A stretch of 64,000 nt of DNA, taken from the NCBI RefSeq assembly GCF_014656135.1, contig NZ_BNBV01000007.1, positions 124,001-188,000 of the forward strand, read 5' to 3'. Under the pieces are notes generated by a model. That model had not been told where the DNA came from. It searched no databases and saw nothing but the letters and a program-made list of their open reading frames with translations. Numbering within the stretch: the stretch's first letter is position 1; every line of letters begins with the position of its first letter. Positions 1 to 64,000 of the stretch are shown here, piece after piece. The position numbers were made by a program, and so were the translations under genes. This DNA comes from Streptomyces thermodiastaticus (GTDB taxonomy: Bacteria; Actinomycetota; Actinomycetes; Streptomycetales; Streptomycetaceae).

Positions 1-681
1 GCGTTCGAAGGCGACGCGCAGCGGCTCGATCACATCGCCGGTGGAACCGGAGTGGGTGATGGCGATGGCCACGTCGCCGGTGCGCAGCTGCACGGCGTTG
101 GTCACGGCCAGGTGCGGGTCGGTGGGCGCGTGCGCGATCAGCCCTATGCGGAGCAGTTTCTGAGTGAGGTCCTGGGCGACCAGGCCCGAGGCGCCGATGC
201 CGTACACGTCGGTGCGGCGGGCCGTGGCCAGGGCGGCGACGGCGGCGCCGAGCTGGGCGGTGTCCAGTGCGGCGGCGGTGTCGGCGAGGGTCTGCTGCTC
301 CTCGTAGGCGAGCTTGGCCACCACGTCGGCGATCGGGTCGTCCACGGCGATGTCGGTGGTGATGGCCGGTGCGCGGCCGGACTGCTGCTGGGCGGCCAGG
401 CCCGCGAGCGCCAGGCGCAGGTCGCGGTAGCCGGGGTAGCCGAGCAGCCGGGCGGTGCGCACCACGGTCGCCTCACTGGTGCCGGTGAGTTCGGCGAGGC
501 CGGTGACCGTGAGGGCGGCGCAGCCGGCCGGGTCGTTGGCGACGGCCTCCGCGACGCGCTGCATCGAGCGGGTCATGGACGGTGCGAGGGTGCGCACCTT
601 GGCCGCCAGCGCGGCGGGCGCCGGGGGCGCCGCGGTCGGGGAGCCCGAGCCTGCGAAAATTTCCTTCACGTCCTGGGTCAC
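1..681 (-). CDS. MurR/RpiR family transcriptional regulator, 3' end cut by window edge
   Basis: Predicted DNA-binding repressor or activator that senses a sugar phosphate. 227 residues are in the window and the reading frame runs off the left end. An N-terminal HTH_6 domain (about residues 20-95) precedes a SIS phosphosugar-binding domain (from about 140). The SIS fold shows in VYGIGASGLVAQD (159-171) and AITHSGSTGD (207-216), whose Ser-rich loops hold the phosphate. The GTG at 681 is the most upstream start that keeps the whole HTH. Family members respond to amino-sugar or pentose phosphates. In streptomycetes one such gene sits beside murQ, which would lie left of position 1; that is inference. 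Two GAAA/TTTC palindromes bracket the start codon and suggest autoregulation. Confidence 0.85.
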   Translation of the reverse strand, partial: MTQDVKEIFAGSGSPTAAPPAPAALAAKVRTLAPSMTRSMQRVAEAVANDPAGCAALTVTGLAELTGTSEATVVRTARLLGYPGYRDLRLALAGLAAQQQSGRAPAITTDIAVDDPIADVVAKLAYEEQQTLADTAAALDTAQLGAAVAALATARRTDVYGIGASGLVAQDLTQKLLRIGLIAHAPTDPHLAVTNAVQLRTGDVAIAITHSGSTGDVIEPLRVAFER

Positions 682-699
682 GCTATGAAAGATATTTTC
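655..699. promoter_or_regulatory. Candidate RpiR operator: two GAAA...TTTC palindromes
   Basis: GAAAATTTC (655-663, inside the first codons of the regulator) and GAAA-GATAT-TTTC (687-699, just upstream of its GTG) are AT-rich palindromes in a GC-rich background. Their centres are 34 bp apart, about three helical turns. They are placed so that a dimeric RpiR protein could control its own gene and perhaps the divergent gene at 738. Confidence 0.4.
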
Positions 700-725
700 C
701 GTTCGGACGGCAGGTCAAGACTGCG

Positions 726-731
726 CACAAT
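726..731 (+). promoter_or_regulatory. -10 element CACAAT of a leaderless promoter
   Basis: CACAAT ends 6 nt before the ATG at 738, so transcription should start at or next to the start codon. That also explains why the GGAGG at 732-736 sits too close to the ATG to act as a normal ribosome binding site. Confidence 0.4.
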
Positions 732-737
732 GGAGGC

Positions 738-1121
738 ATGAACCCCATCAGCCCCTTGGAGCAGGCCCTGCACGCCGCTCGCGCCCTGGTCCTCGCCGAC
801 CTGGTCGCGGGCGAGGTCGCGCAGGCCGACGTGGTGTCGCTCGTCGAGGACTCCGTCACCCAGCGGCGCTGGTGGGTGAAGCAGTGGCCGGACGGCGCGT
901 CCTTCGTGGCCGGACTGATCGCCCAGGACGTGCAGGACGCGCTGCTGGAACGATACGGCCGCTGGCCGCTGTGCCCGGTGTGCGGGCAGGGCGACCCGCA
1001 CGCGCTGGACGTGGAACCCGAGCTCGGCCCCGACCCGCACTGGGTGTGCTCCAAGGCGGGCGTGAAGGTCGCCGCGGTGGGGTCGCTGGCGGACGCGATG
1101 GGCGGGAAGCCGTCCTCGTGA
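738..1121 (+). CDS. Conserved hypothetical protein with CxxC zinc-like motif
   Basis: 127 residues, no function recognised. The N-terminal half is helical. The C-terminal half has C79-P-V-C82-G and H101-W-V-C104, spaced like a small zinc-binding treble clef or ribbon. The ATG at 738 follows a -10-like CACAAT by 6 nt, so the mRNA is probably leaderless. The gene is divergent from the RpiR regulator and 52 bp before a DUF4031 gene on the same strand, with which it may be co-transcribed. Confidence 0.75.
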   Translation: MNPISPLEQALHAARALVLADLVAGEVAQADVVSLVEDSVTQRRWWVKQWPDGASFVAGLIAQDVQDALLERYGRWPLCPVCGQGDPHALDVEPELGPDPHWVCSKAGVKVAAVGSLADAMGGKPSS

Positions 1122-1173
1122 GCGCCGGGCATGCGACAGCCTGCCGCAGGATGCCGGGGCGGGCCGCGGCACG

Positions 1174-1452
1174 GTGACCGTCTACATCGACCCGCCCACC
1201 TGGCCCGGCCACGGCCGCCTGTGGTCGCATCTGATCAGCGACGTCTCCTATGCCGAACTGCACGCCTTCGCCGCACGGCTCGGCGTGCCCCGCCGCGCCT
1301 TCGAACGCGACCACTACGACCTGCCCGCCCACCGCTACGACGACGCGGTCGCGGCAGGCGCGGTCGAGGTCCGCAGCCGCGAGGTGGTGCGGCTGCTGCA
1401 CGCCTCCGGGCTGCGCCGGCGCAAGAGCCGTGCTCAGCAGGGCAGTTCGTAG
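1174..1452 (+). CDS. DUF4031 domain protein
   Basis: 92 residues from a GTG. The start MTVYIDPPTWPGHGRLWSHL and the later HYDLPAHRYDDAVAAGA are typical of DUF4031, small actinobacterial proteins of unknown function that are almost all this domain. There is no signal peptide or membrane segment. The 3' end overlaps the convergent DinB-GNAT gene by 19 bp, and the last codons of both genes share this DNA. Confidence 0.85.
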   Translation: MTVYIDPPTWPGHGRLWSHLISDVSYAELHAFAARLGVPRRAFERDHYDLPAHRYDDAVAAGAVEVRSREVVRLLHASGLRRRKSRAQQGSS

Positions 1453-2495
1453 ACGAGCAGGTCGCCCTCGGCGGCCCTCCGGGTGAAACCGGCCCGCTCC
1501 GCGACACGCTGGGACGGCCCGTTGTCCCGGTCGATCCGCGCCACCAGCCGCCGGATCCCGCCCCGGCCCTGCGCCCACGCGGCCAGCGCGCGCAGCGCCT
1601 CGGTGGCGTAGCCGTGGCCGCGGGCCGACTCGGTCAGGTCGTAGCCGACCTCCGCGCCGCCCTCGTCGTCAGGTGCGCCGTGGAACCCGATGGTGCCGAC
1701 CGCGCGCCAGTCCTCGTCGCGCACCAGCGCGAACATCCCCCATTCGGGCCGGTGCACCCCGTCCTCGTACGCCGTCACCACCATCCCGGCGGCCTCCCGC
1801 GTACCCGGATACGGTCCTTTCCCCGCCCACCGGAAGCCTCCGTCGCCGCCCAGCCGCAGATCCCGTGCGGCCGCCGGAGTGACGCCCAGAAGAGTGAGCC
1901 GTCCGGCCGGGATCACGAGCGGGGCGTGCCAGCGCCACTCGGCGACCGGCGCTCTGCCGGGCAGCTCACCGCGGCCGGTGGCCCACAGCAGGGTCGGCCA
2001 GGGCCGCGGGCCCGGCTGCACCTGCGGGAAGATCCGGCCCAGCACGTCCTCGCACAGCTCCGCAGGGGGCTCGTAGCGCAGCCCCAGCCCGCCGGCGATG
2101 TCATGGGTGTGCAGCAGCACCTCGGTGACGCCCATCGCGGCGAAGCCCTCACGGTCCGCGTCGCCGAGCGGGTGGTAGGCCCTGACCTGCGGCGGGGTGG
2201 TCCGCACGGCGGCTGCGAGCAGGGCGCCGGCCGTCGAGATCACCGCCAGGACGTCCGAGGGGCCGGTGCCCTCGTCGAGGACGATGCCGAAGGGGACGCG
2301 GGTGTGCTGTCCCCGGCCGGCCAACTGCTCGGCGTAGGCGGTCAGAGCGCTTGCGATGTGCTCGGCGGTGTACCGGCAGCTCCACTCCAGCCGCCCGGCT
2401 CGCACCTCGTCCCAGTCCCGGTCCACGGCCGTCTGCAGCACCGCCACGGCCCCCGCGACGGCCTGCTCGACCTGCTCCCCGCCCCATGTGGTCAT
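1434..2495 (-). CDS. Fusion of DinB/maleylpyruvate isomerase-like domain and GNAT N-acetyltransferase
   Basis: 353 residues in two parts. Residues 1 to about 160 resemble the DinB/MDMPI four-helix fold (WSCRYTAEHIASALTAYAEQ; LLHTHDIAGGLGL), which binds a metal or a mycothiol-type thiol. Residues about 175-353 are a GNAT acetyltransferase of the RimJ type, with acetyl-CoA loop ESARGHGYATEAL and the GPSQRVAERAGF segment. The ATG at 2495 starts right before the first DinB helix. Single-domain proteins of both kinds exist in the genus, so the fusion suggests a thiol-linked or small amine substrate; the actual substrate cannot be read from the sequence. Confidence 0.8.
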   Translation of the reverse strand: MTTWGGEQVEQAVAGAVAVLQTAVDRDWDEVRAGRLEWSCRYTAEHIASALTAYAEQLAGRGQHTRVPFGIVLDEGTGPSDVLAVISTAGALLAAAVRTTPPQVRAYHPLGDADREGFAAMGVTEVLLHTHDIAGGLGLRYEPPAELCEDVLGRIFPQVQPGPRPWPTLLWATGRGELPGRAPVAEWRWHAPLVIPAGRLTLLGVTPAAARDLRLGGDGGFRWAGKGPYPGTREAAGMVVTAYEDGVHRPEWGMFALVRDEDWRAVGTIGFHGAPDDEGGAEVGYDLTESARGHGYATEALRALAAWAQGRGGIRRLVARIDRDNGPSQRVAERAGFTRRAAEGDLLVYELPC

Positions 2496-2523
2496 GGCGG
2501 GCAGGGTAGGCGGGGCGCTCACC

Positions 2524-3204
2524 TCACCGCGACGGCTTTTCCAGCTCCGCCAGCTCTGCGGCGAGGTTCCGGCGGGCCGCCGCCTCCCAGTGGCGCCGGC
2601 CGTGAGGAGTGCGGAACAGGTGTGCGTGGCCGAGGAGTTCTCGCAGGATCGCGGACCGGCCCTCACGGAAGGCGTCCTCGGGGACGAAGTGGTACTCCTC
2701 CCGCACGGCCGCCGCGTAGGCGGCGTACGCCTCCGGTGGCGCGGCCAGGATCGCCAGGTCGGCGTCGCACAGCACCTGGCCGTCCGGGTCGTCGTCGGCC
2801 GGGTCGTGCGTGACGGTGAGCCGGACCAGCCGGGCCACCTCGGCTGCCTTCTGGGCGGGCACCCCGGCCTCGGTGAGCGCCCGTTCCGCCAGGCGGGCGG
2901 AGCGCTCCTCGTTCTCGGAGCGCTGCGGAAGACAGAACGCGTCGTGGAACCAGCCGGCCAGACGGACGACGTCCGGGTCGGCGGCGTACTGCCGCAGCGT
3001 GTCGACGTGGTCCAGGACCGCCGTCAGATGCGCGAGCGTGTGGTAGCGCCGGTGCGGCTGGGACCAGCGGCGCAGCAGGTCGTCGGCGTAGGGGGCGGGA
3101 TCGGGGCCGTCGGCAAAGCCGCGGGCACCGTGCAGTGCCCGCGCGAAGCGGATCCGCAGGGCGTCGAGGTCGGCGTGATCGGTGGGGTCGGCGTGGTCGG
3201 CCAT
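2524..3204 (-). CDS. HD-domain metal-dependent phosphohydrolase-like protein
   Basis: 226 residues. Metal-binding motifs appear in HD-superfamily order: RRYHTLAHL (about 53-61), WFHDAF (about 86-91) and CDADLAIL (about 147-154). Proteins with the RxYHxxxH...HD...DxDL pattern are usually annotated as predicted metal-dependent HD phosphohydrolases; the substrate is unknown. It lies 29 bp upstream of the DinB-GNAT gene on the same strand and may be its operon partner. Confidence 0.8.
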   Translation of the reverse strand: MADHADPTDHADLDALRIRFARALHGARGFADGPDPAPYADDLLRRWSQPHRRYHTLAHLTAVLDHVDTLRQYAADPDVVRLAGWFHDAFCLPQRSENEERSARLAERALTEAGVPAQKAAEVARLVRLTVTHDPADDDPDGQVLCDADLAILAAPPEAYAAYAAAVREEYHFVPEDAFREGRSAILRELLGHAHLFRTPHGRRHWEAAARRNLAAELAELEKPSR

Positions 3205-3244
3205 GGGGTCATTGTCCGGGGAGACGCGCGGGAGGTGTGCGGGT

Positions 3245-3727
3245 TCAGGGGGCGGAGGGCGGGCTCAGATCCAGCTCGGCTCGTAGGGTCTTGCCGGGAC
3301 CGCCTCCTTCTCGTGGCTCGACGGACAGTCGGCTCGCCAGACAGGTCACCAGCCACAATCCACGGCCTGCCTCGGCCTCGGGGTCCTCGGGCGCGCACGG
3401 CCGGGCCGGCGGCAAGCGGTCGCCTCTGGTGTCGGTGACCTCGACGCATACGCGGTCGCGGGCGGCGGTCAGCGTCAGGCTCAGACGGAAGTCGCGGCCG
3501 GGGACACGGCCGTGAGTCACCGCGTTCGCGGCGAGTTCCGACACGATCAGAGTCAGCGTCTCGTTCACGTCCGAGTCGTACGGGAAGCCCCAGGCGTCCA
3601 GGCGTTCCGACGCGAGCCGACGCGCCAGGCGGGCACCGCGCGGCGTGGAGGTGAAGGTCATCGCGAACTCCGCCTCGGAGCGGACGAGTTGTCCTGTTTT
3701 CCCGAACGGGGGATTTTCGGTCGTCAT
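3245..3727 (-). CDS. Anti-sigma-factor-like ATP-binding protein (HATPase_c_2)
   Basis: 160 residues with the GHKL fold of SpoIIAB/RsbW-type serine kinases: N-box SELAANAVTHG (about 89-99), G1-type DTRGDRLPP (about 117-125) and G2-type EAGRGLWLV (about 137-145). In Streptomyces many such genes lie next to an XRE/DUF5753 gene and a DUF397 gene, the whiJ-type arrangement. Here it is divergent from exactly that pair, about 110 bp away. It may be a kinase that acts on a sigma-factor pathway or on its neighbours; the target is unknown. Confidence 0.8.
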   Translation of the reverse strand: MTTENPPFGKTGQLVRSEAEFAMTFTSTPRGARLARRLASERLDAWGFPYDSDVNETLTLIVSELAANAVTHGRVPGRDFRLSLTLTAARDRVCVEVTDTRGDRLPPARPCAPEDPEAEAGRGLWLVTCLASRLSVEPREGGGPGKTLRAELDLSPPSAP

Positions 3728-3837
3728 GCCGGTGAGCTTTGTGCCTCACGCCTACGGTGACCAGTGACGAACCCCTTACACAGCGTGTTTGTCGGGGGTG
3801 GTGTACATGGCTGTTGGGGCAGGGAAGGGGGCGTCCG

Positions 3838-4680
3838 GTGACGCAGATCATGGGGCAGCCGTCGGCACGGGAAGCGGACCCCGCCGACGAACTGCTGCGG
3901 TGTTTCGGCAGGCAGATGAAGATTCTCCGCGAGCGAGCCGGGCTCACGCAGGCCGCGCTGGCCCAACGGATCGGATACAGCGAGGCGCAGATCGCCGCGA
4001 TCGAACAGGGGAGGCGCATCCCACGGCCGGAAACCATCGACCGGCTCGACAGTCTGCTGGACGGTGGTGGGATGCTCCTCGCCATGAAGCAGGCCATCGC
4101 CTTGGCGCGGTATCCCGCTTTCTTCCGGGACGCGGCCCGCATCGAAGAGACCGCGGTTGAGTTCCATCAGTACGCGCCACTGATTGTGCCCGGCATGCTT
4201 CAGACGGAGGACTACGCCAGGACGATGTTCGCAGTCTGGCGCCCGCGCCGTCACGAGGCGGAGATCGAGCAGATGGTGGCTGCCCGCCTTGCCCGGCACA
4301 AGCTGTTCAGCCGCAGGCCGTCTCCTGTCCTCAGCTTCGTTCTGGAGGAGGCGGTCCTCCAACGACCCATCGGTGGCTTCGAGGTGCTGCGGGGACAACT
4401 TGAGCACCTGCTCCTCACGGCTGAGAATCCGAACGTAGAGATCCAGGTGATGCCAACTCTGGCAACCGACCATGCCTGTGTGGACGGCCCCTTCACCCTC
4501 ATGGTGCCGGAGGGAGGGGAGCAGGTTGCCTACCTGGAGAGCCAAGGGAGCGGTCGGGTCATTATTGACCGAGAGCTCGTGCGTGGCATCGCGGCACGGT
4601 ATGGAATCATCCGGGCTCAGGCGCTGTCTCCGATGGAGTCCATGCGTCGCATCGAGAAGCTGCTGCAAGGAGACTCATGA
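3838..4680 (+). CDS. XRE-family regulator with DUF5753 (WhiJ-like)
   Basis: 280 residues. An XRE helix-turn-helix (RERAGLTQAALAQRIGYSEA, then EQGRRIPRPETIDRLD) occupies about residues 25-75, followed by DUF5753 to the end. WhiJ-family proteins regulate sporulation and antibiotic genes and usually work with a DUF397 partner, here the next gene, whose ATG overlaps the stop (ATGA). The GTG at 3838 was chosen because GGAAGGGGG lies about 8 nt before it; the frame is open upstream to 3739 without a better site. Third-position A/T is clearly more frequent here than in the flanking genes, which suggests a mobile or rapidly evolving unit. Confidence 0.85.
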   Translation: MTQIMGQPSAREADPADELLRCFGRQMKILRERAGLTQAALAQRIGYSEAQIAAIEQGRRIPRPETIDRLDSLLDGGGMLLAMKQAIALARYPAFFRDAARIEETAVEFHQYAPLIVPGMLQTEDYARTMFAVWRPRRHEAEIEQMVAARLARHKLFSRRPSPVLSFVLEEAVLQRPIGGFEVLRGQLEHLLLTAENPNVEIQVMPTLATDHACVDGPFTLMVPEGGEQVAYLESQGSGRVIIDRELVRGIAARYGIIRAQALSPMESMRRIEKLLQGDS

Positions 4681-4880
4681 CAAGCGAGCAGTTCACGAGC
4701 CAGTCGCTCCATTGGTTCAAGTCCAGCTACAGCGGTGGATCTGGCGGTGACTGTGTTGAGGTTGCCGCCGCTTGTTCTTCCGTCCACATCCGCGACTCCA
4801 AGGACACCGGTCGAGGTTTCCTCACCGTGTCCCCCGCCTCCTGGTCCGCCTTCGTCGACCACACCAGCCGCCGTCACTGA
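4677..4880 (+). CDS. DUF397 protein (BldB/WhiJ-partner family)
   Basis: 67 residues. WFKSSYSGGSGGDCVEVA, VHIRDSKD and WSAFVD are the DUF397 signatures. The ATG overlaps the TGA of the XRE/DUF5753 gene, so translation is coupled and the products are probably made in matched amounts. In characterised cases DUF397 proteins partner or antagonise the linked XRE protein; here that is inference from linkage. A strong hairpin lies about 115 bp downstream. Confidence 0.9.
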   Translation: MTSEQFTSQSLHWFKSSYSGGSGGDCVEVAAACSSVHIRDSKDTGRGFLTVSPASWSAFVDHTSRRH

Positions 4881-4993
4881 CCGGAGACCGACGTCAACAT
4901 GGCGTAACGGTCGCCTTGACCGTCACCGGCGTGCCTCTGCAGCATCGGCCGTAGCACACAGAAACAAGGTGCATATGGCTGCACCAGGTCCTG

Positions 4994-5017
4994 GGGCCGC
5001 TCCTTCGGGGGCGGCCC
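4994..5017 (+). terminator. Hairpin terminator with UUCG tetraloop
   Basis: GGGCCGCTCC (4994-5003) and GGGGCGGCCC (5008-5017) form a 10-bp stem, including one G-U pair, closed by TTCG (5004-5007), an extra-stable tetraloop in RNA. No U-run follows, as is usual for Streptomyces terminators. It lies downstream of the XRE-DUF397 operon. Confidence 0.6.
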
Positions 5018-5302
5018 GAGTGCTTTCCAGGAGGGATCGCTGTACCAGTGCTGCATCGACGAGGCGGGTAACGGCCAGTAACGGCCAGACTCTCGATCCC
5101 GCCAGACCGGATGCCCCGCCGCCGAGGGCGTCTGTGGCACCCGGACTGGTCATTCCGGCACACCAGTCGATCGTGGGGACGTGACCACGGCGCCGTAGTG
5201 CTGCCGATGGGTGACGACGTTACGAACCGGCGTGTTCGGCCATGTGCTCACTCTTCCGCCGGGTTCTCGCGCCGGGGGAGGCGTGCCCCGACGCGTGCGC
5301 CC

Positions 5303-5308
5303 TAGCGT
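5303..5308 (+). promoter_or_regulatory. -10 element TAGCGT, leaderless type
   Basis: TAGCGT ends 6 nt before the ATG at 5315, placing the transcription start at the start codon. Confidence 0.5.
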
Positions 5309-5314
5309 GGGGAC

Positions 5315-6001
5315 ATGACTTCTGCTGCTGTGCGCCAGGTGCGGGATCGGGATCCGGAGCTGCCCGGGCGGTTGCTCGCCGAGGAGCGGGACGCACTGAT
5401 CCCGCTGCTCAGGTCGCGGGCGGAGGCGGACTTCGCGCTGCCGGTCGCCGCGTGCCCCGAGTGGACGGTGCGGGACGTGCTCGCCCACTGCTCGGCCGCG
5501 CTGCGCCGGGTCGTGGAGAACCGGTTCGAGGAGGGCGTGTTCTCGCCCGAGTCCAATGCGCGTGACATCGCCGAGCTGGCCGAGTGGTCCCATGAACGGG
5601 TGGTGGACGAGCTGGAGCGCGGGATGACCGAGGCCGGGCCGCTGATCGCGCGGGCCGGCGGGTGGCTGGACAAACTCGCGCTGGGGGAGTGGGTGCACGC
5701 GGGCGATGTGCGCGAGGCCCTCGGCGCGCCCGGAGCGTACGCCGGCGCGGCACTGGAGTACGCGCTGCCGCTGCTCGCCCACGTCACCCGCGAGGCGGGC
5801 CACCTGCCTCTGCACGCCGATCTCGACGATGTGGACGAACCGCTGCGGCTGGGTGACGCGAGCGGACAGCGGCCCCCGGCCCGGTACATCGGGGACGCCG
5901 CCACGCTGGTCCGGCTGTATGCCGGGCGGCCCCTGCCGGACAGCGGGGACGGGTTCGAGCTGGCCGGCGTGGAGAAGGGCGAGCTGAACATCTTCCGGTG
6001 A
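5315..6001 (+). CDS. Maleylpyruvate isomerase-like (MDMPI/DinB-fold) protein
   Basis: 228 residues. The DinB/MDMPI pattern is seen in CPEWTVRDVLAHCSAALRRV (about residues 46-65) and GEWVHAGDVREALGAP, whose histidines would bind a divalent metal. Enzymes of this family use mycothiol or a similar thiol as cofactor, but most members have no known substrate. The mRNA is probably leaderless: no ribosome binding site, and TAGCGT 6 nt before the ATG. It is followed by cutC after 97 bp. Confidence 0.8.
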   Translation: MTSAAVRQVRDRDPELPGRLLAEERDALIPLLRSRAEADFALPVAACPEWTVRDVLAHCSAALRRVVENRFEEGVFSPESNARDIAELAEWSHERVVDELERGMTEAGPLIARAGGWLDKLALGEWVHAGDVREALGAPGAYAGAALEYALPLLAHVTREAGHLPLHADLDDVDEPLRLGDASGQRPPARYIGDAATLVRLYAGRPLPDSGDGFELAGVEKGELNIFR

Positions 6002-6098
6002 TCCTTCCGGTGATCGCGGCCGGTCGGGACCTCCTCGGCGTACCCTGAGATTGGACTAGACCTGTCGAGCCCCCAGGGGAACCGAGGAAAGGGGTCCT

Positions 6099-6827
6099 AT
6101 GAGCGTGCGTGCAGTCCTGGAGGTGATCGCCTTCGACGTCGAGGACGCGGTCGCCGCCCAGGCCGGAGGCGCGGACCGCCTGGAGCTGGTCACCGACATG
6201 GAGGCCGACGGGCTCACCCCGTCGGCCGCGACCGTCGCCGCGATCCGTGCCGCCGTCGACGTCCCGCTGCGCGTGATGGTGCGGCTCACGGACGGGTTCT
6301 TTGCCGGTGGTCCCCAGGGTGTGGACAGGCTGACCGGTGTGGTGGGGGAGCTGAGGGAGGCGGGCGCGCGGGAATTCGTGCTCGGGTTCCTCGATGAGCA
6401 CGGCGCGGTGGACCTGGCGGCGGTGGAGCGGGTCGTCGCCGCGCTGGACGGGTGCCCGTGGACGTTCCACCGGGCCATCGACCGGGCCGCCGACCGCGAC
6501 GCCCTGCGCAAGGAGCTGGACGGCATGCCCGGCCTCGACACCTACCTCACCGCGGGCGCGGCGGGCGGAGTCGACGAGGGCCTGCCGACGCTGCTCGCGG
6601 AGGCCGCGCGGAGCGGCGGGCCCGGTTACCGGCAGCAGATCATGGTGGGCGGCGGGCTGCGCCTGGACCATGTGCCGCCCCTGTGCGCCGCCGGGATCGA
6701 CGCCTTCCACATCGGCGGCGCGGCCCGCCCGGACGGCTGGGCCGGCCCGGTGTCCGCCGACGCCGTCGCGCGGTGGCGCGCGGTGCTGGACGGGCGGACG
6801 GCGGTGGCGGAGCCGTCCGCGGTGTGA
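6099..6827 (+). CDS. cutC: CutC family protein
   Basis: 242 residues, a normal length for CutC TIM barrels. LEVIAFDVEDAVAAQAGGAD, RLELVTDMEADGLTPS and the VMVRLTDGFF segment match the family, which was named for copper homeostasis although its biochemical role is disputed. It is cytoplasmic, with no signal peptide. The ATG at 6099 has GAGGAAAGGGG about 6 nt upstream. It converges on the HelD-like gene with a 4-bp gap, so there is little room for a separate terminator. Confidence 0.9.
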   Translation: MSVRAVLEVIAFDVEDAVAAQAGGADRLELVTDMEADGLTPSAATVAAIRAAVDVPLRVMVRLTDGFFAGGPQGVDRLTGVVGELREAGAREFVLGFLDEHGAVDLAAVERVVAALDGCPWTFHRAIDRAADRDALRKELDGMPGLDTYLTAGAAGGVDEGLPTLLAEAARSGGPGYRQQIMVGGGLRLDHVPPLCAAGIDAFHIGGAARPDGWAGPVSADAVARWRAVLDGRTAVAEPSAV

Positions 6828-6831
6828 GGAG

Positions 6832-8940
6832 TCAGCTGGTCAGCTGCGCCGGCAGCGGCGTCGCGTGGGTGACGATCAGGCCGGAGACGGCGCGGGTCAG
6901 GGCCACGTACAGGCGGCGCAGCCCGGTGCGTTCGTCCGGTTCGCCGTCGACCACGGCCTGGGGTTCGTCCAGCACCACATAGTCGTACTCCAGGCCCTTG
7001 GCGAGCGAGGCCGGGACCAGGGTGAGGCGGGTCTCGGCGGTCGTCTCCTCGCCCGGGGAGAGGTACGCGAGCCCGGCGGTGGCGAGCGCCTCGGCGAGGG
7101 CCGGGATCCGGGCGTCGGCGGCGATCAGCCCGATGGAGCCCTCGCGGCGCAGCATCTCCTCGCAGGCGGCGACCACCTGGGCGTCCCGCGCGGCCGCGTC
7201 CGCGTCCGGGTCGAGCGCGCGGACCTCGAAGAAGCCCGGGTTCTCGCGGACCGAGGCGACCGGGGTCAGGCCGGGCGCGATGTGCGGCAGCAGACGGGAG
7301 GCGTAGGCGATGACGTCGGTCGGCACGCGGAAACCGGCGGTCAGCTCCTCGACCACCCCGTCGGGCTTGCCGAGGTGGGACAGGGCCTCCTCCCAGGTGC
7401 GGGTCGCCCACGGGGTGGTGCCCTGGGCGAGGTCGCCGAGGACGGTGGCCGAACCGGTGGAGCAGCGCCGGCCGACGGCCCGGTACTGCATGGGCGACAG
7501 GTCCTGCGCCTCGTCCAGGACCACGTGCCCGAGGGAGGGCGTGCGCTCCACCAGGTCGGCCGCCTCGTCGATCAGCACGGCGTCGGCCGGCGACCACTTC
7601 GCCGACTTCACCGACCGGGCGGGCTTCGTCCACAGGATCGCCTTCTGCTCCTCCTCGGTGAGGATCCCCTCGGCGTGCTCGGCGAGGAAGGCGGCGTCCG
7701 ACAGCAGCCGCAGCACCAGCTTGGCCGGGTCGACCTGCGGCCAGATCGCCTTCACGGCGGCCTTCACCGCCGCGTTGCGGGCGACGGCGTCCTGCACCCG
7801 GTCGTCCGGGGCCTCGCCCGCCCGTTCCATCCGCACCAGCACGGCGTGCGCGATCCGCTGCGGCAGTGCCTCGCGGGCTGCGCCGTAGCGGATGCCGCGC
7901 CGCAGCAACTCCTCGACGATCTCCTGCAGTTCGTAGGCGGGGACACGCCAGCGGCGCGAGCCGCGCACCACCACGACCGCCTCGGTGGGCATCGTGACGT
8001 GCGCGTACAGGGCCCGCCTGAGCACCTCGGCCATCCGGGCGTCGCCCTTGACGAGAGCGGCCCGCGCGTCGTCCGTGCCGCGCACCTCCACCCGGGCGAC
8101 CAGGTCGTCGACGGTGGCCTGCTGCACCGTCAGCTCACCGAGCGCGGGCAGCACCTGCTCGATGTACTTCAGGAAGGACCGGTTCGGCCCGATGACGAGG
8201 GTGCCGGTGCGGGCCAGACGCTCCCGGTGGGCGTACAGCAGGTAGGCGACGCGGTGCAGGCCGACGGCGGTCTTCCCGGTGCCGGGGCCGCCCTGCACGC
8301 ACACCGTGCCGGACAGGTCCGACCGGACGATCTCGTCCTGCTCGGGCTGGATGGTCGCCACGATGTCGCGCATCGGGCCCACGCGCGGGCGCTCGATCTC
8401 CCGCTGCAGCAGCGCGCTGGTGGTGTCCGCCGTTGCCGGGTCCGACAGGTGCTCGTCCTCGTACGCCGTCAGCTCGCCGCCCGTGTAGCCGAAGCGGCGG
8501 CGCAGCGCGATGTCCATCGGGTTCTTCTTGGACGCCTGGTAGAACGGCTGCGAGACCGGGGCGCGCCAGTCGATGACCATCGGGTCGCCGGCCGCGTCGT
8601 GCACATGCCGCCGCCCGATGTAGAACCGTTCGCCTTCTGCTCCTTCCGCCTGGTCGGCGCCGGGGGCGTGCAGGTAGTCGAGACGGCCGAAGAACAGCGG
8701 GGTGTCGCTGAGGTCGGCCAGCGCCTTGATGCGTTCGTCGATCTGCCGGGTGAGGATCTGGGCGTTCACCCAGTTCGCGGTGACGTCACGGATGTCGAGC
8801 GCTTCGACGTCGGCGCGCATGGCGCGCAGTGCGGCCCGGGAGGCGGCCAGGTGGGCCTGCTCACGGGCGAGCGGATCGTCGGGGTCGGCCCCGGCGGGGG
8901 CGGTGGAGCGGTCGGACGCGGACGTGGACGGCGTGGACAA
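6832..8940 (-). CDS. HelD-like RNA polymerase-associated helicase (UvrD/Rep family)
   Basis: 702 residues from a TTG start at 8940, chosen because GGAGG (8948-8952 on the complement) lies 7 nt upstream; the open frame continues to 9105 with low-complexity sequence. An N-terminal coiled-coil arm (about 20-100) is followed by a split 1A/2A helicase core with Walker A GGPGTGKTA, Walker B LDEAQDLSP and the C-terminal RLYVALTRA motif. HelD proteins insert into RNA polymerase channels and recycle stalled enzyme; some actinobacterial members (HelR) also displace rifamycins. I found no rifamycin-associated element upstream, so a housekeeping HelD role is more likely. Confidence 0.85.
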   Translation of the reverse strand: MSTPSTSASDRSTAPAGADPDDPLAREQAHLAASRAALRAMRADVEALDIRDVTANWVNAQILTRQIDERIKALADLSDTPLFFGRLDYLHAPGADQAEGAEGERFYIGRRHVHDAAGDPMVIDWRAPVSQPFYQASKKNPMDIALRRRFGYTGGELTAYEDEHLSDPATADTTSALLQREIERPRVGPMRDIVATIQPEQDEIVRSDLSGTVCVQGGPGTGKTAVGLHRVAYLLYAHRERLARTGTLVIGPNRSFLKYIEQVLPALGELTVQQATVDDLVARVEVRGTDDARAALVKGDARMAEVLRRALYAHVTMPTEAVVVVRGSRRWRVPAYELQEIVEELLRRGIRYGAAREALPQRIAHAVLVRMERAGEAPDDRVQDAVARNAAVKAAVKAIWPQVDPAKLVLRLLSDAAFLAEHAEGILTEEEQKAILWTKPARSVKSAKWSPADAVLIDEAADLVERTPSLGHVVLDEAQDLSPMQYRAVGRRCSTGSATVLGDLAQGTTPWATRTWEEALSHLGKPDGVVEELTAGFRVPTDVIAYASRLLPHIAPGLTPVASVRENPGFFEVRALDPDADAAARDAQVVAACEEMLRREGSIGLIAADARIPALAEALATAGLAYLSPGEETTAETRLTLVPASLAKGLEYDYVVLDEPQAVVDGEPDERTGLRRLYVALTRAVSGLIVTHATPLPAQLTS

Positions 8941-9269
8941 GGACGTGCCTCCGGTAGGACCTGCGGGTTGGGCGGTGGGCGTCGTCCTCGGCGGTGCGAG
9001 AGCGGCACCGTCGGGCGGCTGCGTGATCTGCCGCCGGTTTCCGACCGGTCGGCGGCGCTCCACAGGGCGGAGAAGCCCTCGGGGGAGGCGGGCAAGAGCG
9101 GGCATTCTAGACGCGGGCGGCGCCGGGTGCCAACCGGTTTCCCGGGCGGGCGGGCCGGGGCGCGGGCGGCCGTCTGTGTGCGAGCCCGTATGCCGAGGCG
9201 GGGGCGCCGCACCCGGTCCGTGCGCCGGGAAAGCGGCTTGTGTCGGAAACGACCCACTAGGGTCGATCC
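8941..9269. other. Divergent intergenic region, 329 bp
   Basis: Lies between the HelD-like gene and the GT87 gene. It has a CGACCGGTCG palindrome near 9042-9051 and the leaderless-type promoter of the GT87 gene (TAGGGT at 9258-9263). No gene is supported. Confidence 0.5.
9258..9263 (+). promoter_or_regulatory. -10 element TAGGGT, leaderless type
   Basis: TAGGGT ends 6 nt before the GTG at 9270. No ribosome binding site lies between them, so the transcript probably begins at the start codon. Confidence 0.5.
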
Positions 9270-10478
9270 GTGACAGAACGGATGATGGCCCTCCGGTCGC
9301 GCCCCGCTCCCGCGCTCGCCCTGCTCGCCGTCTCCTTCACCGTCCTCGTGCTGCTGTTCGTCCTGGCGGGCGTGAAGATGCCCGACGCCTTCGTGTACCG
9401 GGCCGAGGGCGCGGCCGTCGCCCACGGCCGGGACCTGTACGGCTTCGAGGTCACCGAGGGACGCCTGCCGGCGACGTATCCGCCGTTCGCGGCGCTGCTG
9501 TTCCTGCCGACGGCCTGGCTGCCCGCGCCGGCGCTGAAGGCGCTGTTCGTCCTGGTCAACGCCGTGCTGCTGGCCTGGCTGGTCCAGCTGTCCGCCCGGC
9601 TCGCCGGCCACCGCCTCGCCTGGACGGGCCCCGGTCTGCCGCTGCTGTGCACCGCCACCGCCCTGGCCCTGTGGCTGGAGCCGGTCTTCCAGACCTTCGC
9701 CTACGGGCAGATCAACCTGGCCCTGGCCTGCCTGGTCCTGTGGGACCTGACCCGGCCCGCGGGCGCCCGCGGCCGGGGCGCCGCGATCGGAGTGGCCGCG
9801 GGGATCAAACTCACACCGGGCCTGTTCGCCGTGTACCTGCTGCTGCGCGGGCGCCGGCGGGAGGCGGCCACGGCGCTCGCCGCCTGTGCCGCCACGGTCG
9901 CCCTGGGCGCGCTCGCCCTGCCTGCCGCCACCGTCACCTACTGGACGCGGCTCGTCGTCGACACCGACCGGGTGGGCAAGGCGTGGATCATCGACAACCA
10001 GGCCCTGCAGGGCCTCGTCGCCCGCGCCCTGCACACCCCGGCGCCCGGCGCGGCCTGGTTGCTCCCCGCCGTCGCGCTCGGCGCGGCGGGCCTGTGGCTG
10101 GCCGGCCGGACGGACCGCGAACCGTGGGGCGTGCTGCTGACCGGCCTGACCGCCCTGCTGGTGTCCCCGATCAGCTGGTCCCACCACTGGGTGTGGTGCG
10201 TGCCGCTGATCGCCGTGCTGCTGGCCGACGGCCACCGCACCTGGGCGGTGCTCACCTGGCTGTGCTTCACCGCCCGCACGATGTGGCTGGTCCCCCGGGA
10301 CGGCGACCTGGACCTGCACCTGCTGTGGTGGCAGCAGCCCCTCGCGGCCCCGTACGCCTTGCTGACCTGCGCCCTGCTGGCGGCGGCCGCACGACGTGCC
10401 GGCACTGGACCGAAGCCTCGGCCGACGCGTTCGCGGCGCTCCCTCAGCTCTCCGTCAGCAGTTCGTCCGCGTCCATGA
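9270..10478 (+). CDS. GT87/DUF2029 family membrane mannosyltransferase
   Basis: 402 residues with about ten hydrophobic helices and the GT-C pattern of polyprenyl-phosphate-mannose-dependent alpha-mannosyltransferases (GT87): acidic pair region KMPDAFVYRAEG, TYPPFAALLF and the conserved LLVSPISWSHHWVW segment near residue 300. It acts on the outer side of the membrane and adds mannose to a lipid or protein acceptor; the acceptor is not evident. The gene starts with GTG from a leaderless promoter and its last 35 bp overlap the convergent XPB gene. Confidence 0.8.
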   Translation: MTERMMALRSRPAPALALLAVSFTVLVLLFVLAGVKMPDAFVYRAEGAAVAHGRDLYGFEVTEGRLPATYPPFAALLFLPTAWLPAPALKALFVLVNAVLLAWLVQLSARLAGHRLAWTGPGLPLLCTATALALWLEPVFQTFAYGQINLALACLVLWDLTRPAGARGRGAAIGVAAGIKLTPGLFAVYLLLRGRRREAATALAACAATVALGALALPAATVTYWTRLVVDTDRVGKAWIIDNQALQGLVARALHTPAPGAAWLLPAVALGAAGLWLAGRTDREPWGVLLTGLTALLVSPISWSHHWVWCVPLIAVLLADGHRTWAVLTWLCFTARTMWLVPRDGDLDLHLLWWQQPLAAPYALLTCALLAAAARRAGTGPKPRPTRSRRSLSSPSAVRPRP

Positions 10479-12096
10479 TCCGGTAGGCGTAGCCCTGTTC
10501 GGCCAGGAAGCGCTGGCGGTGGGCGGCGAAGTCCTGGTCGATGGTGTCGCGGGCGACCACCGAGTAGAAGTGGGCCTGGTGGCCGTCGGCCTTGGGGCGC
10601 AGCACCCGGCCGAGGCGCTGGGCCTCCTCCTGGCGGGAGCCGAAGGTGCCCGAGACCTGGATGGCGACCGTCGCCTCCGGCAGGTCGATGGAGAAGTTGG
10701 CCACCTTCGACACCACCAGGACGTTGATCTCGCCGTTGCGGAAGGCGTCGAAGAGCTTCTCGCGCTGGGCGTTGGTGGTCTCGCCCTTGATCACGGGGGC
10801 GTTCAGATGCTCGCCCAGCTCGTCGAGCTGGTCGATGTACTGGCCGATGACCAGGATCTGCTGCCCGGCGAAGCGGCGGACGATGGCCTCGGTGACCTTC
10901 CGCTTGGTCTCGGTGGTCGAGCAGAAGCGGTACTTCTCCTCGGCCTCGGCGGTGGCATAGGCCAGCCGCTCGGAGTCGGTCAGGTTCACCCGGACCTCGA
11001 CGCAGTCGGCGGGCGCGATGTAGCCCTGCGCCTCGATCTCCTTCCAGGGCGCGTCGAACCGTTTCGGCCCGATCAGGGAGAACACGTCGGACTCCCGGCC
11101 GTCCTCCCGCACCAGCGTGGCGGTCAGGCCGAGCCGCCGCCGCGCCTGCAGATCCGCGGTGAACTTGAACACGGGCGCGGGCAGCAGATGCACCTCGTCG
11201 TAGACGATCAGGCCCCAGTCCCGGGAGTCGAACAGCTCCAGGTGGGGGTAGATCCCCTTCCGCTTCGTCGTCAGCACCTGGTAGGTGGCGATGGTGACGG
11301 GACGGATCTCCTTCTTGGTGCCGCTGTACTCGCCGATCTCGTCCTCGGTCAGCGAGGTCCGCTTCACCAGCTCGTGCTTCCACTGCCGCGCGGAGACGGT
11401 GTTGGTGACCAGGATCAGCGTCGTGGACTTCGCCCGCGCCATCGACCCGGCGCCCACCAGGGTCTTGCCCGCGCCGCACGGCAGCACCACGACACCGCTG
11501 CCGCCGTGCCAGAAGTTCTCCACGGCCTGCTTCTGGTAGGGCCGCAGCGCCCAGCCGTCCTCGCGCAGCTCGATCGGGTGTGCCTCGCCGTCGACGTACC
11601 CGGCCAGGTCCTCGGCGGGCCAGCCCAGCTTCAGCAGCACCTGCTTGATCTGCCCGCGCTCGGAGGGGTGCACGGCCACCGTGTCGGCGTCGATGCGGGC
11701 GCCCACCAGCGGCTTGATCCGCTTGGACTTCAGCACCTCCTCCAGCACCGGCCGGTCGGTGGTGGTCAGCACCAGGCCGTGCGCCGGATGCTTGACCAGG
11801 GTGAGCCGCCCGTAGCGGTCCATGGTCTCGGCGACGTCCACCAGCAGCGCGTGCGGCACCGGGTACCGGCTGTACTGCACCAGCGCGTCCACGACCTGCT
11901 CGGCGTCGTGCCCGGCCGCGCGGGCGTTCCACAGGCCGAGCGGGGTGACCCGGTAGGTGTGGATGTGCTCGGGCGCCCGCTCCAGCTCGGCGAACGGGGC
12001 GATGGCCCGCCGGCAGTCGTCGGCCTGCGGGTGGTCGACCTCCAGCAGCAGGGTCTTGTCGGACTGGACGATGAGGGGACCGTTCACGCGCAGCAC
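10444..12096 (-). CDS. XPB/Rad25-type DNA repair helicase
   Basis: 550 residues, closely resembling mycobacterial XPB. An N-terminal damage-recognition-like domain (GPLIVQSDKTLLLEVDHPQA) is followed by helicase domain 1 with Walker A LPCGAGKTLVG and DEAH-box variant YDEVH, then domain 2 with the motif VI region QEEAQRLGRVLRPK. XPB unwinds DNA 3' to 5' at lesions, but its partners in bacteria are not settled. The start is GTG at 12096; an in-frame GTG at 12087 would match homologues that begin close to NGPLIVQ. The gene lies downstream of a large Helicase_C_3 protein on the same strand, 82 bp away, and is probably co-transcribed with it. Confidence 0.9.
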   Translation of the reverse strand: MLRVNGPLIVQSDKTLLLEVDHPQADDCRRAIAPFAELERAPEHIHTYRVTPLGLWNARAAGHDAEQVVDALVQYSRYPVPHALLVDVAETMDRYGRLTLVKHPAHGLVLTTTDRPVLEEVLKSKRIKPLVGARIDADTVAVHPSERGQIKQVLLKLGWPAEDLAGYVDGEAHPIELREDGWALRPYQKQAVENFWHGGSGVVVLPCGAGKTLVGAGSMARAKSTTLILVTNTVSARQWKHELVKRTSLTEDEIGEYSGTKKEIRPVTIATYQVLTTKRKGIYPHLELFDSRDWGLIVYDEVHLLPAPVFKFTADLQARRRLGLTATLVREDGRESDVFSLIGPKRFDAPWKEIEAQGYIAPADCVEVRVNLTDSERLAYATAEAEEKYRFCSTTETKRKVTEAIVRRFAGQQILVIGQYIDQLDELGEHLNAPVIKGETTNAQREKLFDAFRNGEINVLVVSKVANFSIDLPEATVAIQVSGTFGSRQEEAQRLGRVLRPKADGHQAHFYSVVARDTIDQDFAAHRQRFLAEQGYAYRIMDADELLTES

Positions 12097-12150
12097 ACAC
12101 CCTTTCCACGACGGCCAAACGTCCAGTGTGCCTCACCCATCCGGGATCGT

Positions 12151-12190
12151 CCTCGTCCTCAGTCGTCCTCAGTCGTCCTCAGTCCTCCTC
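12151..12190. repeat. 10-bp tandem repeat AGTCGTCCTC across a stop codon
   Basis: Exact AGTCGTCCTC copies at 12161-12170 and 12171-12180, a one-mismatch copy at 12181-12190 and a partial copy at 12151-12160. The TGA of the Helicase_C_3 gene lies inside the array, so the repeat grew from or into that gene's 3' end. Confidence 0.7.
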
Positions 12191-14719
12191 AAGCTCCGCC
12201 ACGCCGGTGATGCGGTGCAGCGGGTAGGTGCGCACCTCGTCGGCGGTGTGGTCGTAGCCGGTGACGAAGCCGCCCTCGACCCGGACCGGGGCGAGGACCC
12301 GCTGGCTCGCGGCGCCGTCGGCGTTGACGTAGCCGATCCACACGGCCTGGCCGGTGAGGACAGCGGCCTGCAGCGTGGCCAGGGTCTCGGCGGAGGAGGT
12401 GCGGGGCAGCTCGCCGGGCGCCTGTGGAGTGCCGGCCGGGCGGCGCGGCGCGGTGGCGGCCAGGTCGCCCGCCCGGATCGCGCGGATCGCGGCGGACAGC
12501 AGGGTGTCGTCCGGGACGGGCGGGCCCTGAGGGACCGGCTCGGGCGGGGTGCGCGGCGGGGTGCGGTGCGAGTCGGCGCGCGTGATCACGACGTCCCCGG
12601 CGGCGGACTCGGCGGCCGGGGCGTAGCCCATGGCGCGCAGCCCCTCCAGCAGGGCGGCCGGGTCGGCCTGCGCGGCCAGCACCGTCGGCGCCAGACGGCG
12701 CAGGCCGAGGGGGGCGGAACGCCTGTCGGCCAGGATCTCGTTCAGCAGTGCCTCGTCGTCGCAGCGCACGTACGACGAGGCCGCGCCCACCCGCAGATGG
12801 CCGTGCCGGCGGGCCACGTCGTCGATCAGGTACGCCAGCGGCTGCGGCACCGGGGTGCGGGAGTACTCGGCGAGGAAGGCGTGCAGGTCGGCGGCGGTCC
12901 GCCCGGCGTCCAGGGCGCGGCGGACCGAGGCCGGGGTGAACCGGTACACGGTGGCGCCGCCCTTGGACTCCACGTCCGCGAGCACGTCCAGCATCTCGGC
13001 GAGCGGCCGCTGCAGCGGGCCGGGCGCCACCGCCGTCAGGTCCGCCTGGAGCAGCACGTGGTCCAGGGGCTCCGGCAGCAGCGGGGCGAGCAGCCGGGCG
13101 GCCTTCTCGGCGGCCGCGGCCCGCTCGGCGGGCGACGGGACGGGCGGGGGCGGCGTCCAGTGGTGGTGCACGGGCAGCTTGTCGCCGGGGCCGGAGGGCT
13201 CCACGGCGGGCCGCGGCGGCTGCGGGGCGCCCAGCAGGGCCCGTCCGTGGGCGGAGAGCGCACCCCGGCCGGTCACGCCCAGCAGCTCCGCCTCGGACAG
13301 CGTCCACCGGGCCAGCCGGGTGCGCAGATCCTCGTCGCCCTGGTCGCGTTCGCGCAGCGGGCGCTCCCAGCGCAGCCGGGCCAGCACCGACTCGGGATCC
13401 GGTGCCGCCCCCTGAGGCAGGCCCGCGAGCAGTGTCAGCACCCGGTGCCGCACCTCCGGCGCGGCCGAACGGTCCAGCCCCGGGCCCAGCGCGGACAGCG
13501 CGCGGCCCTTCGCGTCCCGCCCGCCGGCCAGGCCGGGGGTGCGGGTCGCCGCCAGCCAGGCCTGCGCCAGCCGGCTCCAGCGGTCGGCGGCGGGCTGCTC
13601 CAGCCACTCGTCGTACGCCGGGGTCGCCGCGTACCGCTCGTCGGCCTCGCCGTCGGAGGCGACCAGCCCGGCGGCGTAGGCCAGCTCCACCCAGAACGCC
13701 GCCACCGGCTCCGGCACGTCCAGGGCGACGGCGGTGCGCTTGAGGTCGCGCACGCTCAGCCCGCCGGCGCGCAGCACGGCCGGGCCGCCCTCGTCCCAGT
13801 CCTTCAGCAGTTCCTCCACGGTGGCCAGCGCTGTGTACGCCTGCCCGGCCGCCGTGGCGTCCACCACGTCCGGGCGGTGGGTCCTGGCCGCTGTCACGGC
13901 GGGCGGCACCGGCTCGGGCGTGCGGTGGGCGCGGCCGCCGCGCAGATGCAGCGCCACCTCGCGCGGCAGGACGACCGTGCCGGGCGCCGTGGGAAGCAGC
14001 AGCCCCCGGTCGAGCAGCAGCCGCAGATGGGGCGCGGGGTCGGCGGTGACCTGCCCGTACGGCGGGCCCCACGCCAGCCGCTCCAGCGCCTGGCGGGAGT
14101 CGGCGGGCAGGGCGGCGAGCAGCGCGTCCAGCCGCTCCCGGTCGGTGAACAGCCCGGTCAGCGCCGCCACCGCGGAGACCGAGTCGTGGGTGGTGGGCAG
14201 CCCGGCGGCGGTCAGGATCTCCTGGATCCGGCCCGGCGACATCCCGGCCGTGGCCTCCTTGACCGTCGGGCCGAGCCCGGTCGGCGAGGGCCGCTGCGGG
14301 GTGGGCGCCAGCAGCTCGCGGGCGGTGCGCACCAGCCGCAGCCGGTCGTCGCCGCCCCACACCAGTGCCTGGGTGCGCAGGGTGCCCAGGGCGCGCGGCA
14401 GGGCGGACTCCACGGCCTGATCACCGGCGTGACCGGCCATCAGGCCGAGCAGTTCACCGTAGCTCGCCGGGTCGCCGGCCACCGCCAGGGCCTGGGCGGT
14501 CTGCAGCGCGAACCGGTCGAGACGCTCCAGGGCCCGCACCACCGACGCCCGGGTCGCGGCGCGGGTGGCCAGCTGGGTCAGGTCGGTGGGGACGGGGGTG
14601 ATGAGGTCGGGGCGGCTGCGCAGAAGTGCGGCCAGACCGGCGTCGTCACGCGCGCGCAGCGCCTCCGCGAGCGAGCGGGGGGCCGCCGCCGCGTCCGCCG
14701 GTTTCTCATCGCTGCTCAT
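12179..14719 (-). CDS. Large Helicase_C_3 (XPB/Ssl2-like) domain protein
   Basis: 846 residues from the ATG at 14719. There is no Walker A or DEAD motif, so it is not itself a helicase. The N-terminal 300 residues are helical repeats rich in winged-helix-like segments (LARLGVTG-type motifs). Around residues 590-700 is the region usually called the XPB/Ssl2-like helicase-associated domain (LQADLTAVAPGPL ... VYRFTPASVRRALDAG). The C-terminus carries a WYL-like strand pattern (AVWIGYVNADGAASQRVLAP). Genes of this type stand beside XPB in many actinobacteria, which suggests a partner protein in the same repair complex; this is inference. Confidence 0.75.
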   Translation of the reverse strand: MSSDEKPADAAAAPRSLAEALRARDDAGLAALLRSRPDLITPVPTDLTQLATRAATRASVVRALERLDRFALQTAQALAVAGDPASYGELLGLMAGHAGDQAVESALPRALGTLRTQALVWGGDDRLRLVRTARELLAPTPQRPSPTGLGPTVKEATAGMSPGRIQEILTAAGLPTTHDSVSAVAALTGLFTDRERLDALLAALPADSRQALERLAWGPPYGQVTADPAPHLRLLLDRGLLLPTAPGTVVLPREVALHLRGGRAHRTPEPVPPAVTAARTHRPDVVDATAAGQAYTALATVEELLKDWDEGGPAVLRAGGLSVRDLKRTAVALDVPEPVAAFWVELAYAAGLVASDGEADERYAATPAYDEWLEQPAADRWSRLAQAWLAATRTPGLAGGRDAKGRALSALGPGLDRSAAPEVRHRVLTLLAGLPQGAAPDPESVLARLRWERPLRERDQGDEDLRTRLARWTLSEAELLGVTGRGALSAHGRALLGAPQPPRPAVEPSGPGDKLPVHHHWTPPPPVPSPAERAAAAEKAARLLAPLLPEPLDHVLLQADLTAVAPGPLQRPLAEMLDVLADVESKGGATVYRFTPASVRRALDAGRTAADLHAFLAEYSRTPVPQPLAYLIDDVARRHGHLRVGAASSYVRCDDEALLNEILADRRSAPLGLRRLAPTVLAAQADPAALLEGLRAMGYAPAAESAAGDVVITRADSHRTPPRTPPEPVPQGPPVPDDTLLSAAIRAIRAGDLAATAPRRPAGTPQAPGELPRTSSAETLATLQAAVLTGQAVWIGYVNADGAASQRVLAPVRVEGGFVTGYDHTADEVRTYPLHRITGVAELEED

Positions 14720-14954
14720 CCGGTCCACGGTAGCGGGTGGGTACGACGACGGGGACCGTACGGTCACCGGCGGCGGGGACGGATCCCGGTACGGGGCGGT
14801 GCGGTTGCGCGGCTCGCAGGCGCGGGTGCGGCGGTGCGGTTAGCCGGCCCGCAGGCGCGGGTGCGGCATGTGCGTGTGCGGCTGGGGCGGGCCGCGGCCC
14901 ACGCGGTACCGTCGTGCCGCGGATTGTCCGGCCAGCGCCCCGGAGGGGTTGTCC

Positions 14955-16004
14955 GTGGGGATCGAGAGCGATCAGGTCGTCTACGAGTATCTGAGCCGCG
15001 TCGGGGACGTGGCCCAGCAGCGGCAGCTGTCCTCGGCCACCCGGATGCGGCTGGTGGCGCAGCTGCGGGACGAGATCGACCGGAGGCGCGCCAAGGCCGT
15101 CGTGGACAGCCCGGCGGCCGTGCGCCGCATCCTCGACCGGATCGGCAGCCCCGACGACGTCGTCGCGGCGGCGGGCGGTGCGGGCAGCGCCCCGGCGGCC
15201 CCGGCGGGTGCCGAGGCGCCGCAGGCCGCCGTGCCCGTGCAGCGGGAGGCGGGCACGTCCCAGGACACCGCTGCGGAGGCCGGCGGGAAGCGGCGGAAGG
15301 AACAGCGCCGGACACTGCCGGGCCCCCGGCCCGGGAAGGCCCGTGCCGGCTCGGCGCCCTCCTCGTCCGGCGCCCCACCGTCGTCCTCGGCACCGTCCGG
15401 GGCGGCGGACGCCTCGGCGGCCCGCTCCGACTGGTGGCGCACCGTCGCCGACGACGCCGGCCTCGGCGACGGTGTGCCCGGCTTCGTGGGCGGTGTGGAG
15501 ATCCCGGACCTGCTCAAGCCGCCGCCGAAGAAGGACGCCGGCCGGACGGCCCCGGGAGCCGCCCCCGCGGCCGAGGGCGAGGCGGCACGGTCCGGGGAGC
15601 AGGCCGGGGAGCGGTCCGGGGAGAAGACCGCCCGCCGGGGCCTGGGGCTGCTGGCCCGGGGTCTGCGGGGCCGGCGCAATCCGCTGCTGCTGTGCGCGGC
15701 CGTGCTGCTGGTGGCCGGGGCGGTGCTGGGCAGCTGGTTCGCGCTGGCGCTCGGCTGGGTCATCGCCTACGGATCGCGCCGCCTGACCGCCACGGAGACC
15801 AAGTGGGCCGTGCTGGGCATGCCCGGCCTGGCCGTCGTCGCCGGCTGCGTGTGGCTGTGGGGCCGCAGCACCGGCCGCTGGGGCGAGCCCGTCGCCCAGG
15901 ACGGCATGCACGACGTGCTCGCCCAGACCTGGCCGTGGGTGGTGCGCTGCGCGGCCGTGGCCTCGGCGCTGTTCCTGGTGTGGCGGTCGCAGCGGCAGCG
16001 CTGA
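14955..16004 (+). CDS. HAAS-domain membrane protein
   Basis: 349 residues from a GTG with GGAGGGG 6 nt upstream. Residues 1 to about 75 match the HAAS (DUF1700) signalling prefix: YLSRVGDVAQQRQLSSATRM, then RRILDRIGSPDDVVAAAGG. A long Ala/Pro/Gly-rich linker follows, then about four membrane helices in the last 120 residues. HAAS domains normally sense membrane state or tether a PadR-type regulator. No PadR gene is adjacent, so the partner is unknown. It is divergent from the Helicase_C_3 gene. Confidence 0.75.
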   Translation: MGIESDQVVYEYLSRVGDVAQQRQLSSATRMRLVAQLRDEIDRRRAKAVVDSPAAVRRILDRIGSPDDVVAAAGGAGSAPAAPAGAEAPQAAVPVQREAGTSQDTAAEAGGKRRKEQRRTLPGPRPGKARAGSAPSSSGAPPSSSAPSGAADASAARSDWWRTVADDAGLGDGVPGFVGGVEIPDLLKPPPKKDAGRTAPGAAPAAEGEAARSGEQAGERSGEKTARRGLGLLARGLRGRRNPLLLCAAVLLVAGAVLGSWFALALGWVIAYGSRRLTATETKWAVLGMPGLAVVAGCVWLWGRSTGRWGEPVAQDGMHDVLAQTWPWVVRCAAVASALFLVWRSQRQR

Positions 16005-16096
16005 CGCCCGCCGCCCGCCCGGTGACGGCGGTCACACCGGGGCCCTCGCGGCGGGCCCGGCACCCCACCCCGCCCGGGCGGTCCGGTGCCGCACGG

Positions 16097-16102
16097 CACA
16101 AT
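16097..16102 (+). promoter_or_regulatory. -10-like CACAAT, leaderless type
   Basis: CACAAT lies 7 nt before the ATG at 16110, the same arrangement as at 726 and 63030. No ribosome binding site is present. Confidence 0.4.
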
Positions 16103-16109
16103 GGCCCCC

Positions 16110-16733
16110 ATGACTTCCCCCGTGCCGACCGTCGGCTTCGACCTGGACATGACGCTCATCGACTCCCGGCCGGGCATCCGCGCCTGCTACCTGGCGCTGT
16201 CCGAGCACACGGGGACGTACGTCGACGCCGACCTGGCCGTCACGCGGCTCGGGCCGCCCCTGGCCGACGAGCTGGCCCACTGGTTCCCGCCCGAGCGGAT
16301 CGAGCAGGCCGCGGAGCTGTACCGCGAGCTGTACCCGCAGACCGCCATCGCGCCCACCCTCGCGCTGCCCGGCGCCCGGGAGGCCGTCGCGTCGGTGCGG
16401 CGGGCCGGCGGGCGGGCGATCGTCGTCACCGCCAAGTTCGAGCCGAACGCCAAGCTGCACCTGGAGCACCTGGGGATCGAGCCGGACGCGGTGATCGGCG
16501 GTCTGTGGGCCGAGCAGAAGGCCGAGGCGCTGCGCGAGCACGACGCCCGTGTGTACGTCGGCGACCACCTCGGGGACGTCCGCGGCGCCCGTGCGGCCGG
16601 GGCCCTGTCGGTGGCGGTGGCCACCGGGCCGTGCGGCGCGCAGGAGCTGCGCGCGGCCGGGGCGGACGTCGTCCTGGCCGACCTCACCGCCTTCCCGCGG
16701 TGGTTCGCGGACCACCTCGGCGGCCGGGCGTAG
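16110..16733 (+). CDS. HAD-superfamily phosphatase (phosphoglycolate phosphatase-like)
   Basis: 207 residues. Motif I is DLDMTLIDS (nucleophile and acid aspartates), motif II is VVTAKFE (Thr), motif III covers AEQKAEAL and motif IV is VYVGDHLGDVRGA (acidic pair). A C1-type cap lies between motifs I and II. It hydrolyses a small phosphorylated metabolite, but the substrate is not predictable. The ATG at 16110 is preferred over the upstream GTG at 16086 because it follows a leaderless promoter and starts next to motif I. Confidence 0.85.
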   Translation: MTSPVPTVGFDLDMTLIDSRPGIRACYLALSEHTGTYVDADLAVTRLGPPLADELAHWFPPERIEQAAELYRELYPQTAIAPTLALPGAREAVASVRRAGGRAIVVTAKFEPNAKLHLEHLGIEPDAVIGGLWAEQKAEALREHDARVYVGDHLGDVRGARAAGALSVAVATGPCGAQELRAAGADVVLADLTAFPRWFADHLGGRA

Positions 16734-16763
16734 GAAGACCTGGCGGGCCGGGCGCACGAAGCC

Positions 16764-17033
16764 CTAGCGGGAGCCGGCCGTCTCCTCGGCGCCGGCGCGT
16801 GCCCGGCGGCGGCCGGCGGCGATCGAGCGCAGCAGCCCGGCCCCGGCGAGCACGAAGCCCACGGCCATGAGCATGCTCAGCCCGTACATGAACGTCGGGA
16901 ACGGCTTCGCGCCGAGGAACAGCGGTGCCACCGTGACGACGGTGGCCACCACCCCGATGAAGAACACGATCGCGCCGGCGCTGATCAGCCGGTCGCCGGG
17001 CCCGGCGGAATTCGTTTGGGTTTCGTCACGCAC
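16764..17033 (-). CDS. Small conserved membrane protein
   Basis: 89 residues with two membrane helices (about 19-42 and 52-75) and a basic C-terminal tail RRRARAG. No family function is recognised. The GTG at 17033 was chosen because the upstream frame is Arg/Pro-rich. It converges on the HAD gene with a 30-bp gap and is divergent from the cold-shock gene. Confidence 0.7.
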   Translation of the reverse strand: MRDETQTNSAGPGDRLISAGAIVFFIGVVATVVTVAPLFLGAKPFPTFMYGLSMLMAVGFVLAGAGLLRSIAAGRRRARAGAEETAGSR

Positions 17034-17197
17034 CGGACCAGGGTAGTTCCAGCGCGGGGGAACGGCCGGGCGACGTCTTGTCACCCGCCCCACGACCATT
17101 AGCCTGGGTACCGGCGGGTCCGCAGCGGCCCGCCCCAGTGCTATCAGAGCCGTTTCGAAGAAGCAGTTTTCCGACGAGTACGAGGACGAGGACGGAC

Positions 17198-17578
17198 GTG
17201 CCCACCGGCAAGGTCAAGTGGTTCAACAGCGAGAAGGGCTTCGGCTTTCTCTCCCGCGACGACGGCGGTGACGTCTTCGTCCACTCCTCGGTCCTGCCCG
17301 CCGGAGTGGACACGCTCAAGCCGGGACAGCGCGTGGAGTTCGGCGTGGTCGCCGGGCACCGCGGTGACCAGGCGCTTTCCCTGACGCTGCTGGAGACTCC
17401 GTCGGTGGCGGCCGCCCAGCGCAAGAAGCCCGACGAGCTGCTGTCCATCGTGCAGGACCTGACCACGCTCCTGGAGAACGTCGGCCAGACCCTGGAGCGC
17501 GGCCGCTACCCGGACAAGGCCTCCGGCAAGAAGGTGGCCGGCCTGCTGCGGGCGGTCGCCGACCAGCTGGACGTCTGA
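17198..17578 (+). CDS. Cold-shock domain protein with C-terminal extension
   Basis: 126 residues. The N-terminal 66 are a cold-shock domain with RNP1 KGFGFLS and RNP2-like DVFVHSSVL, which binds single-stranded RNA or DNA. The remaining 60 residues (KKPDELLSIVQDLTTLLENV onward) form a predicted helical tail absent from minimal CspA proteins and likely to mediate dimer or partner contacts. It starts with GTG at 17198 after GAGGA. The leader of at least 60 nt upstream may hold temperature-responsive structure, but I cannot show it. Confidence 0.9.
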   Translation: MPTGKVKWFNSEKGFGFLSRDDGGDVFVHSSVLPAGVDTLKPGQRVEFGVVAGHRGDQALSLTLLETPSVAAAQRKKPDELLSIVQDLTTLLENVGQTLERGRYPDKASGKKVAGLLRAVADQLDV

Positions 17579-17612
17579 CCGGACGGACCGCCTCCGGCCG
17601 CCGGGCGCATGC

Positions 17613-17642
17613 CGTCCGGCCGGTCGGGTGACCGGCCGGACG
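17613..17642. terminator. Bidirectional hairpin between csp gene and mqnD
   Basis: CGTCCGGCCGGTC (17613-17625) and GACCGGCCGGACG (17630-17642) form a perfect 13-bp stem with a 4-nt loop, placed between two convergent genes. Confidence 0.75.
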
Positions 17643-17673
17643 GGTGGATCGCCCGCGGCGCGGCGCCACGGTC

Positions 17674-18549
17674 TTACGACGACGGGAAGCGCAGCGCGTC
17701 GTCGTTCAGCGCCGGCAGCAGCCCCTCGGCCGCGGCGCGGCCGAGCAGCCCGCGGATCGCCGCGTAGCCGTCCTCGCCGAGGTCGGCGGTGAACTCGTTG
17801 GCGTACAGCGCGATGTGCTGCTCGGCGACCGCCGGGTCCATCTCCTGGGCGTGCTCCATGACGTACGGGCGGGACGCCTCGGGGTCGTCCCAGGCCGCGC
17901 GGACCGAGGCGCGGACGGCGTCGGCGAGCCGGGTCAGCGTCCGCTCGCCCAGCGACCGCTTGGCGATGATCGCGCCCAGCGGGATCGGCAGGCCCGTGGT
18001 GGCCTCCCAGTGCTCGCCCATGTCGGCGAGCTTGTGCAGGCCGTAGTTCTGGTAGGTGAAGCGCGCCTCGTGGATCACCAGGCCCGCGTCGACCTTCCCG
18101 TCCCGCACGGCCGGCATGATCTCGTGGAACGGCATCACCACGATCTCGCCGACCCCGCCGGGCACGGTGTCCGCGGCCCACAGCCGGAACAGCAGGTACG
18201 CCGTCGACTTCTCGCTCGGCACCGCGACCGTCCGGCCGCTCAGGTCGGCCTCCGGCTCGCGGGTCAGCACCAGGGGGCCGCAGCCCCGGCCGAGCGCACC
18301 GCCGCACGGCAGCAGCGCGTACTCGTGAAGGACGTACGGCAGCACCGCGTACGACACCTTCAGCACGTCGAACTCGCCGCGTTCGGCCATGCCGTTGGTG
18401 ATGTCGATGTCGGCGAAGGTGACGTCCAGCGCGGGCGCGCCGGGGATGCGGCCGTGGGCGAGGGCGTCGAAGACGAAGGTGTCGTTCGGGCAGGGCGAGT
18501 AGGCGATGCGCAGCCGGTCGGGCTGCTGCTCAGGATTCTGCGGGGTCAT
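17674..18549 (-). CDS. mqnD: 1,4-dihydroxy-6-naphthoate synthase MqnD
   Basis: 291 residues. It converts cyclic de-hypoxanthine futalosine to 1,4-dihydroxy-6-naphthoate in the futalosine route to menaquinone. Periplasmic-binding-protein-like fold with the MqnA/MqnD hallmarks YSPCPNDTFVFDAL (17-30), DIDITNGMAERGEFDVLKVS and IHEARFTYQNYGL, which contains the catalytic His. The first 20 bp overlap the 3' end of mqnB, so the two are one transcription unit. The other futalosine genes are elsewhere in streptomycetes. Confidence 0.95.
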   Translation of the reverse strand: MTPQNPEQQPDRLRIAYSPCPNDTFVFDALAHGRIPGAPALDVTFADIDITNGMAERGEFDVLKVSYAVLPYVLHEYALLPCGGALGRGCGPLVLTREPEADLSGRTVAVPSEKSTAYLLFRLWAADTVPGGVGEIVVMPFHEIMPAVRDGKVDAGLVIHEARFTYQNYGLHKLADMGEHWEATTGLPIPLGAIIAKRSLGERTLTRLADAVRASVRAAWDDPEASRPYVMEHAQEMDPAVAEQHIALYANEFTADLGEDGYAAIRGLLGRAAAEGLLPALNDDALRFPSS

Positions 18550-19300
18550 GTGCGTTCCAACTCTCCAGTGCGGCGGCGAGCTTTTCGAAGCCCTCGGTCA
18601 GGGCGGTCAGGGCGTCGCCGATGCGCCAGGCGGCGCGGTCGCGGGGGCCGACGGCGTTGGAGACCGCGCGCAGCTCCAGCACGGGCACACCGTGCGCGGC
18701 GGCCGCCTCCGCCACACCGAACCCCTCCATCGCCTCGGCCAGGGCGCGGGGGTGCCGTGCGCGCAGCGCGGCGGCGCGGGCGGCGGTGCCGGTGACCGTC
18801 GACACCGTCAGCACCGTGCCCGTGGCCGCCCCGGTCGCGGCCGCCGCCGTGCGGACCAGATGCCCGGGCGGACGGTGGGTGACGGTGCCGAAGCCCAGCT
18901 CGGTCACCGGAAGGAAGCCGTCGGCGGTCTCCGCGCCCAGGTCGGCGGCGGTGATCTCGTCGGCCACGACGAGGCTGCCCACGGGTGCCCCGGGCAGGAA
19001 ACCGCCCGCGATGCCCGCGCAGACGACGAGGTCGTAGGGGGCGCCGTCGAGCGCGGCGGCGGTCAGCGCGGCCGCGGTGGACGCGGCGGCCCGGGCCGGG
19101 CCGACACCGGCGGCCAGCAGACCGAACCCGCCGCCCGGGTCCTCGGCATCATGCGCGCCGGCCGTGCCCGGCGGGGCGAGGCGGTGCACGGTCGCCGCCG
19201 GCAGCTGCACCTCGCGGGCCGGCTCGGCGGACAAAGCCCGCGCCACCGCCTCCCGTTCGGCCGGGACGGCGGTGGCGACGAGCACACGCAGGAAGGACAC
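18530..19300 (-). CDS. mqnB: Futalosine hydrolase MqnB
   Basis: 256 residues from the GTG at 19300 (a GTG at 19288 is also possible). It is a nucleosidase of the MTA/SAH nucleosidase family that removes hypoxanthine from futalosine. The family is recognised by LVATAVPAEREAV near the start, VVCAGIAGGF, VADEITAADLGAE and ALAEAMEGFGVAEAAAAHG, whose Glu binds the ribose. The 3' end overlaps mqnD by 20 bp. The lipoprotein gene upstream is 8 bp away, which suggests a three-gene operon. Confidence 0.92.
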   Translation of the reverse strand: MSFLRVLVATAVPAEREAVARALSAEPAREVQLPAATVHRLAPPGTAGAHDAEDPGGGFGLLAAGVGPARAAASTAAALTAAALDGAPYDLVVCAGIAGGFLPGAPVGSLVVADEITAADLGAETADGFLPVTELGFGTVTHRPPGHLVRTAAAATGAATGTVLTVSTVTGTAARAAALRARHPRALAEAMEGFGVAEAAAAHGVPVLELRAVSNAVGPRDRAAWRIGDALTALTEGFEKLAAALESWNAHDPAES

Positions 19301-19308
19301 CGGAGCGG

Positions 19309-19776
19309 TCAGGACGCCTTGTTGAGCTTGAAGGACCAGATGCCCGTCACGTCCTTCTCGCCCTGCTTGACGGCGACCCAGGTGGTGTTGCCGCTCGCAC
19401 CGTACTGGGCGTTGAAGAAGACGCTGCCCGGAATGGTGCGGTACGTCTTGGTGCTGGAGTCGGTGAGCGGCTGACCGTTCATCAGAATGGTCCAGCCCGC
19501 GTCCGCGATGTCCGGGTCGACGCCGAACCGTACGGTGTCGTCCGGGTCGACCTCGATCGAGTGGTCCGACTTCAGGCACTTCGGCAGCTCGGTGGTCGCG
19601 ATCGCCTTGCCGTCGGCGTAGCAGGTGGCCTCGGCGTGCACCGAGTCGCCGCCGACGGTGATCGTGGCGATCGGCGTCGGGTGGGAGCAGGCCGACAGGG
19701 CGAGCAGTCCGGCGGAAACGGCGCCGGCGGCGGCGACGGCGCGGCGGCGTCGCACGGCGGATTGCAGCAAGGTCAT
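19309..19776 (-). CDS. DUF2771-type lipoprotein
   Basis: 155 residues. A basic n-region and hydrophobic stretch end in lipobox LSAC with Cys30 as the lipidation site, so it is a membrane-anchored extracytoplasmic protein. The mature part is a compact beta-rich domain with one further cysteine pair (Cys52, Cys67) that could form a disulfide. DUF2771 has no known role. It is just upstream of mqnB and probably in the same operon, a link that suggests envelope or respiratory function but does not prove it. Confidence 0.8.
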   Translation of the reverse strand: MTLLQSAVRRRRAVAAAGAVSAGLLALSACSHPTPIATITVGGDSVHAEATCYADGKAIATTELPKCLKSDHSIEVDPDDTVRFGVDPDIADAGWTILMNGQPLTDSSTKTYRTIPGSVFFNAQYGASGNTTWVAVKQGEKDVTGIWSFKLNKAS

Positions 19777-19883
19777 GGCCGAAGGCTATCGGGCATGTCC
19801 ATACCCCTGCCCACGCGGGGGTGCGGCGTGCCGTGGCGCGGGGCCGCCGGCGCGGGCCGCCGCACGGGGCCGGCGGCGCACGG

Positions 19884-21317
19884 TCAGGACGGGCCGGGCC
19901 GGCCGGGCGCGCCCTGCCGGGCACAGGCGAGCAGGCCGCGGACCGTCGGCAGCCAGCCGGCGGCCACGATCGCCGCGCCCGTCGCCAGGCCCAGCACGCC
20001 ACTGAGCGGCAGCACGATGCCGATCGCGCCGCCCAGCACCCAGGACATCTGCAGCAGCGTCTCGGAGCGCGCGAACGCCGAGGTGCGCACCAGCTCGGGC
20101 ACGTCCCGCTGGATCAGCGCGTCCAGGGACAGCTTGGCCAGCGCCTGCCCGAGACCGGCGACCGCCGCCAGGCACGCCACCAGCAGCGCGCCGAAGAAGA
20201 CCGCGGCCGTCAGCGCCACCCCCAGCACGAGCGCCACCACCGTCACCACGATGACCTCCGGCGCCCGCGAGCGCAGCCACGCCCCGACCGCCGTGCCCAG
20301 CGCGTTGCCCGCGCCCGCCGCGACGCCCACCGCCCCCAGCGACACCGCCGCGCTCTGCCCGGCCAGCGGATGCTCCCGCAGCAGGAAGGCGAGGAAGAAG
20401 ATCAGGAAACCGGACAGGCAGCGCAGCGACGCGTTGGCGGCCAGGGCGTGGGTGACGGCCGTGCCCACCGTGCGCAGCCCCGGCCGCCTGCCCCGGCCCC
20501 GCCGCGGCCCGTGCAGCCGCCCGGCGTCGGCCGCGAGCAGCGCCCGGTCCTCGCCGCGCGCCGAGTCCACCTTCGGCGGCAGGGAGAACGACAGGAACGT
20601 ACCCGCGATGAAGATCACGAAGGCGCCGTACAGCGGCCAGCGCGGCCCGATCAGGTGCAGCCCCGCCGCGACGGGCGCGGCGGCCCCGGTGGCCAGCAGC
20701 CCGCCCAGCGTCACCCGCGAGTTGGCCTTCACCAGCGAGAAACGGGGCGGCAGCAGCCGCGGCACCACGGCGCTGCGCACCACCCCGTAGGCCTTGGAGG
20801 CGACCAGTACGCCGAGCGCCGCCGGATACAGCTCCAGCCCGCCGCCGGCCGCCGCGCCCGCGATGACCAGGGCGAGCAGCGCCCGGCCGAGCATCGCGGC
20901 GGCCATCGCGGCCCGCCGCCCGTGCGGCAGCCGGTCCAGCAGCGGGCCGATGACCGGGGCGAGGACGGTGAACGGCGCCATGGTGACGGCCAGATACAGC
21001 GCGACCCGGCCGCGGGCCTCGTCGGTGGGCACGGAGAAGAACACGGTCGAGGCCAGCGCCACGGTGATCATCACGTCGCCGGCGCCGTTGACCGCGTGCA
21101 GCTCGATCAGCCGGCCCAGGCCCGACTCACCGGCGCCGTGGGCGTGCGTGACACGGCGGATGCCGCGCAGCGTGCCCGTCACCGGGAGCCGCAGAGCACG
21201 GCCCACCGCGCGGACGGACCCGGCGAAGGGGCCCGAACCGCTGGCTCGGCTGCCCTCCTCGCACCCCTGGGGCTCACCGGTCCCGGCGGTCTCGGAGGGC
21301 GTCCTCGCGGCTGCCAC
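19884..21317 (-). CDS. MFS transporter
   Basis: About 477 residues with twelve predicted membrane helices and a long cytoplasmic loop in the middle (PKVDSARGEDRALLAADAGR onward). The inter-helix RLPHGRRAAMAAAM segment corresponds to the MFS loop 2-3 motif. The substrate is unknown. The start is uncertain: GTG at 21317 keeps a 40-residue hydrophilic N-tail, and later in-frame GTG codons near the first helix are possible. It is divergent from the DUF3027 unit. Confidence 0.75.
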   Translation of the reverse strand: MAAARTPSETAGTGEPQGCEEGSRASGSGPFAGSVRAVGRALRLPVTGTLRGIRRVTHAHGAGESGLGRLIELHAVNGAGDVMITVALASTVFFSVPTDEARGRVALYLAVTMAPFTVLAPVIGPLLDRLPHGRRAAMAAAMLGRALLALVIAGAAAGGGLELYPAALGVLVASKAYGVVRSAVVPRLLPPRFSLVKANSRVTLGGLLATGAAAPVAAGLHLIGPRWPLYGAFVIFIAGTFLSFSLPPKVDSARGEDRALLAADAGRLHGPRRGRGRRPGLRTVGTAVTHALAANASLRCLSGFLIFFLAFLLREHPLAGQSAAVSLGAVGVAAGAGNALGTAVGAWLRSRAPEVIVVTVVALVLGVALTAAVFFGALLVACLAAVAGLGQALAKLSLDALIQRDVPELVRTSAFARSETLLQMSWVLGGAIGIVLPLSGVLGLATGAAIVAAGWLPTVRGLLACARQGAPGRPGPS

Positions 21318-21608
21318 TCCGTCATAGTGCCCCCTGACCGACGCCGGTGGCGCCATTGCGGCACGGACGAGGCGGCGCACGGGCGGCACGGCCACCCGCA
21401 CGGCCACCTGGCGCGCACCCGGTGGCGTGTCCGCCACGACGGCCGCGACCTGGACCGATGCCCGCAGCCGGCCCAGCGAACCGGGGCCCGCCTCCGTCCC
21501 GGCGGCCGGTGCCCACGGCGGTGTGGGCCGCGCGGCGGCGAGAAGGTAGCGTGCGTAACGCGCCGTGGCGAACGTTCTCGGCCGCGCGCCTTACCGCCAT
21601 ACCGCAGA
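21318..21608. other. Divergent promoter region between MFS gene and DUF3027 unit
   Basis: About 290 bp without a supported gene. A more AT-rich patch around 21546-21610 probably holds the promoter of the rightward genes. Confidence 0.4.
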
Positions 21609-21740
21609 ATGGATGACGTAGGTGTGCCCGAGCGCGTTCCGGGCGCGGACGTCGACGCGGTCCACGGGTCCGCTCCGTCCGCCCCGCTGCCTTCGGCGGC
21701 GCACCCGGAAGACGGCGTAGGAGAGAAGCGATACCTGTGA
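21609..21740 (+). CDS. Possible 43-residue protein coupled to the DUF3027 gene
   Basis: An ATG at 21609 opens a 43-codon frame that begins MDDVGVPERVPGADVDAVHG and ends at a TGA overlapping the GTG of the next gene (GTGA). The acidic, Ser/Pro-rich sequence shows no domain. The overlap is the main reason to list it; without it this would be taken for leader DNA. Confidence 0.35.
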   Translation: MDDVGVPERVPGADVDAVHGSAPSAPLPSAAHPEDGVGEKRYL

Positions 21741-22663
21741 GCGCAGCGAGCACGCGAAGCCGCACACCCGACCGTCTGTGTGCCGAGGCCGTCGACCTCG
21801 CCCGCGCAGCAGCGGAGGAGACGGCCGCGCCGGGCGTGGTCGGCGAACACGTGGGTCTGGTCTCCGAGGGCGACCGCGTCGTCACCCATTTCTTCGAGTG
21901 CAAGGAGCTGGGCTACCGCGGCTGGCGGTGGGCCGTGACGGTGGCCCGCGCCTCCCGCGCCAGGGTCGTCACCCTGGACGAGGCCGTCCTCCTGCCCGGT
22001 CCCGACGCGCTGCTGGCGCCCGAGTGGGTGCCGTGGAGCGAGCGCCTGCGCCCCGGCGACCTCGGTCCCGGCGATCTGCTGCCCACCGACGCCGACGACC
22101 TGAGGCTGGAGCCCGGGTACACGGGCGAGGACGAGCCGCCGCCGAACTCTGCCGTCTCCGAGGAGATGACCGAGCTGGCGGAGGCCGAGGACGCCGACGT
22201 CACCGCCGGCCCGCCGCGCAACCTGCCCACCGCTCCCTCGCGCGGCTCCATCAGCGCCGTCGCCGAGGAACTGGGCATGCGCCGCGCACGGGTGCTCTCC
22301 CGGTACGGCCTGCATCTGGCCGCCGACCGCTGGGAGGAGGCGTTCGGCGCCAAGACCCCGATGGCGCAGGCCGCCCCCGCGTCCTGTGTCAGCTGCGGCT
22401 TCCTGGTGCCGATCGGCGGCTCGCTCGGCCAGGCCTTCGGCGTGTGCGCCAACGAGTTCTCCCCGGCCGACGGGCGCGTGGTCTCCCTCTCCTACGGCTG
22501 CGGCGGCCACTCCGAGGCCGCGGTCATGCCCAAGCCCCCGCAGCCGGCCCCGCCGGTGATCGACGAGACCCGCGTCGACCCCTTCCCGATCCGCCCCGCC
22601 CGTGACTCCGGCTCCGTCCCGGACAGCTCGGACCAGAAGACCGAGGAGCTCGGGCACTCCTGA
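21737..22663 (+). CDS. DUF3027 domain protein
   Basis: 308 residues. VGLVSEGDRVVTHFFECKEL and GYRGWRWAVTVARA are typical of DUF3027, an actinobacterial family of unknown function. The C-terminal half has a zinc-like set: SCVSCGFL, GVCANEFS and YGCGGHSE. Between them ELGMRRARVLSRYGLHLAADRW looks like a helix-turn-helix. A nucleic-acid-related role is plausible. It starts with GTG after GGAGA and is followed on the same strand by the sacsin-like ATPase. Confidence 0.85.
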   Translation: MSAASTRSRTPDRLCAEAVDLARAAAEETAAPGVVGEHVGLVSEGDRVVTHFFECKELGYRGWRWAVTVARASRARVVTLDEAVLLPGPDALLAPEWVPWSERLRPGDLGPGDLLPTDADDLRLEPGYTGEDEPPPNSAVSEEMTELAEAEDADVTAGPPRNLPTAPSRGSISAVAEELGMRRARVLSRYGLHLAADRWEEAFGAKTPMAQAAPASCVSCGFLVPIGGSLGQAFGVCANEFSPADGRVVSLSYGCGGHSEAAVMPKPPQPAPPVIDETRVDPFPIRPARDSGSVPDSSDQKTEELGHS

Positions 22664-22790
22664 CGCCCGCCGCCCGGAACAGGCCGCGCCACTCGCCGGC
22701 CGCCGGCGCGCTGCCCCGTACCGGGGAGCCGCATCCGCCCGCCCTCCGGCGCGGTACCTTCGGTGCACCTTCGTGAGGAGAATGAACGAC

Positions 22791-25700
22791 GTGAGCATGT
22801 GGGTGCAGCCGTCCGCCGGAGGGGATCCGTTCGGGACCTCGCGTCTGCGGCGCGGGGTGCTGGACGCGTGGGCCACCAGCCCGGCCCGGTTCCGGGAGGA
22901 CGCCAACGCCGAGGAGGACCTGGTCCTCGGCGGTTACCGCGACCGGCTCGTCGTGGAGCTGGCGCAGAACGCCGCGGACGCCGCCGCCCGCGCCGGCGTG
23001 CCCGGCCGGCTGCGCCTGACCCTGCGCGACGGGGTGCTGCTGGCCGCCAACACCGGCGCCCCGCTGGACGCGGCCGGCGTGGAGTCGCTGTCCACGCTGC
23101 GCGCCTCCGCCAAGCGGGACACCTCCGCCACCCGCACCCCGTCCGTCGGCCGGTTCGGCGTCGGCTTCGCCGCCGTGCTGGCCGTCACCGACGAGCCCGC
23201 CGTGGTCGGCCGGCACGGCGGAGTGCGCTGGTCCCTGGCCGAGGCGCGTGAGCTGGCCGAGGAGACGGCCCGGCACAGCCCCGGCCTGGGCGACGAGATC
23301 CGCCGCCGCGACGGCCACGTCCCGCTGCTGCGGCTGCCGTTCGCCGCCGAGGGCACCGCCCCCGACCCCTACGACACGGTCGTCATCCTGCCGCTGCGCG
23401 ACACCGCCGCCGCGGACCTGGCCGAGCGGCTGCTGCGCGGCGTGGACGACGCCCTGCTGCTCGCCCTGCCCGGCCTGACCGAGGTCGTGGTGGAGATCGG
23501 CGACGAGGAGCCGCGCACCCTCAGCCGCCGCACCGATGGCCCGTTCACCGTCGTCGAGGACTCCCGGCCCCCCGCCGGCGCGGACACCCCCACCGGCGTC
23601 ACCCACTGGCGCACCGCCTGTGCCGACGGCCCCCTCACCCCCGACCTGCTCGCCGGCCGGCCGGTGGAGGAACGGCTGCGCCCGCACTGGTCGGTGACCT
23701 GGGCCGTGCCCGTCGACGCCTACGGCAACCCGGTGCGCCCCCGCACCAGCCCCGTCCTGCACGCCCCCACCCCCAGCGACGAACCGGTCGGCGTGCCCGC
23801 CCTGCTGATCGCCACCTTCCCGATGGACAGCACCCGCCGGCACGTCGCGCCCGGACCGCTCACCGACTTCCTGGTGCAGCGCGCCGCCGACGCCTACGCC
23901 GGGCTGCTCGCTACCTGGCGGCCGGTCACCGAGGGCGTCATCGACCTGGTGCCCGGACCGCTCGGCAAGGGCGAGGTGGACGGCGCGCTGCGCCAGGCGA
24001 TCCTGCAGCGGCTGCCCCGCACCTCCTTCCTGCCGCCGGCCGTGCAGGCGAAGTCGCCCGAGGACGACCTGCCCGAGTCGCTGCGCCCCCGGGACGCGGA
24101 GATCGTGGAGGGGGCGGGCGCCGGAACCGTGCGGGTGCTGGCCGAGGTGCTGCCGGCGCTGCTGCCCGCCGGGCTGGAGCGCCGGGCGGAACTGCGCACC
24201 CTGGGCGTGGCCCGGCTGCCGCTGACCGACGCCGTCGACCGGCTGGCCGGCCTGGAGAAGGACCCCGCCTGGTGGCGGCGGCTGTACGACAGCCTCGCGG
24301 GCGTCGACCCCGACCGGCTGTCCGGGCTGCCGGTGCCGCTCGCCGACGGCCGCACCACCATCGGGCCGCGCCAGGTGCTGCTGCCCGCCGGGGACGCCAC
24401 CCCGGTCGACCCGGAGACGCTGGCCCGGCTCGGGCTGAAGGTCGCCCACCCGGACGCCGCGCACCCGGTGCTGGAGAAGCTCGGCGCGCTGCCCGCGACG
24501 CCGCGCGCGGTGCTCACCACCCCGCAGGTGCGGGCCGCGGTCGCCGCCTCCCTCGACGAGGACGCCGGAGGCTGGGACGAGGACACCCCCGACGCGGAGG
24601 AACTCGCCGACACCGTCCTCGCCCTGGTCCGGCAGGCCGGCCTGGAACCCGGCGACGAGCCCTGGCTGGGCGCGCTCGCCCTGCCCGACGAGGACGGCGA
24701 ACTCGCCCCGGCGGCCGAACTCGTCTTCCCCGGCGGCCCGTTCCACTCCGTGATGCGCGAGGGCGAACTGCCCTGCGTCGACGCCGAACTGGCCGAGAAG
24801 TGGGGCGAACAGCCGCTGGCCGCCTGCGGCGTCCTGGTCGACTTCGCTCTTGTGCGGGCCACCGACGTCGTCCTCGACCCGGACGAGATGGAGCCGCGCG
24901 AGAGCGACTGGCCGGAACCGGACGACCCCGGCCTGCTGGACGCGGTCGACGTCTGGTGCGAGGACGTCCTCGACCGTTTCCCGGACACGCCCGTGCCGCC
25001 GGTCGCCACCGAGATCGTCGCCGTGCGCGACCTTGACCTCGTCGACGACGACCAGTGGCCCCGGGCGCTCGCCCTGCTGTCCCGGCCGCCGCTGCGCGAC
25101 GCGCTCACCCAGCCGGTGCGCGTCCTGCTGCCCGACGGCACCCACGAGACGGTGCGGCCCTACACCGCCTGGTGGCTGCGCGGCCACCCGGTGCTCGGCG
25201 GACGCCGCCCGGCCGGACTGCGCGCCGCCGGCTCCGACCCGCTGCTGCGCGGCCTGTACGACGAGGCCGACGCCACCGGCGTCGACGACGAGCAGGTGCT
25301 GCGTGCCCTCGGGGTGCGCACCTCGGTCGCCGCGCTGCTGGACGAGCCCGGCGGAGCCGCCGAACTCCTCGACCGCCTGGCCGACCCCGAACGCCCGGTC
25401 ACCGCGGCCCAGCTGCACGCCCTGTACGGGGCGCTGGCCGGACTCGACCCGGAGCAGGTCACGCTGCCCGACGAGCTGCGGGCCGTCGTCGACGGACGGG
25501 TGGAGGTCGTGGACGCCGCGGACGCCGTGGTGTGCGACTCCCCGGACCTGCTTCCGTTCACCTCCGGGGTGCCGCTGCTGCCGGTACGGCCCGCGCTCGC
25601 CGCCGAGCTGGCGGAGCTGTTCCAGGTGCGGCGGCTGAGCGAGACCGTCCCCGGAACCGTGGACAGTGAGGGCACCGAGCACGAGGTCCCGGAGGCCGTG

Positions 25701-25943
25701 CGGGTGCTCCTCGGCCCGCGCACCCCCGCCACCTACGTCGAGCACGAGGAACTCGTCGTCGACGGCACCGAGCTGGACTGGCGGCTCACCGACGACGGGG
25801 TGCTGCACGCGGCCACCCTGGAGGGCGTGGCCGCGGGACTCGCCTGGGCGGCCGGACAGTGGCCGCGCCGCTTCGAGGTGGCCGCCCTGCTGGAGGACCC
25901 CTCCCGCACGGAGGAACTCGCCCGCGACCGCTGGTTCGACTGA
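22791..25943 (+). CDS. Sacsin-like GHKL (Hsp90-type) ATPase
   Basis: 1050 residues. The N-terminal 250 form a Bergerat-fold ATP site: ELAQNAADA (56-64, with the Mg-binding Asn60), AANTGAPL (85-92) and SVGRFGVGFAAVL (118-130, glycine lid). The rest has no known domain and is rich in acidic and Leu/Ala segments. Sacsin N-terminal (SIRPT-like) ATPases are chaperone-like or form conflict systems. GTG at 22791 is preferred because GAGGAG lies 10 nt upstream; the ATG at 22782 is only 1 nt from it. Conserved linkage with DUF3027 suggests joint function. Confidence 0.8.
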   Translation: MSMWVQPSAGGDPFGTSRLRRGVLDAWATSPARFREDANAEEDLVLGGYRDRLVVELAQNAADAAARAGVPGRLRLTLRDGVLLAANTGAPLDAAGVESLSTLRASAKRDTSATRTPSVGRFGVGFAAVLAVTDEPAVVGRHGGVRWSLAEARELAEETARHSPGLGDEIRRRDGHVPLLRLPFAAEGTAPDPYDTVVILPLRDTAAADLAERLLRGVDDALLLALPGLTEVVVEIGDEEPRTLSRRTDGPFTVVEDSRPPAGADTPTGVTHWRTACADGPLTPDLLAGRPVEERLRPHWSVTWAVPVDAYGNPVRPRTSPVLHAPTPSDEPVGVPALLIATFPMDSTRRHVAPGPLTDFLVQRAADAYAGLLATWRPVTEGVIDLVPGPLGKGEVDGALRQAILQRLPRTSFLPPAVQAKSPEDDLPESLRPRDAEIVEGAGAGTVRVLAEVLPALLPAGLERRAELRTLGVARLPLTDAVDRLAGLEKDPAWWRRLYDSLAGVDPDRLSGLPVPLADGRTTIGPRQVLLPAGDATPVDPETLARLGLKVAHPDAAHPVLEKLGALPATPRAVLTTPQVRAAVAASLDEDAGGWDEDTPDAEELADTVLALVRQAGLEPGDEPWLGALALPDEDGELAPAAELVFPGGPFHSVMREGELPCVDAELAEKWGEQPLAACGVLVDFALVRATDVVLDPDEMEPRESDWPEPDDPGLLDAVDVWCEDVLDRFPDTPVPPVATEIVAVRDLDLVDDDQWPRALALLSRPPLRDALTQPVRVLLPDGTHETVRPYTAWWLRGHPVLGGRRPAGLRAAGSDPLLRGLYDEADATGVDDEQVLRALGVRTSVAALLDEPGGAAELLDRLADPERPVTAAQLHALYGALAGLDPEQVTLPDELRAVVDGRVEVVDAADAVVCDSPDLLPFTSGVPLLPVRPALAAELAELFQVRRLSETVPGTVDSEGTEHEVPEAVRVLLGPRTPATYVEHEELVVDGTELDWRLTDDGVLHAATLEGVAAGLAWAAGQWPRRFEVAALLEDPSRTEELARDRWFD

Positions 25944-25961
25944 GGAACCGAGGACACGTCC

Positions 25962-26015
25962 ACGTCCCGCACACGGTGCGCCGGCAGCCCGCCCGGCCCA
26001 CCGTGTGCGGGACGT
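25962..26015. terminator. Strong bidirectional hairpin after the sacsin-like gene
   Basis: ACGTCCCGCACACGGTG (25962-25978) and its exact reverse complement (25999-26015) form a 17-bp stem around a 20-nt loop, between the convergent sacsin-like and P-type ATPase genes. Confidence 0.8.
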
Positions 26016-26118
26016 CTCCGCAAGCCGCCGCACCGGGGCACGGGAGCTGCCGGCCGCGCTGCTCGTCCGCGCACGGGTGGGCGAGGACGACCTCTGAGCC
26101 GCAGTGCCGGGGCGGACC

Positions 26119-28557
26119 TCACCCGGGGCGGGCCGGCGCGGCGGGGGTGCCGGGCGGGAAGCGGTGGTCGGACCAGTGCCACAGGGCCTCCAGGACGCCC
26201 GCCGCCACCACCGCGACCCCGACCGCGAGCCACGGCATCGCCGTGCCCACCAGCCGCAGTGCGAAGAAGTCCTGCAGCCAGGGCACGGCCAGCACGCACA
26301 GGAACGCCGCTCCCATCGCGGCCACCAGCGCCACGCGCCCCCATGTCCAGGGGCGGGCGACGATCGCGAGCACCCAGCCGGCCACCAGGAACAGGGTGAG
26401 CGTCGCCACGCTGGTCTCGGCGGCCAGCGCGCCGGGCCCGGTGTAGTGGGTACGGGCCATCAGATACACGCTGAAGGTGGCCGTCGAGGCAACCGCTCCG
26501 CCGGGCACCGCGTAGCGCATCACCCGCCGCACGAAGTGCGGCCGGGCCCGCTCCCGGTTCGGGGCGAGGGCCAGGAAGAACGCCGGGACGCCGATGGTCA
26601 GCGTGGACAGCAGCGTCAGATGCCGGGGCAGGAACGGGTACTCCACCTGCGCGCACACCACCAGCACCGCCAGCAGCACCGAGTAGACGGTCTTCACCAG
26701 GAACAAGGTCGCCACCCGGGTGATGTTGCCGATCACCCGGCGGCCCTCGGCCACCACCGACGGCAGCACGGCGAAGCTGTTGTCCAGCAGCACGATCTGC
26801 GCCACCGCCCGGGTGGCCTCCGCGCCGGAGCCCATCGCCACCCCGATGTCGGCGTCCTTCAGCGCCAGGACGTCGTTCACGCCGTCCCCGGTCATCGCGA
26901 CGGTGTGCCCGCGCCGTCGCAGGGCGCCCACCATGTCCCGTTTCTGCTGCGGGGTGACCCGCCCGAGGACCGTGGCCTCCTCCAGCCGCCGGGCCATGTC
27001 CCGCGGGTCGGCGGGCAGCCGGCGCGCGTCCACGGCGTCACCGCGCAGACCGGCCTTGGCGGCCACCGCGCCGACCGAGACCGCGTTGTCGCCGGAGACG
27101 ACCTTGGCGCGGACGTCCTGCTCGGCGAAGTAGCGCAGGGTGTCGGCGGCGTCCGGGCGCAGCCGCTGTTCGAGCACGACCAGCGCGGCGGGGATCACCG
27201 CCCGGGTCACCTCCGGATCGTCCAGGTCGCGCCGGGCGCGGGCGAGCAGCAGCACCCGCAGGCCCTGCTCGTTGAGGCGCGCGGCCTCGGTGAGGACGGG
27301 CGCGCCGGAGGGGAACAGCACGTCGGGGGCGCCCAGCAGCCAGGTGCTCGACTCGCCGTCGTCCTCGATGAACACCGCCCCGCTGTACTTGCGGGCGGAG
27401 GAGAACGGCAGGGACTCCACGCAGTGCCAGGCCTCGCCGTCCGGGCAGGCGTCGATGACCGCCCGCAGGGAGGCGTTGGGGCGCGGGTCGGACTCGCCGA
27501 GGGCGCCGAGCGCGGTGCGGACGTAGGCGTCGTCGTGGCCGCCGAGCGGACGCACCTCGGCGACCCGCATCCCGCCCTCGGTGAGGGTGCCGGTCTTGTC
27601 CAGGCACACGGTGTCGACGCGGGCCAGTCCCTCGATGGCGGGCAGCTCCTGCACCAGGCACCGCTTGCGGCCCAGCCGGATCACGCCGATCGCGAAGGCG
27701 ACGGAGGTGAGCAGGACCAGACCCTCCGGGACCATGGGGACGATGCCGCCGACGGTCCGGGCCACGGAGTCCGCGAGACCGGCGTGCTCCACCACGAGCT
27801 GGCTGATCACCAGGGCGACGGCCGTAGGCACCATCATCCAGGTGACGTACTTGAGGATGGTGGAGATGCCGCTGCGCAGCTCGGAGTGGACCAGGGTGAA
27901 CCGGGAGGCCTCCTCGGCGAGCTGCGCGGCGTAGGCCTCCCGGCCGACCCGGGTGGCCTGGAAGGCGCCGCCGCCGGCGACGACGAAACTGCCGGACAGC
28001 ACCGGGTCGCCGGGCCGTTTGGCCACCGGGTCGGCCTCGCCGGTGAGCAGCGACTCGTCGATCTCCAGCCCGTCGGCCTCCACGCAGGTACCGTCTACGA
28101 CGATCTTGTCGCCCGGCCCGGCCTCGATCACGTCGTCCAGGACGATGTCGGCGGTGGACACCACGGTGGCGGTGCCGTCGCGGCGCACCGTGGGCCGTGC
28201 CTCGCCGATCACCGCGAGCGCGTCCAGGGTCTGCTTGGCCCGCCACTCCTGCAGGATGCCGATGCCGGTGTTGGCGAGGATCACGAACCCGAAGAGGCTG
28301 TCCTGGATCGGCGCGACGCAGAGAATGATCACCCACAGCACGCCGATGATCGCGTTGAAGCGGGTGAGGACGTTCGCGCGGACGATGTCGGTCAGGGAGC
28401 GGCTGCTGCGGACCGGGACGTCGTTGACCTCGCCGCGGGCGACGCGCTCGGCCACCTCGGCCCAGGTCAGCCCGGTCGCCGGCGGTACCTGTGCTCTCCG
28501 CGCCGGCGGGGCGGGCCCGGCGCGCGCCGGCTCCGCGTCCGCGTCGAGACGGGTCAT
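26119..28557 (-). CDS. ctpE: CtpE-type P-type ATPase (Ca2+ transport family)
   Basis: 812 residues, very close in layout to mycobacterial CtpE. Actuator motif LLTGEADP (171-178), M4 PMVPEGL (274-280), phosphorylation site D320-KTGTLT, and the hinge AMTGDGVNDVLALKDADIGVA near 545-565. About ten membrane helices. CtpE imports calcium in mycobacteria and supports wall integrity; transfer to this gene is by similarity. The M4 motif lacks the CPC/CPH of heavy-metal pumps, which supports Ca2+ or another hard cation. ATG at 28557. Confidence 0.88.
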   Translation of the reverse strand: MTRLDADAEPARAGPAPPARRAQVPPATGLTWAEVAERVARGEVNDVPVRSSRSLTDIVRANVLTRFNAIIGVLWVIILCVAPIQDSLFGFVILANTGIGILQEWRAKQTLDALAVIGEARPTVRRDGTATVVSTADIVLDDVIEAGPGDKIVVDGTCVEADGLEIDESLLTGEADPVAKRPGDPVLSGSFVVAGGGAFQATRVGREAYAAQLAEEASRFTLVHSELRSGISTILKYVTWMMVPTAVALVISQLVVEHAGLADSVARTVGGIVPMVPEGLVLLTSVAFAIGVIRLGRKRCLVQELPAIEGLARVDTVCLDKTGTLTEGGMRVAEVRPLGGHDDAYVRTALGALGESDPRPNASLRAVIDACPDGEAWHCVESLPFSSARKYSGAVFIEDDGESSTWLLGAPDVLFPSGAPVLTEAARLNEQGLRVLLLARARRDLDDPEVTRAVIPAALVVLEQRLRPDAADTLRYFAEQDVRAKVVSGDNAVSVGAVAAKAGLRGDAVDARRLPADPRDMARRLEEATVLGRVTPQQKRDMVGALRRRGHTVAMTGDGVNDVLALKDADIGVAMGSGAEATRAVAQIVLLDNSFAVLPSVVAEGRRVIGNITRVATLFLVKTVYSVLLAVLVVCAQVEYPFLPRHLTLLSTLTIGVPAFFLALAPNRERARPHFVRRVMRYAVPGGAVASTATFSVYLMARTHYTGPGALAAETSVATLTLFLVAGWVLAIVARPWTWGRVALVAAMGAAFLCVLAVPWLQDFFALRLVGTAMPWLAVGVAVVAAGVLEALWHWSDHRFPPGTPAAPARPG

Positions 28558-28617
28558 GTCATCGACGGTACGTAAGGATGCGCCGCTTCACCCCTCGAGC
28601 GGCGGCACAGGCGCCGG

Positions 28618-28908
28618 TCAGTCCCGGGACGCCGGGTGACCGCCGGCCGCCGAAGTCTCCTCGCGCCGGGCGGCGCGTTTGATCGCCGCGTCGCGCCGGC
28701 GGACGTACCAGATGCCGACGACACCGAGGCCGGCGCCCGTCAGGCAGGTCCACAGCCACCAGGTGTGGCCGTGGTCGGCGAACCAGCCGTAGAAGGGGAG
28801 CTGGACCAGGAAGAGGACGAACCAGACGATCGTGCCGCCGGTGATGGTGGCGACCACGGGGCCCTCCAAGGGCTCCGGTGCTTCGTGCTTGGGGGTCCAC
28901 TTCGCCAT
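28618..28908 (-). CDS. DUF2530 small membrane protein
   Basis: 96 residues. MAKWTPKHEAPEPLEGP is the DUF2530 start; two membrane helices follow (about 18-38 and 48-66) and then a basic tail RRRDAAIKRAARREE. Function unknown. It is 60 bp upstream of ctpE on the same strand and may be co-transcribed with it. Confidence 0.85.
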   Translation of the reverse strand: MAKWTPKHEAPEPLEGPVVATITGGTIVWFVLFLVQLPFYGWFADHGHTWWLWTCLTGAGLGVVGIWYVRRRDAAIKRAARREETSAAGGHPASRD

Positions 28909-28987
28909 GGCCTCAGCTTACGGCCCGGGGTGAGGGCGGTGTCCGGCCCGTGCGCCCTGGTTCGGCCGCGGGCGGCGGCCCGCAAGG

Positions 28988-29074
28988 CAGGGGCCGAGAA
29001 GCCCGGGAGGCAGGCGCCGAGAGGTTCAGAAGACAGGTGCGAAGAGATCCGAGAGACAGGCGCAGAGATTAGCC
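28988..29074. repeat. Degenerate 23-bp tandem repeat, three full copies plus a partial one
   Basis: Units start at 28988, 29011, 29034 and 29057, each opening CAGGSG(C/T)G and continuing with a purine-rich GAGA...GA block. Period 23 is not a multiple of 3, so this is not coding. It lies in the 346-bp region between DUF2530 and the purine permease, upstream of an AT-rich patch (29069-29105) that probably holds the permease promoter. Confidence 0.7.
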
Positions 29075-29254
29075 TTTTCGGGCTTCATATGTTCATACTG
29101 AATCGGTCCGAGTCTGGCCGCTTTGCTTCGTAGGAACCTACCAACAGCCCCGATGGGATCTGTCGGTGACCGACGGCGGCGAGACTCGATCACGCATGTC
29201 CCCGTTCCAGCCCCCGGTACGCCCCGTACCTGCCGCATCTTCGAGGTCATTCGC

Positions 29255-30706
29255 ATGCCCACCTCGGCCACCGCCAAGGTCCCCGCCCCCGAGAGGCCGG
29301 GGACGCCGCCCCGTTACGGCGCCCTGGACCGCTTTTTCAAGATCTCCGAGCGGGGGAGCACCCTGGCCCGCGAGATCCGCGGCGGTTTCGCCACCTTCTT
29401 CGCGATGGCCTACATCATCGTGCTGAACCCGATCATTCTGGGCAGCGCGAAGGACATGTACGGGCATCAGCTGGACAACGGGCAGCTGGTCACCGCGACC
29501 GCCCTGACCGCCGCGTTCACCACGCTGCTCATGGGTGTCGTCGGCAATGTGCCGATCGCCCTCGCGTCCGGTCTCGGCGTCAACACCGTCGTCGCGCTGC
29601 AGCTCGCCCCGCGCATGTCCTGGTCCGACGCCATGGGCATGGTGGTGCTGGCCGGTTTCGTGGTGATGCTGCTGGTGGCCAGCGGCCTGCGGGAGCGGGT
29701 GATGGCCGCCGTGCCGTTCGGCCTGCGCAAGGGCATCGCCATCGGCATCGGCCTGTTCATCATGCTGATCGGTCTGGTCGACTCCGGCTTCGTCTCCCGG
29801 ATCCCGGACGCCGCCGGCACCACCGTCCCGCTCCAGCTGGGCGCCGACGGCCATCTCAACGGCTGGCCGGTCCTGGTCTTCGTGCTGGGCGTGCTGCTCA
29901 CGCTCGCCCTGCTGGTGCGCAAGGTGCCCGGCGCCATCCTGATCTCGATCATCGCCATGACCGTGGTCGCGGTGATCATCGAGGCGGTCGCCCACGTGCC
30001 GTCCTGGGGCCTGACCACCCCGAAGTGGCCCGGCAACCCGGTCTCCACCCCCGACTTCGGCCTGGTCGGTCAGGTCAGCCTGTTCGGCGGGTTCCACAAG
30101 GTCGGCCTGCTCAACGGCATCCTGTTCGTCTTCACGGTGCTGCTGTCGTCGTTCTTCGACGCCATGGGCACGATCATGGGCATCGGCGACGAGGCGAAGC
30201 TCACCAACGCCGAGGGGCAGATGCCCGGCATCAACCGGGTCCTGTTCGTCGACGGCATCGCGGTCGCGGCCGGCGGTGCGACCTCCTCCTCCGGCACCAC
30301 CTGCTTCGTGGAGTCCACGGCGGGCGTCGGCGAGGGCGCGCGGACCGGCTTCGCCAACATCGTCACCGGCCTGCTGTTCGCCGTCTCCCTCTTCCTGGTG
30401 CCGGTGGCCACCATGGTCCCGTCCCAGGCGGCCACCCCCGCCCTGGTCGCGGTCGGCTTCCTGATCCTGGCCGGCTCCATCCGGGAGATCGACTGGTCGG
30501 ACTTCACCATCGCCGTCCCGGCCTTCGTGACGATGCTGATGATGCCGTTCACCTACTCCATCACCAACGGCATCGGCATGGGCTTCATCACCTTCGTGGT
30601 GCTGCGCCTGGCCACCGGCCGCGCCCGGGAGATCCCGGCCGCGATGTACGTGGTGGCGGCGGTCTTCGCCTTCTACTACCTGATGCCGGCCCTGAACCTG
30701 ACCTGA
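29255..30706 (+). CDS. NCS2/AzgA-type purine permease
   Basis: 483 residues, about 13 membrane helices. Family markers are GNVPIALASGLGVNTVVALQ, DAMGTIMGIGDEAKL and SSSGTTCFVESTAGVGEGAR, which match AzgA/GhxO/PbuG hypoxanthine-guanine or adenine permeases rather than uracil or xanthine carriers. It imports a nucleobase by proton symport. The ATG at 29255 follows GAGG by 9 nt; the upstream open frame is not hydrophobic and precedes the real N-terminus. A tandem-repeat region and a CATATG-containing AT-rich patch lie upstream. Confidence 0.9.
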   Translation: MPTSATAKVPAPERPGTPPRYGALDRFFKISERGSTLAREIRGGFATFFAMAYIIVLNPIILGSAKDMYGHQLDNGQLVTATALTAAFTTLLMGVVGNVPIALASGLGVNTVVALQLAPRMSWSDAMGMVVLAGFVVMLLVASGLRERVMAAVPFGLRKGIAIGIGLFIMLIGLVDSGFVSRIPDAAGTTVPLQLGADGHLNGWPVLVFVLGVLLTLALLVRKVPGAILISIIAMTVVAVIIEAVAHVPSWGLTTPKWPGNPVSTPDFGLVGQVSLFGGFHKVGLLNGILFVFTVLLSSFFDAMGTIMGIGDEAKLTNAEGQMPGINRVLFVDGIAVAAGGATSSSGTTCFVESTAGVGEGARTGFANIVTGLLFAVSLFLVPVATMVPSQAATPALVAVGFLILAGSIREIDWSDFTIAVPAFVTMLMMPFTYSITNGIGMGFITFVVLRLATGRAREIPAAMYVVAAVFAFYYLMPALNLT

Positions 30707-30723
30707 CCCGCCGGCCGGGTCCG

Positions 30724-30767
30724 CGGAGCGGTTCCATGGGGTCAGGTGACCCCGTAGAACCGCTCCG
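30724..30767. terminator. Hairpin that also encodes the end of the RHH gene
   Basis: CGGAGCGGTTC (30724-30734) pairs with GAACCGCTCCG (30757-30767), and inside it GGGGTCA (30738-30744) pairs with TGACCCC (30747-30753). The total is 18 bp with one 3x3 internal loop. It serves convergent genes: the permease ends 18 bp before it, and the RHH stop and last eight codons lie inside it. Confidence 0.75.
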
Positions 30768-30924
30768 TCTCCTCGACGGCGGCCCGGAACCGTTCGTCGA
30801 AATCACTGCGGATGAGCGTCCGGACGACATAGTCCTGGACGCTCATTCCTCTTCTGGCGGCATGACGGCGGAGCCGTTCGAGCAGCTCGCGGTCCATGCG
30901 CAGGCTGAGCACGCTGGTGGCCAT
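30742..30924 (-). CDS. Orphan ribbon-helix-helix (CopG-type) protein
   Basis: 60 residues. SVLSLRMDRELLERLRRHAARRGMS is an RHH beta strand plus helix, followed by YVVRTLIRSDF. Such proteins are antitoxins or small repressors. No toxin gene is adjacent on either side, so it is either a solitary regulator or a partner acting in trans. Its last codons and stop are part of the terminator hairpin. ATG at 30924. Confidence 0.8.
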   Translation of the reverse strand: MATSVLSLRMDRELLERLRRHAARRGMSVQDYVVRTLIRSDFDERFRAAVEETERFYGVT

Positions 30925-30986
30925 GCAGACGAGGGTTGCCGTGATGATCGGCGCCGGGGGGCGTGTTTCCGGCCGATATCACTCGT

Positions 30987-31005
30987 GCGGGTGAGGCTCG
31001 CCTGA
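30987..31005. promoter_or_regulatory. Weak iron-box-like sequence upstream of MarR-MFS genes
   Basis: GCGGGTGAGGCTCGCCTGA matches the Streptomyces DmdR1 iron-box consensus as I remember it (TTAGGTTAGGCTCACCTAA) at 13 of 19 positions, mostly in the core. It lies between the divergent RHH and marR genes. The weak ends make this tentative. Confidence 0.25.
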
Positions 31006-31065
31006 CACGGACGGCGCAGTGGTCAGGATCACTGCCATACGGGTGACCTCCATTGGTCCTTAGGC

Positions 31066-31083
31066 AGGGTAATGAGTTACCCT
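31066..31083. promoter_or_regulatory. MarR operator candidate AGGGTAA-TGAG-TTACCCT
   Basis: A perfect 7-bp inverted repeat with 4-bp spacer, within a wider imperfect TTAGG...CCTAA, ends 7 bp before the marR ATG. Size and position fit autorepression by a MarR dimer. Confidence 0.65.
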
Positions 31084-31090
31084 AAAGAAC

Positions 31091-31528
31091 ATGCCGGACC
31101 TTAGCCATGGCGACGACGCGGCCGCCGTGAACTCGCTGCGCTCCGCCCTCATGCGACTCTCCCGCCGCCTCAAGCACCAGCGGGTGGACGAGTCGCTGAG
31201 CCCCACCGAGATGTCGGTGCTGGGCACCCTTGCCAACTGCGGCAGCGCCACCCCGGGCGAGCTGGCCCGCAAGGAGCACGTGCAGCCGCCGTCGATGACC
31301 CGCATCGTGGCCCTGCTGGAGGCCAAGGGACTGGTCCGTCTGGAGCCGCACCCCGAGGACCGGCGCCAGAAGGTCGTCACCCAGACGGAGCAGGCCGTCA
31401 CGATGCTCGAGGAGAGCCGCCGCAAGCGGAACGCCTTCCTGGCCGGCCTGATCGACGGTCTCGACGAGGACGAGTGGGCGAAACTGCGCGCGGCCGCTCC
31501 CGTGCTGGAAAAGCTCGCTCATCTGTAA
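31091..31528 (+). CDS. MarR-family regulator
   Basis: 145 residues. Winged-helix core with SPTEMSVLGTLANCGSATPGEL, the recognition helix QPPSMTRIVALLEAKGLV and the wing RLEPHPEDRRQKVV. It probably represses itself and the MFS gene that follows after 26 bp, and is relieved by the exporter's substrate. The operator candidate overlaps the promoter. Confidence 0.92.
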   Translation: MPDLSHGDDAAAVNSLRSALMRLSRRLKHQRVDESLSPTEMSVLGTLANCGSATPGELARKEHVQPPSMTRIVALLEAKGLVRLEPHPEDRRQKVVTQTEQAVTMLEESRRKRNAFLAGLIDGLDEDEWAKLRAAAPVLEKLAHL

Positions 31529-31554
31529 GCACGCCCAGCGAGGAGGCGAACCCT

Positions 31555-32916
31555 TTGAGTACGGGATCGGGAGACAACTCCGCCCCCGCACCGACCACCC
31601 ACGATTCCCAGACTTCCACCGACTCCCCCCGTAAGTCCTCGATGTTCAGCTCCCTGAAGATCAGGAACTACCGCCTGTTCTTCATGGGGCAGGTCGTCTC
31701 CAACACCGGCACCTGGATGCAGCGCATCGCCCAGGACTGGCTGGTGCTCAGCCTCACCGGTTCCTCCGCCGCGGTCGGCATCACCACCGCCCTGCAGTTC
31801 CTGCCGATGCTGCTGTTCGGCCTGTACGGCGGCGTCCTCGTCGACCGCCTGCCCAAGCGGCCGACCCTGCTGTGCACCCAGTCCGTGATGGCCCTGACCG
31901 GCCTCGCGCTCGCCGGCCTCACCCTGTCCGGCCACGTCCAGGTCTGGCACGTCTACCTCGCCGCCTTCGTCATGGGCCTGGCCACCGTCCTCGACAACCC
32001 GGCCCGCCAGACCTTCGTCTCGGAGATGGTCGGCCCGAAGCAGCTGCAGAACGCGGTCAGCCTCAACTCCGCCAACTTCCAGTCCGCCCGGCTCATCGGC
32101 CCCGCCGTCGCCGGCGTGATGATCACTTCGGTGGGCACCGGCTGGGCCTTCCTCGCCAACGGCCTGTCCTACGCCGCCCCCATCACCGGTCTGCTGCTGA
32201 TGCGCGCCCGTGAGCTGCACGTCGTCGAGCGCGCCCCGCGCGGCAAGGGCCAGCTCCGTGAGGGCCTGCGCTACGTCGCCGGCCAGCCCGGCCTCATCTG
32301 GCCGATCGTGCTGGTCGGCTTCATCGGCACCTTCGGCTTCAACTTCCCGGTGTGGCTGTCCGCCTACGCCGACGACGTCTTCCACGCGGGTGCCGGGGCC
32401 TACAGCCTGTTCAACACCGTGATGGCGGTCGGCTCGCTGGTCGGCGCCCTGCTCGCCGCCCGCCGCGGCACCGCCCGGCTGCGCCTGCTGATCGCGGCCG
32501 CCGCCGCCTTCGGCGCGCTGGAGATCGTGGCCTCGGTGGCCCCGGAGTACTGGCTGTTCGCCCTGCTGATGGCGCCGATCGGTGTCTTCGGCCTGACGGT
32601 CAACGTCACCGCGAACACCACGGTGCAGATGGGCACCGACCCCGCCATGCGCGGCCGGGTGATGTCCCTGTTCATGATGGTCTTCGTGGGCGGCACCCCG
32701 CTGGGCGCGCCGCTGGTCGGCTGGATGACCGACACCTGGGGCGCCCGCGCCGGCTTCGCCGTGGGCGGGGCGGTCTCCCTCGTCGCGGCCGTCACCATCG
32801 GACTGCTGCTGGCCCGCGCGGGCGGGCTGCGGCTGTCGGTGGGCTGGCACCACGGCCACCCGCAGGTGCGGTTCGTGCCGAAGGACGGCCGGGAGGAGCT
32901 GGCCCCGGCGGCCTGA
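31555..32916 (+). CDS. MFS exporter, EntS/DUF894-like
   Basis: 453 residues with TTG start at 31555, supported by GAGGAGG 8 nt upstream; the ORF extends further up but into marR. Twelve helices; the FFMGQVVSNTGTWMQRIAQD start and MRGRVMSLFMMVFVGGTPLG segment are characteristic of the MFS_3 (enterobactin exporter EntS-like) subgroup. Operon with marR suggests drug or metabolite export. A weak iron-box upstream would be compatible with siderophore export, but this is speculation. Confidence 0.88.
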   Translation: MSTGSGDNSAPAPTTHDSQTSTDSPRKSSMFSSLKIRNYRLFFMGQVVSNTGTWMQRIAQDWLVLSLTGSSAAVGITTALQFLPMLLFGLYGGVLVDRLPKRPTLLCTQSVMALTGLALAGLTLSGHVQVWHVYLAAFVMGLATVLDNPARQTFVSEMVGPKQLQNAVSLNSANFQSARLIGPAVAGVMITSVGTGWAFLANGLSYAAPITGLLLMRARELHVVERAPRGKGQLREGLRYVAGQPGLIWPIVLVGFIGTFGFNFPVWLSAYADDVFHAGAGAYSLFNTVMAVGSLVGALLAARRGTARLRLLIAAAAAFGALEIVASVAPEYWLFALLMAPIGVFGLTVNVTANTTVQMGTDPAMRGRVMSLFMMVFVGGTPLGAPLVGWMTDTWGARAGFAVGGAVSLVAAVTIGLLLARAGGLRLSVGWHHGHPQVRFVPKDGREELAPAA

Positions 32917-33014
32917 CCCCGCCTGGCCCGACACCCGGGACGCGCCCCGCGGACGGCCGGAGGGCCGGCCTGCGGCCACTGGATCGCGGGGCGCCCGCCG
33001 GGGACACTGGCCTC

Positions 33015-33593
33015 GTGAGACTCTTCGCGGCGCTGGTGCCGCCGGACGACGTCGTCGACCGGCTCGCCGGCACGGTCGCCGAGCTGCGGCGGCTGCCCGG
33101 CGCCGACGGCCTGCGCTGGACCGGCCGGCCGGGCTGGCACCTCACGCTCGCCTTCTACGGCGAGGTGGACGCCGGCACCGTCCCCGAGCTGTCGGACCGG
33201 CTGGGCCGCGCGGCAGGCCGCACCCCCGCCTTCTCGCTCGCCCTGCGCGGCGGCGGCCGGTTCGGGCGCGGCAGCGCCCTGTGGGCCGGCGCGGACGGCG
33301 ATCTGCGCACCCTGAGGCTGCTGGCCTCGCGGGCGGAGGCGGCCGCCCGCAAGGCCGGTGTGCCGATGGGCGAGCACCGGCCCTACACGGCGCATCTGAC
33401 GGTGGCCCGCGGCCGCGGCCGCCACACGGTGGACGTCCGGCCCTGGGTGCGGGCGCTGCAGGACTTCTCCAGCCGGCCGTGGACCGTGGACGAACTGCTC
33501 CTCGTGAGCAGCCGGCCCCCCGGGGCCGGGGTGCCGGGCGCACAGCCGAGTTATGAAACGGTCGGCCGCTGGCCGCTGAACGGGGCCCGTTAG
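33015..33593 (+). CDS. thpR: RNA 2',3'-cyclic phosphodiesterase (2'-5' RNA ligase family)
   Basis: 192 residues with the two HxTx motifs of the 2H phosphoesterase fold: HLTLAFYGEV (about 42-51) and HLTVARGRG (about 131-139). It opens 2',3'-cyclic phosphates in RNA and was originally named LigT/ThpR. The start is GTG at 33015 after a GACACT -10-like element 6 nt upstream. Its TAG stop forms part of the -10 box of the tiny gene that follows. Confidence 0.9.
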   Translation: MRLFAALVPPDDVVDRLAGTVAELRRLPGADGLRWTGRPGWHLTLAFYGEVDAGTVPELSDRLGRAAGRTPAFSLALRGGGRFGRGSALWAGADGDLRTLRLLASRAEAAARKAGVPMGEHRPYTAHLTVARGRGRHTVDVRPWVRALQDFSSRPWTVDELLLVSSRPPGAGVPGAQPSYETVGRWPLNGAR

Positions 33594-33596
33594 TCT
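33591..33596 (+). promoter_or_regulatory. -10 element TAGTCT overlapping the thpR stop codon
   Basis: TAGTCT begins at the TAG stop of thpR and ends 6 nt before the GTG of the 29-residue gene, the leaderless arrangement seen elsewhere in this window. Confidence 0.4.
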
Positions 33597-33602
33597 CGAA
33601 GG

Positions 33603-33692
33603 GTGGACCCGACAACCCGGAACCGGATCATGGCCGGTGCGCTCGTGCTGATGTTGGCTGTCGTCGCCCTGGCGGCCGCGCTCGGCAAGTGA
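33603..33692 (+). CDS. 29-residue single-span membrane peptide
   Basis: The GTG at 33603 opens a frame starting MDPTTRNRIMAGALVLM, followed by VVALAAALGK and a stop: a short basic head and one hydrophobic helix. Similar miniproteins recur behind thpR-type genes in streptomycete genomes, as far as I recall. A leaderless -10 box supports expression. Function unknown. Confidence 0.55.
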   Translation: MDPTTRNRIMAGALVLMLAVVALAAALGK

Positions 33693-33743
33693 TGCCGGGC
33701 ACGGCCGCCACCGGCCACCGGCCACCGGTGACCGGACGGTGTC

Positions 33744-34736
33744 TCACCAGGCGAAGGCCTCAGGGGACGGACCCGGGCCCGGGAAGATCTCGTCCAGGCC
33801 GGCCAGCAGCTCCTCGCTCAGCTTCAGCTCCACCGCCCGCAGCGCGGACCGGAGCTGCTCGGCGGTGCGCGGGCCGACGATGGGCCCCGTCACTCCGGGA
33901 CGGGTGAGCAGCCAGGCCAGCGCGACCTCGCCGGGCCGCAGACCGTGCTTGTCGACCAGGTCCTCGTAGGCCTGGATCTTCGCCCGCTGGGCCGGGTCGT
34001 TCAGCGCGTCGGCCGCGCGGCCGGAGGAGCGGCGCCCGCCCTCGGCCTCCTTCTTGACCACCCCGCCGAGTAGCCCGCCGTGCAGCGGCGACCAGGGGAT
34101 GACGCCGAGGCCGTAGTCCTGCGCGGCCGGGATGACCTCCATCTCGGCGCGCCGTTCGGCCAGGTTGTACAGGCACTGCTCGCTCACCAGGCCGATGGTG
34201 CCGCCGCGGCGCGCGGCGATCTCGTTGGCCTGGGCGATCTTGTAGCCGGGGAAGTTGGACGAACCGACGTACAGGATCTTGCCCTGCTGGACGAGGACGT
34301 CGACGGCCTGCCAGATCTCCTCGAACGGGGTGTCCCGGTCGATGTGGTGGAACTGGTAGACGTCGATGTGGTCGGTCCGCAGCCGCTTCAGGCTGGCGTC
34401 GACGGCCCGCCGGATGTTCAGTGCCGAGAGCTTGTCGTGGTTGGGCCAGGCCGGACCGTCCGGGCCCATGTTGCCGTACACCTTGGTCGCCAGGACCACC
34501 TTGTCGCGGCGGTCACCGCCCTTGGCGAACCAGTTGCCGATGATGGTCTCGGTGCGGCCCTTGTTCTCGCCCCAGCCGTAGACGTTGGCGGTGTCGAAGA
34601 AGTTGATCCCGGCGTCCAGCGCCTCGTCCATGATCGCGTGGCTGTCCGCCTCGTCGGTCTGCGGACCGAAGTTCATGGTGCCGAGGACCAGCCGGCTGAC
34701 CTTGAGACCGGTGCGTCCGAGCTGCGTGTAGTCCAT
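33744..34736 (-). CDS. Aldo/keto reductase
   Basis: 330 residues. TIM-barrel AKR with DTANVYGWGENKGRTE (catalytic Asp and Tyr), the lysine in VVLATKVYGNMG, QFHHID, and the NADPH-binding IPWSPLHGGLLGG and PIVGPRTAEQLRSAL. It reduces a carbonyl with NADPH; the family includes YhdN/Tas-like and general stress protein 69-like enzymes. The ATG at 34736 begins MDYTQLGRTGLKVSRL, the canonical start. Confidence 0.92.
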   Translation of the reverse strand: MDYTQLGRTGLKVSRLVLGTMNFGPQTDEADSHAIMDEALDAGINFFDTANVYGWGENKGRTETIIGNWFAKGGDRRDKVVLATKVYGNMGPDGPAWPNHDKLSALNIRRAVDASLKRLRTDHIDVYQFHHIDRDTPFEEIWQAVDVLVQQGKILYVGSSNFPGYKIAQANEIAARRGGTIGLVSEQCLYNLAERRAEMEVIPAAQDYGLGVIPWSPLHGGLLGGVVKKEAEGGRRSSGRAADALNDPAQRAKIQAYEDLVDKHGLRPGEVALAWLLTRPGVTGPIVGPRTAEQLRSALRAVELKLSEELLAGLDEIFPGPGPSPEAFAW

Positions 34737-34786
34737 GGTCCCCAAGCCAACGCCGAGAAACGGCCCAGGGCAAGATCCGGAGCCGG

Positions 34787-35371
34787 TCAGTCGCGGGGGA
34801 ACTCTCCGGTACGCAGGACGAGACCGACCGGGGTGGCGGTCATGTCGACGTCGGCGCCGAAGGCGACCGTGAGTTCGCTGAGGTAGTCGCCGTCCTTCGG
34901 CTGGCTGTACAGGTGGCACTTTCCCTGGTAGGGATCGACCACGAGGTAGACGGGTACCTCAGCGGTGGCGTACGCGGTTTTTTTGGGGCCGTAGTCGTTC
35001 TGCGCGGTGCCCTTCGAGATGACCTCGGCGACGAATTCCACGTCGTCGCAGCTCCACAGCCCTGCCGGAGTCTTCTCGGCGTTCTCGGAGACAAGGGTGA
35101 CGTCGGAGGCGAAGCCGTTGAGGTGACCGGGGTAGTCGACACGGACGTCGGACTTGACGCGTCGGCGGGGGAACCGTGCGCGCAGCTGTTCCACGATGTC
35201 GAGAATGATCTCCCAGTGGGTGTCCCGCTGCGGCGACATGAAGATGGCCCCCTCGACGATCTCGACCTTGTAACCCTCGGGGGTGGTCCGCTCGAGCGAC
35301 TCGAACAGCTCGTCCAGAGTCAGCTCGTTCCTCTCCTCGGCCATCTCGATCCTGTCTTCGAGGACGGTCAT
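34787..35371 (-). CDS. Uma2 family nuclease-like protein
   Basis: 194 residues. PD-(D/E)XK fold of the Uma2/DUF820 family: HWEIILDIVEQLRARF, acidic FASDVTLVS, VEFVAEVISKGT and VYLVVDPYQG. The family is abundant in streptomycetes and its role is unknown; restriction or repair has been suggested. The ATG at 35371 has GGAGGAG 7 nt upstream. The coding strand contains a run of seven A (34978-34984), unusual in this genome and prone to slippage. Confidence 0.88.
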   Translation of the reverse strand: MTVLEDRIEMAEERNELTLDELFESLERTTPEGYKVEIVEGAIFMSPQRDTHWEIILDIVEQLRARFPRRRVKSDVRVDYPGHLNGFASDVTLVSENAEKTPAGLWSCDDVEFVAEVISKGTAQNDYGPKKTAYATAEVPVYLVVDPYQGKCHLYSQPKDGDYLSELTVAFGADVDMTATPVGLVLRTGEFPRD

Positions 35372-35457
35372 CGTGGCGCTCCTCCCCGGCTGCCTCACAC
35401 GAGTGCAGCCGCCCGGTACAACGGTACGCACGCCGTCCGAGACACGCTGGGTTCCGC

Positions 35458-36150
35458 TCATGCCGTGCGCGTGGCCGTGTACTCCCCTCCGATGCCCCAC
35501 GCCTGATGCAGTGTCGTCGCGAACGCCGCCGCGAGGGCGTGCTCGCCGCGCTCGTTGGGGTGGGTGCCGTCGTAGGTGTGCGTGTCGATGGCGTAGCCGT
35601 CCGGCGGGGACGCCAGCAGCAGCGGGGAGCGGGGTTCGTCCAGGTCGGCCACCGTCTTGGCCAGCAGCTTGTTGAACAGGTCCACCTGGGCGGCGAAGGG
35701 CTCGTCCTGCCGGGCGCGGACGTTGGGGATCACCGGCAGCAGGACCATGCGGATGCGGTCGTTCGCGGCCCGGGCGCCCGCCACGAAGGCGCGCACGTTG
35801 TCGATGGTCTGCCCGGCGTCGGTGTAGAAGCCGAGGTCGATCAGGCCCAGCGACACCAGCAGCACGTCCGGGCGGCAGGTGCGCACCGCGTCCTCGACGA
35901 CCGGGGCCATGTGGATCCAGCCCTCGCCCCAGCCGGCCAGATGGGCGCGGGGGAAGCCGGGGTCGCGGCCGGCGTAGTCGAGCGAGACCGGCGCGTCCGT
36001 CGCCTTGTCGTACAGCGTCTCGCGGGGGCCCACCAGCGTGAACTCCTCGTCGCAGGTGGCGCGCAGATGCTGCCACAGCCGGTAGCGCCAGGTGTGCTCC
36101 CCCGCGCTGCCGATCGTCATGGAGTCACCGATGGGCATGAACCTGAGCAT
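35458..36150 (-). CDS. SGNH/GDSL hydrolase
   Basis: 230 residues. Block I FMPIGDSMTIGSAG carries the nucleophile Ser, block II has Gly in GWGEGWIHM, block III LVSLGLIDLGFYTDAG, and block V YDGTHPNERGEHALA gives the Asp and His. No signal peptide is seen, so it is probably cytoplasmic or leaves by a non-classical route. It cleaves an ester of unknown nature. The start at ATG 36150 begins directly before block I. Confidence 0.85.
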   Translation of the reverse strand: MLRFMPIGDSMTIGSAGEHTWRYRLWQHLRATCDEEFTLVGPRETLYDKATDAPVSLDYAGRDPGFPRAHLAGWGEGWIHMAPVVEDAVRTCRPDVLLVSLGLIDLGFYTDAGQTIDNVRAFVAGARAANDRIRMVLLPVIPNVRARQDEPFAAQVDLFNKLLAKTVADLDEPRSPLLLASPPDGYAIDTHTYDGTHPNERGEHALAAAFATTLHQAWGIGGEYTATRTA

Positions 36151-36277
36151 CCGCACATCATGGACGACTCCGTGCGCACGTGTCGCGTGAAGTCCCCCAC
36201 GGGCGGGAAGCGCACGCCTTCCGCTTGACAGCACCCGTCCGGCCCGCCCGGTGCCCGGGGGATGGCAGGCTTGGCCC

Positions 36278-37261
36278 ATGCGCCGACCGTCCGTCCTGCT
36301 CGCCACGGTCCTTGTCGCCGGGGGCCTGTCCGCCGTGCCCGCCCTCGCCGCCGACGGGGATGACAGCTTCACCATCAAGGACCCGCGGATCACGGAGTCC
36401 AGCGGGCTCGCCGCCTCGCGTCTGCACCCCGGCATCTACTGGACGCACAACGACAGCGACGACGGCCCGTACCTGTACGCCGTGGACAGCGCCACCGGCG
36501 ACACGGTCGCCCGCATCACGCTCAGCGGCATCGGCTCGCCCCGGGACGTGGAGGCCGTCTCCATCGGGCCCGGCGACCAGATCTACGTCGGCGACATCGG
36601 CGACAACCTGGGCGGCAGGTGGCCGTACGTGTGGATCTACCGGCTGCCCGAGCCGGAGAAACTGGTGGACCAGACCGTCCGGGCCACGCAGTACGTGGTG
36701 AAGTACTCCGACGGCCCCCGCGACGCCGAGTCGCTGATCGTGGACCCGAAGACCGGCCGCCCGTACATCATCGACAAGCACGAGGACGGCGGGCACCTGT
36801 ACGAGGGCCCGGCGCGGCTGTCGCCCACCGGCGTCAACGTCTTCCGGCCCGTCGCCCCCGTCGACCTGTGGGCCACCGACGCGGCCCTGTCCCCGGACGG
36901 CACCCAGCTCGCCGTGCGCGGCTACTTCGGCGGGATCTACTACGACTGGAACGGCGGGAAGATCAAGCGCAAGGGGCGGCTGGACGTCCCGCTGCAACGG
37001 CAGGGCGAGTCGGTCACCTACAGCGCCGACGGCACCAAGCTGCTGTACGGCAGCGAGGGTGCCGACAGCCCGGTGACGGCCGAGGAGGCGCCGGACGGCG
37101 CGGCGGGCGCCGGCGGCAGCAAGGCCCCGTCTCCGAGCGGAGGTTCGGGCCTTTCCGGTGCGGTGGGCGGCAGCGGCACGCCGCTCACGGTCGGTGCCCT
37201 GGCCGCGGTCGCGGCGCTGGTGCTCGTCGGCTTCGGAGTGCTGCGGCGCAGGCGGGGCTGA
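36278..37261 (+). CDS. Secreted beta-propeller-like protein with C-terminal membrane anchor
   Basis: 327 residues. Signal peptide MRRPSVLLATVLVAGGLSAV with cleavage after ALAA, then about 230 residues with repeating YAVDSATGDTVARI-, YVGDIGDN- and LSPDGTQLAVRG-like strands of a beta-propeller. A Ser/Gly/Pro linker and one membrane helix with RRRRG follow. It is therefore held at the outer face of the membrane. Function unknown. A CAGGCT -10-like element lies 6 nt before the ATG, so the transcript may be leaderless. Confidence 0.8.
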   Translation: MRRPSVLLATVLVAGGLSAVPALAADGDDSFTIKDPRITESSGLAASRLHPGIYWTHNDSDDGPYLYAVDSATGDTVARITLSGIGSPRDVEAVSIGPGDQIYVGDIGDNLGGRWPYVWIYRLPEPEKLVDQTVRATQYVVKYSDGPRDAESLIVDPKTGRPYIIDKHEDGGHLYEGPARLSPTGVNVFRPVAPVDLWATDAALSPDGTQLAVRGYFGGIYYDWNGGKIKRKGRLDVPLQRQGESVTYSADGTKLLYGSEGADSPVTAEEAPDGAAGAGGSKAPSPSGGSGLSGAVGGSGTPLTVGALAAVAALVLVGFGVLRRRRG

Positions 37262-37268
37262 GGGCCGG

Positions 37269-38123
37269 TCACCGGGTGAAGGCAGCGGCGGTGTCGCGGA
37301 GGAAGGTGCGCAGGCTGCGGGGCCTGGTCCCGGTGAGCGTCGTGACGTCCTCGGACAGCCATGCGGCGTCCCCCTCGGCGATCAGGCCGAACACCTGGGC
37401 GTTGGAGGTGGCGACCGGCTCGGGCAGCCCGGCGGCGATCATCGCCTCCCGGTGCTCGGCGGGCGTGATCCGGCGGTAGGCGATCGTGCGCCCGAGCACC
37501 TGCGTCAGCCCGGCGGTCACGTCCGCGTAACTCACCAGCTCGGGGCCGGTCAGCAGGTACGTACGTCCTTCGTGCGCCGAGGGAGCGGCCGCGACCGCGG
37601 CCGCGGCGGCGGACACGTCACGGGCGTCGACCATCCCGCAGCGGCCCTCGCCGGCCGACATCACGAACCCGTCCGTCTCCTGGACCGTCGCGGCCAGGGC
37701 GAACAGGTTCTGCATGAGGAGGTTCGGCGCGAGCAGCGTGTGCGGCAGGCCGACGGCCCGCAGATGCTCCTCGATCCGCGCATGGTCGCGACGGCGGGCG
37801 ACCGGCGAGCCGGCCGTGGCCTTGTGGTTCGTGATCTTCACGATGTGCCGCACTCCTTGACGTACGGCGGCGTCGATGACGGCGATCTCCTGCGCGGGCA
37901 CCGAGGGCGAGATGAGCAGCACGGTGTCGGTGCCGCGCAGCGCGGCGTCCAGCGTGTCCGGGCGGTCGAAGTCGCCGACGGCGATCTCCGCCCCGCTCCA
38001 GGACCTGTCCCCGGGCGCCCGCGCGGCATCGCGCACCAGGGCGCGGGTGGGCAGCCCGCGTCCGGCGAGCAGGCGGACCGCCTCGCGGCCGATCGTGCCG
38101 GTCGACCCGGTGACCAGGATCAT
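37269..38123 (-). CDS. SDR/NmrA-type NAD(P)H:quinone oxidoreductase (QorB-like)
   Basis: 284 residues. Rossmann motif GSTGTIGREAV at the N-terminus, then the NmrA-like pattern GTDTVLLISP and HIVKITNHKA, an atypical SDR without the Ser-Tyr-Lys triad. QOR2/YtfG proteins reduce quinones with NADPH. The gene is divergent from an HxlR regulator, as in the ytfG-ytfH and qor2-qorR pairs, so quinone detoxification under redox control is a good hypothesis. Confidence 0.85.
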   Translation of the reverse strand: MILVTGSTGTIGREAVRLLAGRGLPTRALVRDAARAPGDRSWSGAEIAVGDFDRPDTLDAALRGTDTVLLISPSVPAQEIAVIDAAVRQGVRHIVKITNHKATAGSPVARRRDHARIEEHLRAVGLPHTLLAPNLLMQNLFALAATVQETDGFVMSAGEGRCGMVDARDVSAAAAAVAAAPSAHEGRTYLLTGPELVSYADVTAGLTQVLGRTIAYRRITPAEHREAMIAAGLPEPVATSNAQVFGLIAEGDAAWLSEDVTTLTGTRPRSLRTFLRDTAAAFTR

Positions 38124-38172
38124 CGACGTCTCCTTCGGTGGCTCAGGGACACGTCGTCAGTCTGGTGCGGGC

Positions 38173-38226
38173 GGTATCGATTGTGAAGAAGGCACCGGAA
38201 GGATATATAGGTACCGTATGGATACC
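38173..38226. promoter_or_regulatory. Candidate HxlR operator region
   Basis: In the 94-bp divergent gap, GGTATC (38173-38178) and GATACC (38221-38226) are inverted copies and a GGTACC palindrome (38210-38215) lies between. The stretch 38186-38215 is unusually AT-rich (ATATATAGGTACC). These sites overlap both starts, fitting control of both genes by a redox-sensing HxlR dimer. Confidence 0.5.
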
Positions 38227-38601
38227 GACTCGCAGGTGACGTATGCGAAGGGCTGCCCCTCCCGCACGGTGCTGAGCGTGCTGGCGAACAAGTGGTCCCT
38301 CTACGTCCTGGGCGTGCTGCGCGGGTACGACCGGCCGCTGCGGTTCACGCAGCTGCGCCGGCAGATCGAGGGCGTCACGCAGAAGTCGCTCACCCAGGCG
38401 CTGCGCAACCTGGAACGCGACGGCCTCGTCAGCCGGACCGTCCATCCCACCGTCCCGCCCCGCGTCGAGTACGCGCTCACCGAGCTCGGACGTGAGGCGG
38501 GCGCGCTCACCACCGCCATTGCCGACTGGGCGAAGAGGAACGCCGACCGCGTGCACGAGGCCCGTGCCGTCTACGACGCGCGGTCGGACGAGCCGTACTG
38601 A
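38218..38601 (+). CDS. HxlR-family regulator (QorR-like)
   Basis: 127 residues. HxlR winged helix with KGCPSRTVLSVLANKWSLYV, where the N-terminal Cys13 corresponds to the redox-sensing Cys of QorR and HypR. FTQLRRQIEGVTQKSLTQAL and VPPRVEYALTELGRE complete the domain. It probably represses the divergent quinone reductase until the cysteine is oxidised. The ATG at 38218 lies inside the operator region. A MerR remnant begins at its stop codon. Confidence 0.9.
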   Translation: MDTDSQVTYAKGCPSRTVLSVLANKWSLYVLGVLRGYDRPLRFTQLRRQIEGVTQKSLTQALRNLERDGLVSRTVHPTVPPRVEYALTELGREAGALTTAIADWAKRNADRVHEARAVYDARSDEPY

Positions 38602-38795
38602 CGCCGCCGCCCGCACGGGCCACCCCCGACCTGCTGCGGCGCCTGGCCCAGGAACAAGACCGCATCGAGAGGCACATCGCGGAGCTGACCCGCACCCGGG
38701 ACCGGCTCGACTCCGTCATCGCCGGGGCCGAGGCCACCCTGGACACCGGCACCGCCTGCCCCGAGGAGGCGGCGGCCCGGTCCGGCGGGGCCTGA
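38598..38795 (+). pseudogene. Remnant of a MerR-family regulator C-terminal coiled coil
   Basis: Beginning at the HxlR stop codon, in another frame, 65 sense codons with no start codon read DLLRRLAQEQDRIERHIAEL and then TRTRDRLDSVIAGAE before a TGA. This is the antiparallel coiled-coil and dimer helix pattern typical of MerR C-termini. The helix-turn-helix part is absent. It looks like a MerR gene whose 5' part was lost when the HxlR segment joined here. Confidence 0.6.
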
Positions 38796-38820
38796 CGGCA
38801 GGAGAGGGCGTGCGCGCAGA

Positions 38821-38854
38821 GCCGGGAAACGCGAAGGGCCGGGAAACGCGAGGG
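38821..38854. repeat. 17-bp direct repeat, two copies
   Basis: GCCGGGAAACGCGAAGG at 38821-38837 is followed directly by GCCGGGAAACGCGAGGG at 38838-38854. Confidence 0.7.
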
Positions 38855-38884
38855 GCGCCCGGTGGATCGATCACCGGGCGCCCC
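38852..38884. terminator. Perfect 13-bp hairpin downstream of HxlR/MerR remnant and serC
   Basis: GGGGCGCCCGGTG (38852-38864) pairs exactly with CACCGGGCGCCCC (38872-38884) around a GATCGAT loop. It lies between convergent transcription units and can stop both. Confidence 0.8.
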
Positions 38885-38893
38885 GTCGTCGAT

Positions 38894-38938
38894 ACGCGTC
38901 CGTACGCCGCTCACCCGTCGTGACGCGTCCGTACGCCG
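38894..38938. repeat. 16-bp direct repeat, period 29
   Basis: ACGCGTCCGTACGCCG occurs exactly at 38894-38909 and 38923-38938. Confidence 0.7.
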
Positions 38939-38946
38939 TTGTAAAA

Positions 38947-38988
38947 CCGTACGTGGAGCCGTACGCGGTGCCGTACCTGGTGTTGTAC
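38947..38988. repeat. 12-bp tandem repeat CCGTACnnGGnG
   Basis: CCGTACGTGGAG, CCGTACGCGGTG and CCGTACCTGGTG stand head to tail from 38947, followed by a decayed TTGTAC copy. Both strands could read through it as tetrapeptide repeats, but no gene is supported; it lies just past the serC stop. Confidence 0.7.
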
Positions 38989-39007
38989 GGCGCTCGGCCA
39001 ACAGCTT

Positions 39008-43396
<4,389 letters not shown>

Positions 43397-43400
<4 letters not shown>

Positions 43401-43723
43401 CAGCGGCTCCGCCGGCGACCCCGGACGCCGGGGAGGCCTCCGCCCGGCCGGACGGAGGCGTGCGGCCGGACGGAGGCGTGCGGCCGGACGGAGGCGCGCG
43501 GGGCGCGGGAAGCCAGGTGAGGCCGGCGCGGGTGAGGTGCGCACGGCGGCCGGGAACTCGCCGTCACATGACAGTTCCGTCTCCGTTTCTCACTCCTGAC
43601 GCGGGCCACTACGCTGAGCGCTTCGGGGGGCCTCACCCCGTGTGGCCCCACGCGGCGGGATTCGCCCGCCACCCCAGGACCGACCCGACCGGCCCACCCG
43701 AGAAGCGAAGCGCCCCGACGTGA
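43397..43723 (+). CDS. Possible 108-residue protein coupled to the dehydrogenase gene
   Basis: A GTG overlaps the dehydrogenase stop (GTGA) and opens a frame of 108 codons. The first part has three copies of a six-residue RPDGGV/A unit, caused by the 18-bp tandem repeat at 43445-43498; the second part starts MTVPSPFLTPDAGHYAERFG. No family is recognised. The overlap is suggestive, but the sequence could also be non-coding. Confidence 0.3.
43445..43498. repeat. 18-bp tandem repeat, three copies
   Basis: CGGCCGGACGGAGGCGTG at 43445-43462 and 43463-43480, and with a one-base change at 43481-43498. Confidence 0.8.
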
Positions 43724-43766
43724 CCCAGAGCCAGAACCCGAACTCTCACCTCCCCTTGGACCGCCC

Positions 43767-44720
43767 GTGAGCACGCCCCGTACCGCCCCCGAGTCCTCGC
43801 CGGCCCCGGCCACCGCCCTGGGACCCGGTGGAACTCCCCGCCCCTCGGGGCGGTTCGGCTCCCTCGGTCCGGTCGGCCTGGTGTTCGCCGGCGGTGTCTC
43901 GGTGCAGTTCGGCGGCGCGCTGGCGGTGAGCCTGATGCCGCGCGCGGGTGCGCTCGGCGTCGTGACCCTGCGGCTGCTGGTGGCCGCGATCGTGCTGCTC
44001 GCGGTGTGCCGGCCCCGGCTGCGCGGGCACTCGCGCGCCGACTGGGGCACGGTCGTCGTGTTCGGCGTCGCGATGGCCGCGATGAACGGCCTCTTCTACC
44101 AGGCCGTCGCCCGCATCCCCCTGGGCCCCGCCGTCACCCTGGAGGTGCTCGGCCCGCTCGCCCTGTCCGTGCTGGCCTCCCGCCGGCTGATCAACGTGCT
44201 GTGGGCGGGGCTGGCGCTGTGCGGGGTGTTCCTCCTCGGCGGCGGAGGCTTCCGCGGTCTGGACCTCGCCGGTGTGGGTTTCGCGCTGGGCGCGGGAGCC
44301 ATGTGGGCGGCGTACATCGTCTTCAGCGCGCGGACCGGGCGGCGCTTCCCGCAGGCCGACGGGCTGGCCCTGGCGATGGCGGTCGGCGCGGTGCTGTTCC
44401 TGCCGCTCGGCATCGCCGAGTCGGGGACGAAGCTCGCGGACCCGACGACGTTCGGGCTGGGTGCGGCGGTGGCGGTGCTGTCGTCCGTGCTGCCCTACAC
44501 CCTCGAACTGCTCGCGCTGCGCCGCCTGCCCGCCTCCACCTTCGCGATCCTGATGAGCCTGGAGCCGGCCATCGCCGCCACGGCCGGGTTCCTGGTCCTC
44601 GGCCAGTCCCTCGTGCCGTTGGAGGTCGTCGCGATCGCCTTGGTCGTCGTGGCCAGCATGGGCGCGGTGCGGACGCAGGCCGGGCGGGGCGCGCGATCCC
44701 GCGCGCCCCGCGACTCCTGA
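43767..44720 (+). CDS. EamA/RhtA-type exporter
   Basis: 317 residues. Two EamA halves with ten membrane helices: GLVFAGGVSVQFGGALAVSL, MNGLFYQAVARIPLGPAVTLE and, in the second half, LPASTFAILMSLEPAIAATAGFL. RhtA-like proteins export threonine, homoserine or related metabolites. GTG at 43767. It lies some 366 bp after the dehydrogenase and is probably transcribed from its own promoter near 43590-43620. Confidence 0.88.
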   Translation: MSTPRTAPESSPAPATALGPGGTPRPSGRFGSLGPVGLVFAGGVSVQFGGALAVSLMPRAGALGVVTLRLLVAAIVLLAVCRPRLRGHSRADWGTVVVFGVAMAAMNGLFYQAVARIPLGPAVTLEVLGPLALSVLASRRLINVLWAGLALCGVFLLGGGGFRGLDLAGVGFALGAGAMWAAYIVFSARTGRRFPQADGLALAMAVGAVLFLPLGIAESGTKLADPTTFGLGAAVAVLSSVLPYTLELLALRRLPASTFAILMSLEPAIAATAGFLVLGQSLVPLEVVAIALVVVASMGAVRTQAGRGARSRAPRDS

Positions 44721-44790
44721 CCGCCGGCGCACGGGTCACGGGGGCGACGCCCGCAGCCCCGCGCCCGCGCCGGGCACATCTCGTGCGCAC

Positions 44791-44862
44791 GCGCTCGGTG
44801 CGGCTGCGGGGCCGTATGGCGCGCTCGGTGCGGCCGCGGGGCCGTATGGCGCGTTCGGCGCG
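44791..44862. repeat. 30-bp tandem repeat, two copies plus a partial one
   Basis: Units at 44791-44820 and 44821-44850 differ at one base; a partial third (GCGTTCGGCGCG) follows. Each begins GCGCTCGGTGCGGC and ends GGGGCCGTATGGC. It lies between the 3' ends of the convergent EamA and citrate synthase genes. Confidence 0.8.
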
Positions 44863-44884
44863 AGGCCCTCCCGCCCGGTCCGGC

Positions 44885-45985
44885 TCAGTGCGCGATGTGG
44901 TCGTACCCCGGGACCTCCCGCAGGCTGCGCGGGCCCGGACCCACGTAGCGGGCCGTGGGGCGCACCAGACGGCCGGTCCGCTTCTGCTCCAGGATGTGCG
45001 CCGACCAGCCCGCGGTGCGCGCACAGGTGAACATCGAGGTGAACAGGTGCGCCGGCACCTCGGCGAAGTCCAGCACGATCGCCGCCCAGAACTCCACGTT
45101 GGTGGCCAGCACCCGGTCCGGGCGCCGGTTGTGCAGCTCCTTGAGGGCCGCCTTCTCCAGTGCCTCGGCCACCTCGAAACGCGGCGCGCCCAGCTCGCGG
45201 GCGGTGCGGCGGAGCACCCGCGCCCGCGGGTCCTCCGCCCGGTAGACCCGGTGACCGAAGCCCATGAGCCGCTCACCGCGGTCCAGCGCCGCCTTGACGT
45301 AGCCCTCCGCGTCCCCGGTCCGCTCGATCTCCTCGATCATGCCCAGCACCCGGGAGGGCGCCCCGCCGTGCAGCGGACCGGACATCGCGCCCACCGCTCC
45401 GGACAGGGCCGCCGCCACGTCCGCGCCGGTGGAGGCGATGACCCGGGCGGTGAACGTGGAGGCGTTCATGCCGTGCTCCGCGGCCGATGTCCAGTAGGCG
45501 TCCACGGCCGCCACATGCTTCGGGTCCGGCTCCCCGCGCCAGCGGATCATGAACCGCTCGGTGATGGTGCGGGCCTTGTCGATCTCCCGCTGGGGCACCA
45601 TCGGCAGCCCCTGCCCGCGCGCCGACTGGGCGACGTAGGACAGCGCCATCACCGCCGCCCGGGCCAGGTCCTCGCGGGCCTGCTCGGCGTCGATGTCCAG
45701 CAGCGGTTTCAGCCCCCACACCGGCGCCAGCATCGCCAGCGCCGCCTGGACGTCCACCCGTACGTCACCCGAGTGGACGGGGATCGGGAACGGCTCGGCG
45801 GGCGGCAGCCCCGGGTCGAAGGCGCCGTCGACGAGCAGCCCCCACACGTTCCCGAAGGAGACGTGACCCACCAGATCCTCGATGTCGACGCCCCGGTACC
45901 GGAGGGCGCCGCCCTCCTTGTCCGGTTCGGCGATCTCCGTCTCGAACGCGACGACTCCCTCGAGTCCGGGCACGAAATCGGACAT
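44885..45985 (-). CDS. Citrate synthase family protein (second-type)
   Basis: 366 residues. Catalytic set of citrate synthases: His in GPLHGGAPSRV, His in FGHRVYRAEDPRA and Asp in VLDFAEVPAHLF. Length and sequence fit the short, secondary citrate synthase-like proteins of streptomycetes rather than the main CitA, so condensation of acetyl- or propionyl-CoA with oxaloacetate (methylcitrate route) is possible. The ATG at 45985 has GAGGAG about 8 nt upstream. It is divergent from pdxH. Confidence 0.9.
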   Translation of the reverse strand: MSDFVPGLEGVVAFETEIAEPDKEGGALRYRGVDIEDLVGHVSFGNVWGLLVDGAFDPGLPPAEPFPIPVHSGDVRVDVQAALAMLAPVWGLKPLLDIDAEQAREDLARAAVMALSYVAQSARGQGLPMVPQREIDKARTITERFMIRWRGEPDPKHVAAVDAYWTSAAEHGMNASTFTARVIASTGADVAAALSGAVGAMSGPLHGGAPSRVLGMIEEIERTGDAEGYVKAALDRGERLMGFGHRVYRAEDPRARVLRRTARELGAPRFEVAEALEKAALKELHNRRPDRVLATNVEFWAAIVLDFAEVPAHLFTSMFTCARTAGWSAHILEQKRTGRLVRPTARYVGPGPRSLREVPGYDHIAH

Positions 45986-46306
45986 CAGGCGGCTCCTCGT
46001 GGTCGGTGCGGCAGATGGTGCGTGCGCTGGACGACGACGGCCCAGTGCCGGCGGGTCGGGAATGCGGCGGTGTCGGTTGCGTGGGATGTGCAGGCCCGAG
46101 CGGTCCGCGGTCGCGTACACCGGCGCGCGGCCCGGGACGGTACCTGAGTGGGTGCCCCGCACGGCCGGCGCTCACCCGGCCGGAGACGGGAGCAGCACCA
46201 TAACCCCGGGTGCCACGATTGAGGAGGCTCTTTGACACCCGGTGCCAGGCGTGAGACGGGACACCTCTGCCGCCGGGCGCCGCCGGGCATGGGGCAAGAT
46301 GACCGC
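45986..46306. other. Divergent region between citrate synthase and pdxH, 321 bp
   Basis: No gene supported. It contains a pair of CC(C/G)GGTGCCA direct repeats at 46206-46247 and TTTGACA at 46231-46237. Confidence 0.5.
46206..46247. promoter_or_regulatory. Direct repeats CCGGGTGCCA / CCCGGTGCCA, period 32
   Basis: CCGGGTGCCA (46206-46215) and CCCGGTGCCA (46238-46247) are on the same face, three turns apart, flanking TTTGACA (-35-like). They could bind a regulator controlling pdxH or the divergent gene. Confidence 0.35.
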
Positions 46307-47038
46307 GTGACCGCTCCAGACGCCGGAACACGAGACACCGGACCGCGCGACGTCCGGGACGCCGAAACAGCGCGGGCGCGGGAGACCGCGCCGTTCGACC
46401 TGGCCGCCATGCGGAAGCACTACCGTGCGGAGGGCCTGACCGAGGCGGACCTGGCCGCCACCCCGGTGGAGCAGTTCGCCCGCTGGTTCCGGCTGGCCGC
46501 CGCGGAGGCGCACCTGTTCGAGCCGAACGCCATGGTGGTCTCCACCGCCGACGCCGAGGGCCGGCCCAGCTCCCGCACCGTCCTGCTCAAGCATTTCGAC
46601 GAGCAGGGCTTCGTCTTCTACACCAACTACGGCTCCCGCAAGGCCCGCGACCTCGCCGAGAACCCGTACGTCTCGCTGTTGTTCCCCTGGCACCCCATGG
46701 CCCGCCAGGTCATCGTCCAGGGCGTGGCCCGCCGCACCGGACGGGACGAGACCGCCGCGTACTTCCGCACCCGCCCGCACGGCTCCCAGCTGGGCGCCTG
46801 GGCCAGCGCCCAGTCGACGCTGATCGCGAGCCGGGCGGAACTCGATGCCTCCTACGCCGCCCTGGCCGCTCGCTACCCGGAGGGCGAGCAGGTCCCCGTC
46901 CCGCCGCACTGGGGCGGCTTCCGGGTCGTGCCCGAGTCCGTGGAGTTCTGGCAGGGACGGGAGAACCGCCTCCACGACCGTCTGCGCTACGTCGCCGGAC
47001 CGGACGGCGGCTGGCGCGTGGAGCGGCTCAGCCCCTGA
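46307..47038 (+). CDS. pdxH: Pyridoxamine/pyridoxine 5'-phosphate oxidase PdxH
   Basis: 243 residues. It oxidises pyridoxamine or pyridoxine phosphate to pyridoxal phosphate with FMN. Family markers are [50 protein letters not shown] and the C-terminal [21 protein letters not shown] with the substrate Arg. The start is GTG at 46307; an ATG at 46289 in the same frame is possible. There is a 25-residue variable N-tail before the conserved [10 protein letters not shown]. Confidence 0.95.
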
Positions 47039-47071
47039 ACCGCGGACCCGGGACCGTTCTGTGCACGCAGA

Positions 47072-47142
47072 CGGCCCGCGAGCTGGGTCCTGGCGCCTGG
47101 GGCGCAAGGAGCCGGCCGGACGTACCGGCAGCTCGCGGGCCG
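47072..47142. terminator. Long inverted repeat after pdxH
   Basis: CGGCCCGCGAGCTG (47072-47085) and CAGCTCGCGGGCCG (47129-47142) are exact complements enclosing 43 nt that contain further short hairpins (GCGCC-TGG-GGCGC; CCGGCCGG). It can terminate pdxH and the leftward short unit. Confidence 0.65.
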
Positions 47143-47221
47143 GGTGACTGCTTGGGATTGGGCCGGCTGCACGCACGGAACACGTGCTGGTCCGGCACCG
47201 CACTCGGTGGGTGACGGGCCG

Positions 47222-47260
47222 CTAGCCCGCAGCCACCTCACGCGTCCGGTAGTCATACAT
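47222..47260 (-). CDS. Candidate 12-residue peptide MYDYRTREVAAG
   Basis: ATG at 47260, AAGGGAGG ribosome binding site about 11 nt upstream, and a promoter (47293-47322) that would give a 26-nt leader. The peptide ends at TAG 47222-47224. It is too short for domain analysis. It may be a leader peptide, a signal peptide or a chance frame in a small RNA. Confidence 0.35.
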   Translation of the reverse strand: MYDYRTREVAAG

Positions 47261-47292
47261 CTGCCGAACCACCTCCCTTCTCGTGTACCGCC

Positions 47293-47322
47293 ACCCTAGG
47301 AACCGCTCCGGCAGCACTTCAA
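47293..47322 (-). promoter_or_regulatory. Consensus-like promoter for a short minus-strand transcript
   Basis: On the minus strand TTGAAG (47322-47317) and TAGGGT (47298-47293) are 18 nt apart, a very good match to the vegetative promoter. It lies over the stop codon of the PAS gene and points away from it, toward the 12-residue ORF and the 47072-47142 hairpin. Confidence 0.55.
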
Positions 47323-48758
47323 CCGCTTTTCTCCGCGTCCGCGCTCCGAGCCAGGTCCAGGGCGGCGGCGACATGCGCGGCGACGTCCTCGGCGTGGGCG
47401 GTGTCGCCGCGGTCGAAGGGGGAACGGCTGGGGCCGCGCAGGAAGGTGAGGACCCCGAGAGTGCGGCCCCGGCTGCGCAGCGGAGTGCACAGCGCGTGCA
47501 CGGTCTCCGCCGGCCATTGGCAGGCCAGGGCCCAGGAGCGGGCGCGGTCGGCCGTCGCCGTGCCCGCGCCGGCCCGCACGGAGGAGCCCCGCTCGACGCA
47601 CTGCAGGGCGGGGTGCCCCTCCCCGTAGCCGACGGGCAGGCCCGCGCGGCCGGTGACCACGCTGGGCCCGGCACCGGTGGCCGGGGTGGCGGCGACGCGG
47701 ACCAGCCGCACCGGTGTCCCCTTCGCGCCGTCGCCCGGCGGTGCCGGGCCGCTCACCCGGTCCAGCAGGGCGTGGTCGGCGAACCCGGCCAGCGCGAAGT
47801 CGAGGTGGCAGGTGGCGGCGTCCAGCGGGTCCTCGCACTCGGCGGCGACCCGGACGGCGCGGTGCAGCTGCTGGGTGCGGAACCGCAGCAGCGCCGCCTC
47901 CTGCTCGGCCTGCCTGGTGTCGGTGACGTCGGTGAACAGCCAGGCCACCCCCAGCGGAACCGGTTCTTCCGCGAGTGGGGACGACAGCCGGACGAAGCCG
48001 CTGCGCCAGCAGCGGCGCCGCTCGCCCTCCGGGCCGCGCACCCCGACCCAGATCTCCGCGGGCGCCGGCGGCGCACCCTCCGCCAGGACGTGGGCCAGCG
48101 CGCTCTCCAGTTCCTCCACCCCCCGGCACAGCAGATCGCCCAGCGGGCGGCCGAGCGCGGCCGTGCGGCCGACGCCGAGGGCGCGGGCCGCGTGCGCGTT
48201 GACGACGGCCGGCCGCAGATCGGCGTCGACCAGGACCACGCCCCAGGAGGCGTCCTCGAACAGCGCCTCGCTGAGCGCGATGGACCGCTCCAGGTCGATC
48301 TGCGCGTGCACCTCGCTGAAGGCGCAGTACACGCCCGCGGGCGTGCCGTCGGGACCGCGCACGGCCGCGGACTGGGTGCGCACCAGGACACGGCGGCCGT
48401 CCTTGGTGACCAGCGCGAACTCGTGCACCTGGCGGCCGGGCGCGTGCATCGCCGACATCAGCCGCCGCTCGACCTCCTCGGCGTCCGCGCTGCGCACCGC
48501 CCATCCGGCGAAACCGTGCCGGCCGACCGCCTCGGCGGCGCTCCAGCCGAGGATGCGCTCGGCCTCGCGGTTCCAGTGGGTGACGGTGCCCTGCGCATCG
48601 AAGGCGCACAGCGCCGCGTCCATGCCGTCGAGAAGGGCGGCGAGCAGATCGGCGCCGGCACCGTCGGCCGCGCCGGCGGCGTCCTGTCCGCCCGGGCCGC
48701 GCTGCTCCCGCGGTCCGGCACGGTCGTCCGCGGCTCCACTGCGCCGGGAAGCACTCAC
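47319..48758 (-). CDS. PAS-domain signalling protein
   Basis: 479 residues from the GTG at 48758 (GGGGG 5 nt upstream; the ATG at 48821 in the same frame has no such site). Two PAS domains: LLAALLDGMDAALCAFDAQG with THWNREAERILGWSAAEAVGR (about 38-75), and ASWGVVLVDADLRPAVVNAH (about 165-185). The C-terminal 200 residues resemble a GAF domain (CTPLRSRGRTLGVLTFLRG). There is no kinase, phosphatase or HTH, so it is a sensor or adaptor. Located 240 bp downstream of the SIS gene on the same strand. Confidence 0.8.
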   Translation of the reverse strand: MSASRRSGAADDRAGPREQRGPGGQDAAGAADGAGADLLAALLDGMDAALCAFDAQGTVTHWNREAERILGWSAAEAVGRHGFAGWAVRSADAEEVERRLMSAMHAPGRQVHEFALVTKDGRRVLVRTQSAAVRGPDGTPAGVYCAFSEVHAQIDLERSIALSEALFEDASWGVVLVDADLRPAVVNAHAARALGVGRTAALGRPLGDLLCRGVEELESALAHVLAEGAPPAPAEIWVGVRGPEGERRRCWRSGFVRLSSPLAEEPVPLGVAWLFTDVTDTRQAEQEAALLRFRTQQLHRAVRVAAECEDPLDAATCHLDFALAGFADHALLDRVSGPAPPGDGAKGTPVRLVRVAATPATGAGPSVVTGRAGLPVGYGEGHPALQCVERGSSVRAGAGTATADRARSWALACQWPAETVHALCTPLRSRGRTLGVLTFLRGPSRSPFDRGDTAHAEDVAAHVAAALDLARSADAEKSG

Positions 48759-49000
48759 CTGAACCCCCACTGCAGGCTGCGTCCGCACGTACGGTGCGCG
48801 GATCCGCTCACTGGCCATCATTCAACGCGAACGTGACGCAGCGCACACCGGGTTCCCTGAGATCGGCCGGCTCTCACCGCACCGGGCCCGCCGGTGCCGC
48901 GCCGCCGTGTGCCGTGTACCCGTCACGGCGGGTCTCACCACGGGGGCTGCGGCCGCGGGTGCGCGCCGGGTCGGGCGCGGGTGCGGGCCGGCCCCCTGCG

Positions 49001-49110
49001 GTGCCGGCAGAAGACGCGGTCAGTGCCGGCGGAAGACGCGGTCAGTGCCGGCGGAAGACGCGGTCAGTGCCGGCGGCAGACGCGGTCAGTGCCGGTAGAA
49101 GATGCGGTCC
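49001..49110. repeat. 22-bp tandem repeat, five copies, grown from a gene's 3' end
   Basis: Units begin at 49001, 49023, 49045, 49067 and 49089, each GTGCCGGYRG followed by (A/C)AGA(C/T)GCGGTC. The fifth unit is coding (last residues of the SIS protein) and the stop lies at the junction with the fourth. The other units repeat that end plus stop on the downstream side. Confidence 0.85.
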
Positions 49111-49841
49111 GCGTACTGCTCGAAGACGCGGGCGTTCCACTCGTGGCCGCCGTCGACGTTGCCGGAGCGCAGCAGCGGCGGCTCGATCCCGCGGTCGGCG
49201 AGGGTGCTCGCGGCGGTGGCCAGGACGGCCTGCAGCAGGGCCGAGGTGACGACCGTGGAGGCGGGGGCGAAGGGCGCGGCGACGCCGTCGAGGGTGAGTT
49301 CCGCGTCGCCGACCGCGATCTTGGAGTCGAGGACGAGGTCGCAGTGGTCCTTCAGGAAGGTGCCCGAGGAGTGCCGCGAGGTGGTCTCGGCGGCGTAGGC
49401 GACGGAGGTCACGCCGATCACCTTCACGCCCCGCGCGCGGGCGCCGAGGGCCATCTCCACCGGCAGGGCGTTGCGCCCGGAGAGCGAGACGACGATCAGG
49501 GCGTCGCCGGAGCGCAGCGGTGAGCTGTCCAGGACGGCGCCGGCCAGCCCGTCGACGCGTTCCAGGGCGGAGCCCAGTGTGGCGGGCACGACGTCGACGC
49601 CGACGGCGCCGGGCACGGCGAGCAGGTTCATCAGGGCCAGGCCGCCGGCGCGGTAGACGACGTCCTGGGCGGCGAGGGAGGAGTGTCCGGCGCCGAAGGC
49701 GAACAGGCGGCCGCCGCCGGCCACGGTGTCCGCGAGCAGGGTGCCGGCCGCCGCGATCGCCTCGGCCTCCTCGTCGCGGACCCGCCTCAGCAGCCCGATG
49801 GCCGCGTCGAGATAGCGGCCGGCCGGTGTGCGCTCGCTCAT
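49086..49841 (-). CDS. SIS-domain phosphosugar-binding protein (UPF0309-like)
   Basis: 251 residues. SIS fold with LFAFGAGHSSLAAQDVVYRA (about 46-65) and VVSLSGRNALPVEMALGARA (about 118-137). This subgroup has a first loop GAGHS and is annotated as UPF0309 or sugar isomerase domain; it probably binds an N-acetyl-hexosamine phosphate. The ATG at 49841 has GGAGGG 6 nt upstream. It is divergent from dmdR1. The 3' end is part of a 22-bp repeat array. Confidence 0.85.
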   Translation of the reverse strand: MSERTPAGRYLDAAIGLLRRVRDEEAEAIAAAGTLLADTVAGGGRLFAFGAGHSSLAAQDVVYRAGGLALMNLLAVPGAVGVDVVPATLGSALERVDGLAGAVLDSSPLRSGDALIVVSLSGRNALPVEMALGARARGVKVIGVTSVAYAAETTSRHSSGTFLKDHCDLVLDSKIAVGDAELTLDGVAAPFAPASTVVTSALLQAVLATAASTLADRGIEPPLLRSGNVDGGHEWNARVFEQYADRIFYRH

Positions 49842-50105
49842 GGGATCCCTCCGGGTGCCGGGCCGCGGCGCCGGTGCCGCGTGCCGCCGATCACGGTGGG
49901 CTCCGCGCCGGAGCGCTGTCAAGAGGCCGCGTCCCGGCCGGCCGCCGGGAGGGCGGGCAACCGGAGGCCGGGGCTCCGGGCCCGCGATCCCCCGGGCTTG
50001 CGCGGGACGCCTCGATTGTCGGCGGGATGCGTCAGAATTGAAGACAGGGCCAGCGCACGCGCCGGAAGCGGTCGAGCCTCCGGCAGAGGTAATCGAGGGG
50101 CACGG

Positions 50106-50798
50106 ATGTCCGGACTGATCGACACGACGGAGATGTATCTCCGCACCATCCTCGAACTGGAGGAGGAAGGCGTCGTCCCCATGCGCGCCCGCATCGCCGA
50201 ACGGCTCGACCAGAGCGGGCCGACGGTGAGCCAGACGGTCGCCCGGATGGAGCGTGACGGGCTCGTCTCGGTGGCCCCGGACCGGCATCTGGAGCTGACC
50301 GAGGAGGGCCGCCGGCTGGCCACGCGCGTGATGCGCAAGCACCGGCTCGCGGAGTGTCTGCTCGTCGACGTGATCGGCCTGGAGTGGGAGCAGGTGCACG
50401 CCGAGGCCTGCCGCTGGGAGCACGTGATGAGCGAGGCCGTGGAGCGCCGGGTGCTGGAGCTGCTGCGACATCCCACGGAGTCCCCCTACGGCAACCCGAT
50501 CCCGGGCCTGGAGGAGCTGGGCGAGAAGGACGGCGCCGACCCGTTCCTCCACGAGGGCATGGTGTCGCTGGCCGACCTGGACCCGGGCGCGGACGGCAAG
50601 ACGGTCGTGGTCCGCCGGATCGGGGAGCCGATCCAGACGGACGCCCAGCTGATGTACACGCTGCGCCGCGCGGGCGTGCAGCCCGGCTCGGTGGTGAGCG
50701 TGACCGAGTCGGTGGCCGGGGTGCTGGTCGGCAGCGGCGGCGAGGCGGCCGAGCTGGACCCGGACGTCGCCTCCCACGTGTTCGTCGCCAAGCCCTGA
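50106..50798 (+). CDS. dmdR1: DtxR-family iron-dependent repressor (DmdR1-like)
   Basis: 230 residues, the length of S. coelicolor DmdR1. DtxR winged helix (LIDTTEMYLRTILELEEEGV; SGPTVSQTVARMERDGLV), metal-binding and dimer domain (HRLAECLLVDVIG; EACRWEHVMSE, with His and Glu ligands of the two metal sites), and C-terminal SH3-like domain (LRRAGVQPGSVVSV). It represses siderophore and iron genes when Fe2+ is bound. The ATG at 50106 follows GAGGGG by about 6 nt. In S. coelicolor an antisense gene (adm) overlaps dmdR1; the minus strand here is likewise open over nearly the whole gene. Confidence 0.93.
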   Translation: MSGLIDTTEMYLRTILELEEEGVVPMRARIAERLDQSGPTVSQTVARMERDGLVSVAPDRHLELTEEGRRLATRVMRKHRLAECLLVDVIGLEWEQVHAEACRWEHVMSEAVERRVLELLRHPTESPYGNPIPGLEELGEKDGADPFLHEGMVSLADLDPGADGKTVVVRRIGEPIQTDAQLMYTLRRAGVQPGSVVSVTESVAGVLVGSGGEAAELDPDVASHVFVAKP

Positions 50799-50883
50799 CC
50801 GGGGCCGGGCCCCGGCCGGGCGCCGGAGCGGAGGGTCCGGCAGGCCCCGGGTCAGGCGGGGTGTGCGGGCCGGGACCGTGCGG

Positions 50884-50913
50884 AGGCCCCGGCGCCGCGT
50901 GGCGCCGGGGCCT
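50884..50913 (+). terminator. Perfect 13-bp GC-rich hairpin downstream of dmdR1
   Basis: AGGCCCCGGCGCC (50884-50896) pairs with GGCGCCGGGGCCT (50901-50913) around GCGT. Confidence 0.75.
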
Positions 50914-51079
50914 GTCCTCCCCTTGCGTCGACCCGGAGCCCCGAGCTCTCAGGGTCGTCCCCCTCGGACCTGTATCCCCGAGCGGTCCGCCTCCCGGTGA
51001 AGATCTCCCCGCGGCAGCGGCGATCATGCATCACGGGGGGTCACTCGAACGAGGGGTGTTGCCGATGGGACCGACATTT

Positions 51080-51095
51080 TCGAATGCGTATTCGA
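51080..51095. promoter_or_regulatory. SOS-box-like palindrome TCGAAT-GCGT-ATTCGA
   Basis: Matches the actinobacterial LexA box TCGAAC-N4-GTTCGA except for the innermost base of each arm. It directly abuts a -10-like TAGTCT (51096-51101), about 70 bp before the hydrolase start, a typical repressor position. Confidence 0.4.
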
Positions 51096-51165
51096 TAGTC
51101 TGCGGGCGACGGGCCGCACGCGCCGCACGACGGCAGGGGGGCGGCACAGCCAGGGGGTGGACGCA

Positions 51166-52062
51166 GTGGCGCGGCGCATCGATGTGACGGGGGCGGGCGG
51201 CGTACGGCTGGCCGCGTGGGAGTCCGGCGGGCCGGAGACGGCCGCCGGCCAGGACGGGACACGGGACGCCGTCCCGGCACACGGCACGGACCCGCGGCCG
51301 GGTGTGCTCCTGCTCCACGGGCTCACCGGCCGCGCCTCCCACTGGGCCGCCACCGCCCGCTGGCTCTCCGCGCGGCACCGGGTCGTCGCCCTGGACCTGC
51401 GCGGCCACGGCCACAGCGGCAAACCCGCACCGGAGGCGTACACCCGCGACGCCTTCGTCGAGGACGTGCAGGCCGCCGTGGAGCAGCTCGGCCTCGGCCC
51501 GGCCGTCGTCGTCGGGCACGCGATGGGCGCGCTGACCGCCTGGCAGCTCGCGGCCGCACGCCCCGACCTGGTGCGCGCGCTGGTCGTGGGCGACATGCGG
51601 GCCTCGGCGCTGGGCTCCGCCTCGCAGCGGGAGTGGGAGTCCTGGCTCGCGGCGTGGCCGCTGCCCTTCGCCGGCCTGGACCAGGCCCGCACCTGGTTCG
51701 CCGAGCAGGACCCCCGCGTGGACCGCCCGAGCCCGGCCCGCGGCGCGTTCTACGCCGAGGTCCTGCACGCGTGCGCAGACGGCTGGCGTCCGGTCTTCGA
51801 CCCCGCGCACATCCTCGCCGCCCGCGCGACCTGGGCCTTCGACGCCCACTGGGACGAGCTGGCCCTCGTCGGCTGCCCCGCCCTGGTCGTGCGCGGCCTG
51901 GACGGCGAGCTGGGCCGCGCGGAGGCCCAGGAGATGGTCCGGGTCCTGCCCCGCGGCCAGTACGCGGAGATCCCCGACGCCGGCCACTACCTGCACTACG
52001 AACGCCCCGAGGCCTGGCGCGCCGTCCTGGAACCCTTCCTCGGCACGGTCCTCGCCGGCTGA
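51166..52062 (+). CDS. Alpha/beta-hydrolase-fold protein with Ala at the nucleophile position
   Basis: 298 residues from GTG at 51166 (AGGGGG 8 nt upstream; GTG 51157 is possible). Fold markers are LLLHGLTGRASHW (oxyanion loop), VVALDLRGHGHSGKP and C-terminal DAGHYLHYERPEAW with the catalytic His; the acid may be Asp in VVRGLDGEL. The nucleophile elbow reads VVVGHAMGALTAW: the codon at 51520-51522 is GCG (Ala) where Ser is expected. It is therefore either not a classical serine hydrolase or a binding or pseudo-enzyme. Its promoter carries an SOS-like palindrome. Confidence 0.85.
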   Translation: MARRIDVTGAGGVRLAAWESGGPETAAGQDGTRDAVPAHGTDPRPGVLLLHGLTGRASHWAATARWLSARHRVVALDLRGHGHSGKPAPEAYTRDAFVEDVQAAVEQLGLGPAVVVGHAMGALTAWQLAAARPDLVRALVVGDMRASALGSASQREWESWLAAWPLPFAGLDQARTWFAEQDPRVDRPSPARGAFYAEVLHACADGWRPVFDPAHILAARATWAFDAHWDELALVGCPALVVRGLDGELGRAEAQEMVRVLPRGQYAEIPDAGHYLHYERPEAWRAVLEPFLGTVLAG

Positions 52063-52092
52063 CCGCCCGGCCGAGGAAGGGGACGCGCCTGC

Positions 52093-53709
52093 TCAGCCCT
52101 TGCTGACCGCGTCCAGGATCTCCGGCAGGCGGGCGGCCGTGCGCGGGGCCGCCAGCCGCAGCCCCAGCCAGGTGATCGCCGCGCCGTACACCGCGCCGGC
52201 CGGCAGCAGCACGGCGCTCACGGCCCCGCCGGCCGTGCCGAGGCGCACCCAGACCGCCAGGGCGACGACCGGGGCGCACAGCACGACCGCGGCGACCATG
52301 CCGCCGAACACGGAGATCCAGGCGAGGCCGGCCTGCCCGGGCATCACGTTCTTGAAGCCCTCCTGCGGAATGGAGTACGGAAAGCGCGCCGAGGTCCACG
52401 CCCCGGTCGCCAGCATCGCGCCGAGCAGCGCGAAGGACAGCCCCAGCACCTCCGGCAGCCGCGCCCAGTCCCCCCGCACCGCCATCGTCACCACCGTGAC
52501 CAGCGTGGCGTAGGGGAGGGTGATCAGCAGCAGGGCCAGGGCGCGGCCGCGCAGCTCCAGCCAGGCGTCCCGCGGCGAGGAGATGGTCAGCGCCACCATC
52601 CAGAACGCGGAGGAGTCCTGCCCGAACTGGTTGTACATCTGCACGCCGAGCATGCCCGCCGCGAAGCAGGCGATGTACGGCGAGCCGGTGCCCTGCGCGG
52701 CGTTGACCAGCGGCACGAGCAGGCCGACGGCCAGCGCGGTGGCCCAGGCGGCCTTGGTCTTCGGGTCCCGCCAGATGTAGCGCAGGCTGCGCTCCATGAC
52801 GGTGCCGGTGCGCCCGGCCGGCAGCATCCGCAGCCGGCCGCGGGTCCGGCCGCGGCCGCGGCCGGCTGCGTCAATGGGCTGAAGGGTGGAGGAGTCCGGT
52901 GCGGTCATCAGCCGGGTCAGGCTGCGCGCCCAGACCCCGAGCAGCACGGCCACGGCCGCCGCGGCCAGGGCGAGCTGGGCCGCCGCGGCGCCGTAGGAGC
53001 CGTGGGCGGCGGAGTCCACCGCGCCGACCGCCGAGGCGGGCGGCACCCACCGCAGCACGTCCGCGACCGGGTCGAGCTGACCCAGGCCCGCCTGCCCGAG
53101 GTGCTGCGCACCGAGGTTGACCAGCTGCGCGCCGACCGCGACCACCAGCCCGCTGAGCACCGCCAGGTCCCGCCCCTTGCGGCTGGACAGCAGACGGATG
53201 TTGGTGGCGGCCACGGCCCGCGCCAGCGCCACGCACCCCAGCAGCGCCAGGAGCACCGCGAGGACCGCCACGGCGCACGCCGCCGCCCCGTCGGCCACCG
53301 CGACCACGCACCCCACCAGCAGCAGCACCGTGAACACCGGTCCGATGCCGACCAGCGAGGCCGCCAGCAGCGCGCGCACCAGCGGCCCGGGACGCAGCGG
53401 CAGCATCGCCAGCCGGGTCGGGTCGAGCGTCTCGTCGCCACCGGGGAAGAACAGCGGCATGACCGCCCAGCCCAGGGCCAGCACGGTCGCGCCCAGCACG
53501 GCCACCGACGCGATGTGCGGCAGGTCGCGCAGCAGCACGAACCCCCACAGCTGCGCCACACCGAACAGCAGCGCGACGACCGCCGAGGAGAGGTAGGCGG
53601 CGCGGCGGCCGGAGGACCGGCGCAGCCCGCTCAGCAGCAGCGCCAGCTTCAGCCGTACGACGACGGGGGTGATGCTCCGGGGCGGGACGGGGACGGCTGT
53701 GGCGCTCAC
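52093..53709 (-). CDS. ABC transporter permease
   Basis: 538 residues, about twelve membrane helices in two halves separated by a cytoplasmic loop (LIDAAGRGRGRTRG-like, about 290-320). GSPYIACFAAGMLGVQMYNQ and FWMVALTISSPRDAW belong to a large actinobacterial ABC-2-like permease family. The GTG start overlaps the stop of the ATPase gene (GTGA), so the two are translationally coupled and form one exporter of unknown substrate. Convergent with the hydrolase gene. Confidence 0.85.
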   Translation of the reverse strand: MSATAVPVPPRSITPVVVRLKLALLLSGLRRSSGRRAAYLSSAVVALLFGVAQLWGFVLLRDLPHIASVAVLGATVLALGWAVMPLFFPGGDETLDPTRLAMLPLRPGPLVRALLAASLVGIGPVFTVLLLVGCVVAVADGAAACAVAVLAVLLALLGCVALARAVAATNIRLLSSRKGRDLAVLSGLVVAVGAQLVNLGAQHLGQAGLGQLDPVADVLRWVPPASAVGAVDSAAHGSYGAAAAQLALAAAAVAVLLGVWARSLTRLMTAPDSSTLQPIDAAGRGRGRTRGRLRMLPAGRTGTVMERSLRYIWRDPKTKAAWATALAVGLLVPLVNAAQGTGSPYIACFAAGMLGVQMYNQFGQDSSAFWMVALTISSPRDAWLELRGRALALLLITLPYATLVTVVTMAVRGDWARLPEVLGLSFALLGAMLATGAWTSARFPYSIPQEGFKNVMPGQAGLAWISVFGGMVAAVVLCAPVVALAVWVRLGTAGGAVSAVLLPAGAVYGAAITWLGLRLAAPRTAARLPEILDAVSKG

Positions 53710-54479
53710 CGGGTACCGCCGCCCAGCCAGTCCAGGTCCGAGCCGGCGTCGCGGCCCTGCGCGCCGACCAGGCGGAGGAACGCCTGCTGCAGGGTCGGGG
53801 CCTGCCCGCGCACCTCGGCCAGCGGGCCGTGGGCACGGATGCGGCCGGCGGCCATGACGGCCACCCAGTCGCACAGCGACTCCACCAGTTCCATCACGTG
53901 CGAGGAGAACACCACGGTCGCGCCGGAGGCGGTGTAGCGCTCCAGGACGCCCCGGATGGTCTGCGCGGACACCGGGTCGACGCCCTCGAACGGCTCGTCC
54001 AGGAACAGCACTTCGGGGTTGTGCAGCAGCGCGGCCGCCAGACCGATCTTCTTCCGCATGCCGGTGGAGTAGTCGACGACCAGCTTGTGCTGGGCGCCCG
54101 CCAGGTCGAGCACGTCGAGCAGCTGGGTGGCCCGCCGGTCCGCCTCATCGCCGGGCAGCCCCCGCAACCGCCCGGAATACGACAGCAGTTCACGCCCGGA
54201 CAGCCGCTCGAAGAGCCGCAGCCCCTCCGGCAGCACCCCGATCCGCGCCTTCACGGCCACCGGATCCCGCCACACGTCGTGCCCGGCGACCTCCACGGTG
54301 CCCTCGTCCGGCCGCAGCAGTCCGGTCACCATGGACAGGGTGGTGGTCTTCCCGGCACCGTTGGGCCCCACCAGCCCGATGAACTTCCCGGCCGGCAGCT
54401 CCAGATCGATGCCGGCGACGGCGGTGTGCCCTCCGAACCGCTTCCAGAGCCCCTCGATGCGCAGTGCGGCTGTGGCCAT
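53706..54479 (-). CDS. ABC transporter ATP-binding protein
   Basis: 257 residues. Walker A LVGPNGAGKTTTLS (about 36-49), signature variant YSTGMRKKIGLAAAL (about 138-152), Walker B VLFLDEPFEGVDP and the H-loop SSHVMEL. This is the DrrA/CcmA-like exporter group with the STGM form of the signature. It energises the permease encoded by the overlapping downstream gene. ATG at 54479. Confidence 0.92.
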   Translation of the reverse strand: MATAALRIEGLWKRFGGHTAVAGIDLELPAGKFIGLVGPNGAGKTTTLSMVTGLLRPDEGTVEVAGHDVWRDPVAVKARIGVLPEGLRLFERLSGRELLSYSGRLRGLPGDEADRRATQLLDVLDLAGAQHKLVVDYSTGMRKKIGLAAALLHNPEVLFLDEPFEGVDPVSAQTIRGVLERYTASGATVVFSSHVMELVESLCDWVAVMAAGRIRAHGPLAEVRGQAPTLQQAFLRLVGAQGRDAGSDLDWLGGGTR

Positions 54480-54576
54480 GGCCGCTCCTCCTTCCCTCCC
54501 GCACGACCCTACGGGGCGGACGGAGGAGCGGCGCTTGCCGCTTCCCGGGGCGCGGCGTCTTTGGACGCGACGGCGG

Positions 54577-55242
54577 TCACCTCTCCCGGGCGCAGGCGTA
54601 GGCGAGTGCCGGGATCAGCTCCTCAGCGTCCGGCAGCCAGCGGTTCGCGGACGTCGGGCGGCGGGCCCACTGCACGGCCCCGCGCGTGCCGTACCGGGTG
54701 GGCGGCGCCACCACGTAGGCGCCCTCGCCCAGCGCGACCAGATCCAGGGATCCCGGCGACCAGCCCAGCGTGCGCAGCACCTTGGGCAGTTTGGCGCTCG
54801 TCCCCGGCAGGACGAAGAACTGCATCCGCCGCAGCGGCGTGAGCGTCACCGGCCCGAGGGCCGTCCGCATCCGTTCCAGCCGGGCCAGGGCGAGAAAACC
54901 GGCCGTCTCCGGGACGCAGAGCGCGTCGAACGCACGGCCGGTGGGCAGCAGGACCGAGGCGGCGGGCTGTGCCTGCCACAGCCGGCGGGCGACGGTGGGG
55001 CTGCCCGTCGCCGTCGTCGCCCAGTCCTCGCGCGCCGGGTGTGCGCCGGGCGCGGCGCACACCGGGTCACCGCAGGAGCAGCGCTGCACCGCGCCGTCGG
55101 ACACCAGCCAGGTGCCGGGGACCACGTCCCAGTGGCGTTCCCCGGCGTAGCGCACCGCGGTCTGGAGCGACGTCTCCCCGCGCTGCGGGGGGATCTGACC
55201 GGCAGTCTGTACGGCGTGCGCGCCCGCGATCGTCTCGTCCAC
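54577..55242 (-). CDS. Prim-Pol-like protein lacking the catalytic residues
   Basis: 221 residues. Laid out like the bifunctional DNA primase/polymerase N-terminal domain: HWDVVPGTWLVS, zinc-like RCSCGDPVCAAPGAHP, then VARRLWQAQPAASVLLPTGR. Where active enzymes have a DxD motif the sequence reads FDALCVPETAGF, and where they have the SGGRH-type histidine it reads PLRRMQFFVLPG. It is therefore probably a nucleotide- or DNA-binding pseudo-enzyme. No helicase domain follows. The start is GTG at 55242. It is divergent from the NsdA-like regulator. Confidence 0.7.
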   Translation of the reverse strand: MDETIAGAHAVQTAGQIPPQRGETSLQTAVRYAGERHWDVVPGTWLVSDGAVQRCSCGDPVCAAPGAHPAREDWATTATGSPTVARRLWQAQPAASVLLPTGRAFDALCVPETAGFLALARLERMRTALGPVTLTPLRRMQFFVLPGTSAKLPKVLRTLGWSPGSLDLVALGEGAYVVAPPTRYGTRGAVQWARRPTSANRWLPDAEELIPALAYACARER

Positions 55243-55596
55243 GCCCCACTCAACTCCCGTACTCCTGACCGGTTACGCGAGCACCCCGCGCCCGTGGCGG
55301 TGCATCGATTCGCCGCACGGGGCGCATGGATGCACGGGCGGGGGCGCGCGGGAGGGCGGTCGGCGGATGCGGGGTAGTTCCGTGAGGGGCGACATGCGCC
55401 TTTACCCCGGCAATCCGTGCATGTCCCGCATTGTCGGTATGCCGGTGGGGCATTGATCTTCACGGCCGGACCGCCGCCCGGCCCGCGACCCAGGTCGCGG
55501 GAGGGGAGGCGGACCGGCCGCGCAGAACACGTCAGCGTCGGTGCGTGGGCAGGCACCGCAGCCACGCGAGCCGCCAGGAAGCAGGGGGTTTACGCC
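55243..55596. other. Divergent region between Prim-Pol-like and NsdA-like genes, 354 bp
   Basis: No gene supported. It has TGCATC/GATGCA inverted copies near 55298-55340 and an ATGCC-N5-GGCAT element near 55440-55455. Confidence 0.4.
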
Positions 55597-56982
55597 ATGG
55601 CCGCAAGGCCTCTCGTCGCGCGGCAGCCGAACGAACGGCTGCAGGCGCTCATCCAGGAAGCGGGCTGCTCCAACGCCGGACTGGCCCGCCGGGTCAACAT
55701 GTGCGGCGCCGAGCACGGCCTCGACCTGCGGTACGACAAGACGTCCGTGGCGCGCTGGCTGCGCGGACAGCAGCCACGCGGACGGGCCCCGGCCATCATC
55801 GCGGAGGCGCTGGGCCGCAAGCTGGGCCGCACGGTCACGATCGACGAGATCGGCATGGCCGGCGGCAAGAACCTCGCCTCCGGGGTGGGCCTGCAGTTCT
55901 CCCCGACGGTGACGGGGGCCATCGAGCAGGTCTGCGAACTGTGGCGCAGCGACGTGGGCCGCCGGGACTTCCTCTCCGGCTCGTCGGTGGCCGCCTCGGC
56001 GCTGGTCGAGCCCAGCCGGGACTGGCTGATCTCCGCGCCGGACGGGCAGGTCGCGCGCTCGGCCGGACCGCGGGTGGGGCAGTCCGACGTGGCGGCCGTG
56101 CGCGCCATGACGCAGGCACTGGTCGACCTCGACCACAGCTACGGCAGCGGCCATGTGCGCCCGGTGGTCGTGCACTACCTCAACAGCGTGGTCTCCGGGC
56201 TGCTGTCGGGGTCGTACCGGGAGGCCGTCGGCCGTGATCTGTTCGCCGCCGTCGCGCGGCTGACGGAACTGGCCGGGTACATGGCCGTCGACACCGGCCA
56301 GCCGGGCCTGGCCCAGCGGTACTACATCCAGGCCCTGCGGCTGGCCCAGGCGGCCGGGGACCGCGGCTACGGCGGCTATGTGCTCGCCGCCTCCATGAGC
56401 CACCTCGCCGCCCAGCTCGGAAACCCGCGGGAAATCGCGCAGTTGGCAAGGGCGGCGCAGGAGGGCGCCCGCGGGCGGGTGACCCCGCGCGCGGAGGCGA
56501 TGTTCCACGCGGCGGAGGCGCGCGGCCACGCCCTCATGGGCGACGTGCGGTCCGCGCAGCTGGCGGCCGGCCGCGCGGTGAGCGCGATGGAGGCGGCCGA
56601 GGCGGACTCGGGGGACGACCCGGCCTGGATCGCCCACTTCGACCAGGCCTACCTCGCCGACGAACTGGCGCACTGCCACCGGGACCTGGGCCAGGCGGAC
56701 GCCGCGGCCCGGCAGGCTCAGGCGGCGCTGGCGGCGCATCCGCCCACCCGGGTACGCCGCCGGGCCATCGGCTATGTGCTCCTGGCCACGGCGCAGGTGC
56801 AGCAGCGCGAGGTCGAACAGGCCTGCGCCACCGGCCTGAAGGCGGTGGAACTGCTGCAGGGCCTGCGCTCCCGCCGGGGCACCGAGTACCTGGAGGACCT
56901 CCAGCAGCGGCTCGAACCGTACCGGGACGAGGCCGTGGTCAGGGAGTTCGGCGCCCGGCTGGAGACACAGCTGGCCGCCTGA
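55597..56982 (+). CDS. NsdA-like XRE/TPR regulator
   Basis: 461 residues from the ATG at 55597 (CAGGGGG 7 nt upstream). An N-terminal helix-turn-helix-like region (NERLQALIQEAGCSNAGLAR and DKTSVARWLRGQQPRGRAP) is followed from about residue 150 by TPR-type helical repeats (YYIQALRLAQAAGD; HCHRDLGQADAAARQAQAAL). Such proteins (NsdA, NsdB and relatives) repress differentiation and antibiotic production. A Tat-like GRRDFLSGSSVAASAL occurs at about 122-137, inside the protein rather than at its N-terminus, a recurring family oddity. Confidence 0.82.
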   Translation: MAARPLVARQPNERLQALIQEAGCSNAGLARRVNMCGAEHGLDLRYDKTSVARWLRGQQPRGRAPAIIAEALGRKLGRTVTIDEIGMAGGKNLASGVGLQFSPTVTGAIEQVCELWRSDVGRRDFLSGSSVAASALVEPSRDWLISAPDGQVARSAGPRVGQSDVAAVRAMTQALVDLDHSYGSGHVRPVVVHYLNSVVSGLLSGSYREAVGRDLFAAVARLTELAGYMAVDTGQPGLAQRYYIQALRLAQAAGDRGYGGYVLAASMSHLAAQLGNPREIAQLARAAQEGARGRVTPRAEAMFHAAEARGHALMGDVRSAQLAAGRAVSAMEAAEADSGDDPAWIAHFDQAYLADELAHCHRDLGQADAAARQAQAALAAHPPTRVRRRAIGYVLLATAQVQQREVEQACATGLKAVELLQGLRSRRGTEYLEDLQQRLEPYRDEAVVREFGARLETQLAA

Positions 56983-56992
56983 GGGGCCGTAC

Positions 56993-57043
56993 GGGCTCCC
57001 CGCGTCGCGGCCGGGCGGCTGCCGCGGCCGGCGCGGGGAGCCC
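56993..57043 (+). terminator. 12-bp inverted repeat after the NsdA-like gene
   Basis: GGGCTCCCCGCG (56993-57004) and CGCGGGGAGCCC (57032-57043) are exact complements around a 27-nt GC-rich loop that can itself fold. Confidence 0.65.
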
Positions 57044-57134
57044 GCGTCGGCACCGGACCGCTTCTGCGGCCCCGGCAGCGGCCCGGGGTGCCGGCCAAGC
57101 ACTCAACACCAGCGGTCCGCCCGGCCGTACGGCA

Positions 57135-57207
57135 GCACATGGCCTGTACCGGGGACGGTGCGGGCCATGTGCGCATGCCGTGTGCGTTCCGTGCGGCACA
57201 CGGCATG
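57135..57207. repeat. Two adjacent palindromes sharing CATG/GTGC motifs
   Basis: GCACATGGCC (57135-57144) pairs with GGCCATGTGC (57163-57172); one base later CATGCCGTGTGC (57174-57185) pairs with GCACACGGCATG (57196-57207). All arms carry CATG and GTGC. Confidence 0.65.
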
Positions 57208-57519
57208 TGGGTTTCGTCACTGCGGCGGCGGGGAAGAAGCGTGCGCCGTCCGTCAACCCGAAGTGATTCAGGGGAAGTTGACGGCATCCGCTCCGGCCCG
57301 TCACGGCGGGCGCCGCCGCCCGTCGCATCGGCGAAGGCCGTGGTGCCGCGCGGTTTGAGCCGCACCGCGCCGGCGTCGCCGCACGTCCCGCTCCTCGCCG
57401 CGTCCGCCCGGCCGTCGGCTGCGCCCGGCCGCCCCGGCGCGTCCACCGCCGCGTTCACGTCCCGTCCAGGCCGGGCCCGCACGCCCCGCATGCCCCCACA
57501 CGGACGTGAACGGATCCGG

Positions 57520-57525
57520 TAGCGT
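57520..57525 (+). promoter_or_regulatory. -10 element TAGCGT upstream of the TQYhPPV protein gene
   Basis: TAGCGT would start transcription about 35 nt before the GTG at 57567, leaving room for the AGGAG ribosome binding site at 57557-57561. Confidence 0.4.
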
Positions 57526-57566
57526 GAGCCGACGATTCAGAAGGTCCCCCAGTCGTAGGAGTCCCG

Positions 57567-59123
57567 GTGACGCAGAGTGGACAGGGCGAGGAGCCCTCGG
57601 CGCGGGTGCCGCGCGAAGGCATCGTGCTGCCCTCCGACGGCGGGCAGCCTCTGCTGCCGGGCACGGCGGGCCGTCCGGCCGGACCCGGTGGTCTGCCGCC
57701 CGCTCAGCCCGCCGGTGCCGAGCCGCCCGCCGCGGCCCCGGCCGGCGGACAGGCCTGGGGCGGGCCGTGGGGTCCGGACGGAGGGCACACGACGCCCCCG
57801 CGGTCCTCGGGCCAGGACTGGCCGGCGGCACCCGCCGCGTCGTGGAACGGCTACGGCACGGCAGCCCAGTCTCCCGCGCCCGCCGGGGCCGGACCGCTGC
57901 CGCCGGAGGGCACACCCGCGCCCGGACCGCAGGGCGGCTCCTACGGCTACCCGGCCGCCCCGGCGCCGCAGACGTCCGCCTCCTACGGCTACCCGGCGCC
58001 GCAGGGCGGCGCGCCGCTGCCCCCGGCGGACCAGGCCGGCCCGGCGGGGCAGGCCTACGGCCCCGCGGGTGCCTCCGGCGCTCCGGCCGCCTCGGAGGCG
58101 GCGACCCAGTACCTGCCGCCGGTCGGCGCGTCCCCCGCCGGGGACGAGGGGGCCACCCAGTACATACCGCCCGTGGCCGCCGCACCGGCGGACGAGGGCG
58201 CGACCCAGTACCTGCCGCCGGTGGCGCCCGGTGCGATGCCCACGGCGTCCTCCGGCAACCCGGACGCCGAGCCGACGCAGTACATGCCCCCCGTGGGCGC
58301 CCAGAGCGGCCCCGCCTACGGCGCGGGCCAGGGCGGGCGGCAGACGCCCGCCGAGTTCGACAACCTCTTCCGCGACGGCGCCCGGAGCGCGCCGGCCACC
58401 CAGCAGCTGCCCCGCCTCCAGCAGCCCGCACCCGCGGGCCCGGCCGGCCCGTCCGCCCCCGCGGGGAACCGGGGCGGCGGCCGCGGCGGCCGGCGGTCCG
58501 GCTCGCGCGTGCCGATGATCGCGGCCGCCGGCGTCGGCATCGTCGTGGTCGGTGTGGGCGCCGGCGCCCTGCTCAGCGGCGGCGGCGAGGACGACAGCGC
58601 CAAGACGAACACCTCCGTCGCCTCGGCCGCCCCCTCGGCCGCCGCCTCCGCCTCGCCCACGGCCGACCCGGCCCGGGAACAGGCCGTCGCGCTGGACCAG
58701 CTGCTCGCCGACAGCGGCAGCAGCCGCGCCTCCGTGATCAAGGCGGTCGCCGACGTCAAGAAGTGCGACAACCTCGAACAGGCGGCCTCCGACCTGCGTG
58801 CGGCGGCCAAGCAGCGCAATGAACTGGTGACCCGGCTGGGCGCCCTCGCCGTCGACAGACTGCCCGGGCACGCCGAGCTGACCGCCGCCCTCACCAAGGC
58901 GTGGCAGGCGTCCGCGTCGGCCGACCAGCACTATGCGGCCTGGGCCGATCAGACCCGCGGCAAGAAGGGCTGCCACAAGGGCCAGGCCCGCACCACCTCC
59001 CAGTCCCAGGCCGGCAACCAGCAGAGCGGGGTGGCCAGCGCCCAGAAGAACAAGGCCGCGCAGCTGTGGAACACCATCGCGCAGCAGTACGGCCTCACCC
59101 AGCGCCAGCCGACCGAGCTGTGA
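57567..59123 (+). CDS. Single-span membrane protein with TQYhPPV repeats
   Basis: 518 residues, GTG start with AGGAG 5 nt upstream. The N-terminal 310 residues are Pro/Gly/Ala-rich and disordered, with four TQY(L/I/M)PPV units between about residues 176 and 243 and a looser TQQLP later. One membrane helix (about 314-336, VPMIAAAGVGIVVVGVGAG) follows. The outer domain has two Cys (about 399 and 470) and helices such as ALDQLLADSGSSRASVIKAV. The Thr in each unit is a plausible target of a PknB-type kinase with an FHA reader. Function unknown. Confidence 0.75.
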   Translation: MTQSGQGEEPSARVPREGIVLPSDGGQPLLPGTAGRPAGPGGLPPAQPAGAEPPAAAPAGGQAWGGPWGPDGGHTTPPRSSGQDWPAAPAASWNGYGTAAQSPAPAGAGPLPPEGTPAPGPQGGSYGYPAAPAPQTSASYGYPAPQGGAPLPPADQAGPAGQAYGPAGASGAPAASEAATQYLPPVGASPAGDEGATQYIPPVAAAPADEGATQYLPPVAPGAMPTASSGNPDAEPTQYMPPVGAQSGPAYGAGQGGRQTPAEFDNLFRDGARSAPATQQLPRLQQPAPAGPAGPSAPAGNRGGGRGGRRSGSRVPMIAAAGVGIVVVGVGAGALLSGGGEDDSAKTNTSVASAAPSAAASASPTADPAREQAVALDQLLADSGSSRASVIKAVADVKKCDNLEQAASDLRAAAKQRNELVTRLGALAVDRLPGHAELTAALTKAWQASASADQHYAAWADQTRGKKGCHKGQARTTSQSQAGNQQSGVASAQKNKAAQLWNTIAQQYGLTQRQPTEL

Positions 59124-59135
59124 ACCGCCGCCCGC

Positions 59136-59153
59136 CCGGGCCCCGGGGCCCGG
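59136..59153. terminator. GC palindrome after the TQYhPPV gene
   Basis: CCGGGCCCCGGGGCCCGG is a perfect 18-bp palindrome 12 bp past the stop; it can form a short hairpin. Confidence 0.4.
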
Positions 59154-59284
59154 CCCGACCCGGCGACGACCCGGCGTGACGGCCGGGTGACGTGGGTCTC
59201 GCCAGCGTGCGTCGCCGACTCCGGAGCCCGCGGGCGGGCGCGGGGAGGGCCGGACGGTGCCACGGAAAGAAGACCGTACGATCA

Positions 59285-59785
59285 ATGACCGTGCACAGTT
59301 CGGAGACCCCTTCACGCCGCGGCCGTCGCTCCTCCACCATGGGCACCATGCCGCTCAACGACATGCCGTGGTGGCGCTGGCGCAGCCATGTGCGCTCCGC
59401 GCTGCACATGCTCTCCGACCCCGTGTTCCAGCGGGACGTCTGGCAGGCGGGCGTCGACGGGTACGGCGACGTCACCGACGCCGTCTACCGCCTGGTCGAG
59501 GACACCTGGCTGGACAACTGGTCCGCCGAGAAGTACATCGGCACGATCTTCCGGGACGCCGAGGAGGCCGCGCTGGTCGACGCGGCCGTGCTGAGCGTGC
59601 TGCGGATCATGCACGAGGTCGGGCCGGACGCCCCGGTGGCCGCCTACCTCGAGCATTCGGGCTGGCCGGAGGCGGTGCGCGCGGCGCGGGAGGCGCATGT
59701 GCGGATGGCCGCCGCCGACGGCGACGACCCGGACGCGCCGCCGCGCAGCCTGGAGGTGCTGCGCATCCTGACCCGGTCCGCGTAA
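59285..59785 (+). CDS. Conserved hypothetical protein
   Basis: 166 residues; no named domain recognised. The conserved body starts at MPLNDMPWWRWRSHVRSALH and is mostly helical (YRLVEDTWLDNWSAEKYIGT; EEAALVDAAVLSVLRIMHEV), soluble, with a Trp-rich start. The ATG at 59285 was taken; ATG 59339 or 59348 are also possible because the first 20 residues are low complexity. It lies 47 bp before purU and may share its transcript. Confidence 0.75.
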   Translation: MTVHSSETPSRRGRRSSTMGTMPLNDMPWWRWRSHVRSALHMLSDPVFQRDVWQAGVDGYGDVTDAVYRLVEDTWLDNWSAEKYIGTIFRDAEEAALVDAAVLSVLRIMHEVGPDAPVAAYLEHSGWPEAVRAAREAHVRMAAADGDDPDAPPRSLEVLRILTRSA

Positions 59786-59832
59786 CGGACGGCGCGCCCC
59801 GGTCCCGGGCCCGGCATGAGACCCTGTGCTGC

Positions 59833-60717
59833 ATGAGTGAGCAGTCCCCCCGAGCCGCGGCCCCGGCCGCCGGCCAGTACGTTCTGACCCTGTCCTGCCC
59901 GGACAAGCGGGGCATCGTGCACGCCGTGTCGAGCTACCTGTTCATGACCGGCTGCAACATCGTGGACAGCCAGCAGTTCGGCGACCAGGACACGGGACTG
60001 TTCTTCATGCGGGTGCACTTCTCCGCAGAGGCGTCGGTGACCCTGGAGAAGCTGCGCGCCAGCTTCGCGGCCGTCGGGGACTCCTTCGCGATGGACTGGC
60101 AGATCCACCGGGCCGAGCAGAAGATGCGCGTGCTGCTGATGGTGAGCAAGTTCGGGCACTGCCTGAACGACCTGCTCTTCCGCGCCCGGATCGGTGCGCT
60201 GCCGGTGGAGATCGTGGCAGTGGTGTCCAACCACACCGACTTCGCCGAGCTGGTGGCGTCGTACGACATTCCCTTCCATCACATCCCGGTCACCAAGGAG
60301 ACCAAGCCCGAGGCCGAAGCCCGGCTGCTTCAGATCGTCCGCGAGGAACAGGTCGAACTGGTCGTGCTCGCCCGCTACATGCAGGTCCTCTCCGACGACC
60401 TGTGCAAGCAGCTCAGCGGCCGGATCATCAACATCCACCACTCCTTCCTGCCGAGCTTCAAGGGCGCCAAGCCGTACCACCAGGCGCACGCCCGGGGTGT
60501 GAAGCTGATCGGTGCCACCGCCCACTATGTGACGGCCGACCTGGACGAGGGCCCGATCATCGAGCAGGAGGTCGAGCGGGTCAGCCACGACGTCACCCCC
60601 GACCAGCTGGTCGCCATCGGTCGGGACGTGGAGTGCCAGGCACTGGCCCGCGCGGTGAAGTGGCACGCGGAACACCGCATCCTGCTCAACGGCCGCCGGA
60701 CGGTGGTGTTCGCCTAG
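59833..60717 (+). CDS. purU: Formyltetrahydrofolate deformylase PurU
   Basis: 294 residues. An N-terminal ACT domain (about 15-95, LTLSCPDKRGIVHAVSSYLF) binds a regulatory amino acid; the catalytic formyl-transferase-like domain has NIHHSFLPSFKGAKPY and GATAHYVTADLDEGPII, with the Asn-His-Asp catalytic set. It hydrolyses 10-formyl-THF to THF and formate, balancing one-carbon pools and supplying formate for PurT. The ATG at 59833 is 47 bp behind the conserved hypothetical gene. Confidence 0.95.
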   Translation: MSEQSPRAAAPAAGQYVLTLSCPDKRGIVHAVSSYLFMTGCNIVDSQQFGDQDTGLFFMRVHFSAEASVTLEKLRASFAAVGDSFAMDWQIHRAEQKMRVLLMVSKFGHCLNDLLFRARIGALPVEIVAVVSNHTDFAELVASYDIPFHHIPVTKETKPEAEARLLQIVREEQVELVVLARYMQVLSDDLCKQLSGRIINIHHSFLPSFKGAKPYHQAHARGVKLIGATAHYVTADLDEGPIIEQEVERVSHDVTPDQLVAIGRDVECQALARAVKWHAEHRILLNGRRTVVFA

Positions 60718-61110
60718 CCACCGCCGTGCTGCCGTGCCGCCGTGCCGGCCTTCCGCCGTGCGGGCGCCCGCGGCGCGGGGGTGACGGGGGAGGCAGGGGA
60801 CGCCGGCGTCGGCGTGTACGGTGGCCGACGCGCGCCGCGTTGTGCACCCCGGCTCCCGCATCCCGAAACCCGCATCGCGCAGCCACCGGTGCGCACCGAT
60901 GCGGACCGGCGCGCACCCATGCGCGCCGACGCGGGCGGATGCACCGGCCCGCACCGCACCTGACCAGAAGATGTGCGCCGATGCACGCGCACGGTTTGCC
61001 GCGCGGTGTTTGGGGGAACGGCCGCTGGGCAGCCGCGCGGAAAGAGGCGTAGGAACTGGCTCCGTTTTCCGGGCGGTTCCCGGCACGATCCGGCGAGCGG
61101 AGGGCAGGCC
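60718..61110. other. Intergenic region between purU and the STAS gene, 393 bp
   Basis: No gene supported. It holds the inverted repeat CGGCGCGCA (60907-60915) and TGCGCGCCG (60920-60928) with a 4-nt loop, in a stretch where CGATGC- and GCGCAC-like words recur. Confidence 0.5.
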
Positions 61111-61479
61111 GTGGCGTTCAAGGTGACCGGCGACGAGCGAGGCGAGTGGAGTGTGCTCCAGGTCACGGGCGAACTGGATCTGGTGACCTCGCCGGTACTG
61201 CGCCAGCGCATCCACGACGTCGTGGCGCACGGACGGCATGATCTCGTGCTCGACCTCGGGGACGTCTTCTTCTGCGACTCCAGCGGCGTCGGCGTCCTCA
61301 TCGCCGCACGCCGCCTGATCCGCTCCTGCCGGGGCCGGCTGCGGCTGATCCTCCCGGCGGGCGGCGCCGAGGACGGGTCCCACGTCAACCGGGTGCTCGC
61401 CGCGCTCGGCGTCCGCCGCCTGTTCGACGTGTACCCGCACCTCGCGGCGGCGGTCGACGAGGAGCCCCTGTCCGCCTGA
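61111..61479 (+). CDS. STAS-domain anti-sigma factor antagonist
   Basis: 122 residues from a GTG with GGAGGG 6 nt upstream. SpoIIAA/RsbV-like: LQVTGELDLVTSPVLRQRI, LDLGDVFFCDSSGVGVLIAA with the phosphorylatable Ser. In its unphosphorylated form it binds an anti-sigma kinase and frees a sigma factor. The ATP-binding protein gene 490 bp downstream is a natural candidate partner. Confidence 0.9.
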   Translation: MAFKVTGDERGEWSVLQVTGELDLVTSPVLRQRIHDVVAHGRHDLVLDLGDVFFCDSSGVGVLIAARRLIRSCRGRLRLILPAGGAEDGSHVNRVLAALGVRRLFDVYPHLAAAVDEEPLSA

Positions 61480-61865
61480 CCCGCGCACCGGCCCTCGCGG
61501 CCGGACGCGAACGGACCGTCACGGAACGTGATGCCTGGGGCATTACCCTGCGTGATCATGGCGCGGTCGCCCCGACGGGGACTCGTCACGTACCGGAGTC
61601 GCCCTCGCGCTCCGGTACCTTGTGTGGGGTGCGAGTGGTTCCGAGGACCTGCCGTCCCGGTGCGGCCTTGGTGATGGCCCCGGACCGGGCGGTGCATGCC
61701 GCGGCTCGCCAGGTCGGACGGTTGTCGCTGCCCGCCTGTTCGACTCCCCGCGGCGGGCGTCGCACAGTATGCCGCACGAGCACTCCTTCGCGCGGGAATA
61801 TGCCCGAAGCGCTTGTTGCGGTGACGGTACGTCAACCATGCTGTTCCACAAGGGAGTCACGTTCC
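61480..61865. other. Intergenic region between STAS and HATPase genes
   Basis: It contains ATGCC-TGG-GGCAT (61531-61543), a 9-bp hairpin GTACCGGAG/CTCCGGTAC (61590-61618), and otherwise no supported gene. The open frames on both strands have no domain features. Confidence 0.5.
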
Positions 61866-61967
61866 GTGATCCCCGCCGTGGCCGTGGTGCCGGCCATACA
61901 GGAGATGGCTGCGATCGTGGGCCCCGCCCGATGCGGGGCCGCGCGTCCGCCGGTTCGGATGGTGTGA
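61866..61967 (+). CDS. Possible 33-residue peptide before the ATP-binding protein gene
   Basis: GTG at 61866 after AGGGAG (about 61851-61856); the frame begins MIPAVAVVPAIQEMAAIVG and ends 3 bp before the next start. Position suggests a coupled leader peptide; nothing else supports it. Confidence 0.2.
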   Translation: MIPAVAVVPAIQEMAAIVGPARCGAARPPVRMV

Positions 61968-61970
61968 GCG

Positions 61971-62555
61971 GTGCAGGTGCTACAAGTGCAGCTGGAGATC
62001 CGGCCCGATCCCGCCGAGGTGGGGCGGGCCCGCAGGTGGACCCGCGCCCGGCTCGCGGTGTCCGGGATAGCGGCCGAGGACCCGCTCGCCGAGACGCTCG
62101 TCCTGCTCGTCTCCGAACTCGTCACCAACGCCGTCGTGCACACCGGCGCTCCGGCCGTGCTCCGGCTGTCCCTGCCGGGCGAGGCGGTGGCGGCCCCGGT
62201 GCGGCTGGAGGTCGCGGACGCCAGCTCCCGTGCCCCCGTGCCGCGCTGCCCGGACGACGACGCCACCGGCGGACGCGGCCTCGCCCTTGTCGACGGCCTG
62301 GCCGACCGCTGGGGATGGAGCACCGACGGTGCGGGCAAGCGGATCTGGTGCGAACTCGACCGCTGCGCACCGCCGCGGACCCCCGACGCCTCCACGGCCC
62401 CGGCCGCCCGCGGCGGCCGCACCGGGCGCGACGACGGACGGCCGCGCGAGACCGCGGAATGCGAGGAGGCCGCACGCCGGCAGCCGTACGACAAGCCCGT
62501 GTTCGGCGGTCCGGCGTACGAAGCGGTGCAGACGGCCACGCGGTTGACTCCGTAG
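61971..62555 (+). CDS. Anti-sigma-like ATP-binding protein (HATPase_c_2)
   Basis: 194 residues from a GTG. GHKL fold: N-box LVSELVTNAVVHTGAP, VADASSRAPVP and G2-type GGRGLALVDGLADRWGW. Typical RsbW/SpoIIAB-like serine kinase domain, here with an Arg/Pro-rich C-tail of about 60 residues. It could bind the upstream STAS protein and a sigma factor in a partner switch. No sigma gene is in the window. Confidence 0.85.
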   Translation: MQVLQVQLEIRPDPAEVGRARRWTRARLAVSGIAAEDPLAETLVLLVSELVTNAVVHTGAPAVLRLSLPGEAVAAPVRLEVADASSRAPVPRCPDDDATGGRGLALVDGLADRWGWSTDGAGKRIWCELDRCAPPRTPDASTAPAARGGRTGRDDGRPRETAECEEAARRQPYDKPVFGGPAYEAVQTATRLTP

Positions 62556-62712
62556 CGGGCGCACGTGTGCACGGGGCGAGGCAGGAGAGCCGTGCCCGTG
62601 CTGTGCGATGCCTGTGCACGAGTGCGCGGGGACGCGGCCGGCCGTGCGCCGGGGTTGCTTCCGCGCGCGCCCGTTGCGATACCGGCATAACGGGTAAATC
62701 CCCGAGGGGCTG

Positions 62713-62741
62713 TTGACGCCTCGTGGCCGGTTGATCACGCT
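62713..62741 (+). promoter_or_regulatory. Promoter-like TTGACG-N17-CACGCT
   Basis: -35 TTGACG (62713-62718) and -10 CACGCT (62736-62741) at 17-bp spacing; a start near 62748 would lead into the 62948-62986 hairpin. Confidence 0.4.
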
Positions 62742-62947
62742 GGTGGCAGCGATTCGCCGTGAGGGGACGTCGAGGGCGGGCCGGGATGCCGCAAGCCCTC
62801 GGCGAGTGTGAGTCGTGCGGTCGGCGTCCGTCGGTTCCTTCGGGGCCCAAGGGGTGGGGGCGGTGCGCCGGAGCCGGATGGCGGCGCGCGGTGCCGTGCT
62901 CGGGCGGGCATGAGCGCGCCGCCACCCGGACCCAGGTCCGTGATCCG

Positions 62948-62986
62948 GTCCGTGTCACCGGCGCCCGGACCGCCGGTGACACGGAC
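62948..62986 (+). terminator. Perfect 16-bp hairpin
   Basis: GTCCGTGTCACCGGCG (62948-62963) pairs with CGCCGGTGACACGGAC (62971-62986) around a 7-nt loop; the strongest hairpin in this part of the window. Confidence 0.7.
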
Positions 62987-63007
62987 GGCCGGTGAGACGG
63001 ACCGCCG

Positions 63008-63035
63008 TTGACGTGTCCGGCGCCCCGGCCACAAT
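63008..63035 (+). promoter_or_regulatory. Leaderless promoter of the GNAT gene, TTGACG-N16-CACAAT
   Basis: TTGACG (63008-63013), 16 bp, CACAAT (63030-63035), then 6 nt to the ATG at 63042. The clearest full promoter of the leaderless type in the window. Confidence 0.6.
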
Positions 63036-63041
63036 GGTGCG

Positions 63042-63641
63042 ATGGACGACATACGCCCGGGGTCCTCAGCCGCCCCCGCTCCCGAACTGCGCGGAGACGG
63101 GCTGTGGTTGCGCCGGTGGGATCCGGACCGCGACGACGACGTCGAGGCCTGGCTGCGCGGACGGACCGACCCCGAGTTCCGGCGCTGGAACACCCCGCTG
63201 CTGCCGGTGGAGACCCTGGACGACGCACGCTCCTCGCTCACCTCCGTCGTACGCGGCGCCGTCGACGGCACGGCGATCCCCTTCTGCGTCACCGACGAGG
63301 CGACCGGGGCGATCCTGGGCCACATCGCCGTCGACGACGTCAGCCGCCACCTGCGCAGGGGCCGGGTCGCCTACTGGGTGCTGCCCGAGGCCCGCCGCCG
63401 CACGGTCGCCACCCGGGCCCTGCGGCTCGTGACCCGCTGGGCGTTCACCGACTACCGCCTGCACCGCCTGGAGCTGGGCCACGCCCTCGGGCACACCGCG
63501 TCCTGCCGCGTCGCCGAAGGGTGCGGTTTCCCGTACGAGGGCACGCTGCGCGGCGCGATGTGGGAGGAGGGACGCCGGGACGCCTTCCGCGACTGCCATC
63601 TGCACGCCCGGCTGGCCACCGACCCCGAACCGCCCCGGTGA
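63042..63641 (+). CDS. GNAT N-acetyltransferase (RimJ/RimL-like)
   Basis: 199 residues. Acetyltransf_3 pattern: LRGDGLWLRRWDPDRDDDVE, GAILGHIAVDDVS, VAYWVLPEARRRTVATRAL (acetyl-CoA loop, in a degenerate form) and LGHTASCRVAEGCGFPYEGTLR. It acetylates a small amine or a protein N-terminus; substrate unknown. ATG with leaderless promoter. A second, broken GNAT gene follows. Confidence 0.9.
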   Translation: MDDIRPGSSAAPAPELRGDGLWLRRWDPDRDDDVEAWLRGRTDPEFRRWNTPLLPVETLDDARSSLTSVVRGAVDGTAIPFCVTDEATGAILGHIAVDDVSRHLRRGRVAYWVLPEARRRTVATRALRLVTRWAFTDYRLHRLELGHALGHTASCRVAEGCGFPYEGTLRGAMWEEGRRDAFRDCHLHARLATDPEPPR

Positions 63642-63683
63642 AACTCCCTGGCCCGGCAACCGCCGCCCGCCGCATCGTGGGGC

Positions 63684-64000
63684 ATGACCCGCTGCGACTG
63701 GTATCTCACCGGTGACGTGGACGCCTTCCTCGCCCGCGCCGGAGCGTTCCTGCGCTCACGGCCCGCCGCGCACACCGTCTAGCTGACCGTGACGGAGAAC
63801 CTGCGCTCGCACGGGGCCGCCGCCTACGGCCACGCGCGACCGGAGTTCGGCGTGCTGGAAGGCCCGGCCGGCCAGGACGGCACCCGCGCGGTGCGGGCCG
63901 CCTGCGTCCGCACATCCCCGTACCCGGCCGTCCTGACCGCCCTGACCGAGCAGGAGGCGGACGCCCTGGCCCGGCGGCCGGCCGCACGCCACGACGGGAC
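63684..64000 (+). pseudogene. GNAT acetyltransferase gene interrupted by an in-frame TAG, cut by window edge
   Basis: The ATG at 63684 opens MTRCDWYLTGDVDAFLARAG and ...SRPAAHTV, then TAG at 63780-63782; the same frame continues LTVTENLRSHGAAAYG, FGVLEGPAGQDGTRAVRAAC and VRTSPYPAVLTALTEQEADA to the end of the window. Family members keep a sense codon at the TAG position (a single C-to-T change from CAG would explain it). It is either a recent pseudogene, a sequencing error, or two pieces with re-initiation. Confidence 0.7.

Follow-up and report, generated by a model that had tools for sequence, protein, structure and literature searches.

Within about 250 bp on the minus strand, the DNA of Streptomyces thermodiastaticus studied here carries a promoter, a ribosome site, a 12-codon open reading frame (ORF) and a 14-bp inverted repeat, and the question is what kind of gene can be so small. 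The window, meaning the whole stretch of DNA that was analysed, has a length of 64,000 nucleotides, and all positions given below are counted in it. An earlier note on this DNA had proposed a self-contained short transcription unit that fits no annotated family and that may be a small regulatory RNA or a signalling peptide. We compared the locus with its homologues in order to find which of these it is.

Family assignment and occurrence

We identified with cmscan a match to the Rfam family RF02471 (Ms_IGR-5) at 47286..47066 on the minus strand, with 92.9 bits against a gathering cut-off of 45 and over the full model (1-184), and the Rfam scan gave no other match above cut-off in the whole window. 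The statement that no annotated family fits was therefore wrong. In a lax Rfam search lin-4 also appeared, with 20.3 bits against a cut-off of 40, and was taken as chance. We infer the 5′ end of the RNA (47286) from the start of the Rfam model together with the −10 box.

The genome of this strain has one RF02471 match. The family was found in 38 of 41 genomes, this one included, in 249 of 394 genomes within the class (247 above cut-off) and in 70 of 396 genomes across the phylum (35 above cut-off). Copy number is nearly always one per genome; second matches were present in G504 and G738 and, at 27.6 bits and so below cut-off, in G035. A pattern scan of named genomes matched at least 120 stretches, and among the matches listed were Streptomyces, Mycobacterium, Nocardioides, Nocardia, Cellulomonas, Kitasatospora and Pseudonocardia.

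For comparison, 176 homologues were used, which are part of all matches: 76 loci from genome searches and 100 stretches picked from match lists, many of these chosen for family spread. They were placed with a profile on the 5′ 70 nt. The class-level set contains 136 loci, 134 of them unique over 110 nt, and includes L056 and L058, which came from the phylum search and stand outside the class. The deep set consists of 40 loci, no two alike, which the phylum search had supplied.

Expression of the family has been described in several actinobacteria. In the available parts of the respective papers, Ms_IGR-5 of S. lividans is listed as SLIV_16488 with RNA-seq validation ‘yes’ (PMC8079986), the family is one of two Rfam-matching sRNA units among 139 in S. 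avermitilis (PMC8780764), and IGR-5 of M. smegmatis overlaps ncMSMEG15794c (PMC10454040). Ribosome reads on MS_IGR-5 homologues were reported in M. abscessus and M. smegmatis, and the same authors cautioned, in the part available, that non-coding RNAs too can give ribosome-protected fragments (PMC4974804). The transcripts scr2736 and scr4389 are named in the available part of PMC8388888, from which no tie of either to the Ms_IGR-5 locus could be made, and the available parts of PMC5521070 and PMC11678152 gave no mention of the RNA. A literature search, covering mainly openly available papers, found no published account of the short ORF or of a function.

Transcription signals

The promoter TTGAAG-N18-TAGGGT claimed by the earlier note is present at its place on the minus strand (Table 1), and the −35 box shares bases with the stop codon of the PAS/GAF gene that lies upstream. 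A generic sigma-70/terminator scan of 44000-50000 gave no site of either kind. Among the class-level homologues the promoter is above chance: all 134 loci have a TAnnnT that precedes the RNA start by 4-9 nt (control windows 0.002), and TTGnnn-N16-19-TAnnnT was found in 116/134 (control 0.0001). In the deep set, TAnnnT occurs at this distance in 16/39 loci (control 0.009) and the full pattern in 0 of 39 testable homologues. It means that the promoter is conserved in the class and is not recognisable as such in the deep loci.

At the 3′ end, the two arms of the 14-bp inverted repeat pair perfectly. Their interior is 43 nt with a nested hairpin, and there is no T-run here. Among the homologues, TTTT occurs 40-170 nt past the CACC anchor in 23/133 class-level and 13/34 deep loci. 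The repeat itself was thus rightly described before, and its role as terminator is likely and no firmer than that, given the long interior and the lack of a T-run.

The RF02471 match, the class-conserved promoter and the RNA-seq data for the family in two Streptomyces support both the self-contained transcription unit and the small regulatory RNA of the earlier proposal. The locus is best explained as Ms_IGR-5, a small RNA of actinobacteria that has its own promoter and is transcribed alone.

Table 1. Features of the Ms_IGR-5 locus in the window, in the order of transcription.
Feature	Position	Strand	Basis or remark
−35 element TTGAAG	47317..47322	-	sequence; 18 nt before −10
−10 element TAGGGT	47293..47298	-	sequence
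Small RNA, Rfam RF02471 Ms_IGR-5	47066..47286	-	cmscan; putative 5′ end
P1 5′ strand CACG	47282..47285	-	pairs with 47242-47239
Extended Shine-Dalgarno AGAAGGGAGGUGGUUC	47266..47281	-	16-nt complement (G-U allowed) of 16S rRNA 3′ end
P1b 5′ strand GUUCGG	47264..47269	-	with 47249-47244 encloses start codon; overlaps extended Shine-Dalgarno
12-codon ORF MYDYRTREVAAG + stop TAG	47222..47260	-	start, stop and frame conserved
CCGGAC (from codon 4, third base, to codon 6), pairs in P1b and with P3 loop	47244..47249	-	
P1 3′ strand CGUG (codon 7 + first base of codon 8)	47239..47242	-	covariation
GAGGUG (codons 8-9), Shine-Dalgarno-like, 9 nt before stop	47234..47239	-	invariant
P2 5′ strand GGUGGCUGC (from codon 8, third base, to codon 11)	47229..47237	-	covariation
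P2 3′ strand GCAGUCACC	47143..47151	-	directly before 3′ hairpin
Inverted repeat 5′ arm, 14 bp, terminator-like	47129..47142	-	perfect pairing with 3′ arm
P3 loop GUCCGG in nested 3′ hairpin	47116..47121	-	pseudoknot with CCGGAC 47249-47244 (codons 5-6)
Inverted repeat 3′ arm, 14 bp	47072..47085	-	perfect pairing with 5′ arm

Secondary structure

The locus shares with the Rfam RF02471 model a full-length covariance-model match above the curated cut-off. In the structure given by Rfam, codons 10-11 pair with GGUGGU of the Shine-Dalgarno (SD) region, the region of the stop codon pairs with a strand in the middle of the RNA, and the arms of the 3′ inverted repeat pair around the nested hairpin. 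Its first helix (GGUGGU with codons 10-11) showed no covariation over 132 rows, with 693/792 cells paired against a shuffle mean of 693.2; membership of RF02471 is left intact by this, because the family is defined by score. Alignment of the homologues points instead to three pairings that covary, P1, P2 and P3, and all of them, like the further pairing P1b and the ORF, are absent from the Rfam model.

For P1, 504/536 cells were paired at class level (shuffle maximum 467) and 155/160 in the deep set (shuffle maximum 124), with shuffles that, as in all tests below, ignore relatedness. The combinations include CACG/CGUG, CUUC/GAAG, CGUA/UACG, CCAG/CUGG, CGUG/CACG and CGAG/CUCG.

P2 uses the same codons as the first helix of Rfam, yet it covaries. 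Its 3′ strand, CAGUCACC, usually lies about 50-80 nt downstream of codons 8-11, and was found with a profile locator in 167/174 rows (missed: L100, L129, L133, L135, L157, L160 and L161), where a stricter earlier locator had found it in 54/134. Over 10 bp and 131 rows, 1230/1310 cells were paired, against a shuffle maximum of 1180 and 365-808 when the strand was slid by 1-3 nt. As the locator prefers CACC, which fixes pairs 1-4, pairs 5-10 were retested alone and gave 706/786 cells (shuffle maximum 653). A GAAUCC-like stretch, at 47159-47154 (minus strand) in the window, is loosely conserved before this strand in many homologues.

P1b is nearly invariant in its 4-bp core (501/528 cells, a value reached by 48 of 1000 shuffles), and its 5-bp form gave 598/660 cells with a shuffle maximum of 589. 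P1b and P3 share CCGGAC and are therefore mutually exclusive.

For P3, GUCC was present within the segment in all 126 GGAC rows, in 120 of them inside the hairpin picked by the script, and AUCC was found in the loop of 4 of 5 GGAU rows, two of which hold GUCC elsewhere too. The Fisher test gave 0.0012 with the hairpin filter and a presence count, and 1.8e-5 in the raw table, which mixes stem and loop bases. The flanking base was paired in 75/130 rows (shuffle maximum 66). In the deep-branching rows L124, L176 and L056, CGACC goes with GGUCG. Four homologues (L133, L135, L157 and L165) are short versions of the RNA, seemingly without the P3 hairpin and with a simple hairpin after the CACC-like strand.

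The window RNA folds more stably than its shuffles (z −3.78). The minimum free energy (MFE) structure of this single sequence contains neither P1 nor P2 and has −122.8 kcal/mol, against −118.4 kcal/mol with P2 enforced; ensemble probabilities were 0.001 per pair for P2, 0.0 for P1 and about 0.04 for P1b. Either these pairings form with tertiary or ribosomal help, or else they alternate with the MFE structure.

Ribosome binding

Directly after the P1 5′ strand, the leader is complementary to the 3′ tail of 16S rRNA. The tail sequence used was found in 15 of 16 relatives and is absent from the draft assembly of the window. With G-U pairs allowed, a complement of 15-16 nt is present in 129/134 class-level and 40/40 deep homologues; Watson-Crick pairs alone make runs of 7-16 nt across homologues. 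The predicted duplex has −24.6 kcal/mol, against −9.2 for AGGAGG alone.

A 15-nt pattern of this complement had 2 matches in the 6.1 Mb assembly of the strain, the second of them antisense to a likely coding frame, and a backwards control pattern also had 2. Each of 16 other genomes had 1-11 matches, with 0-8 for the control. The sRNA was among the matches in 14 of these 16 relatives (not in G005 and G012), and in 5 of them (G077, G113, G424, G070 and G160) it was the only match after the complements of the 16S genes themselves were removed. Because the backwards control is equally frequent in the own assembly, the sRNA site stands out by its place and conservation and not by pattern counts.

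Such a site could make the RNA a ribosome trap or decoy, in which the 16S complement and the second SD-like GAGGUG hold 30S subunits or post-termination ribosomes and so titrate them. The strength of the predicted duplex, the recurrence of the pattern in the sRNA of most relatives and the invariant GAGGUG agree with this. We nevertheless consider a trap unlikely: it leaves the covarying pairings P2 and P3 with the 3′ half of the RNA unexplained, it requires high RNA abundance, and the genomes other than these five have further non-rRNA matches to the pattern, to be read beside the control counts given above.

Short open reading frame

The 26-nt leader (47286-47261) with AAGGGAGG (47279-47272), the ATG at 47260, the reading frame and the TAG ending at 47222 are all present as the earlier note had them. 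Among the unique class-level sequences the mini-ORF is conserved. ATG, GTG or TTG stands exactly 21 nt before the invariant GAGGTG in 130/134, and an in-frame stop follows in 134/134 (TAG 113, TGA 13, TAA 8) with no internal stop. In the 132 twelve-codon rows the codon 21 nt before GAG is TTG in 56, ATG in 56, GTG in 18, CTG in 1 and ATT in 1; in L056 and L058 the start is one codon earlier and is TTG. Elsewhere between offsets −30 and −12, no position has NTG in more than 7/134 rows, except −17 with 41. TTG is as frequent as ATG at this start (56 against 56 of the 134 class-level loci), which is far above the TTG frequency of actinobacterial genes.

The distance from SD to start varies from 6 to 11 nt in one-base steps, with 8, 9 and 10 nt in 34, 64 and 33 loci, while the distance from start to GAG is 21 nt in 132/134 and 24 nt in 2/134. 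It means that one-base insertions or deletions are seen before the start and not after it.

In the deep set, the ORF has 10-15 codons. ATG, GTG or TTG is present at the start in 20/40 and a near-cognate codon only (CTG, ATT, ATC or ATA) in 19/40, and L117 has neither these nor ATG, GTG or TTG at the start position. The class set is the stronger evidence, as the deep set was read with several near-cognate codons admitted. The start codon of deep homologues is often CTG, ATT or ATC. In L133, L135, L157 and L165 the distance from GAGGTG to the stop is shorter by one base, and the shifted stop closes a frame that is open from an upstream TTG, or from ATT in L133.

The RNA might still be purely non-coding, its apparent ORF (NTG, SD-like stretch and stop) being a chance resemblance within an RNA structure or a protein-binding site. 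The wobble bases fixed in codons 8 and 9, and nearly so in codon 12, agree with this reading, as does the position of the ORF, which lies largely in covarying pairings; footprints on non-coding RNAs can also be artefacts, according to the available part of PMC4974804. Such a reading is improbable in our estimate, for a start mixed from TTG, ATG, GTG, CTG and ATT and stops of three types follow codon logic and not base logic, and the frame between them is unbroken by any length change. We conclude that the mini-ORF is very probably translated, and the sRNA contains, like a dual-function RNA, a conserved translatable ORF.

Coding potential of the 12 codons

Conservation of the frame raises the matter of the peptide. 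Entropies at codon positions 1/2/3 were 1.46/1.66/1.10 bits for codon 2, 1.57/1.72/1.68 for codon 3 and 1.39/1.66/1.66 for codon 4, so codons 2-4 have no excess of variation at the third position. GAG GTG is found at codons 8-9 in 132/132 rows with both wobble bases fixed; GAGGTG served as the anchor of the script, and the motif is present in all 176 loci. Codon 12 varies at position 1, and its position 3 is almost always C. As the third position is not freer in codons 2-4 and the wobble is fixed in codons 8-9, the consensus of residues follows the RNA. The frame-preserving insertions and deletions together with these codon statistics suggest that start, stop and frame are selected and that the peptide is not.

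What the earlier note expected of relatives was therefore found in part: promoter and ORF are kept in the class, and the peptide sequence is not. The signalling peptide that it suggested is unlikely on sequence comparison and was rejected on codon statistics, as codons 2-4 vary alike at all positions, the other residues track RNA pairing, and the four deep homologues with another register relative to GAGGTG would give an unrelated peptide. Direct reading of the 12 residues found no export signal and no hydrophobic segment, and neither a conserved mature peptide, as expected of a signalling-peptide gene, nor the residue-level conservation of a functional peptide in a dual-function RNA was seen.

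The function might nevertheless reside in the 12 residues, acting for instance as a signal, since E-V never varies and the motif T-[RC]-E-V-[AT]-[AV] is found repeatedly in the class. We regard this as very unlikely, because residues 2-4 are unconstrained, residues 5-7 and 10-11 lie in covarying pairings, codon 12 changes its first base and keeps its third, the register shift in the deep homologues replaces the residues by unrelated ones, and a secretion signal or hydrophobic segment is missing from the 12 residues. The ORF peptide is probably a by-product.

Genomic context

With a simple ORF caller, the first gene downstream of the RNA has the opposite orientation in 101 of the 176 loci and the same orientation in 63, and none was called in the other 12. 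Within the 14 largest clusters of neighbours, no same-strand downstream family recurred in more than 9 loci. An opposite-strand pdxH-like gene lies downstream in 25 loci (the window and 24 others), and neighbours differ elsewhere. Without a widely conserved same-strand downstream gene, the RNA appears to be free-standing. The short ORF, the alternative pairings and the terminator-like hairpin resemble an attenuator, but a role in cis, as leader or attenuator of a gene downstream, is highly improbable and was rejected on these neighbourhoods, in which no same-strand downstream gene is widely conserved.

Some other features were observed around the locus. The PAS/GAF gene (47319-48821, minus strand) is on the same strand as the RNA, while the other 24 loci of the cluster have its counterpart in the orientation opposite to the RNA, and this difference suggests a local inversion in this strain. 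A 22-bp tandem array at 49001-49109 (5 copies, 93% matches) overlaps the 3′ end of an SIS-domain gene, which ends at 49086. Tandem repeats also flank the EamA transporter gene, at 43445-43501 (18 bp, 3.2 copies, 97%) and, on its other side, at 44790-44862 (30 bp, 2.4 copies, 93%).

Possible function and comparison with known systems

We give about even chances to the reading that Ms_IGR-5 is a stand-alone sRNA and that a ribosome on the mini-ORF gates its folding, where gating and targets are our extrapolation. At first, the long complement of the 16S tail, which is observed, would capture a 30S subunit. Initiation would then follow on the short ORF, whose start codon is often weak: TTG, joined in the deep branches by CTG, ATT and ATC. 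Comparison of the homologues lends translation good support, consistent with the published mycobacterial footprints, and the weak start codon may serve as a test. The ORF would largely be held, judging from covariation, in P1 with the 5′ end, in P2 with the downstream strand and in P3 with the loop of the 3′ hairpin. From the geometry, a 30S subunit paired along the full complement would disrupt P1b and so make codons 4-6 available to P3, and a ribosome in elongation would have to open P1, P2 and P3. Because these pairings overlap the ORF, occupancy by the ribosome would set whether the 3′ half, with the P2 3′ strand and the GUCC loop, is closed or exposed. At last, the translation-gated RNA would act in trans.

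Going further, the RNA could be a phylum-wide sensor of initiation, in which 30S docking, a test by an often weak start and mutually exclusive pairings (P1b against P3, and also P2), which would hide or expose the 3′ half, report the outcome in trans; we offer this tentatively, as a possible but rather doubtful extension. If it were true, the 16S-tail complement would be among the longest in the genome and would belong to an attenuator-like device without a downstream gene.

Some known systems share parts of this arrangement. SgrS/SgrT is a dual-function RNA, a stand-alone small RNA with a short ORF and its own ribosome site. VcdRP/VcdP has the same features according to the available part of PMC8672173. 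In both of them the peptide is a product, whereas the residues of Ms_IGR-5 are not conserved as a peptide. The leader-peptide attenuator and attenuator-derived sRNA rnTrpL/peTrpL of S. meliloti also has a short ORF overlapping alternative pairings and then a hairpin. Ms_IGR-5 differs from it by the lack of a conserved downstream gene and of a run of regulatory codons, and by its independent promoter. Long pairing with the 16S tail as an initiation device is known from the extended SD of S. aureus (available part of PMC13009471), but in Ms_IGR-5 the complement has 15-16 nt, precedes an ORF of 12 codons and is conserved throughout the homologues of a single RNA.

This RNA is present in most of the class genomes searched (249/394) and in other classes of the phylum, and has had a family name with no function described in the papers covered. 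Conservation of start, stop and frame while the peptide is free to vary, the long complement of the 16S tail and the three covarying pairings now lead to a testable hypothesis on the sensing of ribosome status, for which the analysis of the pairings and the ORF gives the exact positions to mutate.
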